A DNA stretch of 39,914 bases from NCBI GenBank assembly GCA_902565895.1, contig CACFGV010000018.1:1-39914 (forward strand). The letters run 5' to 3'. Under the pieces are notes generated by a model. It had not been told where the DNA came from. It saw only the letters and a list, made by a program, of their open reading frames with translations, and made no database searches. The first letter of the stretch is position 1; each line of letters begins with the position of its first letter. The DNA is from K189A clade bacterium (GTDB lineage Bacteria > Pseudomonadota > Gammaproteobacteria > Pseudomonadales > Azotimanducaceae). The translations under genes and the position numbers were made by a program. Shown one piece after another: positions 1 to 39,914 of the stretch.

Positions 1-154
1 GTTAGAAACACGTCTCCTAGAACGAAGTGGAAAAGGCCGGAACGAGTGGAGGATTTGAGAATCATTTAAATATGAATGTATATCTATCAATACTTTGTTA
101 TTTAAAAAGCCACCTTACCACTAACATATTAATGAGTGGGAGTAATAAGAATCG

Positions 155-418
155 TCAGCCCATTGATGAATTCCGTAACAATCGATTTGCGACGGCGGCG
201 ATGAAACTTTCCAGACACTTAAAACCATGTTTTGGGACGCGATCCTTTCCTCTATCAGCAGATTCCATCAGCTGTAAAACATAGCCCAACTTATCACAAG
301 CTGGCTGCAACTGCCCTTTACCAAAATGGGTTCGCAGACACGCGCCCTGGGCACACGCGATCAGAAGATAACCTGCAACAAGAGCCTCCCCTGCTCTTGC
401 AGCTGCTTCGTAATCCAT
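155..418 (-). CDS. hypothetical small protein (87 aa), uncertain
   Basis: This is an open frame of 87 codons starting with ATG at 418. The product would be mostly helical, with Ala-rich and amphipathic stretches, three cysteines and a basic C-terminus. I do not recognise a family. There is no convincing ribosome binding site before the ATG, and no same-strand neighbour supports it. It may be a real small gene, a remnant, or a chance frame. Confidence 0.25.
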   Translation of the reverse strand: MDYEAAARAGEALVAGYLLIACAQGACLRTHFGKGQLQPACDKLGYVLQLMESADRGKDRVPKHGFKCLESFIAAVANRLLRNSSMG

Positions 419-511
419 ATGCTCGCTAAATCACTTGGTGTCTTGCGCGAAAATAGCTTTAGGTAGCGGCTAGGGCTACACGGGTATCACGCGCAACCCA
501 GCGCAAACAAA

Positions 512-548
512 GCGGTTACAAATCTATATATATTTGCAGCCGAACCGC
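512..548. repeat. imperfect hairpin upstream of the aminotransferase
   Basis: An outer stem GCGGTT (512-517) pairs with AACCGC (543-548). Inside it, CAAAT (519-523) pairs with ATTTG (532-536) around an AT-only loop. There is no following T-run, so a terminator is unlikely. It lies about 90 bases before the aminotransferase start and could be an operator or an mRNA structure, but neither is shown. Confidence 0.35.
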
Positions 549-637
549 CCCATTAAGAGGGCTCGATTATTGGCGATCTTACCCTCGTCAGCTTATCCAG
601 ACGTTGATAGTGTATACCGTTTGTTGGGGGATAAGTT

Positions 638-1906
638 ATGAGCAGTTCAGACGTATTGGCGGCGCGACGCCGCACTATGGGGCAGGGCACGCTGTTTTAT
701 GATGAACCTATCCACATGGTTAAAGGCGATGGCGTTTGGTTATATGACGACACCGGACGCCGCTATATGGACTGCTACAACAATGTTCCTTGTGTTGGGC
801 ATTGTCATCCTCATGTGGTTAATGCCATGCATCAACAAGCTGGGCTACTGAATACACACAGTCGTTATTTGAGCAAGGTGGTCGTAGATTACTCAGAGCG
901 GTTAGTGGCTCTGCATGACGACCCGTTAGCCACCCTGCAGATGGTTTGCAGCGGTACTGAAGCGATCGAACTGGCGTTGCGTCTCGCCCGAACCTTCACC
1001 AAAGGCAGCGGAATCATTTGCAGTAACGCTACCTACCATGGCAACTCCCACGAGACCTTCCGCATGACGGTTGGTCCGTTTGAACCAGAATTTCGCAGGG
1101 TCTCGTTTCCTGACAGCTATAGGCCGTTAGAACAGAACCTGAGCGATGAGGCGTTATGCGATCGCTACTTGCAAGAGATTGAACACGCTATCGCAAGTTT
1201 TGCAGCAGACGGCGTACCGTTTGCCGGAATGCTATTTTGTTCAATTTTCGCTAACGAAGGGCTGCCGAAGGTACCGGCAGGGTATATGCAAAAGGCCGCA
1301 AAACTGGTGCGCGACGCAGGCGGCGTAGTGATCTTTGACGAGGTGCAGGCTGGCTTTTGTCGTACTGGCACCTGGTGGGGCTACCAGGTTATGAATTGTG
1401 CACCAGATATTGCAGCCATGGGAAAGCCTATGGGTGCAGGCTACCCGACTGGCGGAGTTGCAGCGCGGGCGGATATTCTGGACACGTTTTTTCGCCGCAG
1501 CGGTTACTTCAACACCATGGCGGCAACACCGCTGCAAGCCGCTGTTGCCAATGCGGTGTTAGACGTTATCGAAACCGAAAACCTACAAAGCCAAGTCAGC
1601 AAAGTGGGTCTTCATCTTAAAAACAAACTGGCGACACTCGTCGAGCAATTTGAGCAAGTCGGTGATATTCGTGGCCATGGACTGTTTTTGGCCATTGACT
1701 GGGTAACAGACAAGGCGAGTCGCACCCCAGATCGCGAGGGCGCCAAAGCAATCGTCGAGCGCCTAAAAAAGGCCGGTTATCTTATTTCCAATGCCGGTGC
1801 CCATCGCAATGTTTTAAAAGTGCGCCCGCCGTTAATTTTCAATCAGGACCATGCGGACGAATTTTTCACCGCGTTCGAAACCGCAGTATCAGAGACCGCG
1901 CGTTAA
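638..1906 (+). CDS. class III aminotransferase / phospholyase (AGXT2L-like)
   Basis: This is a 422-aa PLP-dependent fold-type I enzyme of aminotransferase class III, probably cytosolic. The class III FDEVQ motif is followed by the Schiff-base lysine K263 in GKPMGAGYP. That local sequence resembles GKPMGNGHP of the ethanolamine-phosphate and 5-phosphohydroxylysine phospholyases more than ordinary omega-aminotransferases. The ATG at 638 follows a strong GGGGGAT ribosome binding site. The stop is 3 bases before an APH-type kinase gene, so the two are almost certainly co-transcribed. Inference: the kinase phosphorylates an amino alcohol such as 5-hydroxylysine or ethanolamine, and this enzyme eliminates phosphate and ammonia to give an aldehyde. 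A true transaminase cannot be excluded. Confidence 0.85.
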   Translation: MSSSDVLAARRRTMGQGTLFYDEPIHMVKGDGVWLYDDTGRRYMDCYNNVPCVGHCHPHVVNAMHQQAGLLNTHSRYLSKVVVDYSERLVALHDDPLATLQMVCSGTEAIELALRLARTFTKGSGIICSNATYHGNSHETFRMTVGPFEPEFRRVSFPDSYRPLEQNLSDEALCDRYLQEIEHAIASFAADGVPFAGMLFCSIFANEGLPKVPAGYMQKAAKLVRDAGGVVIFDEVQAGFCRTGTWWGYQVMNCAPDIAAMGKPMGAGYPTGGVAARADILDTFFRRSGYFNTMAATPLQAAVANAVLDVIETENLQSQVSKVGLHLKNKLATLVEQFEQVGDIRGHGLFLAIDWVTDKASRTPDREGAKAIVERLKKAGYLISNAGAHRNVLKVRPPLIFNQDHADEFFTAFETAVSETAR

Positions 1907-1909
1907 CGC

Positions 1910-2908
1910 ATGGCCACGGCCCTAGCATTAGCCCAGTTGTACGACATCGCGAACCAAGCCTTGGAGCATTGGTCATTGCAGGTTACCTCGCTAACTTTGG
2001 CTTCTCAGAGCGAAAACACGGTGTTTCGCGTAGAAACCGCAGACCAAGGCGCCTTTGCGCTGCGTTTGCATCGCCCTGGTTACCATTCGCTGCCAGAGTT
2101 GGAGTCCGAGCAGGCATGGACGCGTGCGCTCGCCGATGGTGGCGTTGCTATACCCAAAGTAGAGCCGACCAAGCACGGTGGATACTATATAGAGGCTGGC
2201 TTGGGCACACCTACAACCACACGCCAGGCCGGCCTAATTCAATGGCTGCCCGGTGTGGCCTTGTCTGAAGTTCTAGCAGACCAACCTTCCGATCCTCTGC
2301 TCCACGACATCTATTTTGCGCTGGGCGCATTGATTGCGCGGTGCCACCTAGCAACCCTAGCCTGGACAGCGCCTGCTCACTTTACTCGCCATGCCCTAGA
2401 TCACGACGGCTTTGTCGGCGATGAGCCCTTTTGGGGTCGCTTCTGGGAGCTTGGTTTAACGACACAAAACAATCGCGACCAACTGAAAGAGATTCGCAAC
2501 GCTGTGTCGGCACGTCTGCAATCTATGCCGAAAGATCGGAACAACTTCGGCATGATTCATGCCGATCTGCACGCTAACAATGTGTTGCGTAATAACGGAC
2601 AGTTGTACGTGATCGATTTTGACGACGCTGGCTTTGGCTGGCACGCATTTGATCTAGCAGTTGCTGTGTATGACCAGCTCGATTTTTTTCATGCCACGCC
2701 CCGTTTTGATCTAAGCAGCACGGCGTTGATCGCAGGCTACGATTCTGTGCGGCCAGGCTGTAATGAAAGTTTTGAGCAACTGCCGCTGTTTTTACTTCTA
2801 CGCTCGCTCATGCTGTTGAAGTGGATAGAAGATCGACCGGAAGTTGGCCGTGAGGATAGAATTCCAGTGCTGCTAAAGGTCGCCTTTGAACAATTTAAAA
2901 ACCTCTAG
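1910..2908 (+). CDS. APH-family small-molecule kinase (hydroxylysine kinase-like)
   Basis: This 332-aa protein has the aminoglycoside phosphotransferase / homoserine kinase II fold. The catalytic loop HADLHANN has H217, D219 and N224, and the metal-binding aspartate D236 lies in IDFDD. The N-terminal lobe contains the usual beta-rich segment ending in an ALRLHRPGY-like strand. It follows the phospholyase-like gene by 3 bases. In eukaryotes the pair AGPHD1 (hydroxylysine kinase) and AGXT2L2 performs consecutive steps, and many bacteria fuse similar domains. Here they are separate genes. The exact substrate is inferred from this pairing; choline or ethanolamine kinase activity is an alternative. 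The ATG at 1910 sits four bases after the preceding TAA. Confidence 0.8.
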   Translation: MATALALAQLYDIANQALEHWSLQVTSLTLASQSENTVFRVETADQGAFALRLHRPGYHSLPELESEQAWTRALADGGVAIPKVEPTKHGGYYIEAGLGTPTTTRQAGLIQWLPGVALSEVLADQPSDPLLHDIYFALGALIARCHLATLAWTAPAHFTRHALDHDGFVGDEPFWGRFWELGLTTQNNRDQLKEIRNAVSARLQSMPKDRNNFGMIHADLHANNVLRNNGQLYVIDFDDAGFGWHAFDLAVAVYDQLDFFHATPRFDLSSTALIAGYDSVRPGCNESFEQLPLFLLLRSLMLLKWIEDRPEVGREDRIPVLLKVAFEQFKNL

Positions 2909-3100
2909 GTTTATCTCTCCCTCGCGTCGCAAACATCGGTGCAAGGGAAACTTGGGCAGGGCTTGTTAGCGCTCAGGGATTGATTGCAGGTTAGTGTAAC
3001 GGCGTCGCGTTCCTAACAAGAGCACTGTAGATGGGGGTACTGACATGGAACGACGAAAAATGTATCTAAGGTGTCCCAGCGGCTATCTGATAGAAATAAA

Positions 3101-3120
3101 GGCTTATGGCAATTTAAGCC
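3101..3120. repeat. inverted repeat upstream of GST gene
   Basis: GGCTTA (3101-3106) and TAAGCC (3115-3120) form perfect 6-bp arms around an 8-base centre. The repeat lies 49 bases before the GST start codon in a 260-bp spacer that holds no gene. It could be an operator or a 5' UTR hairpin. No T-run follows. Confidence 0.35.
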
Positions 3121-3168
3121 GGTAATTTTCCCATTAGACATTTACTTTTTACTTGCAAGGAGAGGATA

Positions 3169-3966
3169 TTGGACAAGCTAGAATTTGTAACGTTAGACGA
3201 AGCTGCCAAGATGCAAGGGGGCACCCGTATTACCTTCATTCCGGGTGTGCAGGCGCTTTATGCAGAGGCGCTAAAAAATATTTGCTATGTGAAAAAAATT
3301 CCTATTATCCGAGCGCTGCATCCGATGATGGGGGTAGATAAAGAAACTGGTGAAGATCGGCAGGCACGACTGTATGAGCTGACCAGCCAAACCAGCTTGC
3401 CCACGATGTTGCACAATGAAGAGCGGCCGCGGAATGTTTGGACCGAGCAACTCGCTTTGGCAGAAGCAATCGGCGCGCCTGACAGTCCGTTGTTGATTCC
3501 GGAGGACTTTGAATCCCGAGTAGATATGTTTGGATTATGCGCGGTGGTATTAGCTGAGGATGGGCTAGTGTGGAACATGCGCATCATGAATGACGGTCCG
3601 CTGGGGAGAAAATACGGTTATTCAGAAGCGGCGAGCGCTGCTGCGCCGGCTAAGGTCGCCAAGGTACTGGCCTTGCTCGACCGCCGCTTACAATCTCAGG
3701 CTGAACAGGGCTCGAAATACCTTGTCGGTAGTGCGGTGTCCGCTGCTGACATTTATTGGGCCACCATGAGTATGTGTGTCACTGCGACTCCACCTGATTT
3801 GATGCCGGTGACCCAACAAAATCAGGGCATGCTGAAATTCTTTGCGGCTAACGCAAAGAATCCGGTGATCGCTGAGGCCCTGTCGCCGCGCATCGAGGAC
3901 CACCAGCGCTACATCTTAACGACTTATTGTGAGACGCCAGCCGTGTTGGGGGGTGACCCGTTATAG
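3169..3966 (+). CDS. glutathione S-transferase-fold protein
   Basis: This is a 265-aa protein with a GST architecture. A thioredoxin-like N-terminal region (about 15-100) is followed by an all-helical C-terminal domain containing G-S-A-V-S-A-A-D-I-Y-W, the N-capping/hydrophobic-staple region typical of GSTs. The N-terminal domain lacks a clear CPxC or Ser/Tyr catalytic motif, so the enzymatic role is uncertain. The start is TTG at 3169: it is preceded at ideal spacing by AAGGAGAGG (3158-3166), and the conserved region begins shortly after. It stands alone, convergent with the flavin hydroxylase gene. A role in detoxification or isomerisation linked to the neighbouring aromatic cluster is possible but unproven. 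Confidence 0.7.
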   Translation: MDKLEFVTLDEAAKMQGGTRITFIPGVQALYAEALKNICYVKKIPIIRALHPMMGVDKETGEDRQARLYELTSQTSLPTMLHNEERPRNVWTEQLALAEAIGAPDSPLLIPEDFESRVDMFGLCAVVLAEDGLVWNMRIMNDGPLGRKYGYSEAASAAAPAKVAKVLALLDRRLQSQAEQGSKYLVGSAVSAADIYWATMSMCVTATPPDLMPVTQQNQGMLKFFAANAKNPVIAEALSPRIEDHQRYILTTYCETPAVLGGDPL

Positions 3967-4016
3967 CGATCTGATGGCCCACGGCAGCGCTCGCGACGAT
4001 TGCGCCAGGTGTCGAG

Positions 4017-5594
4017 TCAATGCCCTGGGGGGTAGTGTTCCGGGCTTAACTTTAGCGCGTCGGCTAAGGCGGCAATCAAAGCGTCAATGCTCAGGTGCGC
4101 ATCGGTATGACCGAATACCAGTCGGTCTGGCCTGATCAGAAAAACCTCGCCTTGATTCAGTTGCTCGGGGAACTTGCCCTCAAGGATTTGTAAGGTTGAA
4201 ACATCAACAGCCGCTATGCCTAAGACTTCCATCAGAGTCGCGCTGGCTTTATTCGACCGCAGTGGGCCATTGGCGATTAGAGCAAAGCCGCCGCCTAACA
4301 GTTCATCAAAGCGAAAGGTATTGCCGCTGCCGTCCTGCACCATGGGTTGAGGCAGCAAATAACCTGTTGCGCCTTCGTTTGAAACTTGATCGACCACAAC
4401 TACGCCAGATCGGATCGGTGGCTGTTCACGCCCCTGGCCGTAGCCTGATTTGCGAGAAGTCTGGCGCATTTCAGGTGGTGTCTTGCCGGTCTTTTGCGCA
4501 CGCTCAGTGGCGGCAATATGCTGCATCAGATGGCCCATCTCTACAGCCCACGACACCAAATCATTGGCATGATCGTTACGCTCGGCTTGGTAGCTCTCCA
4601 ACAGCGCCGGGGTGCAAATTCCATTGAGCACCAGAGGTAACTTCCAAGCGAGGTTGATGACGTCACGCATTCCGGAGTTCATCCCTTGCCCCAGGAAAGG
4701 CGGGGTTTGGTGAGCCGCATCACCGGCCAGCATGACGCGCCCGGCTTGCCAGCTGTCCGCGACTGCGGCGTGAAACTGATAGACCGCTGAGCGCCGTAGC
4801 CTGTAGCTATCTCTAGGCGCCCAAGAGTCTAGTAAAGCGTGGATCGTTTGTGGCTCTAACATCTGCGCCCGGGTTTCGCCTGGGTTTAGCTGAAATTCCC
4901 AGCGTCGATAAGGGTCCTTGGTTGCAACATAGGTGTGAATACGATCTGGGTCGCAAATTTGCAGCACCGCGTTTGGCAATTCGTGGGATTTGAGCATTTC
5001 GACGTCCACCACCAACCAGTCCTGGTCATAGCCTAGATCGCGCCATTTGATGTTAAGCGCTTTACGTGTCGGACTGCTGGCTCCGTCGCAAGCCAGCATG
5101 AAACTCGCCGCCACATTTAGATGCTCATCGGCGCTTGCCGCGCGCATAGTTACTGTTGCGTCGGTAGATATGAAGTCACAAAGCTCGTAACCCAAGTAAC
5201 ACGTTACATTTGGGTGCGCTTGAACGGTTGCGTGAAGAAAGCCTTCCAACTCTGGTTGATCAAACATATTCGCCGGTTGCCAGCCATTGCTGCCCATGGC
5301 AACAGATCGACCGCCGAAAAGCCAATTTCGCTGGGAGTCAGTAAAGCCAGCGCGTTCATCTGCTCGTAACGGCTGCATCATTGCATTAACAGTTTCGGCC
5401 AGGTTCAACGGTTGTAACGCGCGAATGATCTCGCCGTCTAAGTTAACGGCGCGCGGTAGACGGTACACCTCGGTATCTTTTTCGATTGCGACGACGCGCA
5501 GTCCGGCTTCGGCAAACAGTAGGGCGCCTAGGGACCCGACTGGGCCAAGGCCGATAACAGCGACATCGAAGTGGTTAGCCGCCGTATTGCTCAT
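4017..5594 (-). CDS. FAD-dependent aromatic hydroxylase (MhpA/PheA-like)
   Basis: This is a 525-aa class A flavoprotein monooxygenase. It has an N-terminal Rossmann GLGPVG motif (about residues 16-21) for FAD. The later GD motif, in LAGDAAHQTPPFLGQG, contacts the FAD ribityl chain. A C-terminal thioredoxin-like extension is typical of the MhpA / 2,4-dichlorophenol hydroxylase group. It uses NAD(P)H and O2 to hydroxylate a phenolic ring and would produce the catecholic substrate for the extradiol dioxygenase encoded across the promoter. Its ATG overlaps the FAH-hydrolase stop (ATGA, 5591-5594), so translation is coupled. Order in the leftward operon is tetR, FAH hydrolase, hydroxylase. The substrate is not deducible. 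Confidence 0.9.
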   Translation of the reverse strand: MSNTAANHFDVAVIGLGPVGSLGALLFAEAGLRVVAIEKDTEVYRLPRAVNLDGEIIRALQPLNLAETVNAMMQPLRADERAGFTDSQRNWLFGGRSVAMGSNGWQPANMFDQPELEGFLHATVQAHPNVTCYLGYELCDFISTDATVTMRAASADEHLNVAASFMLACDGASSPTRKALNIKWRDLGYDQDWLVVDVEMLKSHELPNAVLQICDPDRIHTYVATKDPYRRWEFQLNPGETRAQMLEPQTIHALLDSWAPRDSYRLRRSAVYQFHAAVADSWQAGRVMLAGDAAHQTPPFLGQGMNSGMRDVINLAWKLPLVLNGICTPALLESYQAERNDHANDLVSWAVEMGHLMQHIAATERAQKTGKTPPEMRQTSRKSGYGQGREQPPIRSGVVVVDQVSNEGATGYLLPQPMVQDGSGNTFRFDELLGGGFALIANGPLRSNKASATLMEVLGIAAVDVSTLQILEGKFPEQLNQGEVFLIRPDRLVFGHTDAHLSIDALIAALADALKLSPEHYPPGH

Positions 5595-6466
5595 GCGATG
5601 ATGGCTGTATCCGGCTCGGCGATGACTTCATTGTTAATATACCCCAGACCCTCGATTTCGACTTTCACCTGGTCACCGACCTGCAAAGTGGCCTGGGGCT
5701 GCATGGCGGCGCCGACACCGCTGGGTGTGCCAGTAGCGATGACATCACCTGGCTCTAGCGTAAAAGCGGTGCTTAGAAACTCGATGATGTCGTAACAATC
5801 AAAGATCAAGTCATCGGTATTGGTCTCTTGGCGCAAGTCGCCATTTACGAAGGTGCGAAGCATGAGGTTATGAGGATCAACTTCGTCGGGTGTGACAATT
5901 GCGGGGCCATATGGATTGTGGGTGTCCCAGGACTTGCCCATGGTGAATTGGGGCGGTGTAGCCAAAAATTGCCACTCTCGCACACTCACATCGTTCAATA
6001 CGCAGTAGCCAGCGACTACATTAGGGGCGTCTGCCTTAGTGACACGACGGCAACGTTTGCCGATGACCATACCTAATTCCCCTTCGTAGTCCAACAGGTT
6101 GGTTTCGGCGGGCGCATGTATGGGCGCATACGGGCCGTTTGCTGCGGTCGCTTGTTTGGTGAATACAACCGGATATTTAGGGATCTCCATGTTGCTTTCT
6201 GCGGCGTGAGCTCGGTAGTTCAGTCCTATGGCGAGTATTTTTGGGGGTCGCTTTATGGGCGCTTCCAAGACAACGTCATTGACGTGATAGTGCGCTTTTG
6301 CTTCTTGGTGTTGGGCGACTTCTTGCATTCCAGCGTCGCCGCTTTGCAACAAAGTCAGCATGTCCTGAGGCAACGTGGGTGCGACTTGGCTCAAGTCGAT
6401 AACGTGATCGCCCTGCAGCAAACCAATTCGGGTGTGAGCAGATTCAGTAAAGGTAATAAGTTTCAT
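5591..6466 (-). CDS. fumarylacetoacetate hydrolase (FAH) family hydrolase/isomerase
   Basis: This 291-aa protein has an N-terminal cap of about 60 residues and a FAH catalytic domain. The metal-binding acidic residues appear in DYEGELGMVIGKR (about 127-139), and a later stretch ending in GDVIATGTPSGVG is the family's conserved C-terminal signature. The family cleaves or isomerises beta-diketo or 2-hydroxy-dienoate ring-fission products, using Mg2+ or Mn2+. With the hydroxylase and extradiol dioxygenase it would process the ring-cleavage product. It overlaps tetR upstream and the hydroxylase downstream by 4 bases each (both ATGA). A GGAG ribosome binding site lies inside the end of tetR. Confidence 0.88.
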   Translation of the reverse strand: MKLITFTESAHTRIGLLQGDHVIDLSQVAPTLPQDMLTLLQSGDAGMQEVAQHQEAKAHYHVNDVVLEAPIKRPPKILAIGLNYRAHAAESNMEIPKYPVVFTKQATAANGPYAPIHAPAETNLLDYEGELGMVIGKRCRRVTKADAPNVVAGYCVLNDVSVREWQFLATPPQFTMGKSWDTHNPYGPAIVTPDEVDPHNLMLRTFVNGDLRQETNTDDLIFDCYDIIEFLSTAFTLEPGDVIATGTPSGVGAAMQPQATLQVGDQVKVEIEGLGYINNEVIAEPDTAIIA

Positions 6467-7119
6467 CGTGATTTCTCCACTGGGGTGAATAGGTCGGCGA
6501 CAGCTTCAGCGTGGGCGGCAACTGCGACGGAGTCTAATGGATTGCGTCCTGACAAGGCCTCGGCTTCTGCGGCGTTAGAGAAGATCAGCGTCGCTGCGCC
6601 GGTGAGGACGTAATAAAAATGATGCGGGTCCATCTGTGGCGCAAGCCCCATAGTCTTGGCGTGTTTGAAGACCTTGCACACTTGCCGATACCAGGGGCGT
6701 ACGGAACGATCTAGCAACCACTCTAAGCGCCAATCTGCCATCATACCCTCTTGAATCATTAGGCGGTTGAGCTCTGGGCGGTCGGCACAAAATGTCACAT
6801 AGGCACGGACAAAAGCGCGTAAACGTTGAGACTCTTCCAGGTTTTCGATTTCCTTCACCGCCGCGCCCAAATCCTGTTCGGTAATAGACATGAGATGGTC
6901 AGCGCTGGCCTTCCATAGCGCTGCTTTAGAACCGAAGTGGTAGTTGATTAAACCGCGCTTGATACCCGCAGCTTTCTCAATACCTCGGGTTGAAGAGGCG
7001 TCGTAACCCTGGGTGGTAAAGGCGTTTAGCGCAGCGTTGATCAACTTAAGTTTTGTGCTTTGAGCGTCCCTTGACTGACGTTTGCAATCAGATGCGAGGC
7101 TGTGCTGGACAGATGGCAT
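6463..7119 (-). CDS. TetR-family transcriptional regulator of the aromatic cluster
   Basis: This is a 218-aa TetR/AcrR repressor. The N-terminal helix-turn-helix lies at about 25-70, with the recognisable TRGIEKAAGIKRGLINYHFGSK segment. The C-terminal ligand-binding domain resembles those of TetR regulators with a conserved LMIQEG stretch. It is the first gene of the leftward operon and is divergent from the extradiol dioxygenase. It therefore probably controls both directions and itself by binding the near-palindrome at 7168-7185. The inducer would be an aromatic substrate or intermediate, by inference from the neighbours. Confidence 0.9.
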   Translation of the reverse strand: MPSVQHSLASDCKRQSRDAQSTKLKLINAALNAFTTQGYDASSTRGIEKAAGIKRGLINYHFGSKAALWKASADHLMSITEQDLGAAVKEIENLEESQRLRAFVRAYVTFCADRPELNRLMIQEGMMADWRLEWLLDRSVRPWYRQVCKVFKHAKTMGLAPQMDPHHFYYVLTGAATLIFSNAAEAEALSGRNPLDSVAVAAHAEAVADLFTPVEKSR

Positions 7120-7138
7120 GGCGGTGGTGGAATCAAAC

Positions 7139-7167
7139 TTGTGTTGGGTAGGGTTACTTTATATATT
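7139..7167 (+). promoter_or_regulatory. candidate sigma70 promoter of the extradiol dioxygenase operon
   Basis: TTGTGT (7139-7144) and TATATT (7162-7167) are separated by exactly 17 bases. The -10 is a 5/6 match and the -35 a 3/6 match to consensus. The -10 abuts the near-palindrome at 7168-7185, which fits repression by steric block at the transcription start. Confidence 0.45.
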
Positions 7168-7185
7168 ACTTGTCAATTGGCAAGT
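7168..7185. promoter_or_regulatory. probable TetR operator (18-bp near-palindrome)
   Basis: ACTTGTCAATTGGCAAGT is an inverted repeat with one mismatched pair (T against G beside the central CAATTG). It lies in the 83-bp spacer between the divergent tetR start (7119) and the dioxygenase ATG (7203), just downstream of the candidate -10. Length, symmetry and place are all typical of TetR-family operators. Confidence 0.65.
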
Positions 7186-7202
7186 TAAACTTTGGGGGCA
7201 GC

Positions 7203-8126
7203 ATGCCGAACATCAAAGACGTGCGCTACGTTAAATTTCGAGTGAGCGATTTGCGCAAGCAACAGCAGTTTTTGCACGATTTCGGCTTGCATACGAACAT
7301 CGACAACGGCGTATTGGTGGCCCGGGGCACCGACACCAGTCCCTACATTTATCTTGCAGAAGAGGGGCCAACCCCCGCCTTTGTAAGTGTTGGGTTTTTA
7401 GCAGATTCTGAAGCCCAGCTGCGCGAAATCGCTGCCATGGACGGCGTAGCGGTAACAGAGAATCCGTTAGAGGGGGGTGGTCTGATCGCGCAACTCACCG
7501 ACCCAAACGGGTTCACAGTAGACGTTGTGGCGAACATCGCCGCGGCAGCGCCTCTTGCCGTGGCGGATCGCTCGGGCTTCAACCAAGGTGACGCAAAGCA
7601 ACGTTTAGGTGAGCGCGTTGCTTTTTCCCAGACGGACTGTTTCATCAAGCGACTTGGGCATGTGGTGTTGATGGTCAACAATTTCGCGACGACCTTGGAG
7701 TGGTATCAACGCCGGTTTGGCCTGCTCGTTTCCGATGAAATTGTTATGCAACAAGATGGCCAAGAACAAACGCTAGGTGCGTTTACACGCTGTAATCGCG
7801 GTGCAGATTATGTCGATCATCACACTCTGTTTTTGATCAATGGTGGACAAGCGGAGTTCAATCATGCCGCCTTCGAAGTAGCAAACTGGGATGTGCTGAT
7901 GCAAAGCCACTATCAGCTGAAGAAAGCGGGCTATACCCATTCGTTCGGCGTAGGCAAACATATTCTTGGCAGTCAGACCTTCGATTACTGGAAGGATCCG
8001 GACAACTTCATGCTTGAACACTTCACCGACGGCGACTTGTTTAACGAATCTTTTGGATCGCACAAACGCAGCCCGGCGGATTTATTGGGCACCCACTGGG
8101 GTCCAGATGGCATACCCGGCCAGTAA
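7203..8126 (+). CDS. type I extradiol (ring-cleavage) dioxygenase, VOC superfamily
   Basis: This is a 307-aa two-domain vicinal-oxygen-chelate protein. By alignment to BphC-type enzymes from memory, H153 (LGHV), H221 (FNHAAFEV) and E272 (FMLEHF) form the 2-His-1-Glu Fe(II) site. H206/H207, H253 and Y262 match the conserved second-shell residues. The C-terminal domain is catalytic; the N-terminal one (1-120) lacks the ligands, as usual. It would cleave a catechol-type ring next to the hydroxyls. I chose ATG 7203, preceded by a GGGGGC motif. The upstream in-frame TTG at 7170 lies inside the presumed operator. A GST gene follows after 3 bases. Confidence 0.88.
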   Translation: MPNIKDVRYVKFRVSDLRKQQQFLHDFGLHTNIDNGVLVARGTDTSPYIYLAEEGPTPAFVSVGFLADSEAQLREIAAMDGVAVTENPLEGGGLIAQLTDPNGFTVDVVANIAAAAPLAVADRSGFNQGDAKQRLGERVAFSQTDCFIKRLGHVVLMVNNFATTLEWYQRRFGLLVSDEIVMQQDGQEQTLGAFTRCNRGADYVDHHTLFLINGGQAEFNHAAFEVANWDVLMQSHYQLKKAGYTHSFGVGKHILGSQTFDYWKDPDNFMLEHFTDGDLFNESFGSHKRSPADLLGTHWGPDGIPGQ

Positions 8127-8129
8127 TTC

Positions 8130-9143
8130 ATGCCGGACGCTATAGTCTTTGTACTTTCGGGGGGCGCGCTCTGTTTGGCGGTATTGCTTGCGGTGTATTT
8201 GCGTGAGCGGGCGCTGCGAAAAACTCAAGCCATGCCGGCGGGTCTACAAACACACATCAGCCTGCCCCATCAGGCGGAGTGGACGCTGTATCACAATCCG
8301 TTTTCGCTGTGTTCGAAAAAGATCCGGGTGTGTCTTGCGGAGTACGAAGTGGATTACCAAGGCGTGATCATTGACCTGATAGAAACGGGTAAATATCAAA
8401 ACATCAGCCGGGACTTTTTGCGGGTAAACCCCGGCGCCACGGTTCCGGTGTTATTGCACAATGGTCACCCAGTCTACGAATCCCACGAGCAAGTAAGTTA
8501 TGTTGCCGAGCAAGTCGATGCATCTTGGCTGCTTGTGCCAAAAGATCCCGTGGTCCGTGAATGCATGCGCGAATGGCTGCACAAAAGCTCATTAATTGGC
8601 GACGATCCCATTGCGGCGCCGGAAGCGACGGCGGGCAATGCAGTGCCAGGTCTTACGATCCCTATTTTTGCATCTATGGTGGCGAAGATACCGGCATTGA
8701 AGATTTTTGAAGGACTGCTATTTCATCGAATCAAGCAGCGGGCGGTGTTCTTTTTCATGATGAAACTTGCTGGACTGTCGAAGACGATGACCTTGCGACC
8801 AGTCGATCGCATCATAAATCGCTCTCATCAGGCTATGACTGCGCATCTAGATGATCTAGAGCAACAGTTGATCAGCAGTAGAGGACCATGGATTTGTGGT
8901 ACGCAGTTCACATTGGCAGACGTGGGCATGATGGTTATTTTTGATCGCCTGCGTGAGGGGGATTGGTTGCAGCTGTTGGTGCACAATCGACCAGTACTCG
9001 AAGCCTACTGGTTTGCTCTGCGGCGACGACCGAGTTACCAGCAAGGTTGTCTGGCGTTCGAACATCCTCACGTGTCCGCCGCCACGGCTGAACTGGTCGG
9101 TCTTAAGCAGGCGCAGCGGTGGCCAGCAGGTATTCCACACTAG
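8130..9143 (+). CDS. membrane-anchored glutathione S-transferase-like protein
   Basis: This is a 337-aa protein. Residues 4-23 form one hydrophobic segment followed by basic residues, an N-terminal membrane anchor with the remainder cytosolic. From about residue 50 there is a thioredoxin-fold GST domain with SLCSKKIRV at the catalytic position. NPGATVPVL carries the cis-proline that binds glutathione, and YESHEQ the following acidic contact. The C-terminal helical domain ends near 320. It starts 3 bases after the dioxygenase stop, so it belongs to that operon. Some aromatic pathways use GSH-dependent cis-trans isomerases before an FAH-family hydrolase, and that is a reasonable but unproven role here. 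The membrane anchor is unusual for such enzymes. Confidence 0.8.
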   Translation: MPDAIVFVLSGGALCLAVLLAVYLRERALRKTQAMPAGLQTHISLPHQAEWTLYHNPFSLCSKKIRVCLAEYEVDYQGVIIDLIETGKYQNISRDFLRVNPGATVPVLLHNGHPVYESHEQVSYVAEQVDASWLLVPKDPVVRECMREWLHKSSLIGDDPIAAPEATAGNAVPGLTIPIFASMVAKIPALKIFEGLLFHRIKQRAVFFFMMKLAGLSKTMTLRPVDRIINRSHQAMTAHLDDLEQQLISSRGPWICGTQFTLADVGMMVIFDRLREGDWLQLLVHNRPVLEAYWFALRRRPSYQQGCLAFEHPHVSAATAELVGLKQAQRWPAGIPH

Positions 9144-9153
9144 CGCCTTAGAT

Positions 9154-10593
9154 TCAATTGCCCTGATGTTGCTGCGCAGATTCAGCCCAAGGCGCGCGAG
9201 TTTCCTCGCCGCCGAACGTGTCCCAAGCTTGGTCCGTGGTGAATTCAACAGAGCGGCGTCTGGGTATTGCCAGCAAGGCATCGCGCAAACGCGCAAATTG
9301 CTGCGGATACTGTGTCTGTAGGTCCTCTAGCTCCCCCGGGTCGGACTCAATGTTGTATAGGTACCAGGTCTCGGACTTCAGAAAGTCCGGGGTCATGGGC
9401 AGCGATCCTTCGCGGACGATTTTCCACGGCCACTCAATCAGTGCTTCGTTGTCGAAATTCGCGACAACGATGGCACGCTCTGGCAACGGCTTGTTGTGCA
9501 TTAACGCGTCTTTAATGCTGCGGCCATCGACTTTGGTGATGGGCACGCCGACGAAATCGGCTAGGGTGGGCAATATATCTGCAACATGCACAACCTCAGA
9601 GAAGGCTTGTGCCGACGCTATTTTGCCAGGCCACCAGATCGCTGCCGGCACTCGGATGCCGCCTTCAAAAACGCTGCCCTTACCTTGTTTGAGTTGGCCG
9701 TTGCTGCTGAATCCGTCCCGCATAGGCGGAATCAGCAGTTCAACCCACCAGGGCTTTGGCGGAGAGCCGCCGTTATCACTGGCAAAGACGATGATGGTGT
9801 CCTGCCCCCAAGGTTGTTGGTTAACGCTCTTTAGGATCTCGCCGATGGCTTGGTCCAGTGAGGAGATCATGCGCAGCAATGTAGCGCGCCCTTGGTGCGT
9901 CTTTTCGGGGGTGTCGGGCTCCTCGATTGGTGTATGTATTGCGTTGAAGGATACGAATAGGAACAGCGGCTCGTCGTCTTGGCTGCGGTTTTCAATGAGT
10001 TCAATCGCGGCGTCTCGAATCAAGTCGGTGGTATAGCCCTGCTCGCGTAAGGTGACGCCATCTTTTTGCCAATCCACACCACCAGAAAAGATGTGGTCGA
10101 AGTAGCCAATGCCACCGTTTAGGTGACCGTAGAACGAGTCAAAGTCCCGTTGTTGAGGCCAATACGCAGTATCGGCGTTACCCAGATGCCATTTGCCCAC
10201 AAGATGGGTTTGATAGCCGGCTTGTTTTAGAAAGCCCGGCAGGGTTGGCCACTCTAGCGGTAGACCCTGTTTAGAATGCCATTGGATAGGACCGTTGACA
10301 CCATGGGTAGTTGAGAATTGTCCCGTCAGTAAAGAGGCTCGGGAAGGCGAGCAGGTTGGGTTGACGTAGAAGCGGTCGAATGCCACGCCGCTGCGCGCGA
10401 TGGTGTCGATATTTGGGGTTACCACATCAGAGTTATGGTAACCGACGTCGCCCCAACCAAGATCATCCGCTAATAAAATTACAATGTTGGGTTTAGTGAC
10501 AGATTGAAGTTGCTGCTGCTGTTGGGCCAGCAATAAAGAAGGAGTACAGGTAACGATTATCGCGGTGAGCAGCGGTAGGCACCGATAAAGCAT
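9154..10593 (-). CDS. secreted arylsulfatase (Cys-type)
   Basis: This 479-aa sulfatase begins with a signal peptide (about 1-23, cleavage near LLA) followed by a short Gln-rich stretch. D43-D44 in LLADDLGWGD are metal ligands. C81 in CSPSR is the residue converted to formylglycine by a separate maturase. KWHLG and ASDNGG supply further active-site residues. The order resembles arylsulfatase B/I/J-type enzymes that act on sulfated sugars. An in-frame upstream ATG exists at 10710, but the ATG at 10593 has an AAGGAT-type ribosome binding site and puts the signal peptide at the N-terminus. The gene is single and converges on the GST. Marine bacteria often carry such enzymes for algal polysaccharides. 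Confidence 0.9.
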   Translation of the reverse strand: MLYRCLPLLTAIIVTCTPSLLLAQQQQQLQSVTKPNIVILLADDLGWGDVGYHNSDVVTPNIDTIARSGVAFDRFYVNPTCSPSRASLLTGQFSTTHGVNGPIQWHSKQGLPLEWPTLPGFLKQAGYQTHLVGKWHLGNADTAYWPQQRDFDSFYGHLNGGIGYFDHIFSGGVDWQKDGVTLREQGYTTDLIRDAAIELIENRSQDDEPLFLFVSFNAIHTPIEEPDTPEKTHQGRATLLRMISSLDQAIGEILKSVNQQPWGQDTIIVFASDNGGSPPKPWWVELLIPPMRDGFSSNGQLKQGKGSVFEGGIRVPAAIWWPGKIASAQAFSEVVHVADILPTLADFVGVPITKVDGRSIKDALMHNKPLPERAIVVANFDNEALIEWPWKIVREGSLPMTPDFLKSETWYLYNIESDPGELEDLQTQYPQQFARLRDALLAIPRRRSVEFTTDQAWDTFGGEETRAPWAESAQQHQGN

Positions 10594-10804
10594 GGACCTA
10601 TCCTTATCCCTGATTTGGTTGTAGGAGTGGTGCGCGCAATGCTTGCGCATGCGACTTTTGCGGTCGAAGATACAACGTTTTGCAGGTCTCGGCGAGGGAC
10701 GATCGGCCATTGATCACCGACAATGTCATGCCCTGCACCTAAGAAGCCTGCATAGGCTCGATGTTCAACAGCGACATCTTCTACGCATCCAGAGAGGACA
10801 CTCT

Positions 10805-11746
10805 ATGACACTCAAATTTGGCCTTGCTACACCGAGTAATCTTTGGTCATTGGATTGGTCACAACGTCAGCAAACGTTAAGCGGAATCGTAGCGTCTGGT
10901 TTTGATCACATTTTTATGGCAGATCATGTGTCCTTTCGTGACGGCTCAGGTACAGATGGTTTCGTTGAGGTGGCTTCACTGTCTCAATTAAATCCGGACA
11001 TTGGCGTCATGATCAGTATTTACCTGCTGCCTTTGCGCCACCCGTTACCGGTGGCGCGGCAATTGGCGAGCATGGCCAGGATTGCACCGGGGCGGATGAT
11101 CTTTGGTGTGGGTATAGGGGGTGAAGATCGGCACGAGTTGGAGGTATGTGGTGTTGATCCCAAGCGGCGCGGTGTGCGTGCCAATGAGTCGCTTGAAATC
11201 ATAAAAGGCTTACTAAGCGGTGATTCGGTGACTTTTTCCGGTCGCGAGTTTTCCGTTGCCGACGCGGTGATTAAACCGAAACCGCGTATTCCGATTCCTG
11301 TACTTGTCGGCGGGCGTTCAGATGCAGCTCTCACACGTGCGGCAAAGTTCAGTGAGGGTTGGATTGGCGTGTGGTGTTCCGCAAAGAGATTCGCGGATGC
11401 AGTGGATATTGTGCGCGATGAAGCTCAGGCTGTAGGGCGCAGTCAAGTGGACTGGTGTCATGGCTATCAGCCATGGGTCGGTGTTGATCTTAAAAGCTCG
11501 AAAAAAGCCTTCGATGCGGTAAAGCAAGGTATGGAACGCTTCTACCACATTCCGTTTGAAAAATTTGAACGCTACACGCCCTCGGGTACACCTGCCGAGG
11601 TAGCGGAACAGCTAGCGCCTTACGTGAAGGCAGGATGTCGACTGTTTAATTTGAAAATTTGCGCTGAGCACCCGGAGGAGGAAGTCGCTCTAGGTGCTGA
11701 GGTGATCAAGCATCTGCGACAGTACGCGCCTGCAAAGGTGGCTTGA
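10805..11746 (+). CDS. luciferase-like (LLM) flavin/F420-type oxidoreductase
   Basis: This is a 313-aa TIM-barrel protein of the bacterial luciferase family. Recognisable blocks are GFDHIFMADHV (about 30-40), the IAPGRMIFGVGIGG turn that binds the cofactor phosphate, and IPVLVGGRSDAALTRAAKFSEGW in the second half. The arrangement is that of the single-subunit group often labelled F420-dependent, though many members use FMN. The frame is open upstream to 10643, but ATG 10805 follows GAGAGGA at correct spacing and begins with the first core strand. It is divergent from the sulfatase and has no same-strand partner. The substrate is unknown. Confidence 0.82.
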   Translation: MTLKFGLATPSNLWSLDWSQRQQTLSGIVASGFDHIFMADHVSFRDGSGTDGFVEVASLSQLNPDIGVMISIYLLPLRHPLPVARQLASMARIAPGRMIFGVGIGGEDRHELEVCGVDPKRRGVRANESLEIIKGLLSGDSVTFSGREFSVADAVIKPKPRIPIPVLVGGRSDAALTRAAKFSEGWIGVWCSAKRFADAVDIVRDEAQAVGRSQVDWCHGYQPWVGVDLKSSKKAFDAVKQGMERFYHIPFEKFERYTPSGTPAEVAEQLAPYVKAGCRLFNLKICAEHPEEEVALGAEVIKHLRQYAPAKVA

Positions 11747-11787
11747 ATTTGGCGCCACGTGCAGGAAGCTCGCGACTCACCGTATGG

Positions 11788-12327
11788 TTAGACCGTGAAA
11801 GCTACGACTGCGACGGAATACGCCGCGAACAGCGCTGACCACAGCGGAAATCGGTTAGGTAGGCTGATCACTAAGGCCATGAGTGCAACCCCAATGCTCG
11901 GTACAATCAACGAAAGCAATACCGCACTGTCGTACATAACGATGTTGACATAAGGGCCGACGAAAAAGTAAAACAGCATAGACAGGGCAGAGAGCCGACC
12001 AAGTTTTTTGCTTTCCTGGAGCATATCTAACTGCGCTTGCTCCGGCAGAGTCAGCGCCATCTCGGCAGCGCCGTACAAGCAAGATGATCCGAAAACAAGC
12101 AGTATGAAATCGAGGAAGGACCAAGCCTCCATCACCCGCAGTCCCCAGCCTATCCACCAAAGTTGGAGGATGTACAGCATTACGCAAAGCGCCCATAACC
12201 CCGAAGACCAATGAAAGACCACACGATCTTTGCTGCGCACTAAGCCCGCTATAGTGCGCAGCATTCGAGTCATTGCCAGACCAAGAATGATGGATACCGC
12301 GATGAAGATATACTCATGCTGAGTCAT
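11788..12327 (-). CDS. hypothetical membrane protein (179 aa)
   Basis: Five or six hydrophobic segments (about 5-25, 40-62, 68-90, 112-130, 135-155 and 160-178) indicate an integral inner-membrane protein. I recognise no catalytic motif. Its start overlaps the end of the upstream 125-aa membrane protein gene by 14 bases, so the two are co-transcribed and may work together. The tryptophan-rich LQLWWIGWG stretch lies at the end of a membrane segment. Confidence 0.7.
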   Translation of the reverse strand: MTQHEYIFIAVSIILGLAMTRMLRTIAGLVRSKDRVVFHWSSGLWALCVMLYILQLWWIGWGLRVMEAWSFLDFILLVFGSSCLYGAAEMALTLPEQAQLDMLQESKKLGRLSALSMLFYFFVGPYVNIVMYDSAVLLSLIVPSIGVALMALVISLPNRFPLWSALFAAYSVAVVAFTV

Positions 12328-12691
12328 TTGAGGTGCTCAAAAACGCCAGCAGGGCGAGGGTGGCTGTAACAAATTCAAATGCCAAGGCTCCGTAGGTGTA
12401 CGTCGTTATGGCTGCTGCGGTCATCCATGCCGAAAACAGACGTGCCATCGCGAGAAAGCCCATGGTGAGCCCAAGCAGCGCCAAGCCCGGACGATAATAA
12501 TCTTGTCGCAGCAATGCGATTAGGCAAAACAGACCAATGGCGCTTTGCAGACCGCCGTACATACCGCCGACCTCGGCGTAGGCGTTGCCATTGGTCATCA
12601 CCAAACCGGCAATGTCAGCAGGGACAGTCGGTGCGAAAAAACCTACCGCCCCGTAGCCCAGCAGGAGGAGGGCAGAAAAGCCCAGCAGCAA
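12314..12691 (-). CDS. small DUF4345-like membrane protein
   Basis: This is a 125-aa protein with four hydrophobic helices and an EVGGMYGGLQ stretch between helices 1 and 2. That matches my memory of DUF4345 proteins; function unknown. The only usable start appears to be TTG at 12691, with a modest GGA upstream, so the N-terminus is uncertain. It is the first gene of a two-gene leftward unit with the 179-aa membrane protein. Confidence 0.65.
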   Translation of the reverse strand: MLLGFSALLLLGYGAVGFFAPTVPADIAGLVMTNGNAYAEVGGMYGGLQSAIGLFCLIALLRQDYYRPGLALLGLTMGFLAMARLFSAWMTAAAITTYTYGALAFEFVTATLALLAFLSTSNDSA

Positions 12692-12834
12692 TTTTCCAAA
12701 TTTAGCGATAGCGCACCTCGGGATAAGCCCTTAGTTAAGCGTTTGGCCGCGGCACCTAGGGTAGAAACAGTAGCACCCTAAATGTGAAGGTAGTATTCAC
12801 GGATGGTCGCTGGGTATGCTGCATATTTTTATAA

Positions 12835-13347
12835 GTGAGCAAACGGATGTGGAAGTATCAAGGCGCCAACAGACCAGATTTTGCCGTGCAGCCCAAGAAA
12901 GGACAGGAGTCGGTATGGGATTACCCAAGACCCCCTGCGCTGCAGCCAGACAGCCGTTCGGTAGAGGTGGTGGCTACGGATGGCACTGTGATTGCGCGTG
13001 CGAGTTCAAGTATTCGGGTGTTGGAAACCGCTAGCCCACCGACCTTCTATCTGTCCCCAGAGTCGTTGATGGTGTCGTTAGACGACGTGCCTGGTACCAG
13101 TTTTTGCGAGTGGAAAGGGCAAGCGTCTTACTTTGCTTATGCGGATGCAAAGTTAGCTTGGCGTTACGACAAACCCTCGGTGCGGTTTGCGGCCATAGAC
13201 GGTTGGTATTCATTTTATGCTTCGTTAGCGGACTGTTACGTAGATGGAGAAAAAGTTCAGGCGCAACAGGGTGATTTTTACGGTGGTTGGATCACTCCTG
13301 AAATTGTAGGGCCGTTTAAAGGCGACCGAGGCACGCTCGGATGGTAG
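12835..13347 (+). CDS. DUF427 domain protein
   Basis: This 170-aa protein carries a DUF427 beta-rich domain. The signature RVLETASPPTFYLSPE (about 65-80) is followed by CEWKGQASYF and ending motifs around FYGGWI. The biochemical function of the family is not established. The start is GTG 12835; an ATG four codons later (12847) is also possible. It is divergent from the DUF4345-like gene, across a 143-bp spacer containing short inverted repeats (TAGGGT at 12757-12762 with ACCCTA at 12775-12780; GTGAA at 12784-12788 with TTCAC at 12796-12800). It lies 76 bases upstream of an esterase gene and may be in its operon. Confidence 0.8.
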   Translation: MSKRMWKYQGANRPDFAVQPKKGQESVWDYPRPPALQPDSRSVEVVATDGTVIARASSSIRVLETASPPTFYLSPESLMVSLDDVPGTSFCEWKGQASYFAYADAKLAWRYDKPSVRFAAIDGWYSFYASLADCYVDGEKVQAQQGDFYGGWITPEIVGPFKGDRGTLGW

Positions 13348-13423
13348 CGGTGATGACCGCAAAAGATGGGATTGGCCACGGGAAATTACAGCCATTGGTG
13401 CAAAGCAAGTCCGGGAGCAAAAA

Positions 13424-14392
13424 ATGAGAGTTACTCGGGATATGGTTCATGAGGACCTGCAACCTTATTACAACCGCCTGCGTGGCTTCGAAGCGGTTAT
13501 CAAATATCGTTGGCTGAGCAAGCTGGCGAATGGCTTGTTGAAACACGCTGTAGCGGGGAAAAATCGCGGTACCCTGAACTGTGAGCAGGTGTATATTCCC
13601 AGCAGCGATGGACGCTGGCAGATTCGTGCTCGAGTGTATAAACCGCTGCAACAAGATCGCCCATTGCCGCTTCTTATTTACTTTCATGGTGGTGGCTATG
13701 TCTTGGGAGCCCCAGAGATGTCAGCAGATGTGCTAGAGCGCTTCATTAACACCAGACCCTGCGTTGTAGTGGCACCTGACTATCGTAAGGCCTATACCGA
13801 ACCCTTCCCCGCGGGCTTCAATGACTGTTACGAAACGTTATTGTGGGCAACCAACAACGCAGAGCAGTTAGGTGCTCGTTGTGACCGGGTGATGGTGGCT
13901 GGCCACAGTGCTGGCGGTGGTCTTACCGCAGCGGTGACTTTGAAGGCCAGAGACAGTGGCACGGCGGACATTGCCTTTCAAATGCCTATTTATCCAATGA
14001 TTGACGATCAGCAGCCAACGGATGCGTCCAGAGAGATGCAGGTGCCGGTGTGGAGTTCGTTGACCAATAAAGTGGGTTGGAGCGCCTATCTTACAGAACT
14101 GCATAAACGCGGTGCTGATATTCCAGCCTATGCAGCACCAGCCAGAAATCGTGACTATCAGGATTTCCCGCCCACTATTACCTTTGTGGGCACGTTAGAA
14201 CCCTTTTATTGGGAAACCCAAGCCTATGTGAAAGCGCTGGGCGAGGCAGGCGTTCCGGTGCGTTATCAGGAGTTTGATCGGTGTTTTCATGCCTTCGATG
14301 CCATCGCTGGGGGCACTTCAATCGGCAGACTAGCTCAGGCGTTTACCTACGACAGTTTTGCAGAGTTCTATGATCGCTATGTCGAAGTCTGA
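13424..14392 (+). CDS. alpha/beta hydrolase, hormone-sensitive-lipase (family IV) esterase
   Basis: This is a 322-aa esterase. HGGGY (about 86-90) is the oxyanion-hole motif and GHSAGGG (about 160-166) contains the nucleophilic serine. The final histidine is in CFHAFD (about 288). The acid residue, normally Asp in a DPLRDE-like block, appears here as Glu in GTLEPF. I recall Glu at this place in a subgroup of the family, so the enzyme is probably active. ATG 13424 follows a GGGAG ribosome binding site. It would hydrolyse small acyl esters in the cytosol. The gene may be co-transcribed with the DUF427 gene. Confidence 0.88.
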   Translation: MRVTRDMVHEDLQPYYNRLRGFEAVIKYRWLSKLANGLLKHAVAGKNRGTLNCEQVYIPSSDGRWQIRARVYKPLQQDRPLPLLIYFHGGGYVLGAPEMSADVLERFINTRPCVVVAPDYRKAYTEPFPAGFNDCYETLLWATNNAEQLGARCDRVMVAGHSAGGGLTAAVTLKARDSGTADIAFQMPIYPMIDDQQPTDASREMQVPVWSSLTNKVGWSAYLTELHKRGADIPAYAAPARNRDYQDFPPTITFVGTLEPFYWETQAYVKALGEAGVPVRYQEFDRCFHAFDAIAGGTSIGRLAQAFTYDSFAEFYDRYVEV

Positions 14393-14534
14393 GCGTATTA
14401 ATTGGTGTGGCGGAATTGAGCGAAGACAAACATGGGTTACGTCAAAACGGACAGATTGACCTTAAAACCGTTGCAGGACCGAGATAAGGGGAGTTTGACG
14501 TGGCTAAAAATCAGGTTAGGACGATTGAGCGCAT

Positions 14535-14559
14535 AAAAAAGGGGCGCAAGCGCCCCTTT
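14535..14559 (-). terminator. intrinsic terminator of the enoyl-CoA hydratase gene
   Basis: Read on the minus strand, a perfect 9-bp GC-rich stem AAAGGGGCG/CGCCCCTTT with a 4-base loop is followed by a run of T. It starts about 20 bases after the hydratase stop codon. This is the clearest rho-independent terminator in the window. Confidence 0.85.
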
Positions 14560-14579
14560 CTGCCGGCACTGGTAAAACC

Positions 14580-15341
14580 CTAGGTACCAGTCCAGTTTGG
14601 AGCGCGCTTTTCAGCAAACGCTACAGGGCCTTCTTTTGCATCATTGGAAGCAAAGACTTCTTTCTGCAGCGGGATTTGCATTTCCCACAGCTTGTCTTCT
14701 TCGATGCCCATAGACGCTGCGCGTACTAAGGACTTTGACGCTTTAACAGCCAAGGGTGCGTTTTCGGCAATGCGTTCGGCCAGAGAAATCGCTGCACCAA
14801 GTGCCTCGCCGGGTTCGGTCAGCGCGCTGAGCAAGCCCGCATCCATGGCTTCTTCTGCGCTGATGGGTTCACCGGTTAACGCCATCTCCATAGCCTTGGC
14901 GTAACCCACCCGGGCGGGTAGTCGAAAGACGCCGCCAGCGGCGGCAAATAGGCCAACCTTAACCTCGCGGATACCTATCTTTGCACCCTTTGCGGCGACG
15001 ATGAGGTCGCACGTAAGCATAACTTCGCATCCGCCTGCTAATGCGAAGCCGTTTACAGCAGCGATCAGCGGCTTTTTGGCCCCGGAGCGTACGAAGGTGT
15101 TGAGCGGGCCAATGTCTTCACCGCGCGCGAAAGCTTTCAAATCCATGCCGGCGCAAAATGCCCGACCGCTGCCGGTAATAACGCCGGCGACCAGGCTGTC
15201 GTCTGCGTCGAGTTCTTGAATGGCGTTCCACAGACCATTAGAAAGCGCACCGTTAATAGCGTTCATGGCATCGGGGCGATTTAAGGTAATCACCATGACG
15301 CCCCCCTGGCGCTCTACAATGACGGCTTGTTCTTCACTCAT
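14580..15341 (-). CDS. enoyl-CoA hydratase / crotonase
   Basis: This is a 253-aa crotonase-fold protein. The first oxyanion-hole block is GSGRAFCAGMDL (about 57-68) and the second is NGFALAGGCE. The two catalytic glutamates of true hydratases are present with correct 20-residue spacing: E106 (GGCE) and E126 (IRE). It therefore likely hydrates 2-enoyl-CoA in a beta-oxidation-type pathway. ATG 15341 is chosen because AAGGAGAG precedes it at good spacing; the frame is open to 15413 but that extension has no conserved sequence. It is monocistronic with its own terminator and lacks a neighbouring dehydrogenase, so the substrate is unknown. Confidence 0.9.
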   Translation of the reverse strand: MSEEQAVIVERQGGVMVITLNRPDAMNAINGALSNGLWNAIQELDADDSLVAGVITGSGRAFCAGMDLKAFARGEDIGPLNTFVRSGAKKPLIAAVNGFALAGGCEVMLTCDLIVAAKGAKIGIREVKVGLFAAAGGVFRLPARVGYAKAMEMALTGEPISAEEAMDAGLLSALTEPGEALGAAISLAERIAENAPLAVKASKSLVRAASMGIEEDKLWEMQIPLQKEVFASNDAKEGPVAFAEKRAPNWTGT

Positions 15342-15520
15342 TTGACTACTCTCCTTGTTGTGCTGGTGGCGGCGAAGCATCGCACGAACGGTGTCATAGT
15401 GAAAACAGGGCATACCAACACACTTGCCTGAGCCACAAGGTCATTTAATTCGGGGTTGCTCATAGAAGCTAGGCAGTTGCAGCAATATCACGTAGCGTGG
15501 TGCTTTTTCGGGGGATCGAT

Positions 15521-16708
15521 ATGCGCGTTGAATCTTATCGAACGCTGATCGTGCTGCTGGCGGCTCAGTGCTTCGGCCAGACTGCCGCGCCAGTATTGGT
15601 GTTGCTCGGCGGTCTTGTAGGCACCCAGATTGCTCCCTCAGCGAATCTCGCCACCTTGCCCCTGGCCTTTATGATTATCGGCACCGCCTGTACAACTGCC
15701 CCGGCTTCTATGCTGATGGCTCGGGTCGGCCGCAAACTGGGGTTTTTGTCTGCGTCATTGCTGTCGATTTTTGCTTCGCTGTTGGCGGCTTGGGCGGTGC
15801 ATCAACAGTCCTTCAGTTTGTTTTGCATAGCGGCTTTTCTTATTGGTAGCTACATCGCTTTTTTGCAGCAATATCGCTTTGCGGTGGCAGAGTCTGTGGC
15901 AATGGAAGAGGTGCCGAAGTGCCTGTCGATTTTGATGCTCGCTGGCATCGTAGCGGCGCTGCTTGGACCGGAGGTGGCGTTGCAATACAGCAGTGTTGAC
16001 GGTTTGCCTGATTACGTAGGGTCGTTCATCGGGCTGGCAGTGTTAATGGCGCTGGCTTTTTTGGTGCTGCTGGTATTTTTTCGGGATACGCCAGTGCGCG
16101 CCGACAGCGCGCAAGGTGAGGAGCGGCCCTTAGGGATCATTCTGCGTCAACCTGTGGTTATTCTGGCCATAGCTTCGGCGGTAGTGGGGTATTCGATCAT
16201 GAGTTTGATCATGACCGCGACACCGGTCAGCATGCATGAAATGGATCACCACTCTTTAGATGAAACAACCTGGGTGGTGCAAAGCCATATTCTCGCCATG
16301 TACATCCCGTCTTTTTTCAGCGGTTTTCTCGTCGCCCGCTTTGGGGTAATGCGCATTATTCAAAGCGGGTTTTTGTTGATGCTGGTTTGCGTCGTGGTGG
16401 GGTGGGGGCGACCGGATCTAATGCACTACTTCGGCACCATGGTATTGCTTGGTGTGGGTTGGAATTTTTTGTTTCTTGGGGGCACAACGCTACTGACTCA
16501 GTCTTACCGCGTATCCGAGCGCTTTAAAGTGCAAGCGGCCAACGACTTTATGATCTTTGGGCTACAGGCGATCGGCTCACTTGGCGCCGGAGTGTTGCTG
16601 GCTACAATGGGTTGGAACGGTGTTTTGGCGTTCAGTTTGCCCTGGTTGTTGTTACTGATTCCTGTGGCGATATACGCTAATAAGTACCTTGCCTCTCGCC
16701 AGTCCTAG
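15521..16708 (+). CDS. major facilitator superfamily transporter
   Basis: This 395-aa protein has about 12 hydrophobic helices. A motif-A-like loop (ARVGRKLG, about 68-75) lies between helices 2 and 3, and a soluble central loop (DSAQGEERPLG) lies between helices 6 and 7. ATG 15521 is preceded by GGGGGA; a GTG at 15497 would add 8 residues without clear benefit. It resembles MFS efflux or uptake permeases of unknown substrate. It is divergent from the enoyl-CoA hydratase and may move a catabolic substrate of the region, but this is only positional inference. Confidence 0.88.
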   Translation: MRVESYRTLIVLLAAQCFGQTAAPVLVLLGGLVGTQIAPSANLATLPLAFMIIGTACTTAPASMLMARVGRKLGFLSASLLSIFASLLAAWAVHQQSFSLFCIAAFLIGSYIAFLQQYRFAVAESVAMEEVPKCLSILMLAGIVAALLGPEVALQYSSVDGLPDYVGSFIGLAVLMALAFLVLLVFFRDTPVRADSAQGEERPLGIILRQPVVILAIASAVVGYSIMSLIMTATPVSMHEMDHHSLDETTWVVQSHILAMYIPSFFSGFLVARFGVMRIIQSGFLLMLVCVVVGWGRPDLMHYFGTMVLLGVGWNFLFLGGTTLLTQSYRVSERFKVQAANDFMIFGLQAIGSLGAGVLLATMGWNGVLAFSLPWLLLLIPVAIYANKYLASRQS

Positions 16709-16898
16709 GCCGCGGATTGGGGGCGCAGTAGATGAAACACGCACTCGCTCGGTGTGACAAAGCTGGGTTGCCAGCTCGTTTGGAGTCGAATCCAGCCAAT
16801 ACATCGATATACCAACGATGTGGATTTGAGATCAGGGAGCGGATTCAAAGGTAAAGCTCCCCGCCAGTGCGACCAAGGCAACAATTGTGGTAGCACCC

Positions 16899-17994
16899 TT
16901 ATGTAGCAAAGAGCCTTGAGTTTGCGCCAACGGTGAGTTGGGACGTGGTGACGTTAAAGTGCCGCGCCAGGAGGTACCGACGAAAGTCTACGAGCACTCG
17001 CTCTAACTCCACCAGCTTGCCCCTTCTTCTTCCAAAAAGGCCAGCGCGGCCTGTGAGGTCGAGTCTCTATAGTTGAGTCCCGAGGCGTCGGTGATGCCAC
17101 CTTGGTGCACTAGGCAGCGATTCGATGGCTCTGGTAGTACGGTAATCCAATCCAAAGATTGATAAGTGAGGACGCCGATAAAGCCCGGTGGGATCGAAAT
17201 CAGTAGATAGTGATTCAATGCGTTACTGTCGCTAATTAACCCCGTTAGATTTGACAAAGCCCCTTGAAAGCGTCCTGCGGTAACTCTCCAGCTTGCGCAG
17301 CCGGCGACATAAAAGGCGCTTTTAGTTGGGGTATACGGCTCCAGGGATTCTGGGTGTACTTTGAAAAGGTGATAGCTTTCCATGCCGTTTTCCGCCGCGA
17401 GTTTCCAATTACTGGACCAATGTTGTGGCTCACTATGGTAGCCGTTGGTGAATCGCTGCAAATCGAACTTCGTCAGATAGTTGTCTAAGCCCGCGAGTTT
17501 CTGCTCCAGGCTTACGTCAGATTCATGCAAGCAAACGAATACCAACCCATGCCAAGTATCCAAGGAAAACTTTGGCAGGCAGTGGCTTTGCCTATTTACC
17601 TCAATGTCACCGCTGTGTGGCAAACCGATCAGGACGCCTTGGTCGTTGTAAGTCCAGGCATGATAGGGGCATACGATGCGGTTGCTGATGTTACCGAAGC
17701 CATTATCCAGTAACGGTGTGCCTCGATGTCTGCATACATTAGACAGCGCTCTCAGTTGGCCGTCTTGTCCGCGTAAGACAGCGATGGGTCCACCAGCAAG
17801 CCTTAATGCACAGTAGTCACCAGGCTGTTGCAACTGCTGGGCTGCACAGACAAAAATCTAGTCGGTAAAAAAATATGTCGTTGCTCTGCTTCGTATAGCT
17901 CGGGGCTGATGTAGGCGTTAAACGGCAAGGCGTCTGCTTGCTCCAGATCCTGAGCCAGTGCCGATTTATAGTCGCGACATTGCTCTGAATTCAT
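16899..17994 (-). pseudogene. Rieske non-heme iron oxygenase alpha subunit, two frameshifts
   Basis: Three consecutive reading frames together give one ring-hydroxylating oxygenase alpha subunit. Frame one (from ATG 17994, six bases after AAGGAGG) encodes an N-terminus ending QRHIFLPTR. Adding one base to the T5 run at 17856-17852 continues into FVCAAQQLQQPGDY and the Rieske centre CRHRG...CPYHAW. The mononuclear iron motif is in NGMESYHLFKVH. That frame stops at 17003. Adding one base to the G4 run at 17023-17020 continues into KLVELERVLVDFRRYLLARHF, a typical C-terminus. The usual acidic, Gln-Arg-Gly region between these parts seems shortened. Either the gene is decaying or the assembly has homopolymer errors; two lesions plus shortening favour decay. 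Confidence 0.8.
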
Positions 17995-18147
17995 CATTCG
18001 CCTCCTTTTGAGCATCAAACACTCTGGTCGTCAGCTACCAACAGCGTTGAACCATCTCGAAGGCATAAGCTTATTGGTTACTGAAGCGAAAGTCTGCAAT
18101 GGGCTTTATCCGAGATCTTCACTTCTGGGGAGGCAAAAACAGTGTTG

Positions 18148-18612
18148 TTAAGACGTTCGAGTCAAGCGTCCGGCAGCGATAAAATTCATTATTGTGAGAA
18201 TCACGCAAGCTACGCGGAGTGCTATGTGGCCGCTCCAAATTTCGGTAAGTGTTGCGTGCTGGGCCAAATGCAGCTCAATATCGGCCCAAAGCAGAGTGGC
18301 CAAAATTATAGCTGCTGCTAGGGACGCCTCACGCAGATATACACGCAACCAAAAGGCAATGGCGTAAACAACGGTCAAGGGCAAGAACAAGTACAGTCGA
18401 TACGTCACTGTTTCGAAGTAAGCCGCAGAGCTTGAGAACAAGGTAGCGAATTGTTCAGGAAAAAAAATCGCTACTAAACTGCGCACACTAAGCAATAAGA
18501 CCACCGCGGAGAAACGAATCCAGATCCACCGGCGGGTTCGCTTGTTATTTTTGCACGCGCCTTCGTAAAACTCGGCAAGCGCTTCTTTTTCGGCTGTAGA
18601 AAGAGTAGACAT
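18148..18612 (-). CDS. hypothetical membrane protein (154 aa)
   Basis: The soluble, charged N-terminus (about 1-28, beginning MSTLSTAEKEALAEF) is followed by four hydrophobic segments (about 30-50, 70-90, 98-115 and 128-148). I do not recognise the family. ATG 18612 follows GGGGC; an in-frame ATG at 18660 would add 16 residues. It lies between the TetR gene and the broken Rieske gene on the same strand, with gaps of 111 and 153 bases, so it is probably its own transcript or a readthrough member. Confidence 0.6.
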   Translation of the reverse strand: MSTLSTAEKEALAEFYEGACKNNKRTRRWIWIRFSAVVLLLSVRSLVAIFFPEQFATLFSSSAAYFETVTYRLYLFLPLTVVYAIAFWLRVYLREASLAAAIILATLLWADIELHLAQHATLTEIWSGHIALRVACVILTIMNFIAAGRLTRTS

Positions 18613-18723
18613 CAGGCCCCGTATTGCTCTGCTGGTTTGTTGTAAATGTCCCGCGGCCACGCCGCTCGTGTTTGTGCAGGTTATATCGGAATGACGGCGG
18701 CTTACTTTAGCGCCGGTGAGTGA

Positions 18724-19335
18724 TCAGGCGCTGTACCCAGTTAACTTATCAATGGCAATCTCCACGGTCCTGCGGGCTTGCTTTGCGCTGAGGTTTTGGC
18801 TGTGTCGTAAGCTGACCCAAAATTCGATGCCCAAGGTTGCGTCTATGGCCTCGAATAGTGGTCGGTCTTGGCGCAACGCAGCTGGCAATACCTTGTTGAG
18901 TCGCTGTCTTCTTTGCGTTGCTGGAACGCTTGCGGGTCTGTTGTGGGTGTGGGTTGATCGTTGCCGCTGAAAGAGTGGCGAGATATAGATTGGTAGCAGA
19001 TGTTCGTAGATGCGAGACCGCCGATCAATGATGTGAGTGAGCTGTAGCCGCCATTGCTCTGGTGTGGCAATGGATTCTGGAAACGGCTCATCCATGATGG
19101 CTTCGGCACTGTGCTCGGCAGCCTGAATCATCTGCTGATGCAGTGACTCTGCCTCGGCAAAATGGCGAAACAAAGTCCGGGTTGTAATGCCCGCATGTTT
19201 GGCGATGTCGGTTGTAGTGGGTTCTAAATTACCGCTGAGCATAAGGTCGCGAGCGGCAGCCAATATGCGTAGTCGTGTTTGTTCGGTGCGTTCGTGGCGC
19301 CCGTCTAATTTTTTAACTTTAGTGGAATCAGCCAT
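18724..19335 (-). CDS. TetR-family transcriptional regulator
   Basis: This protein of about 203 aa has an N-terminal TetR helix-turn-helix (about 20-65) including TTDIAKHAGITTRTLFRHF. The C-terminal domain is not diagnostic. Its start overlaps the end of the TauD-like dioxygenase gene by 8 bases, so it is the last gene of the selenoprotein B/TauD/TetR unit and probably autoregulates that operon. A GTCT-TAG-AGAC dyad at 21493-21503, upstream of the first gene, is a candidate site. An upstream TTG at 19350 is an alternative start. Confidence 0.85.
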   Translation of the reverse strand: MADSTKVKKLDGRHERTEQTRLRILAAARDLMLSGNLEPTTTDIAKHAGITTRTLFRHFAEAESLHQQMIQAAEHSAEAIMDEPFPESIATPEQWRLQLTHIIDRRSRIYEHLLPIYISPLFQRQRSTHTHNRPASVPATQRRQRLNKVLPAALRQDRPLFEAIDATLGIEFWVSLRHSQNLSAKQARRTVEIAIDKLTGYSA

Positions 19336-20182
19336 CGGTCGCACGAGCAAGCACTTGGCAGCGCTTCATAAGGCGTCGGGTATTGTTGTCAAAGTCGTCT
19401 CTACGGTGCAGTACTCGTCGGTTGTCCCAAACGATTAGGTCGTTAGGTTGCCAGGTTTGCTGCCACACGTTCTGTGCAAGTGCGGCATAGGACCACAGCT
19501 CGTCCAATAGTGCTTCGCTGTCGCTCAGGGATAAACCTGGAATGTACGCCCACTCGCGGCGTCCTAGATAGAGTGCTTGTTTGCCGGTTTCTTCGTGGGT
19601 TCGGATGATCGGGTGAATGCTTCCAGGAGCGTCTCTAGGGTCATCAAATGGCTCGTATCCTGGGCGCAGGCTGCCGATGCTTGTATGGGCGGCGTCGTGC
19701 TTGATGCTTAGATCGCTGATGCGTTGCCTCAGCGATTCAGGAAGTGCGGCGTAGGCTGCTGCTTGATCGGCAAAATAGGTATCGCCGCCGACCGGTGGAA
19801 TTTCAATACCCAGCAGCACGCTTGCTGGGGGCGGTGTATCGACGTAGGTCATGTCGGAATGCCAAGACGCCTCTGCGTTACCCAATCCGCCAATAGCTTT
19901 ACCGTTGATGCGAATGTTGGACAAAACCGTCACGTAAATGTTCGTAATTTTTGCTCGATCTTGTTCCGACATGCGACCCAAGGGCATTTCCTCCAGCGGT
20001 CCGAAACGTGCGCTGAACTGTTGCAGAGCGTTATCGTCTAAAGACTGATTGCGAATACGTATTACGCCAAACTGCAGCCAGGCGTCGTAGATTTGTTCAA
20101 AGTCGCCGCTGCTAATAGCTTGTAGATCAACGTCTTCGATGTCTGCGACAAACTGTGCATTTCCGATGGGGTTGATGCGCAT
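19328..20182 (-). CDS. TauD/TfdA-family 2-oxoglutarate dioxygenase
   Basis: This is a 284-aa Fe(II)/2-oxoglutarate oxygenase. The iron ligands are H108 and D110 in WHSDMTY and H259 near the C-terminus; arginines 11-15 residues later (RRLMKR) include the 2-oxoglutarate-binding one. Family members hydroxylate taurine, 2,4-D-like aryloxyacetates, carnitine precursors or alkylsulfates, so the substrate is open. It starts 19 bases after the selenoprotein B-like gene and overlaps the TetR gene downstream. The pairing of a 2OG oxygenase with a GrdB-like selenoprotein suggests an aerobic pathway, contrary to classical glycine reductase. Confidence 0.88.
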   Translation of the reverse strand: MRINPIGNAQFVADIEDVDLQAISSGDFEQIYDAWLQFGVIRIRNQSLDDNALQQFSARFGPLEEMPLGRMSEQDRAKITNIYVTVLSNIRINGKAIGGLGNAEASWHSDMTYVDTPPPASVLLGIEIPPVGGDTYFADQAAAYAALPESLRQRISDLSIKHDAAHTSIGSLRPGYEPFDDPRDAPGSIHPIIRTHEETGKQALYLGRREWAYIPGLSLSDSEALLDELWSYAALAQNVWQQTWQPNDLIVWDNRRVLHRRDDFDNNTRRLMKRCQVLARATDG

Positions 20183-20201
20183 GATTGAAATCCTCTTACG
20201 A

Positions 20202-21410
20202 TTAAGCGTCCATTTCTGTTTCGGCGCGCAATTCCACAGCGCTGCGGGGTACTAAAATACGCACGAACTGTTCCAAGTCAGGGGCTTGGCCTAACCGTTC
20301 CGCCAACAGCGCTAAGCCGTCTGCTAGTACCGTTTGAGTCCACAGCAGTTTATGTAGGTTTGCTGGGTTCTGCTCGCCTGGTTGCGCGGTCATGGCTTCT
20401 AGGTAGTAGGTTTTGGCGTCTTCGCTGGCGTGTTTGAACCAGACTAAGTCGTCTGTCGGTAAGGTGGCCGTGTCTAGGTGCTCAGCCAGTCGCCGAATGA
20501 TCTCCTCGATTGATGTGTTTGATACACCTGCAAGAGTGCGGCCGTTGCGACGTCGCTTGCCGAGGTCATACCAGGGTTTGAGGGAAGAGAGTTCATGACT
20601 CAGGCGGTCGCTCCATGATGTGCTTTCGCTGGTAGGTCTTATAAAACTGACTGGGCAGGCCATTGCAGTTGCGTGATCCTGGTCAGGTGCTTCTTCTGGA
20701 AAGTCTTCAAGCACCGGTCCGTTAGAGCGGTTCAATAAATCCAGGCCTGCTGCGATCACCCGGTGCTGAAAGTCAGGATTGTTAGCAGCACCCAATGGGC
20801 GTCCTAGCGGAAAGGGCACCCATAGCGATCTGGGCGGCGACAGGCTTAGCGCATTTTCACGCACTAAACTGATGCCGGTGGTCATAATGCCTTCGCGTTC
20901 AAGGTAATAGCTGATCGCGCACACGGCGCGGGTGCAGTTGGGTCAGACCGGGGTCAGAAATACTGCGTCGACTCGGTCCTGTTTAAGCATACCGGCCAAT
21001 TGAACCGTGCTGTGTTGGTATCGTTCAGGGAGGAGCCCCGCACCCATAAAGCTGTAATGCACACGGGCCAGGCTGCCAATCACGCCCGTGGTTTCCAGCT
21101 CTTTAAAGCGGTCGATGGGATAAACCATGTTCACATCCTCAGCGAAGCCTGAACGATCAAAGTTCACCGAGCTGTGGGACATGACTAGGTCGTGAGCGTT
21201 TTCGTTGTTACCGATGGGGCGATATGTAGCGTCGCTAAACTTAAATGCTGGATCGTCGCGAAAATGCAGGCCTGCAGTGGTAATCAAAGCGATACGTAAT
21301 AGCGCTGACGCTTTGCTGTTATTAACCCACACTGGCGGGCCTAATGGCGGCATGTTCTTGGCAAGCAGGTGCTCGCGTTCGGATTCCGGTAGGTCGCTTA
21401 GGCGCACCAT
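20202..21410 (-). CDS. GrdB-like selenoprotein B family protein with in-frame UGA (Sec)
   Basis: The gene encodes 402 residues if the single in-frame TGA (20945-20943) is read as selenocysteine U156. Upstream, MVRLSDLPESEREHLL and AHDLVMSHSSVNFDRSGF are features of the glycine/sarcosine/betaine reductase selenoprotein B family. VDAVFLTPV leads directly into U-P-N-C-T-R-A-V, where relatives carry Cys or Sec as the redox pair UxxC/CxxC. Downstream the same frame continues with family-typical SLWVPFPLGRPLGAANNPDFQ. A stem-loop with the right spacing follows the TGA. ATG 21410 has a GGGAGAG ribosome binding site; the frame is open to 21509. It heads a unit with TauD and TetR genes. The reaction is unknown; selenoprotein synthesis requires selABCD elsewhere in the genome. 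Confidence 0.85.
20911..20937 (-). promoter_or_regulatory. candidate bacterial SECIS element
   Basis: Twelve bases after the TGA, a perfect 5-bp stem CGCGC (20930-20926)/GCGCG (20920-20916) closes a 5-base loop CGTGT. The loop has G in its second position and begins 17 bases after the stop. A short lower stem CTG (20937-20935)/CAG (20913-20911) extends it. Stem, loop size, loop G and distance fit the bacterial SECIS model in which SelB binds the apical loop. The hairpin lies inside coding sequence, as bacterial SECIS elements do. Confidence 0.6.
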
Positions 21411-21492
21411 AGATGAGTCTCTCCCGTGTGGTGAGGCTGGCTTCGGGCTACACCCTCGATCTTTCGTCATGATGTTGAGTGATAAAACTAAT

Positions 21493-21503
21493 GTCTTAGA
21501 GAC
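21493..21503. promoter_or_regulatory. candidate operator upstream of the selenoprotein operon
   Basis: GTCT-TAG-AGAC is a perfect short dyad, 82 bases before the selenoprotein ATG in a 173-bp spacer. A consensus TTGACA (-35, minus strand, 21528-21523) is nearby, though I find no well-placed -10 for it. It may serve the TetR encoded at the end of this operon. Confidence 0.3.
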
Positions 21504-21583
21504 TGACAATAGTTTGATTTTGTGTCAACGAGTGCGTGGCCTCGGCGGATGCTTAGCTTTTAAGTGCTCCGGCTTATCGGCGT

Positions 21584-22243
21584 TTAGTCTGTGGACATCA
21601 CAGGCCGGCAGGGTGCGGCGCTCACATTAGTTATATTCAAAGGGGCGCAATCTAATAGGTAGCGACCGCTTGGCAAATCTGGTGGCAGCTTTAATGGCGC
21701 TAACAACAGCAGTTGGTGGTTCGCTTCAAACAGCTGTCGTACGGGATCATAGGGTTGCTGTTGGTTATCGATGATCGGCGTATCGACACCGAGAATTCCC
21801 AAAGGCAGGGTGGTGAGATGATCGGTTAACTGGGCATGAAACCAGGGCGCTTGGGTTAGATAGTGTGTTTCGCTGTGGTACTTGCTCCAGCCTGTTGCCA
21901 GGATCAAATTGCCAAGCGTCTCGCTGGGTTGCACATGATCGCCAAGGGCTGCTTCGAATGCGGCTAAGGTAATGCAGCCTTGGGTGTCTGGTCGTATCCA
22001 TAACAGAACACAGCGTTGTCGAGTGAATGCGCTTATATCGAGGTCACTCAAGTTCGGTTGACCGCTGAGTTTGTGGCCAGCGGTTTCAATATAGGTACCT
22101 GTGTGAGAGCACAGATTGAAGCGATAGACGCTGTCGCTGTCGCCGTTATTGGTATCGCTTAAGGCGCGGAGGTCATTTTCCCATCCCGGCTGGTAACGCC
22201 ACATGCTGTTGCTTATGGGTAACGAAACATCATAGCTGGACAT
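21584..22243 (-). CDS. cyclase-family hydrolase (kynurenine formamidase-like fold)
   Basis: This is a 219-aa protein of the cyclase/arylformamidase family. It opens with YDVSLPISNSM, the usual DxSxxI/L first strand. The metal motif HxGTHxDxPxH appears as SHTGTYIETAGH (about 47-58): the second His is Tyr and the Asp is Glu. LATGWSKY and LGVDTP are the conserved later blocks. The altered motif could change the metal or weaken hydrolase activity. It is the third gene of the esterase/NIPSNAP/cyclase unit, 8 bases behind NIPSNAP, and probably hydrolyses an amide or lactone intermediate. ATG 22243. Confidence 0.75.
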   Translation of the reverse strand: MSSYDVSLPISNSMWRYQPGWENDLRALSDTNNGDSDSVYRFNLCSHTGTYIETAGHKLSGQPNLSDLDISAFTRQRCVLLWIRPDTQGCITLAAFEAALGDHVQPSETLGNLILATGWSKYHSETHYLTQAPWFHAQLTDHLTTLPLGILGVDTPIIDNQQQPYDPVRQLFEANHQLLLLAPLKLPPDLPSGRYLLDCAPLNITNVSAAPCRPVMSTD

Positions 22244-22251
22244 GGTAGCGG

Positions 22252-22605
22252 TTAGTCGATCCTGCGCATAAAGCGAACATTCATCTGCAGATAGGCGTTA
22301 CTGTTGGGGTGTTTTGCCCAGATATCCCGCCAACCTTGTTGCGTCATGATGCTGTTAAATTGTTCGTCTCGCGCGGCCTTACTGGGCCAGCGGATAATCC
22401 AGCAGACGTTAGGTTGACCGTTCGCAGGTGGCACCGCATTGGTGCCTGAAACCTCCGCGTCGTAGCCGTCCTCCATCCAAAAGTCCACCAAATCAAGGTG
22501 CTGCCGCAGCCAGGGTACTGCCAGTTCGGTAGCCCATCGCCGATAGGCGTCCAGCCAATCAGCGTCGATGGTATAGTCGCGAACCTCGACGATTTCTTTT
22601 GTCAT
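22252..22605 (-). CDS. NIPSNAP-like small protein
   Basis: This is a 117-aa ferredoxin-like-fold protein of the dimeric alpha-beta barrel/NIPSNAP type. The start MTKEIVEVRDYTI has the EVRxYxI strand. A central FWMEDGYDAEVSG and CWIIRWPSKAARDEQF match the family pattern, where the second half begins with VxxIxxWxSxxxRxxxF. The function is not established; related small barrels in catabolic operons are often minor enzymes or binding proteins. It lies 13 bases after the esterase and 8 before the cyclase. Confidence 0.7.
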   Translation of the reverse strand: MTKEIVEVRDYTIDADWLDAYRRWATELAVPWLRQHLDLVDFWMEDGYDAEVSGTNAVPPANGQPNVCWIIRWPSKAARDEQFNSIMTQQGWRDIWAKHPNSNAYLQMNVRFMRRID

Positions 22606-22618
22606 GGCAAAACCTCCG

Positions 22619-23689
22619 TCACTTGTCTTTCAAGGATGAAGCGAAACTGTAAAGCGAGCGTGCGCTGTCTTGGTAGATATCCGGCACGATATCCGGCATC
22701 GATACATCTGCAGCATGACTGGTACCAAGCACCACTCGACCAACCGCAGAAACTTCAGCGGCCTGAAGTTTGCGCAAAAACGCAATGCCTTCATCGCGCA
22801 GCGGATCGAGTTCGTTCATTGATAGGACATGGGGCGGTAATCCTTGCAGGTCTTCGACGCTTGCTTGCAGAGGCCAAGCAAGAGGGTTGTTGGCATTGGC
22901 TAATTCTGAGTCATAAACTCTCACCATGATCTGCATACTGCTGCTGCTAAGCAGGTAACCGTCGTTCTCTTGCAAAGATGGCAGCTCAGGTGGCTGCTCG
23001 CGATAGGCACCAGAAATGTATGGGCAAAACGCATAAACGCCATTTATTTGCTCAGCCCAGCCCTCCTGCTTGGCTTTTAAGGTAGTGGCAATAGATAAGT
23101 TTCCGCCACCAGATTCGCCCGAAATAGTAAGGGTCGAAATATCCAGTTCCCGGCGGTTGGCATGAGTCCACTGCACAGCGCTGGCACAGTCGTTCAAACC
23201 TGCAGGAAAAGGATGAGCGCCGAGCTTGCCGCCGCCGTTGCGGAACTCAACGCCAACAACAACTAGGCCCATGGACGCCAGGGTATTGCGCCAACGAACA
23301 AAAACAGGATCCGCGGCGGTCATTAGTACCATGCCACCGCCATGAGTGTGCACCAAGCAGGGCAGTGGGCCTGCACGATCTGCGGGCTGATGGATGTACA
23401 GAGTAATGTCGTTGTCGTCGACCCCCTTGATCACAGTTTCGCTACTGACAACACTCGGAAAGTCGGGCATGGCCTGCCAATCCATCGGGTGTGACAGCGC
23501 CGCTGCTTTTTCAAAAGCAGCACAGTAGGTCAGCGCCTCTTCGTAGCTGGCGTTAGTGTCGATTTGGGTAACGCCAGGTGCCAACTCACCCAACATAGCC
23601 ATCGTTCTAGCGATACGCGGATCGGTGCGCGGATCACTGACTAAGGTTTCCTCAGGATTGCCCAGTCTTCCAGGTAATTTATCGGTCAT
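22619..23689 (-). CDS. alpha/beta hydrolase, hormone-sensitive-lipase (family IV) esterase
   Basis: This 356-aa esterase has all catalytic elements. HTHGGGM (about 113-119) is the oxyanion motif and SGESGGG (about 190-196) holds the nucleophile. The acid is in NELDPLRDEG and the His in GTSHAAD. The N-terminal 60-residue cap contains a DPRTDPRI stretch seen in some family IV enzymes. It is the first gene of the esterase/NIPSNAP/cyclase unit and would release an acyl or carboxylate group from the pathway substrate. It differs clearly from the esterase at 13424, which has Glu in place of the acidic Asp. Confidence 0.88.
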   Translation of the reverse strand: MTDKLPGRLGNPEETLVSDPRTDPRIARTMAMLGELAPGVTQIDTNASYEEALTYCAAFEKAAALSHPMDWQAMPDFPSVVSSETVIKGVDDNDITLYIHQPADRAGPLPCLVHTHGGGMVLMTAADPVFVRWRNTLASMGLVVVGVEFRNGGGKLGAHPFPAGLNDCASAVQWTHANRRELDISTLTISGESGGGNLSIATTLKAKQEGWAEQINGVYAFCPYISGAYREQPPELPSLQENDGYLLSSSSMQIMVRVYDSELANANNPLAWPLQASVEDLQGLPPHVLSMNELDPLRDEGIAFLRKLQAAEVSAVGRVVLGTSHAADVSMPDIVPDIYQDSARSLYSFASSLKDK

Positions 23690-23796
23690 TGCTGCTCCCT
23701 CGCGACTTTAGTTCTGCATTAGTAGTTTTTTCTCATTTCTGAAATGACCCTTAAACATGCGCACGCGCCAAGTGTACGAAAAGATAAATCTATCTA

Positions 23797-23820
23797 AATC
23801 AAAAGCTCGTAGTTTTGATT
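23797..23820 (-). repeat. inverted repeat downstream of the acyl-CoA synthetase
   Basis: AATCAAAA (23797-23804) and TTTTGATT (23813-23820) form perfect 8-bp arms around an 8-base loop. It begins 6 bases after the synthetase stop and lies before the esterase start. It may act as a weak AT-rich terminator or as an operator for the esterase operon; the low GC argues against a strong terminator. Confidence 0.4.
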
Positions 23821-23826
23821 AAATGT

Positions 23827-25383
23827 TTAGACAATACGCGACTGTCCATCCCCCCAATACTTATCCCGTAGCAAGCGCTTATACAGCTTGCCGGTGGGCA
23901 GGCGTGGCATTTCATCAATGTAGTCCACTGACCGTGGAATCTTTTGTCGCGACAGGTGTTCGCTTAGGTAACCCAGAATTTCGTCTGTGAGTTTGTCATC
24001 GCCGATGACGCCAGTGATGGGTTGCACAACGGCTTTGACCTCCTCCCCAAGATCGGTGTTGGGTACACCAAATACCGCCGCGTCTTCGATCTTGGGATGA
24101 GAGATCAGCAGGTCTTCGCATTCCTGGGGGTAAATATTCACACCACCAGAAATGATCATGAAGGTCTTGCGGTCGGTTAAGTATAAGAAACCGTCTGCGT
24201 CGACATAGCCAACATCACCTACCGTGGTCATACTGCCGTCGCTGGACGTGGACTCGGCGGTTTTTTCTGGGTCGTTGTGGTAACTGAACTCAGTAGCTGT
24301 TTTAAACCACAGGGTGCCGGGCTCGCCCATAGGCAGCGGCTGCATTTCGTCATCAAGCACGGCTAATTCGCCTAACACAACTTTGCCTACGGTGCCTTTG
24401 TGCTCGAGCCATTCCTCGGTATTACAGGCGGCAAAGCCCAGGCCTTCTGTAGCGCCGTAGTATTCGTGAATGATCGGCCCCCACCAATCGATCATTTGTT
24501 CTTTCACCATTACCGGGCAAGGTGCTGCGGCGTGTACCGCAACGCGTAGGGATGACAGATCGTGGCGATTTCGGTCTTGCTCCGGCAGCTTCAACATGCG
24601 GCTGAACATGGTGGGCACCAGTTGCGAGTGGCTGACCTGATAGCGCTCAACCAGGGCCAGATACTCCATGGCATCGAAGCGTTCCATGATGATAACGGTG
24701 CCGCCAATGCGAAGTGCTAGGTTCACCGCGGCCTGGGGTGCGGAGTGATAAAGCGGTGCCGGGGACAAGTACACCATGTCCTCTTGGTAGCCCCAAAGTT
24801 GGCCCAGAAACTGGAAAATTGGCAATGGCTCTGCGGGTGACTGCATCGGCAAGGGACGAATGATGCCCTTGGGACGACCGGTGGTTCCTGACGAGTACAG
24901 CATCGACGTACCTAACTGTTCGTTGTCGATCGGTGCATCACTGTGCTCAGCGCAGGCGTCTGCGTAGTCCTGGCAAATGCCACTGAGGGTGTTAGTGTCG
25001 CCATCGACGACCAAAATTAACTTCAGTTGTGGACAACTTGCAGCTGCGGCCAGGGCAACCTCTTGCTTGGCGATACTGGTGATGAGTACCTGAGATTCTG
25101 AATTTTGAATGATGTAGGCGACTTCTTCGGCGGTAAGGAATGAGTTGATGCAGGTGTAATACAACCCAGCTCTTTCGCCTGCGGCACAGGCCTCAAGGTA
25201 ACGATTGTTATTCTCCATGAACACCGAGTAGTGGTCTTCATGAACCAAACCTTGGGCTCTCAATAGTTGCGCGAGCCGATTGCTGCGCCCTTCGAATTCG
25301 GCATAGCTGACGGTTTCGCCAGTGTTGGCCATGATGAAGGCGGCGCGGTCAGGGTGTGTGGTTGCGTATTTTCCCGGGTACAT
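23827..25383 (-). CDS. AMP-dependent acyl-CoA synthetase / ligase
   Basis: This is a 518-aa member of the ANL superfamily. MLYSSGTTGRPKGI (about 167-180) is the phosphate-binding loop. YGATEGLG, YLTDRKTFMIISGGVNIYP and PRLPTGKLYKR supply the aryl/acyl-AMP, hinge and catalytic-lysine (about 501) motifs. It activates a carboxylic acid to its CoA thioester with ATP. The gene is on the same strand as the esterase operon, separated by a 137-bp spacer with an inverted repeat, so it likely serves the same catabolic block. ATG 25383 follows AGAGAGGAG. The acyl specificity is not predictable. Confidence 0.92.
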   Translation of the reverse strand: MYPGKYATTHPDRAAFIMANTGETVSYAEFEGRSNRLAQLLRAQGLVHEDHYSVFMENNNRYLEACAAGERAGLYYTCINSFLTAEEVAYIIQNSESQVLITSIAKQEVALAAAASCPQLKLILVVDGDTNTLSGICQDYADACAEHSDAPIDNEQLGTSMLYSSGTTGRPKGIIRPLPMQSPAEPLPIFQFLGQLWGYQEDMVYLSPAPLYHSAPQAAVNLALRIGGTVIIMERFDAMEYLALVERYQVSHSQLVPTMFSRMLKLPEQDRNRHDLSSLRVAVHAAAPCPVMVKEQMIDWWGPIIHEYYGATEGLGFAACNTEEWLEHKGTVGKVVLGELAVLDDEMQPLPMGEPGTLWFKTATEFSYHNDPEKTAESTSSDGSMTTVGDVGYVDADGFLYLTDRKTFMIISGGVNIYPQECEDLLISHPKIEDAAVFGVPNTDLGEEVKAVVQPITGVIGDDKLTDEILGYLSEHLSRQKIPRSVDYIDEMPRLPTGKLYKRLLRDKYWGDGQSRIV

Positions 25384-26031
25384 AAGCTCTCCTCTCTTAA
25401 AGCGTTTGTTCTTTTCAGTGCCAGGGGTTTTGCTGCAAAGCTGTCGCCGGGACAGCCCCTAGCGACGCAGGCCATATTAATGTCTTCTGCAAGAATGTTA
25501 GCGAATTCGCGCAGGATGTCCGAGCGCATTAAGTCTTGACCATTGATGGCCTTACCAAGGCCACGACCCCAGGCCGCCAACTCGATACCGTAACATAGCG
25601 CGCTCGAATCAAAGCTCCTTTCGCTGAGCCACGAAAATCGTTTAGTCGACGCTACCCTGGCGGAGTTGATGTTTGCCCACGTATGCATCACTGGAGCGGG
25701 TGTTGCGCTTGGGCTTTGTGGTGCTTATTTCGGCCATGTTACGCGACTGCGCTTCGTCTAAGGCTGGCACAGTCAATGGGTGAGTGTGCTAGGGCTGGGT
25801 GTTCGTGGAAGCGGGCGCACGTTTGACAGGCTCAATGATGTCGGCGAGCACCCTTTTGGATAAGGGGTCTGTCTAATGGCCGCGCGCTTTGTCGGCCTAT
25901 CACAGCCTGCTCGAATTCCACGAGGTGCTCCCTGATTTTATTGCTTTATTGGAGCGCGTCGATGTCAGCAGAAGGCGCGGCCCAAGTGCCTTGATAAGCA
26001 GCAATTTTAGTCGTTCTAAAGACCCGGTAGC
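25384..26031. other. 650-bp stretch without a supported gene
   Basis: Several short frames exist, but none has a recognisable family together with a ribosome binding site. A minus-strand frame (25260-25691) runs into the synthetase start and has no recognised similarity. A plus-strand stretch of 55 codons without start (25594-25758) ends in a hydrophobic, glycine-rich segment that could be the tail of a lost membrane protein. The promoter of the synthetase gene must lie here, but I see no clear consensus. The stretch may be a degraded gene. Confidence 0.4.
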
Positions 26032-26388
26032 TCAGCGTTGGCGCAGTGTTGTCACCCGTTCATGGCCTAACAAAACCGTGGCAATACAGCCATTGGTGGT
26101 GTCCATTAGGTACAATAAGTAGACGGGGAGGAATGTCATGCCGCCAAATAACGCTAGGACACTCAACCCTAAACCAGCCGCGCTGAACTGATTGCGCCAA
26201 GCCACCCAGATGGCGCTTAGGATTAGGAAACCCATGAAGTCCAGGTTAAATTGACCGAACCAGTTCATGGCGAAAATTGCGCCAAAGAAAGCTGGAAAAA
26301 GCTGCATGCTATGGTTGCTGACTACGATGACTGTGTAAGCGACGAGTGTCAGCAGAAAAGCGCCAAGGAAGATCCTAAACGAATACAC
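26032..26388 (-). CDS. hypothetical membrane protein (118 aa)
   Basis: Three to four hydrophobic segments (about 6-26, 31-46, 50-64 and 72-94) separated by short loops indicate an inner-membrane protein. The conserved-looking GQFNLDFMGFLILSAIWVAWRN core is familiar from small uncharacterised proteobacterial proteins, but I cannot name the family. It stands alone downstream of the cupin gene on the same strand. Confidence 0.6.
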   Translation of the reverse strand: MYSFRIFLGAFLLTLVAYTVIVVSNHSMQLFPAFFGAIFAMNWFGQFNLDFMGFLILSAIWVAWRNQFSAAGLGLSVLALFGGMTFLPVYLLYLMDTTNGCIATVLLGHERVTTLRQR

Positions 26389-26469
26389 GGTAAATGACTC
26401 CGCGACTTAAGTAGAGCGTTATTCTAGCTCCCGTCGCTTGAAAATACCATCGTGCCTAACAAATCCGAT

Positions 26470-26925
26470 TCAGCGAGCTCTGGCGTTGATTTTTGCCAAT
26501 ATGGGTTCCGTTGTGGACTGGCTTAGTACGCTGCCATCTTTTGTCAAGGTCTCTGCCAGCAAGCCGTCTGGCGCGTACAAACTAAATAACACCAACGCTC
26601 CTTCTGGCCCGCCGCGCTCCATGTGTACGTCGCCTGGCCCTTTATGTGCGTAGTCACCGACTTTGCGTATGCGGCTGCTTAACTCAGCACCGGTTTCAGG
26701 ATCTACATCAATCACATGCAGTTCGCCTTCCAGCACCAAGGACGTGGTGTCGGCGCTGTGTCGATGAAAATGACAGTAACTGTTAGGTTCCCAGCGATAG
26801 AGCAAGTCGACGTGGCCGTCTGCTCTGGCATTGAGCAGTGCCGACCAATAGTCGATGGGGTAGTCGAATTTGTCGCTGCCCGTGTAGTGCTTCCAGCGCA
26901 GCGCGTCATTGTCGTAAAGGTTCAT
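26470..26925 (-). CDS. cupin-domain protein
   Basis: This is a 151-aa single-domain cupin. HFHRH (about 52-56) and a downstream Glu in LVLEGEL are cupin motif 1; VGDYAHKGPGDVHMERGG is motif 2 with the last metal-binding His. It resembles ChrR-type or dioxygenase-like cupins of unknown substrate. ATG 26925 has a strong AGGAGAG ribosome binding site. Palindromic AT-rich sequence at 26941-26962 lies just upstream. The N-terminal YDNDALRWKHYTGSDKF region is outside the core and of unknown role. Confidence 0.72.
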   Translation of the reverse strand: MNLYDNDALRWKHYTGSDKFDYPIDYWSALLNARADGHVDLLYRWEPNSYCHFHRHSADTTSLVLEGELHVIDVDPETGAELSSRIRKVGDYAHKGPGDVHMERGGPEGALVLFSLYAPDGLLAETLTKDGSVLSQSTTEPILAKINARAR

Positions 26926-26940
26926 GCGGTTCTCTCCTAT

Positions 26941-26962
26941 ATCTTAATTTAAAGATTAATCT
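26941..26962. promoter_or_regulatory. overlapping AT-rich palindromes upstream of the cupin gene
   Basis: ATCTT/AAGAT arms (26941-26956) and the perfect 10-bp palindrome AGATTAATCT (26953-26962) overlap, giving three related half-sites within 22 bases, 15 bases before the cupin ATG. This arrangement suggests an operator for an unknown regulator. The site also faces the divergent flippase-like gene. Confidence 0.35.
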
Positions 26963-27053
26963 CTTGGCACGGCGCTCAAAACAGGTGAAACAGGCGCTGC
27001 AAAAGCGGCTGATTTAGGTAAAGTGACGCCTCGTCCGAAGCAATAGGTGTCCC

Positions 27054-28025
27054 TTGACCACAGCAACGCCGCAGTCCGAGCAACCCGCCAACAAAAAATC
27101 CGGCACTTTGGGTCGCATTATCTTTGCCTTCATTACCTTACTTTGTTTCGCCTACCTCTATTATCGCCTTAACGGTGCCGCAATGCGCGAGGGTCTGACC
27201 TTGGTGGCTTATATGACTCAGGTCTTTGCGACAGTGCAGTGGGGCGCTTGGCTGCTCATCATGGTGAGTTACTCGTTGTTCTACTTTAGCATTGATACCC
27301 TAGTAGTGAGCCGGGCCCTAAATTGGTTCATTACCGACATACGTTATCGAGACATTCTGCCGGTACGGGCCAGTGCTTATATAGTCTCACTGTTCAACGA
27401 GCAAGTCGGTAAGGGTGGCATGGCTTGGTACCTGCATCGGCGTCATCAGGTGCCGGGTTGGGAAGTCGGTTCTGTGATGTTGTTCATCATGTTCTGCGAA
27501 GTGTTCTACCTGCTTGCGTGGGCTAGTGTGGGTTATGCATTTGGTAGTGATGAACTGCCAGCGGCATTCAGCCTGATTCCTTGGCTCGGCCTTGCAGGTG
27601 CTTTTGTGTTAGTCATTTGGATCGCGTTTTTCCGTGGCAAATTGCTGCCGAACAACAACCTGCGGGACAAACCAATTTTTCATGCCTTTCGTGCGGCTCG
27701 GCCCTGGCATTACTTTGCGTTTTTCTTACTGCGATCGCCGGCGTTATTAGCTGCGGTCGCGGTCTATACCGCAGCGCTCAATCTTTTTGGGGTCGAGGCC
27801 AGCATGCTGAATTTATTGCCGCTGCTACCTGTGATTTTTTTCGCTGCCGCCGTGCCGACGCCCATGCGCGCCGCAGCGATCACGTTTTGGGTTGTGCTGT
27901 TTCCAGATAATGAAGGCCAGATGGCGGCGTTTGGATTCGTTCAGCACAATTTCTTTATTCTGTTTAACGCGGCTATTGGCTTGTTATTTTGGCGGCGTGC
28001 GCAACGAGATCTCTTTGGGTCTTAA
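27054..28025 (+). CDS. flippase-like / LPG-synthase-TM-type membrane protein
   Basis: This 323-aa integral membrane protein has seven to eight hydrophobic segments and a central FNEQVGKGGMAWYLHRRH loop. The polar loop and the helix pattern resemble the flippase-like (UPF0104, lysylphosphatidylglycerol-synthase membrane region) family; I assign it cautiously. The start is TTG 27054, preceded by AGGTG, and the first 20 residues are cytosolic and charged. It is followed 33 bases later by an SGNH hydrolase on the same strand, so they may be co-transcribed. Confidence 0.6.
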   Translation: MTTATPQSEQPANKKSGTLGRIIFAFITLLCFAYLYYRLNGAAMREGLTLVAYMTQVFATVQWGAWLLIMVSYSLFYFSIDTLVVSRALNWFITDIRYRDILPVRASAYIVSLFNEQVGKGGMAWYLHRRHQVPGWEVGSVMLFIMFCEVFYLLAWASVGYAFGSDELPAAFSLIPWLGLAGAFVLVIWIAFFRGKLLPNNNLRDKPIFHAFRAARPWHYFAFFLLRSPALLAAVAVYTAALNLFGVEASMLNLLPLLPVIFFAAAVPTPMRAAAITFWVVLFPDNEGQMAAFGFVQHNFFILFNAAIGLLFWRRAQRDLFGS

Positions 28026-28058
28026 CTTTTCAATCCACATGACTTTGGAGATAAGCAT

Positions 28059-28841
28059 ATGGCGCGCTTAGGGCAGTCTGTTCGTTTAATGGTGCTCTTT
28101 TCGTTGCTGTTGGGCTCGAGTATAGCCAGCGCCGCTGGGACGAAATTTCCAGAAAAAGTACTGTTCGTTGGCAATAGTTTTACCTACTACAACGACGGCC
28201 TGCACATGCACTACGGCAACCTGCTGCGCGCTGCTGGGTTGTATCAGGCGCAACGCAGCAATCTGCGCATGATGACGTTTTCTGGTTCTGGTCTTTGGGA
28301 GCACGAGGCAGCATTGCAAAGTGCTTTGACCAATGATCCTTGGCAAGCGGTCATCATGCACGACTACAGTAATGGCCCGATTACCCGTTGGGATCGGTTC
28401 GCTGCAGCTACAGATGCGCTGAGTCGGATTGCGCGCGATCACAGTGCGGAACCCATACTGTTTATGACATGGGCCTATGCCGACCAACCAGAGATGACCC
28501 TGGCGTTAGCAGCAGCCTATGTCCGCCGGGGCCAGGAGCTTGGTGCCCGCGTGATTCCGGTGGGTTTGGCGTTTGCAGCAGCAACTCGGGAGCTTGCGGA
28601 CATGTCGGTAAATTTATATTCGCCCGATATCGAAACATTCGAGAACGGTCAGCCGGTCTTTAAGGAAACGGTGAAACACCCCAGTCTTGCAGGAACCTAT
28701 TTGGCGGCGTGCACGGTTTTTACGGTTTTGACGGGTCGAAGTCCTGAGGGACTGATTTACACTGCCGGATTGGATGCGCAGTTGGCCGCCGCCTTGCAAC
28801 GGGTGGCCCACAGAACCGTACAAGATTTCCAAGAAAGCTAA
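28059..28841 (+). CDS. secreted SGNH/GDSL-type hydrolase
   Basis: The 260-aa protein has an N-terminal signal peptide (about 1-26, cleavage after ASA). FVGNSFTYYND contains the nucleophilic S40. The block-V histidine H207 is in KHPSLAGTYLAA, which matches the family's HPS..GtYLaA pattern. The aspartate normally three residues before this His is Thr204, so the catalytic triad may be incomplete or the acid supplied elsewhere. It is likely exported and acts on an extracytoplasmic ester or acyl-sugar. ATG 28059 follows TTGGAG. Confidence 0.72.
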   Translation: MARLGQSVRLMVLFSLLLGSSIASAAGTKFPEKVLFVGNSFTYYNDGLHMHYGNLLRAAGLYQAQRSNLRMMTFSGSGLWEHEAALQSALTNDPWQAVIMHDYSNGPITRWDRFAAATDALSRIARDHSAEPILFMTWAYADQPEMTLALAAAYVRRGQELGARVIPVGLAFAAATRELADMSVNLYSPDIETFENGQPVFKETVKHPSLAGTYLAACTVFTVLTGRSPEGLIYTAGLDAQLAAALQRVAHRTVQDFQES

Positions 28842-28917
28842 ACTACCCTTATACGACGGGTGCGGGCGTGGTAATCTTCGCGCGCGTTTTGTACCGAGTT
28901 GGGATAAGGGGACAAGT

Positions 28918-29979
28918 ATGTCAGTTGGTACCGATGACTTGAGAATCGGCTCGATCACCGAGTTGATGGAGCCGCAGGCATTGATCGAAGAGATGCCGCC
29001 CTCGACTGCGGCGGTTGCTACGGTGAGCAAAGCTCGTCAAGCAATACACAGTATTTTGTGCGGCGACGACGATCGTCTGGTTACGGTGGTTGGCCCTTGT
29101 TCGATTCATGATACGGATGCCGCGCTGGAATACGCTGGGTTTTTGCAAGAAACCGCCGATGCATTGGCGGATGATCTGTGCGTGGTGATGCGCGTGTATT
29201 TTGAGAAACCGCGCACAACGGTTGGTTGGAAGGGCCTGATAAACGACCCGGATTTGAACAATACCTTTCAAATTAATAAGGGGCTTAAGCGCGCTCGGGG
29301 TTTGCTGGCACAGCTTGCTGAACAAGGCTTGGCAGCGGGTACCGAGTATTTAGATCTGATCAGTCCGCAATATCTTGCGGATCTGGTGTCTTGGGGCGCT
29401 ATTGGTGCGCGCACTACCGAAAGCCAGACCCATCGTGAACTGGCATCGGGCTTGTCTTGTCCTGTGGGTTTTAAGAATGCCACTGACGGTGACATTCAGG
29501 TTGCTGTGGATGCCATTCGTTCCGCTTCTCAGTCGCATCACTTTCTGTCGGTAACCAAGCAAGGTCGTTCAGCGATTTTTCAAACGGCGGGCAATGAAGA
29601 CTGCCATGTCATTTTGCGTGGCGGTAAGCACGCAAACTACGATATGTTCTCGGTGCAGGACACTGCGGCGATGCTTACCGGTGCAGGTTTACCGCCGCGC
29701 ATCATGATCGATGCTAGTCATGCTAACAGTCGCAAAGTACCGGCACGACAGATTGATGTAGTCAACGACATAGCGGCTCAGGTAGGTCGGGGTAATGAAG
29801 ATATTTTTGGCGTAATGATCGAAAGTAACTTGGTAGAAGGCCGTCAAGATGTGTTGGACGGTCAGCCTCTGACCTATGGGCAGAGCATTACCGATGCGTG
29901 TGTGGCTTGGAGCGATACGCAACCGTTGTTAGAGAACTTAGCGCAAGCGGTTAGGCAGCGTCGCACGCTGCGTAAATAA
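28918..29979 (+). CDS. aroG: 3-deoxy-7-phosphoheptulonate (DAHP) synthase, class I
   Basis: This is a 353-aa class I DAHP synthase, first enzyme of the shikimate pathway: phosphoenolpyruvate plus erythrose 4-phosphate to DAHP. GPCSIHD (about 57-63), KPRTTVGWKGL, LDLISPQYLADLVSWGAIGARTTESQ and the metal residues in IMIDASHANS are all present, and length matches AroF/G/H. The symbol aroG stands for the family; feedback specificity (Phe, Tyr or Trp) cannot be told. The frame is open back to 28774, but ATG 28918 has an AAGGGG ribosome binding site and matches the family's N-terminus. It is the one clearly biosynthetic gene in a catabolic region. Confidence 0.93.
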   Translation: MSVGTDDLRIGSITELMEPQALIEEMPPSTAAVATVSKARQAIHSILCGDDDRLVTVVGPCSIHDTDAALEYAGFLQETADALADDLCVVMRVYFEKPRTTVGWKGLINDPDLNNTFQINKGLKRARGLLAQLAEQGLAAGTEYLDLISPQYLADLVSWGAIGARTTESQTHRELASGLSCPVGFKNATDGDIQVAVDAIRSASQSHHFLSVTKQGRSAIFQTAGNEDCHVILRGGKHANYDMFSVQDTAAMLTGAGLPPRIMIDASHANSRKVPARQIDVVNDIAAQVGRGNEDIFGVMIESNLVEGRQDVLDGQPLTYGQSITDACVAWSDTQPLLENLAQAVRQRRTLRK

Positions 29980-29981
29980 AA

Positions 29982-30004
29982 AACGCCCGACTTGATCGGG
30001 CGTT
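29982..30004. terminator. bidirectional terminator between DAHP synthase and monooxygenase
   Basis: A perfect 9-bp stem AACGCCCGA (29982-29990)/TCGGGCGTT (29996-30004) has a 5-base loop. On the minus strand it is followed by a T-run, just after the monooxygenase stop at 30008. On the plus strand it sits directly after the DAHP synthase stop with a weaker GGTTT tail. It serves the convergent pair. Confidence 0.8.
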
Positions 30005-30007
30005 GGT

Positions 30008-31564
30008 TTAAGAAAACGTTAGCAGCCGCTCGGCACCACCGCCTTCTGCGCCTAGAAGGTGTTTTAGATAATCCTCGTATGACTCCATCCACATACCCTG
30101 ACTACGTTCGCGGCCAGCCTGCTGATCGGTCTTAGTGCTCTTCATGTACCAATTGTTGCAGCGTAACCAGACCTTGCCATCGGAACTGACCCTACAGCGT
30201 TCCGTCCAGTCGTTGATTGCCGCTTGGGTAGGTTCGACTTCGCTATGACCTTGACTGTGCATTGAGGAAACTAGGCCAGCGATGTACTTAGCTTGTTCTT
30301 CGCACAGTAGCGTGACATTGGTGACCGGATTCAAACTCTGAGGACCAATCATCATATAAAAATTTGGCATATTGCCCACATGCAATCCCCATAGAGATTT
30401 CGGTCTGGTCATCTGGAAATTATTGGCCTCGTTGGCACCAAACTCATCGGCCAGAGTCTTGCCGTCGCGACCGGTCACCGGGAACGGAATGTGGTTGCTA
30501 TCAAATCCGGTGGCAAAAATAAGTACTTCAACATCGTGTTGATCGCCGCTGGCCATGACCACGCCGGTTTCACTGACCGAAACAACACCACCGGGATCGT
30601 TAATCAGAGTTACATGAGGTTTGTTAAAGGTGCTGTAGTAATCGTCGATGAACAGGACCCGTTTACAAAAAAACGGGTAGTCCGGAGTCAGTAGCTCGGC
30701 CAACTCAGGATCTTCAACTTCTTTGCGAATGCGTTTGGCGATGCCGGCGCAAATGGCGGCATTTTGTTCTTCGTCATGCAGCATGTCGAAGGTAAACAGC
30801 GCTTCAGGGTCCGGTGGTGAGTTGCCCTGCCAATCTACATGACGCAACTTTTCGCTATAACCGCCTGTTTTGAATGCGTCAACAATCTCGGGCGGGGTAG
30901 GTTCGTCATCCCTGGGCATCGCCCAAGTGGGAGTGCGTTGAAAAACGGTTAGGGTGTCGACGTCATCCACAATGGAGGTAATGACTTGGGCGGCTGAAGC
31001 GCCGGTACCGATAATGCCGACGCGCTTGCCGCGCAAATTCACGCTGTAGTCCCAGCGCGCAGTGTGGAAGCTTTGACCCTGAAAACGGTCTACCCCGGGG
31101 ATCTCTGGCATACGCGGACTCGATAAAGGACCGTTCGCGCAAACTACGTGAGCCGTGGTAATTGTTTCAGCGGCGCAGTCATTGGCGGTGTCCCACGTAG
31201 TCAACTGCCAAGTGGCTGTATCGAGGTAGGTGACGTCCAACACCTTGCGTGAGAAGCGGATGTGGTCGCGGATCTTGCAATGGTCAGCCAGTCGCTCCGC
31301 GTAGTCCGCGATTTCGGTTTGATTAACGTATTTTTTAGACGGAATAAAACCGGTTTGGTCCAAGAACGGCAAATAGGTATAAGACGGTACGTCACAAGCG
31401 GCGCCAGGATATCCGCCGACACCGCCGTGGCTCCATACCCCACCTAAGCCTGCGCCCATCTCCAACACGCAGAAGTTATCGACGCCGGATTCGCGTAAAA
31501 AATGCGCGCACAGCATTCCCGAGAAACCGCAACCGACAATAGCAACGTCAAACTTCTTATCCAT
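30008..31564 (-). CDS. Baeyer-Villiger-type flavin monooxygenase
   Basis: This is a 518-aa FAD/NADPH enzyme. GCGFSG (11-16) is the FAD Rossmann motif. GGVWSHGGVGGYPGAACD (41-58) is the second family signature. The fingerprint FQGQSFHTARWD (161-172) ends in Asp, one of the two accepted variants of the Baeyer-Villiger motif. GTGASA (186-191) binds NADPH. It would insert oxygen into a ketone to form an ester or lactone. It is divergent from the MerR/carboxylase operon across a 163-bp spacer with two palindromes, so it may be in the same regulon. The ketone substrate is unknown. Confidence 0.9.
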   Translation of the reverse strand: MDKKFDVAIVGCGFSGMLCAHFLRESGVDNFCVLEMGAGLGGVWSHGGVGGYPGAACDVPSYTYLPFLDQTGFIPSKKYVNQTEIADYAERLADHCKIRDHIRFSRKVLDVTYLDTATWQLTTWDTANDCAAETITTAHVVCANGPLSSPRMPEIPGVDRFQGQSFHTARWDYSVNLRGKRVGIIGTGASAAQVITSIVDDVDTLTVFQRTPTWAMPRDDEPTPPEIVDAFKTGGYSEKLRHVDWQGNSPPDPEALFTFDMLHDEEQNAAICAGIAKRIRKEVEDPELAELLTPDYPFFCKRVLFIDDYYSTFNKPHVTLINDPGGVVSVSETGVVMASGDQHDVEVLIFATGFDSNHIPFPVTGRDGKTLADEFGANEANNFQMTRPKSLWGLHVGNMPNFYMMIGPQSLNPVTNVTLLCEEQAKYIAGLVSSMHSQGHSEVEPTQAAINDWTERCRVSSDGKVWLRCNNWYMKSTKTDQQAGRERSQGMWMESYEDYLKHLLGAEGGGAERLLTFS

Positions 31565-31619
31565 GAAAAATCTCTGAAGAGCGTTAGAACTTAGGCGGGT
31601 ACCCTAGTCGTTTCTGGCC

Positions 31620-31638
31620 CTAGATTTCAATCTAGATT
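31620..31638. promoter_or_regulatory. overlapping palindromes in the monooxygenase promoter
   Basis: CTAGATT (31620-31626) and AATCTAG (31629-31635) form perfect arms, overlapping the 10-bp palindrome AATCTAGATT (31629-31638). A consensus TTGACA (minus strand, 31643-31638) touches it. No matching -10 is visible for the monooxygenase, which may mean activator dependence. Confidence 0.4.
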
Positions 31639-31680
31639 GTCAAATTGATCGGCTTCGTCGAAGCGGTTGCGAAAAATAAC

Positions 31681-31698
31681 GTTTACGTTAACGTAAAC
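31681..31698. promoter_or_regulatory. perfect 18-bp palindrome, probable MerR/LiuR operator
   Basis: GTTTACGTTAACGTAAAC is a perfect palindrome, 30 bases before the MerR start. From memory it resembles the LiuR sites of gamma-proteobacterial leucine/isovalerate regulons (TTTACGT-rich dyads). A further half-site ACGTAAA is at 31721-31727. Confidence 0.65.
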
Positions 31699-31727
31699 CA
31701 GGAGCCTACTTAGAAATCACACGTAAA

Positions 31728-32177
31728 TTGAAGAAAACCATAGGCAAAGCGCAGAGTTCAGCTGATGGCGTTCAGGCAGTGGATGAACGGTACAGCATTC
31801 GCGATCTGGCTAAAGACTTTGCGGTAACCACTCGTGCGCTGCGGTTCTATGAGGAGCGGGGACTGCTGCGCCCTCAACGCAAAGGCCAAAGCAGAATCTA
31901 CAGCGCAGCAGACAGGGTGCGCCTTACATTAATCCTGCGTGGTAAGCGTTTAGGCTTCACTTTGGATGAAAGCGCTGAGCTGATCGCCATGTACGACCCC
32001 AGCGGTAACAATGCAGGCCAGTTGCAAGCGTTGATCGATAAAATTCAGGAAAAGCAGCAGCGTATCAACGCGCAAAAACGCGAGATAGAACTGATGCTAA
32101 GCGACCTAAAAGAGTGGGAGCAGCGTTCCCTCAAGGCATTAACCGAGCTCAGTCGTGGCACCAAACAGAATCAGTAA
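31728..32177 (+). CDS. MerR-family regulator (LiuR-like)
   Basis: This is a 149-aa MerR protein. Winged-helix residues about 22-90 include YSIRDLAKDFAVTTRALRFYEERGLL and the IYSAADRVRLTLILRGKRLGF wing. A C-terminal coiled coil (about 105-140) mediates dimerisation and there is no metal-binding cysteine. It precedes the carboxylase genes by 28 bases and, with the palindrome upstream, fits LiuR, the regulator of leucine/isovalerate degradation. The start is TTG 31728 with no good ribosome binding site; the 20 residues before the domain are not conserved-looking, so the true start may be further downstream, for example GTG 31779. Confidence 0.82.
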   Translation: MKKTIGKAQSSADGVQAVDERYSIRDLAKDFAVTTRALRFYEERGLLRPQRKGQSRIYSAADRVRLTLILRGKRLGFTLDESAELIAMYDPSGNNAGQLQALIDKIQEKQQRINAQKREIELMLSDLKEWEQRSLKALTELSRGTKQNQ

Positions 32178-32205
32178 GCACGAATAAAGTGTGAGAGGGA
32201 GACTT

Positions 32206-33816
32206 ATGAACCAAATTGACAGTGCTGTGAACCCACGGTCTAAAGAGTTCGCCGAAAACGCGGAGCATATGCAGACATTGGTGGATGATCTGCGACAACA
32301 AGTTGCCCGTATTGCCCAGGGAGGTGGCGAACGCTACCAGCAGCGGCACAAGTCTCGGGGCAAGTTACTCGTGCGAGAACGCATTGATGCGTTGTTAGAT
32401 CCGGGTGCGCCTTTCTTAGAACTCTCGCAACTGGCCGCTTTTGATATGTACGGTAAGGACGATGTGCCCGCTGCCGGGCTGGTCACAGGTATTGGTCGAG
32501 TGTCCGGTCAGGAATGCGTGATTGTAGCGAATGATGCAACGGTGAAAGGCGGCACTTATTACCCCGTGTCAGTAAAAAAGCATCTGCGTGCCCAGGACAT
32601 TGCGCAACAAAATCATCTGCCTTGCATCTATTTGGTGGATTCGGGTGGCGCGAACTTGCCGAACCAAGATGAGGTATTTCCAGACAAGGAGCACTTTGGT
32701 CGGATTTTTTTCAATCAAGCGAATATGTCTGCGCAAAACATTCCGCAAATTGCCGTGGTTATGGGTTCGTGTACCGCCGGTGGTGCCTATGTGCCGGCAA
32801 TGGCGGATGAAGCCATTATTGTGCGTAACCAAGGCACCATATTTCTTGGTGGTCCGCCGCTGGTAAAAATGGCCACGGGTGAAGAGGTGACCGCCGAAGA
32901 ACTGGGTGGCGCAGACGTCCATACTCGGACATCGGGTGTTGCAGATCACTATGCGCGAAATGATCACCATGCGCTGCAGCTGGCTCGGCAGGCGGTCAGC
33001 CGTTTGCATCGAGTTAAGCCCGCAGTTGTAGATCTTGCCGAAGCTAAAGAGCCCCTTTACTCGGCCAGCGATTTACTTGGCATCGTGCCTAAAAATGTTC
33101 GCAAACCCTTAGACGTGCGGGAAATCATTGCGCGGATCGTGGATGGTTCTGAATTCGACGAATTCAAAGCGTTATTTGGTACCACGTTGGTATGTGGGTT
33201 TGCGCGGCTATACGGTATGCCCCTAGGGATTGTGGCTAACAGTGGTGTGTTGTTTAGCGAGTCGGCGCAAAAGGGCGCGCACTTTATCGAACTGTGCGCC
33301 CAACGCAAGGTGCCCTTGCTGTTTTTGCAAAACATCACCGGTTTTATGGTCGGTCAGCAATACGAAGCCAGTGGCATTGCTAAACATGGCGCTAAGTTAG
33401 TGACCGCGGTAGCGTGTGCCAAGGTGCCCAAGTTGACCCTAATTGTCGGCAACTCTTACGGCGCTGGTAATTACGGAATGTGTGGCCGAGCTTATGAGCC
33501 AAATTTCTTGTTTATGTGGCCCAACGCGCGGATTTCGGTGATGGGCGGGGAGCAAGCGGCGGGAGTGCTGGCTCAGGTGCGGCGCGGCCAAATTGAGGGC
33601 GCTGGAGAAGCATGGTCAGCACAAGACGAGCAGGTCTTTAAACAACCAATCCTTGATGACTTCGAGACTCAGAGCCATCCCTACTATGCCAGTGCACGAC
33701 TCTGGGATGACGGCATCATTGACCCAACGCAAACGCGCCGCGTGCTAGGCCTGGCTCTGTCTGCAACATTGAACAAACCCATCGAAGAGACACGCTTTGG
33801 CGTGTTCAGGATGTAA
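32206..33816 (+). CDS. liuB: methylcrotonyl-CoA carboxylase-type carboxyltransferase subunit
   Basis: This is a 536-aa carboxyltransferase beta subunit. It has a crotonase-fold N-half with the [15 protein letters not shown] and [17 protein letters not shown] blocks typical of 3-methylcrotonyl-CoA carboxylase. [12 protein letters not shown] forms an oxyanion site. The C-half contains [21 protein letters not shown] and [17 protein letters not shown]. The closest functional type, from motif style, is MccB/LiuB; geranyl-CoA carboxylase is an alternative. ATG 32206 follows GAGGGAG at good spacing. The biotin subunit follows 8 bases later. The LiuR-like regulator just upstream supports leucine or isoprenoid degradation. 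Confidence 0.88.
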
Positions 33817-33824
33817 GGCGCACT

Positions 33825-35801
33825 ATGTTTGAAAAAATTTTGATTGCTAATCGAGGTGAAATTGCTTGTCGAGTGATACGCACCGCCAAAGCGCTGGGTA
33901 TCAACACCGTTGCGGTTTATTCCGATGCGGATAGGCAAGCGCAACACGTGCGCATGGCAGATGAAGCGGTGTATTTGGGAGGTAGTCCGCCAGCGGAGTC
34001 TTACTTGAATGGAGACAAGATCATTGCGGCGGCGTTGCTTACCGGAGCGCACGCCGTACATCCGGGTTACGGCTTCTTATCCGAAAATGCAGATTTTGCA
34101 GAGTCGTGTGAACAGCGTGGGTTAACGTTCATCGGGCCACCGGTAAACGCCATTCAAGTAATGGGTTCTAAGTCAGCGGCAAAACAGGCGATGTACAGTG
34201 CTGGGGTGCCGCTGCTGCCTGGTTATCACGAAGCTGATCAAGATCCCCAGCGGCTGCGCGCTGCCGCTGACGCTATTGGTTATCCGGTATTGCTCAAAGC
34301 CGTTGCTGGCGGTGGTGGTAAAGGCATGCGTCAGGTACAGGGGCCGGAAGAGTTTTTTGTGGCCTTGGAATCTGCACAGCGAGAGGCGTTGGCGGGTTTT
34401 GGTAACAGCGATATGTTGGTAGAGAAATTTCTGCAACAGCCCCGGCATGTAGAAGTTCAGGTTTTTTGTGATCGCCAAGGCAATGGCGTGTATTTGTTCG
34501 AGCGCGACTGTTCAGTACAGCGACGTCATCAAAAAATCATAGAAGAGGCACCAGCGCCGAATGTTTCTGCTGAGCTGCGTAAGCGCATGGGTGAGGCCGC
34601 GCTGCAAGCGGCACAGGCTGTGAGTTATGTGGGCGCGGGCACCGTAGAATTTTTGTTGGATCAGCAAAACAATTTTTATTTTATGGAGATGAACACCCGT
34701 TTGCAGGTTGAGCATCCGGTCACTGAAATGATTACCGGTCAGGATTTGGTCGCCTGGCAGCTCAAAGTGGCGGCGGGCCAGGCGCTGCCATTGAGTCAGC
34801 AGCAGTTAGCGATTTCTGGCCACAGTATTGAGGCGCGTATCTACGCCGAAAACCCACAAAACGAATTTTTGCCGACGGCTGGCAAGGTGAGTTGGCTGTC
34901 ACAGCCGCAGTCTTCTGCCAATGTGCGCGTGGACAGCGCGGTGGTGGCGAACGATGAGGTCGGCGTCTTTTATGATCCGATGATCGCTAAGTTGATTGTC
35001 TGGGGCGAAGACCGAGCAACGGCCATTCAACGCTTGCAGCAGGCTTTAGGCGAATACCGCATCGCGGGCTTGACCACTAACATTAACTTTCTTTCGCGCT
35101 TGAGTGGGCATGGTGCCTTTCGAAACGCCGAGCTCAGCACCGATTTTATTGAACGGTTTGCTGACGATTTGCTGGCTGTTGATCGCGAGGAAATGCAGCA
35201 CCATGGCTTGTTGGTGTTTCTCTATGAGGCACTCAATGGGCGTCAGGTCACGTCCAGTTGTCCGTGGCATGGTCACGATAACTGGCGGATGAACGCAGAG
35301 CATCTACAGACCACAGCGTTGCTGATAGGCGGCGTGGAGCAGCACATTACAGCAGTGGCGGACTCAACCGGCGGGTTCCGTATGAGCTTCAATGACAAAG
35401 ACTATTGGGTGACTGGCGAGCTGAGTGGCAACAGGCTCGTAGCGGAGATCGACGGCCACCGTCAGCTTGCAACGGTGGTTGCGGACGCGCTCGGTTGGAC
35501 TGTATTCGGCGCCGCCCTAAGCACCTATGTTGGTAAGATCGAGGTAGATTTAGGGCAAGAGCTGGCTCACGACGACGGCACACACTTCAAGGCGCCTATG
35601 AACGGCACCGTGGTGGACGTGCTTGTGAACGCGGGTGATCAGGTAGCCGCTGGCGATACCCTGGTCATCATGGAAGCCATGAAAATGGAACACGCCGTTA
35701 AAGCCTTAGTAGATGGCACCGTGACAGATGTCTATGTAGCTAAGGGCGAATTAGTCGACGGAGGCGTTGACCTTGTTGGTTTCGACGCTTTGGACAATTA
35801 A
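33825..35801 (+). CDS. liuD: methylcrotonyl-CoA carboxylase-type biotin subunit
   Basis: This is a 658-aa biotin carboxylase plus carrier subunit. It has an N-terminal biotin carboxylase domain (FEKILIANRGEIACRVIRTA) and the ATP-grasp glycine loop VAGGGGKGMR. The middle holds a linker-like region, and the C-terminal biotinyl domain has the modified lysine K620 in EAMKMEH. It carboxylates biotin with ATP and bicarbonate for the beta subunit. It lies 8 bases after the beta subunit gene. The acyl-CoA dehydrogenase, enoyl-CoA hydratase and HMG-CoA lyase usually found between or beside these genes are absent here. Confidence 0.9.
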   Translation: MFEKILIANRGEIACRVIRTAKALGINTVAVYSDADRQAQHVRMADEAVYLGGSPPAESYLNGDKIIAAALLTGAHAVHPGYGFLSENADFAESCEQRGLTFIGPPVNAIQVMGSKSAAKQAMYSAGVPLLPGYHEADQDPQRLRAAADAIGYPVLLKAVAGGGGKGMRQVQGPEEFFVALESAQREALAGFGNSDMLVEKFLQQPRHVEVQVFCDRQGNGVYLFERDCSVQRRHQKIIEEAPAPNVSAELRKRMGEAALQAAQAVSYVGAGTVEFLLDQQNNFYFMEMNTRLQVEHPVTEMITGQDLVAWQLKVAAGQALPLSQQQLAISGHSIEARIYAENPQNEFLPTAGKVSWLSQPQSSANVRVDSAVVANDEVGVFYDPMIAKLIVWGEDRATAIQRLQQALGEYRIAGLTTNINFLSRLSGHGAFRNAELSTDFIERFADDLLAVDREEMQHHGLLVFLYEALNGRQVTSSCPWHGHDNWRMNAEHLQTTALLIGGVEQHITAVADSTGGFRMSFNDKDYWVTGELSGNRLVAEIDGHRQLATVVADALGWTVFGAALSTYVGKIEVDLGQELAHDDGTHFKAPMNGTVVDVLVNAGDQVAAGDTLVIMEAMKMEHAVKALVDGTVTDVYVAKGELVDGGVDLVGFDALDN

Positions 35802-35812
35802 ACGTCGCGGCT

Positions 35813-36898
35813 TCAACTGGTTTGAGCCAACGCCCGAGCGACTGCGGTATGGCAAATTTTGCCGTCGCTGATATTTAGCCCGTCCGCAAACCCTGGCTTG
35901 TCTGCTAGCGCTTGCTGCCATCCTTTGTCAGCCAGCGCTACTATGTAGGGCAGGGTGACGTTATCCAGTGCTTGGGTCGCCGTGCGGGCCACAGCGCCAG
36001 GCATGTTGGTCACGCAGTAATGAACAATGCCTTGCTCGACAAAGGTTGGCGCGTCACGGGTTGTGGGGCGGCTGGATTCAAAAGCGCCGCCTTGGTCGAT
36101 GGCGATATCCACGAGCACCGCGCCGGGCAGTATATCTTTGAGCTGACAACGGCTAACTAATTTCGGGGTACTCGCACCTGGAATCAACACTGCACCGATT
36201 ATAAGATCGGCCTCGTCCACGGCATTTGCGATGCTGGCTTCGGTGGCCATAAGCACTTTGATGCGGCCCGCGAATTCACCGGATAAGGCTCTTAAGCGCT
36301 CTACAGACTGATCGATCACCGTGACATCGGCTTGTAAGCCCGCTGCCATGTATGCGGCATTTGTGCCCGCTATACCGCCACCCAGAATCACCACCTTTGC
36401 TGGTGCGACGCCAGGGACGCCGCCCAGCAGTGTGCCGCGTCCGCCGCTGGTGGCGTGCAGTGCGTTCGCGCCGACCCGGATGGACAAGCGTCCAGCGACC
36501 TCACTCATGGGTGCCAGCAATGGCAGTCGCCCGGCGTGATCTGTCATGGTTTCATAGGCGATGGCAGTGACGACTTGATCAGCTAATAGGCTTGCCTGGG
36601 TTCGGGCTGTTGCCAGATGTGAGTAGCAGAAAAGTACTTGGCCAGCATGCAAGCGACTGCACTCTTTTACGCTCGGCTCCTTTACCTTAATGACCAGGGG
36701 CGCTGCGAAGGCGTGGTCAGCGTTGACGATGACTACGCCAGCGTGTTGATACTGAGCATCGCTAAAGCCGATTGCGCTGCCTGCCGATGTCTGTACCCAA
36801 ACCTCGTGTCCCAGGCGTGTGAGGTGTTGCACGCTACCGGGTGTCATACCGACCCGGTATTCATGATTCTTGCTCTCTTTTGGTACGCCGATTTGCAT
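35813..36898 (-). CDS. ald: alanine dehydrogenase
   Basis: This 361-aa NAD-dependent enzyme of the alanine dehydrogenase / transhydrogenase N-terminal family reversibly deaminates L-alanine to pyruvate. MQIGVPKESKNHEYRVGMTP is the family N-terminus. VIKVKEP (K about 74) and CYSHLA (H about 96) are substrate residues. VVILGGGIAGTNAA is the NAD-binding loop, and the rest matches the usual length. It is divergent from an Lrp/AsnC regulator across 119 bases with a near-consensus Lrp box. That arrangement, Ald next to its Lrp-type activator, is well known. The product converges on the carboxylase biotin subunit gene. Confidence 0.93.
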   Translation of the reverse strand: MQIGVPKESKNHEYRVGMTPGSVQHLTRLGHEVWVQTSAGSAIGFSDAQYQHAGVVIVNADHAFAAPLVIKVKEPSVKECSRLHAGQVLFCYSHLATARTQASLLADQVVTAIAYETMTDHAGRLPLLAPMSEVAGRLSIRVGANALHATSGGRGTLLGGVPGVAPAKVVILGGGIAGTNAAYMAAGLQADVTVIDQSVERLRALSGEFAGRIKVLMATEASIANAVDEADLIIGAVLIPGASTPKLVSRCQLKDILPGAVLVDIAIDQGGAFESSRPTTRDAPTFVEQGIVHYCVTNMPGAVARTATQALDNVTLPYIVALADKGWQQALADKPGFADGLNISDGKICHTAVARALAQTS

Positions 36899-36956
36899 GA
36901 CTGAGTCCAGGGTGAGTTGCGTGGCGGCATTGTGCTCACTTTTGCGCGGTCAGACC

Positions 36957-36971
36957 TTGCAAAATATGCTA
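36957..36971 (-). promoter_or_regulatory. Lrp-type binding box
   Basis: Read on the minus strand, TAGCATATTTTGCAA matches the Escherichia coli Lrp consensus YAGHAWATTWTDCTR at 14 of 15 positions. It lies in the ald/lrp divergent spacer, 59 bases from the ald start. The match is to a consensus I recall, not to a computed profile. Confidence 0.55.
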
Positions 36972-37017
36972 AAAAATCGCCTATCATTAGAAATAAAAAT
37001 TACTACAAGAACTAAAA

Positions 37018-37491
37018 ATGAATGATTCTGCTAATTTAGATCGAATTGATCGATCAATTCTTCGTTGGCTGCAACAGGACGGTCGGCTCAGTAACGCGGC
37101 CTTGGCGGGGCATGTGAATCTGTCAGAATCTGCGTGCTTGCGGCGGGTTAAAGCGCTCGAACAAAGCGGTTACTTATGCAATTACGTTGGGTTGGTGGAT
37201 CAGGCTTTGGCGGGTTATCCGGACAACGTGTTTGTGCAGATCACTCTGCACGGTCAGCAGCAAGATGACCTTGCGGAATTTGAAAGCGAGGTGGCTAAGC
37301 TGCCAGAGGTCATGGAGTGTCATCTAATGAGCGGCGATGCCGATTATTTGCTGCGAGTCATTGTTGCAGATGCCAGGGACTATGAACGCTTACACAGCCA
37401 GTTTTTGACCCGGTTGCCTGGCGTGGCACGTGTGCACTCGTCGTTTGCGCTGCGTACCGTCATTAAAAAAACCGAAGTGCCTATTCGTTAG
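37018..37491 (+). CDS. Lrp/AsnC-family transcriptional regulator
   Basis: This is a 157-aa Lrp-type regulator. The N-terminal helix-turn-helix (about 5-60) includes LDRIDRSILRWLQQDGRLSNAALA. The C-terminal RAM domain (about 70-145) has DYLLRVIVADARDYERL, the ligand-sensing fold. It is divergent from alanine dehydrogenase and most likely activates that gene with alanine or leucine as effector, and regulates itself. The ATG at 37018 has a poor ribosome binding site, which is common for regulators. Confidence 0.9.
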   Translation: MNDSANLDRIDRSILRWLQQDGRLSNAALAGHVNLSESACLRRVKALEQSGYLCNYVGLVDQALAGYPDNVFVQITLHGQQQDDLAEFESEVAKLPEVMECHLMSGDADYLLRVIVADARDYERLHSQFLTRLPGVARVHSSFALRTVIKKTEVPIR

Positions 37492-37553
37492 CGCGATGGC
37501 TTCATGGCGAGCATTTCCACAGCGCTGGGACGCAAATAACGCTAAGGTGAGGC

Positions 37554-38546
37554 ATGCAAAAAACGACAGCAAATTTTCAGGTAGATATGAGTTTGGACGC
37601 AGTTGCGCAAGACAGTGAATGTCGCCACAAGTTTGTAAATCCGCGGACTACGCTAGACGGCCAACCCCGGGCTTCGGTGGTGCTTAGGCGGTTAAAAACG
37701 CTTTGGTTCAACACCGGTACTTTATGCAATATTGCTTGCAGTAATTGTTATATCGAGTCGACGCCTACCAACGACCGGTTGAGTTATCTCACCCTAGATG
37801 AGGTAACGAGCTATCTGGATGAAATCCAAACCCAAGAGTTAGCCACCGACGAGATTGGCCTAACCGGCGGTGAGCCGTTTATGAACCCGGACATAGTGTC
37901 CATCATGCAGGCTTGTTTGAGCCGTGGTTTTCGCGTGTTGGTTTTGACTAATGCCATGCGACCAATGATGCAGCCGCGCATTCAAGGTGCTCTGTTGGAC
38001 TTACACAAACGCTACAGGGCGCAATTAACCCTGCGAGTGTCGGTAGACCATTTTGATCCGAAGTTGCATGTACAAGAGCGGGGAACGAATACCTGGGAGC
38101 CGATGTTAAAGGGCCTTAAGTGGCTCGCGTTGAATGGGTTGAACATTGATGTCGCTGGAAGGACTCGTTGGGGGGAAGACGAGGCCAAGCTGCGCAGCGG
38201 CTTTGCAACGCTGTTCTCGCGCCACGGCATCGAAGTGGACGCATACGATGAAAAGCAGCTTACGCTGTTCCCGGAAATGGACGCCAGCGCTGAAGTGCCG
38301 GAGATTACGACTGCGTGTTGGGACATTCTTGGTGCCAAACCTGATGACATGATGTGTGCCAGTGCGCGAATGGTCGTGAAGCACAAAGGTGCTGCGGCTC
38401 CTTCCGTTATGGCGTGTACGCTGCTTGCACACGATGAGCGGTTCAATTTGGGAACAACCCTCGCGGACGCACAAACATCGGTGCCCTTGAATCACCCACA
38501 CTGCGCCAAATTTTGTGTGCTTGGCGGCGGTGCCTGCAGTACCTAG
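37554..38546 (+). CDS. radical SAM protein of unknown function
   Basis: This is a 330-aa radical SAM enzyme. The [4Fe-4S]-binding motif is C58, C62 and C65 in CNIACSNCYIES. TGGEPF (about 103) binds SAM, and a DHFD segment follows. The C-terminal part has additional cysteines (DDMMCAS, VMACTLL, and HCAKFCVLGGGACS at the end), suggesting an auxiliary cluster as in SPASM-type proteins. I do not recognise the family or its substrate. It is alone on this strand and convergent with MTA phosphorylase, 13 bases away. A GGTGAGG ribosome binding site precedes ATG 37554. Confidence 0.85.
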   Translation: MQKTTANFQVDMSLDAVAQDSECRHKFVNPRTTLDGQPRASVVLRRLKTLWFNTGTLCNIACSNCYIESTPTNDRLSYLTLDEVTSYLDEIQTQELATDEIGLTGGEPFMNPDIVSIMQACLSRGFRVLVLTNAMRPMMQPRIQGALLDLHKRYRAQLTLRVSVDHFDPKLHVQERGTNTWEPMLKGLKWLALNGLNIDVAGRTRWGEDEAKLRSGFATLFSRHGIEVDAYDEKQLTLFPEMDASAEVPEITTACWDILGAKPDDMMCASARMVVKHKGAAAPSVMACTLLAHDERFNLGTTLADAQTSVPLNHPHCAKFCVLGGGACST

Positions 38547-38559
38547 TGGGGATCTGGTG

Positions 38560-39408
38560 TTATCGGCGTAAGACGCCCAGCCAATTTTGCTGTTCTGGGG
38601 TCAGAGCGTCGTCCGGAGTCAGTACAGCGCCCATCAAAGCATGTCGAATATCGTCAGATGTTGGACGCAGCGAGCCCTGCAACAGCGCTGAGAGTACGTT
38701 CTGGGCTTTTTCCAAAGTGCCTTGATAGGTGGAAAAAAATTTATCCACACTGACGTGTTGTGCGGGGTCGTCCATCCAACAATCAAAATCTGTGACTAAG
38801 CAGAGACAGCAGTAAGCCATCTGGGCTTCTCGGGCAAGGAATACCTCGGGCACATTGGTCATGCCAACCAAGTCACATTTCGCGCTGTCCCTTAAGAAGA
38901 AACTTTCGGCTCGACTGCCGAGCCGCGGCCCCTCGACACAGGCGTAAGTCTTTTCATGATGCAGGTGCTGTCCAATGCGAGCTGCTGCATCAGCAATGTC
39001 AGCACCTAATGCCGGGCAGGTTGGATAGGCGGTAGAAACGTGTGCTGATACGCCGTCGCCGAAGAAACTGTAAGACCGTTTTCCTCGTGTGTGATCAAAG
39101 TACTGAGCGGTCAATGCCAGTTCCCCAGGTCGTATCTCTTGGCGCAGACTGCCTGCCGCAGAGAAACCAAGAACGCGTTGGGCGCCCAAAGACTTGAGCG
39201 CAAAAATGTTGGCGCGGTAGTTCACTTCGTGGGGCAGGAATTGGTGCCCTTCACCATGCCGGGCCAAAAACAATACCTGGTGATCTTGGTATTGACCCTG
39301 GGTGATAGGGCTTGACGGTTCGCCGAAGGGTGTGGACACGGTATGCTCTTCGGTCACCACCAGGCCGTCTAAATGGTACAGCCCTGATCCGCCGATGATT
39401 GCCAACAT
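38560..39408 (-). CDS. mtnP: S-methyl-5'-thioadenosine phosphorylase
   Basis: This 282-aa trimeric purine-nucleoside-phosphorylase-family enzyme cleaves methylthioadenosine with phosphate to adenine and methylthioribose 1-phosphate. IIGGSGLY (3-10) and RHGEGHQFLPHEVNYRAN bind phosphate. CVEGPRLGSRAESFF and the TDFDCW motif, whose aspartates select adenine in the human enzyme, are intact; hypoxanthine-preferring MTIP lacks them. In the human enzyme SACGSLREE aligns with SAAGSLRQE here. It recycles MTA and possibly 5'-deoxyadenosine from radical SAM reactions. It is convergent with the radical SAM gene. ATG 39408. Confidence 0.88.
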   Translation of the reverse strand: MLAIIGGSGLYHLDGLVVTEEHTVSTPFGEPSSPITQGQYQDHQVLFLARHGEGHQFLPHEVNYRANIFALKSLGAQRVLGFSAAGSLRQEIRPGELALTAQYFDHTRGKRSYSFFGDGVSAHVSTAYPTCPALGADIADAAARIGQHLHHEKTYACVEGPRLGSRAESFFLRDSAKCDLVGMTNVPEVFLAREAQMAYCCLCLVTDFDCWMDDPAQHVSVDKFFSTYQGTLEKAQNVLSALLQGSLRPTSDDIRHALMGAVLTPDDALTPEQQNWLGVLRR

Positions 39409-39460
39409 GGCTGACTCCTATCACGTTGCAAATACGCCAGTCTAGCAGGCTGTCATCGGT

Positions 39461-39914
39461 TCAGTGGATTACGCTGATCGCATTGTGATCTGCAATGGCC
39501 TCGAATAGACGAACGGAAATCTGTTTGAACAATTCGAAACTGCGCTCGTTTGCGGCGTCGAAGTTCGCTCCACCGATAACCGCGATGCTGCACAGCCCTA
39601 AGAGCGACCACTTCATGTCCTGACGCAACTCTGACTCGTCGTATTGAACACCTTGAGCGGCCATATGGTGCAGATATAGATCAATGTATTGCTGCTCATT
39701 AGCGCGACGCTGCTCGGTCAAAATGTTGGTACTGAGAAGATAGGTCAGATCCCAGCCCGCACGGAGAGCCGCGATAAGCTGCCAGTCGATGACGGCGACT
39801 TCGCTGGCGTCTGCGGAAAAGAATATGTTCTCCACCCGATAGTCGTAGTGGGTGAACGTCAGTGTGCCCTCACACAGACCATCCAGTATGGCCGGCCATT
39901 GATCAATGATTAGG
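39461..39914 (-). CDS. APH-type phosphotransferase, C-terminal part (cut by window edge)
   Basis: The frame is open to the edge of the window, so the N-terminus lies outside. The visible part has HYDYRVENIFF, the HxDxxxxN catalytic motif, followed by VIDWQ, the metal-binding DxQ variant seen in ecdysteroid-kinase-like and other APH relatives. A helical C-terminal region follows. Neither an upstream partner nor a substrate can be seen. It is 52 bases downstream-side of the MTA phosphorylase start on the same strand, so the kinase gene precedes that gene and may be in the same operon. Confidence 0.75.
   Translation of the reverse strand, partial: LIIDQWPAILDGLCEGTLTFTHYDYRVENIFFSADASEVAVIDWQLIAALRAGWDLTYLLSTNILTEQRRANEQQYIDLYLHHMAAQGVQYDESELRQDMKWSLLGLCSIAVIGGANFDAANERSFELFKQISVRLFEAIADHNAISVIH

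Follow-up and report, generated by a model that had tools for sequence, protein, structure and literature searches.

A long-form PrdB/GrdB-like gene with an in-frame TGA, very probably encoding a selenoprotein, next to a TauD-type dioxygenase gene in a K189A clade bacterium

The window analyzed here, a 39,914-nucleotide stretch of DNA from a K189A clade bacterium (Gammaproteobacteria; contig CACFGV010000018.1), carries on its minus strand a long-form PrdB/GrdB-like gene with a single in-frame TGA (20202..21410; 402 amino acids plus a TAA stop at 20202-20204). The ORF list of the window gives two entries at this place, 20943..21509 (minus strand, TTG start, 188 amino acids) and 20202..20924 (minus strand, GTG start, 240 amino acids), which share one frame and are separated by a lone stop. 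With this TGA (20943..20945, minus strand, codon 156) read as selenocysteine (Sec), the junction becomes AVFLTPV-U-PNCTRAVCAISYYLE (AVFLTPV*PNCTRAVCAISYYLE when left untranslated) and minus-strand positions 21410 to 20202 encode one protein. An earlier note on this DNA had joined the two ORFs in this way and had placed the TGA at a Cys/Sec redox position, and both points hold: the codon supplies the U of a U-P-N-C motif, and the Sec partner in this motif, Cys159 (20934..20936, minus strand), is invariant among 42 aligned sequences. The ATG at 21410 (MVRL...) is the start conserved among relatives and gives the length of 402 amino acids; a GGGAG lies 11 to 15 bases upstream of it. Elsewhere in the window TGA acts as an ordinary stop as well, given that it terminates 9 of the 24 ORFs checked.

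The flanking genes described here are all encoded on the minus strand. Downstream of the selenoprotein gene, after a gap of 19 bp, begins a TauD/TfdA-family dioxygenase gene (19328..20182; PF02668, 204 bits); its translation contains an H-x-D motif (HSD) and a later His, which presumably are the metal ligands. The end of the dioxygenase gene is overlapped by a gene for a TetR-family regulator (18724..19350; neighbor cluster 1, 15/81 loci). On the upstream side lie a cyclase-family gene (PF04199; 21584..22243; neighbor cluster 12, 6/81 loci), a gene for a small protein with a weak DUF1428 match under the cut-off (22252..22605; neighbor cluster 11, 6/81 loci), an alpha/beta hydrolase gene (22619..23689) and a gene whose translation we take, from a motif, to be a probable AMP-forming acyl-CoA ligase (23827..25383; neighbor cluster 3). 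Neighboring ORFs were defined by a simple longest-ORF pick, with no gene caller, and small or overlapping neighbors may therefore be wrong. The window also holds a Rieske-type oxygenase piece of 276 amino acids at 17003-17833, which among NCBIfam models is matched best by one for glycine betaine monooxygenase, at a score far under that model's cut-off and no further than model position 227 of 420; this gene may have been cut short or frameshifted.

The N-terminal PrdB/GrdB-like domain of the protein comprises residues 1-240 (20691..21410, minus strand). Pfam GRDB (PF07355) matches residues 39-153 at 35.9 bits against a gathering score of 22, although with a partial profile only (227-345 of 347). 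The best NCBIfam model is PrdB (TIGR04483; 117.2 bits over residues 23-227, below its cut-off of 300), the Grd models reach 49.7-57.1 bits (cut-offs 65.45-800), and all five matching Prd/Grd models thus score under their cut-offs. The earlier note had assigned the protein to a GrdB-like family; the superfamily stands, while the nearest curated model is PrdB and not GrdB (117 vs 50-57 bits) and the protein is of a long form that carries a helical domain at its C-terminus. Residues from about 228 onward are matched by none of the Pfam or NCBIfam models. The AlphaFold2 model (mean pLDDT 87.5; 42 sequences, Cys replacing Sec) predicts an alpha/beta domain with residue 156 between a strand (149-153) and a helix (157-172), followed by residues 245-261, modeled with low confidence, and by an all-helical part, residues 266-401 (20208..20615, minus strand), which lies outside the Pfam and NCBIfam matches. 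The low-confidence linker contains Cys252 (ACPVSF; codon 20655..20657, minus strand), which, like Cys159 and position 156 (Sec or Cys), is invariant in the 42 sequences. A Foldseek comparison of the model with PDB and viral models gave 0 matches at E <= 0.001, a phmmer search of PDB sequences returned 4 matches, each with E >= 0.42, and PHROGs gave none.

Homologs were collected from genome contigs using a long-form profile in which X stood for the TGA, as well as two peptide patterns avoiding the TGA. This confirmed 327 homologous loci, and locus counts refer to the best-scoring 80 of these. Within the best 80 of 327, the aligned codon is TGA in 72 and TGT or TGC (Cys) in 8. When 12 loci from a class-wide genome sample, window included, are added to the 80 from genome contigs (92 loci, 96 ORFs, 97 alignments), position 156 is U in 84 alignments, C in 12 (8 long and 4 short forms) and uncovered in 1, and no residue other than Sec or Cys occurs in the 96 covering alignments. 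A second in-frame TGA is present in 4/97 alignments (L103, L113, L146, and L167), and a further stop besides the TGA in 4 of the top 20 places from a protein search of genus and outside genomes. Record titles of the best 80 of 327 loci name Gamma-, Alpha-, and Betaproteobacteria, Desulfuromonadaceae, Geobacter, Desulfomonile, Acidimicrobiia, and Chloroflexi, some of them doubtful. At the protein level, 34/37 same-genus genomes contain at least one match, as opposed to 1/21 searched outside the genus; the long-form profile matches 8/369 sampled class genomes at E <= 1e-10 (own genome included), so the family is common in the genus and uncommon in the class at large.

The earlier note had also called for an alignment of the joined protein with Cys homologs, and one such homolog, L133, is indeed continuous, with 50% identity over 393 columns. 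In six pairwise comparisons, codons 157-240 differ at 0.52-0.57 of their third positions and at 0.10-0.20 of their first and second positions; judged from these comparisons, the region downstream of the TGA is evolving as protein. Synonymous distances are close to saturation or past it, and a dN/dS ratio is therefore omitted. A tree of 78 long-form rows (a quick method without bootstrap; partial rows L127, L134, L144, and L167 excluded) unites the 8 Cys rows in one clade (SH-aLRT 100; titles Halieaceae, Luminiphilus, Halioglobus, Gammaproteobacteria, and SAR86) and needs one change. With the tree rooted on the second long paralog of the window's own genome, we read this change as a single replacement of Sec by Cys. 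Four loci (L150, L155, L163, and L164) carry the TGA-containing motif twice, about 1.2-1.3 kb apart in L150, L155, and L164, and are probably tandem long-form selenoprotein genes.

A SECIS-like mRNA hairpin with 5 bp and a 5-nt loop, CGUGU, is located 13-27 nt past the TGA (20916..20930, minus strand). Bases 13-17 pair with bases 23-27. Among the 71 distinct TGA copies, 57 form all 5 pairs and the other 14 form 4, whereas the 8 Cys copies retain just one or two. Taking the window and the TGA copies together (72 distinct rows), 96.1% of the cells pair, compared to 8.6-79.4% when the partner is slid by 1-3 columns. The hairpin shows 12 two-sided changes and a covariation score of 0.204, and 0/500 shuffles were as high in paired fraction, in two-sided cells or in covariation score; the number of pairs with a two-sided change is 2, which was reached in 125/500 shuffles, and the versions slid by +1, -3, and +3 have 2-3 such pairs with up to 10 such cells. 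RNAalifold recovers the same hairpin unprompted from the alignment. Folding of single sequences is unremarkable (z of -0.90 for the window, with 37/200 shuffles folding equally well): L120 and L145 favor an alternative fold over the hairpin, and in the Cys copy L133 the hairpin that folds at the site is in a different register. We discount the GU of the loop because it belongs to an invariant Val codon that is present in the Cys copies, too. Rfam gave no match within the window at gathering scores; the element was found by alignment. On this alignment, TGA copies conserve the hairpin, in part through compensatory changes, and Cys copies have lost it.

The earlier note had further suggested looking for selA, selB, selC, and selD in the same genome, and this was borne out in part. 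The assembly of the own genome, with a size of 2.02 Mb and a completeness of 68.8%, contains selD above cut-off (274.6 bits), and no selA, selB or tRNA-Sec over the cut-off was found in it; genus relatives have all three. Eight SelB-like matches there all score under the cut-off and are probably other translation GTPases, and 7 weak tRNA-Sec matches were rejected as ordinary tRNAs (3 Leu, 2 Ser, 1 Cys, and 1 Arg). ARAGORN found no tRNA within the window. Among same-genus genomes, selA is matched in 31/40 (own genome included), 29 of them above cut-off, and in 19/21 good ones, while tRNA-Sec is present in 24/40 and in 13/21 good ones (80 candidates scored per genome). ARAGORN reads a tRNA-Sec with anticodon TCA in 4/4 relatives' loci read, and selB adjoins selA in 2/2 relatives checked (378 and 425 bits vs a cut-off of 242). 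Testing by form (30 genomes from the 80 loci, comprising all 8 Cys-form genomes and 22/72 Sec-form ones) placed selA in 22/22 tested Sec-form genomes, one of them (G456) partial and under the cut-off, and in 5/8 Cys-form genomes. The missing selA, selB, and tRNA-Sec are best read as incompleteness of the own assembly. The earlier note would have abandoned its claim if the Sec machinery were absent and many homologs lacked Cys/Sec at this position; what we see is machinery in the genus and Sec or Cys in 96/97 alignments. As a separate observation, selD of the own genome (C9; L046 340-2508) lies within a 722-residue ORF, about twice the selD model length, which is perhaps an Ndh-SelD fusion like that mentioned in passages of PMC2398784.

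The own genome contains three further PrdB-like paralogs, C33:6233-7444 (L089), C1:23413-24057 (L187), and C9:45798-46433 (L186), in all of which a single in-frame TGA falls at a UPxC motif, and by sequence it likely possesses at least four Sec genes of the PrdB/GrdB superfamily.

The neighboring dioxygenase gene recurs in many of the homologous loci. A TauD-type gene occurs within 8 genes of the selenoprotein gene in 44/81 loci. Where a next gene exists (78 loci), it is a TauD-type gene on the same strand in 31; no TauD-type gene is seen in 37/81, some of which are cut by contig ends. In the Cys loci (n=8) it is positioned two genes upstream in 6 and three upstream in 1, and was not seen in the short Cys locus L132. 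The profile used to find these genes was built from neighbor clusters 0 and 4 themselves, with the one member of each that was tested being TauD by Pfam. There are 8 TauD-type genes in the own genome, a number at which we would expect chance to place one next to a particular gene only rarely. On the tree, presence and absence of the TauD-type gene need 11 changes, and related loci are non-independent. In the own genome, a distant short-form Sec paralog also adjoins a TauD-type gene, as is the case in 4 of the 20 short-form loci fetched.

We consider it very probable that TGA 20943-20945 is read as Sec and that the locus is one intact selenoprotein gene, not two genes. Comparison establishes gene continuity, Sec/Cys alternation, the hairpin in TGA copies, the machinery of the genus, and the dioxygenase linkage; Sec insertion itself, the redox chemistry, the substrate, and the lifestyle we infer. 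Other readings of the TGA fare poorly. A Cys or other codon could have turned into TGA by mutation or sequencing error, leaving the gene dead or misread, and a single TGA is the smallest lesion possible in a family in which Cys homologs exist; however, the identical TGA in 72/80 loci (best 80 of 327), under titles from several phyla, and the protein-like conservation past it make this the least credible account, and for the family we reject it on the strength of the Sec/Cys alignments, the 72/80 TGA loci, and the downstream coding conservation. Hardly more plausible are two proteins, with a stop at the TGA and a restart at GTG 20924 producing interacting halves. While this GTG is only 18 bases past the stop, starting there loses the conserved PNCTRAV stretch, and the Cys homolog L133 spans both halves without a break. 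Decoding of the TGA as an ordinary amino acid, via a reassigned code or near-cognate readthrough, would agree with selA, selB, and tRNA-Sec being unseen in the own assembly; yet TGA ends 9/24 of the checked ORFs in the window, Cys is the sole alternative residue seen, the hairpin is tied to TGA copies, and same-genus genomes possess the Sec machinery, which leaves very little room for this option.

What the selenoprotein does is a separate matter. The matches to PF07355 (36 bits vs a cut-off of 22) and TIGR04483 (117 bits) would suit a true subunit of D-proline or glycine/betaine/sarcosine reductase in Stickland-type metabolism, but the protein stays below the NCBIfam cut-offs of all five matching Prd/Grd models, and the next gene encodes an O2-using dioxygenase. 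Moreover, prdA was found in 0/40 genus genomes and grdA in 0/27 genomes (21 of the genus), absences that are suggestive only, as no control genome matched in either search. That the protein is a glycine or proline reductase subunit of this kind is highly unlikely. A true selenoprotein with a general thiol-redox or repair role, next to a dioxygenase gene by an accident of gene order, deserves far more attention and is a genuine if not favored possibility: one genome holds four paralogs with differing neighbors, and 37/81 loci show no TauD-type gene. On the other hand, 7/8 Cys loci keep a TauD-type gene nearby in another order, and such a gene adjoins the distant short-form paralog in 4/20 loci.

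The explanation we propose is a selenoprotein that works together with its neighbor. Ribosomes would decode the TGA as selenocysteine with the aid of the downstream mRNA hairpin (SECIS), which would bind SelB with Sec-tRNA. The resulting protein would present the Sec156-x-x-Cys159 pair at the start of a helix in its N-terminal PrdB/GrdB-like domain, followed by a low-confidence and probably flexible linker with the invariant Cys252 and by the C-terminal helical domain. In the resting enzyme, Sec156 and Cys159 would form an Se-S bond, and Cys252 may pass electrons in. For the function, the reading we favor, at about even confidence, is a selenol/thiol reductase of a catabolic pathway, which would act on the substrate or the product of the neighboring TauD-type dioxygenase. 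Its host would be an uncultured, oxygen-using and probably marine bacterium. GrdB-like proteins act on C-N bonds. Together with the C-F bond case proposed in PMC10838667, this chemistry makes reductive cleavage a first guess. More broadly, and with confidence falling a little short of even, we suggest that oxygen-using bacteria may possess a module of two enzymes, a TauD-type dioxygenase dependent on Fe(II) and 2-oxoglutarate and a PrdB-like selenoenzyme of the long form. The two would process one substrate in sequence, combining an O2 step with selenol-dependent reductive cleavage for the catabolism of marine organic compounds, and short-form paralogs would have been recruited to the same pairing.

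Comparison with known systems places the protein in a familiar superfamily, with several departures. It shares with PrdB of D-proline reductase (TIGR04483) the UxxC motif and homology over residues 23-227, but is about 160 residues longer at the C-terminus (model length 238); its gene has no PrdA partner that could be found in a search that matched no control genome, and lies beside the gene of an oxygen-using enzyme. Similarly, it matches the C-terminal part of the GrdB/GrdF/GrdH profiles (PF07355, TIGR01917/01918, NF040794/NF040795) around UxxC, whereas the N-terminal half of these profiles is unmatched (PF07355 from 227 of 347), scores are under the NCBIfam cut-offs, and grdA was not found, again with no control genome matching. 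Marine surveys have recorded relatives by name: in the passages cited, 42 PrdB-labelled selenoprotein genes were reported from surface seawater of the Sargasso Sea (2005; PMC1088965), and 235 Sec and 110 Cys forms of PrdB from GOS (2008; PMC2398784). These marine 'PrdB' proteins are likened to ours by family name and UxxC motif, and the same passages mention neither a long form nor a dioxygenase neighbor. FarB, a GrdB-like selenoprotein proposed for fluoroacetate and its C-F bond, offers in the part of PMC10838667 drawn on here a precedent for other chemistry on a non-amino-acid substrate; as described there, in contrast, it belongs to an anaerobe, works with a GrdE-like partner, FarE, and is encoded alongside a radical SAM protein. 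No FarE-like or radical SAM partner is found among the annotated neighbors of the window gene.

PrdB and GrdB are listed as proline and glycine reductases in the sections cited of the reviews PMC9312934 (2022) and PMC13188914 (2026), and the long form is not described in those of PMC1794560 and PMC12013277. Our literature search, which covered mainly papers outside subscription journals, returned no account of the long form or of its link with a dioxygenase. It seems that the selenoprotein belongs to a known superfamily and that its long form, wide range, and dioxygenase partner are new. Aerobic bacteria rarely keep selenoproteins, according to a passage of PMC13188914 (2026), and here a genome with oxygen-using enzymes has four superfamily genes whose shared motif contains an in-frame TGA. 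In marine surveys such genes probably go under the name of proline reductase, and a gene caller that stops at TGA would split them in two. The recurrent dioxygenase neighbor offers a lead to function, and the Cys clade provides a natural Sec/Cys comparison within one enzyme.

The short-form paralogs also have neighborhoods of their own. At L186 (5024-10896), the Sec paralog that shows the dioxygenase pairing adjoins a betaine-type transporter, being located among genes for a BCCT transporter, a TauD-type dioxygenase, an SSF symporter, and a glyoxalase-like protein (Pfam), and L198, L201, and L203 display the same neighbor clusters (Pfam was run on the L186 copies only). Such a neighborhood suggests uptake and breakdown of a betaine-like compound. 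The C1-type paralog, by comparison, is found near an operon resembling Na+-translocating NADH:quinone reductase in 10/20 short-form loci (L187-L195 and L205), a call based on an Rnf-Nqr subunit and a flavin/2Fe-2S subunit that Pfam identified in the L187 copies, the only ones searched. This paralog ends in a C-terminal CxxC(V/I)F tail.
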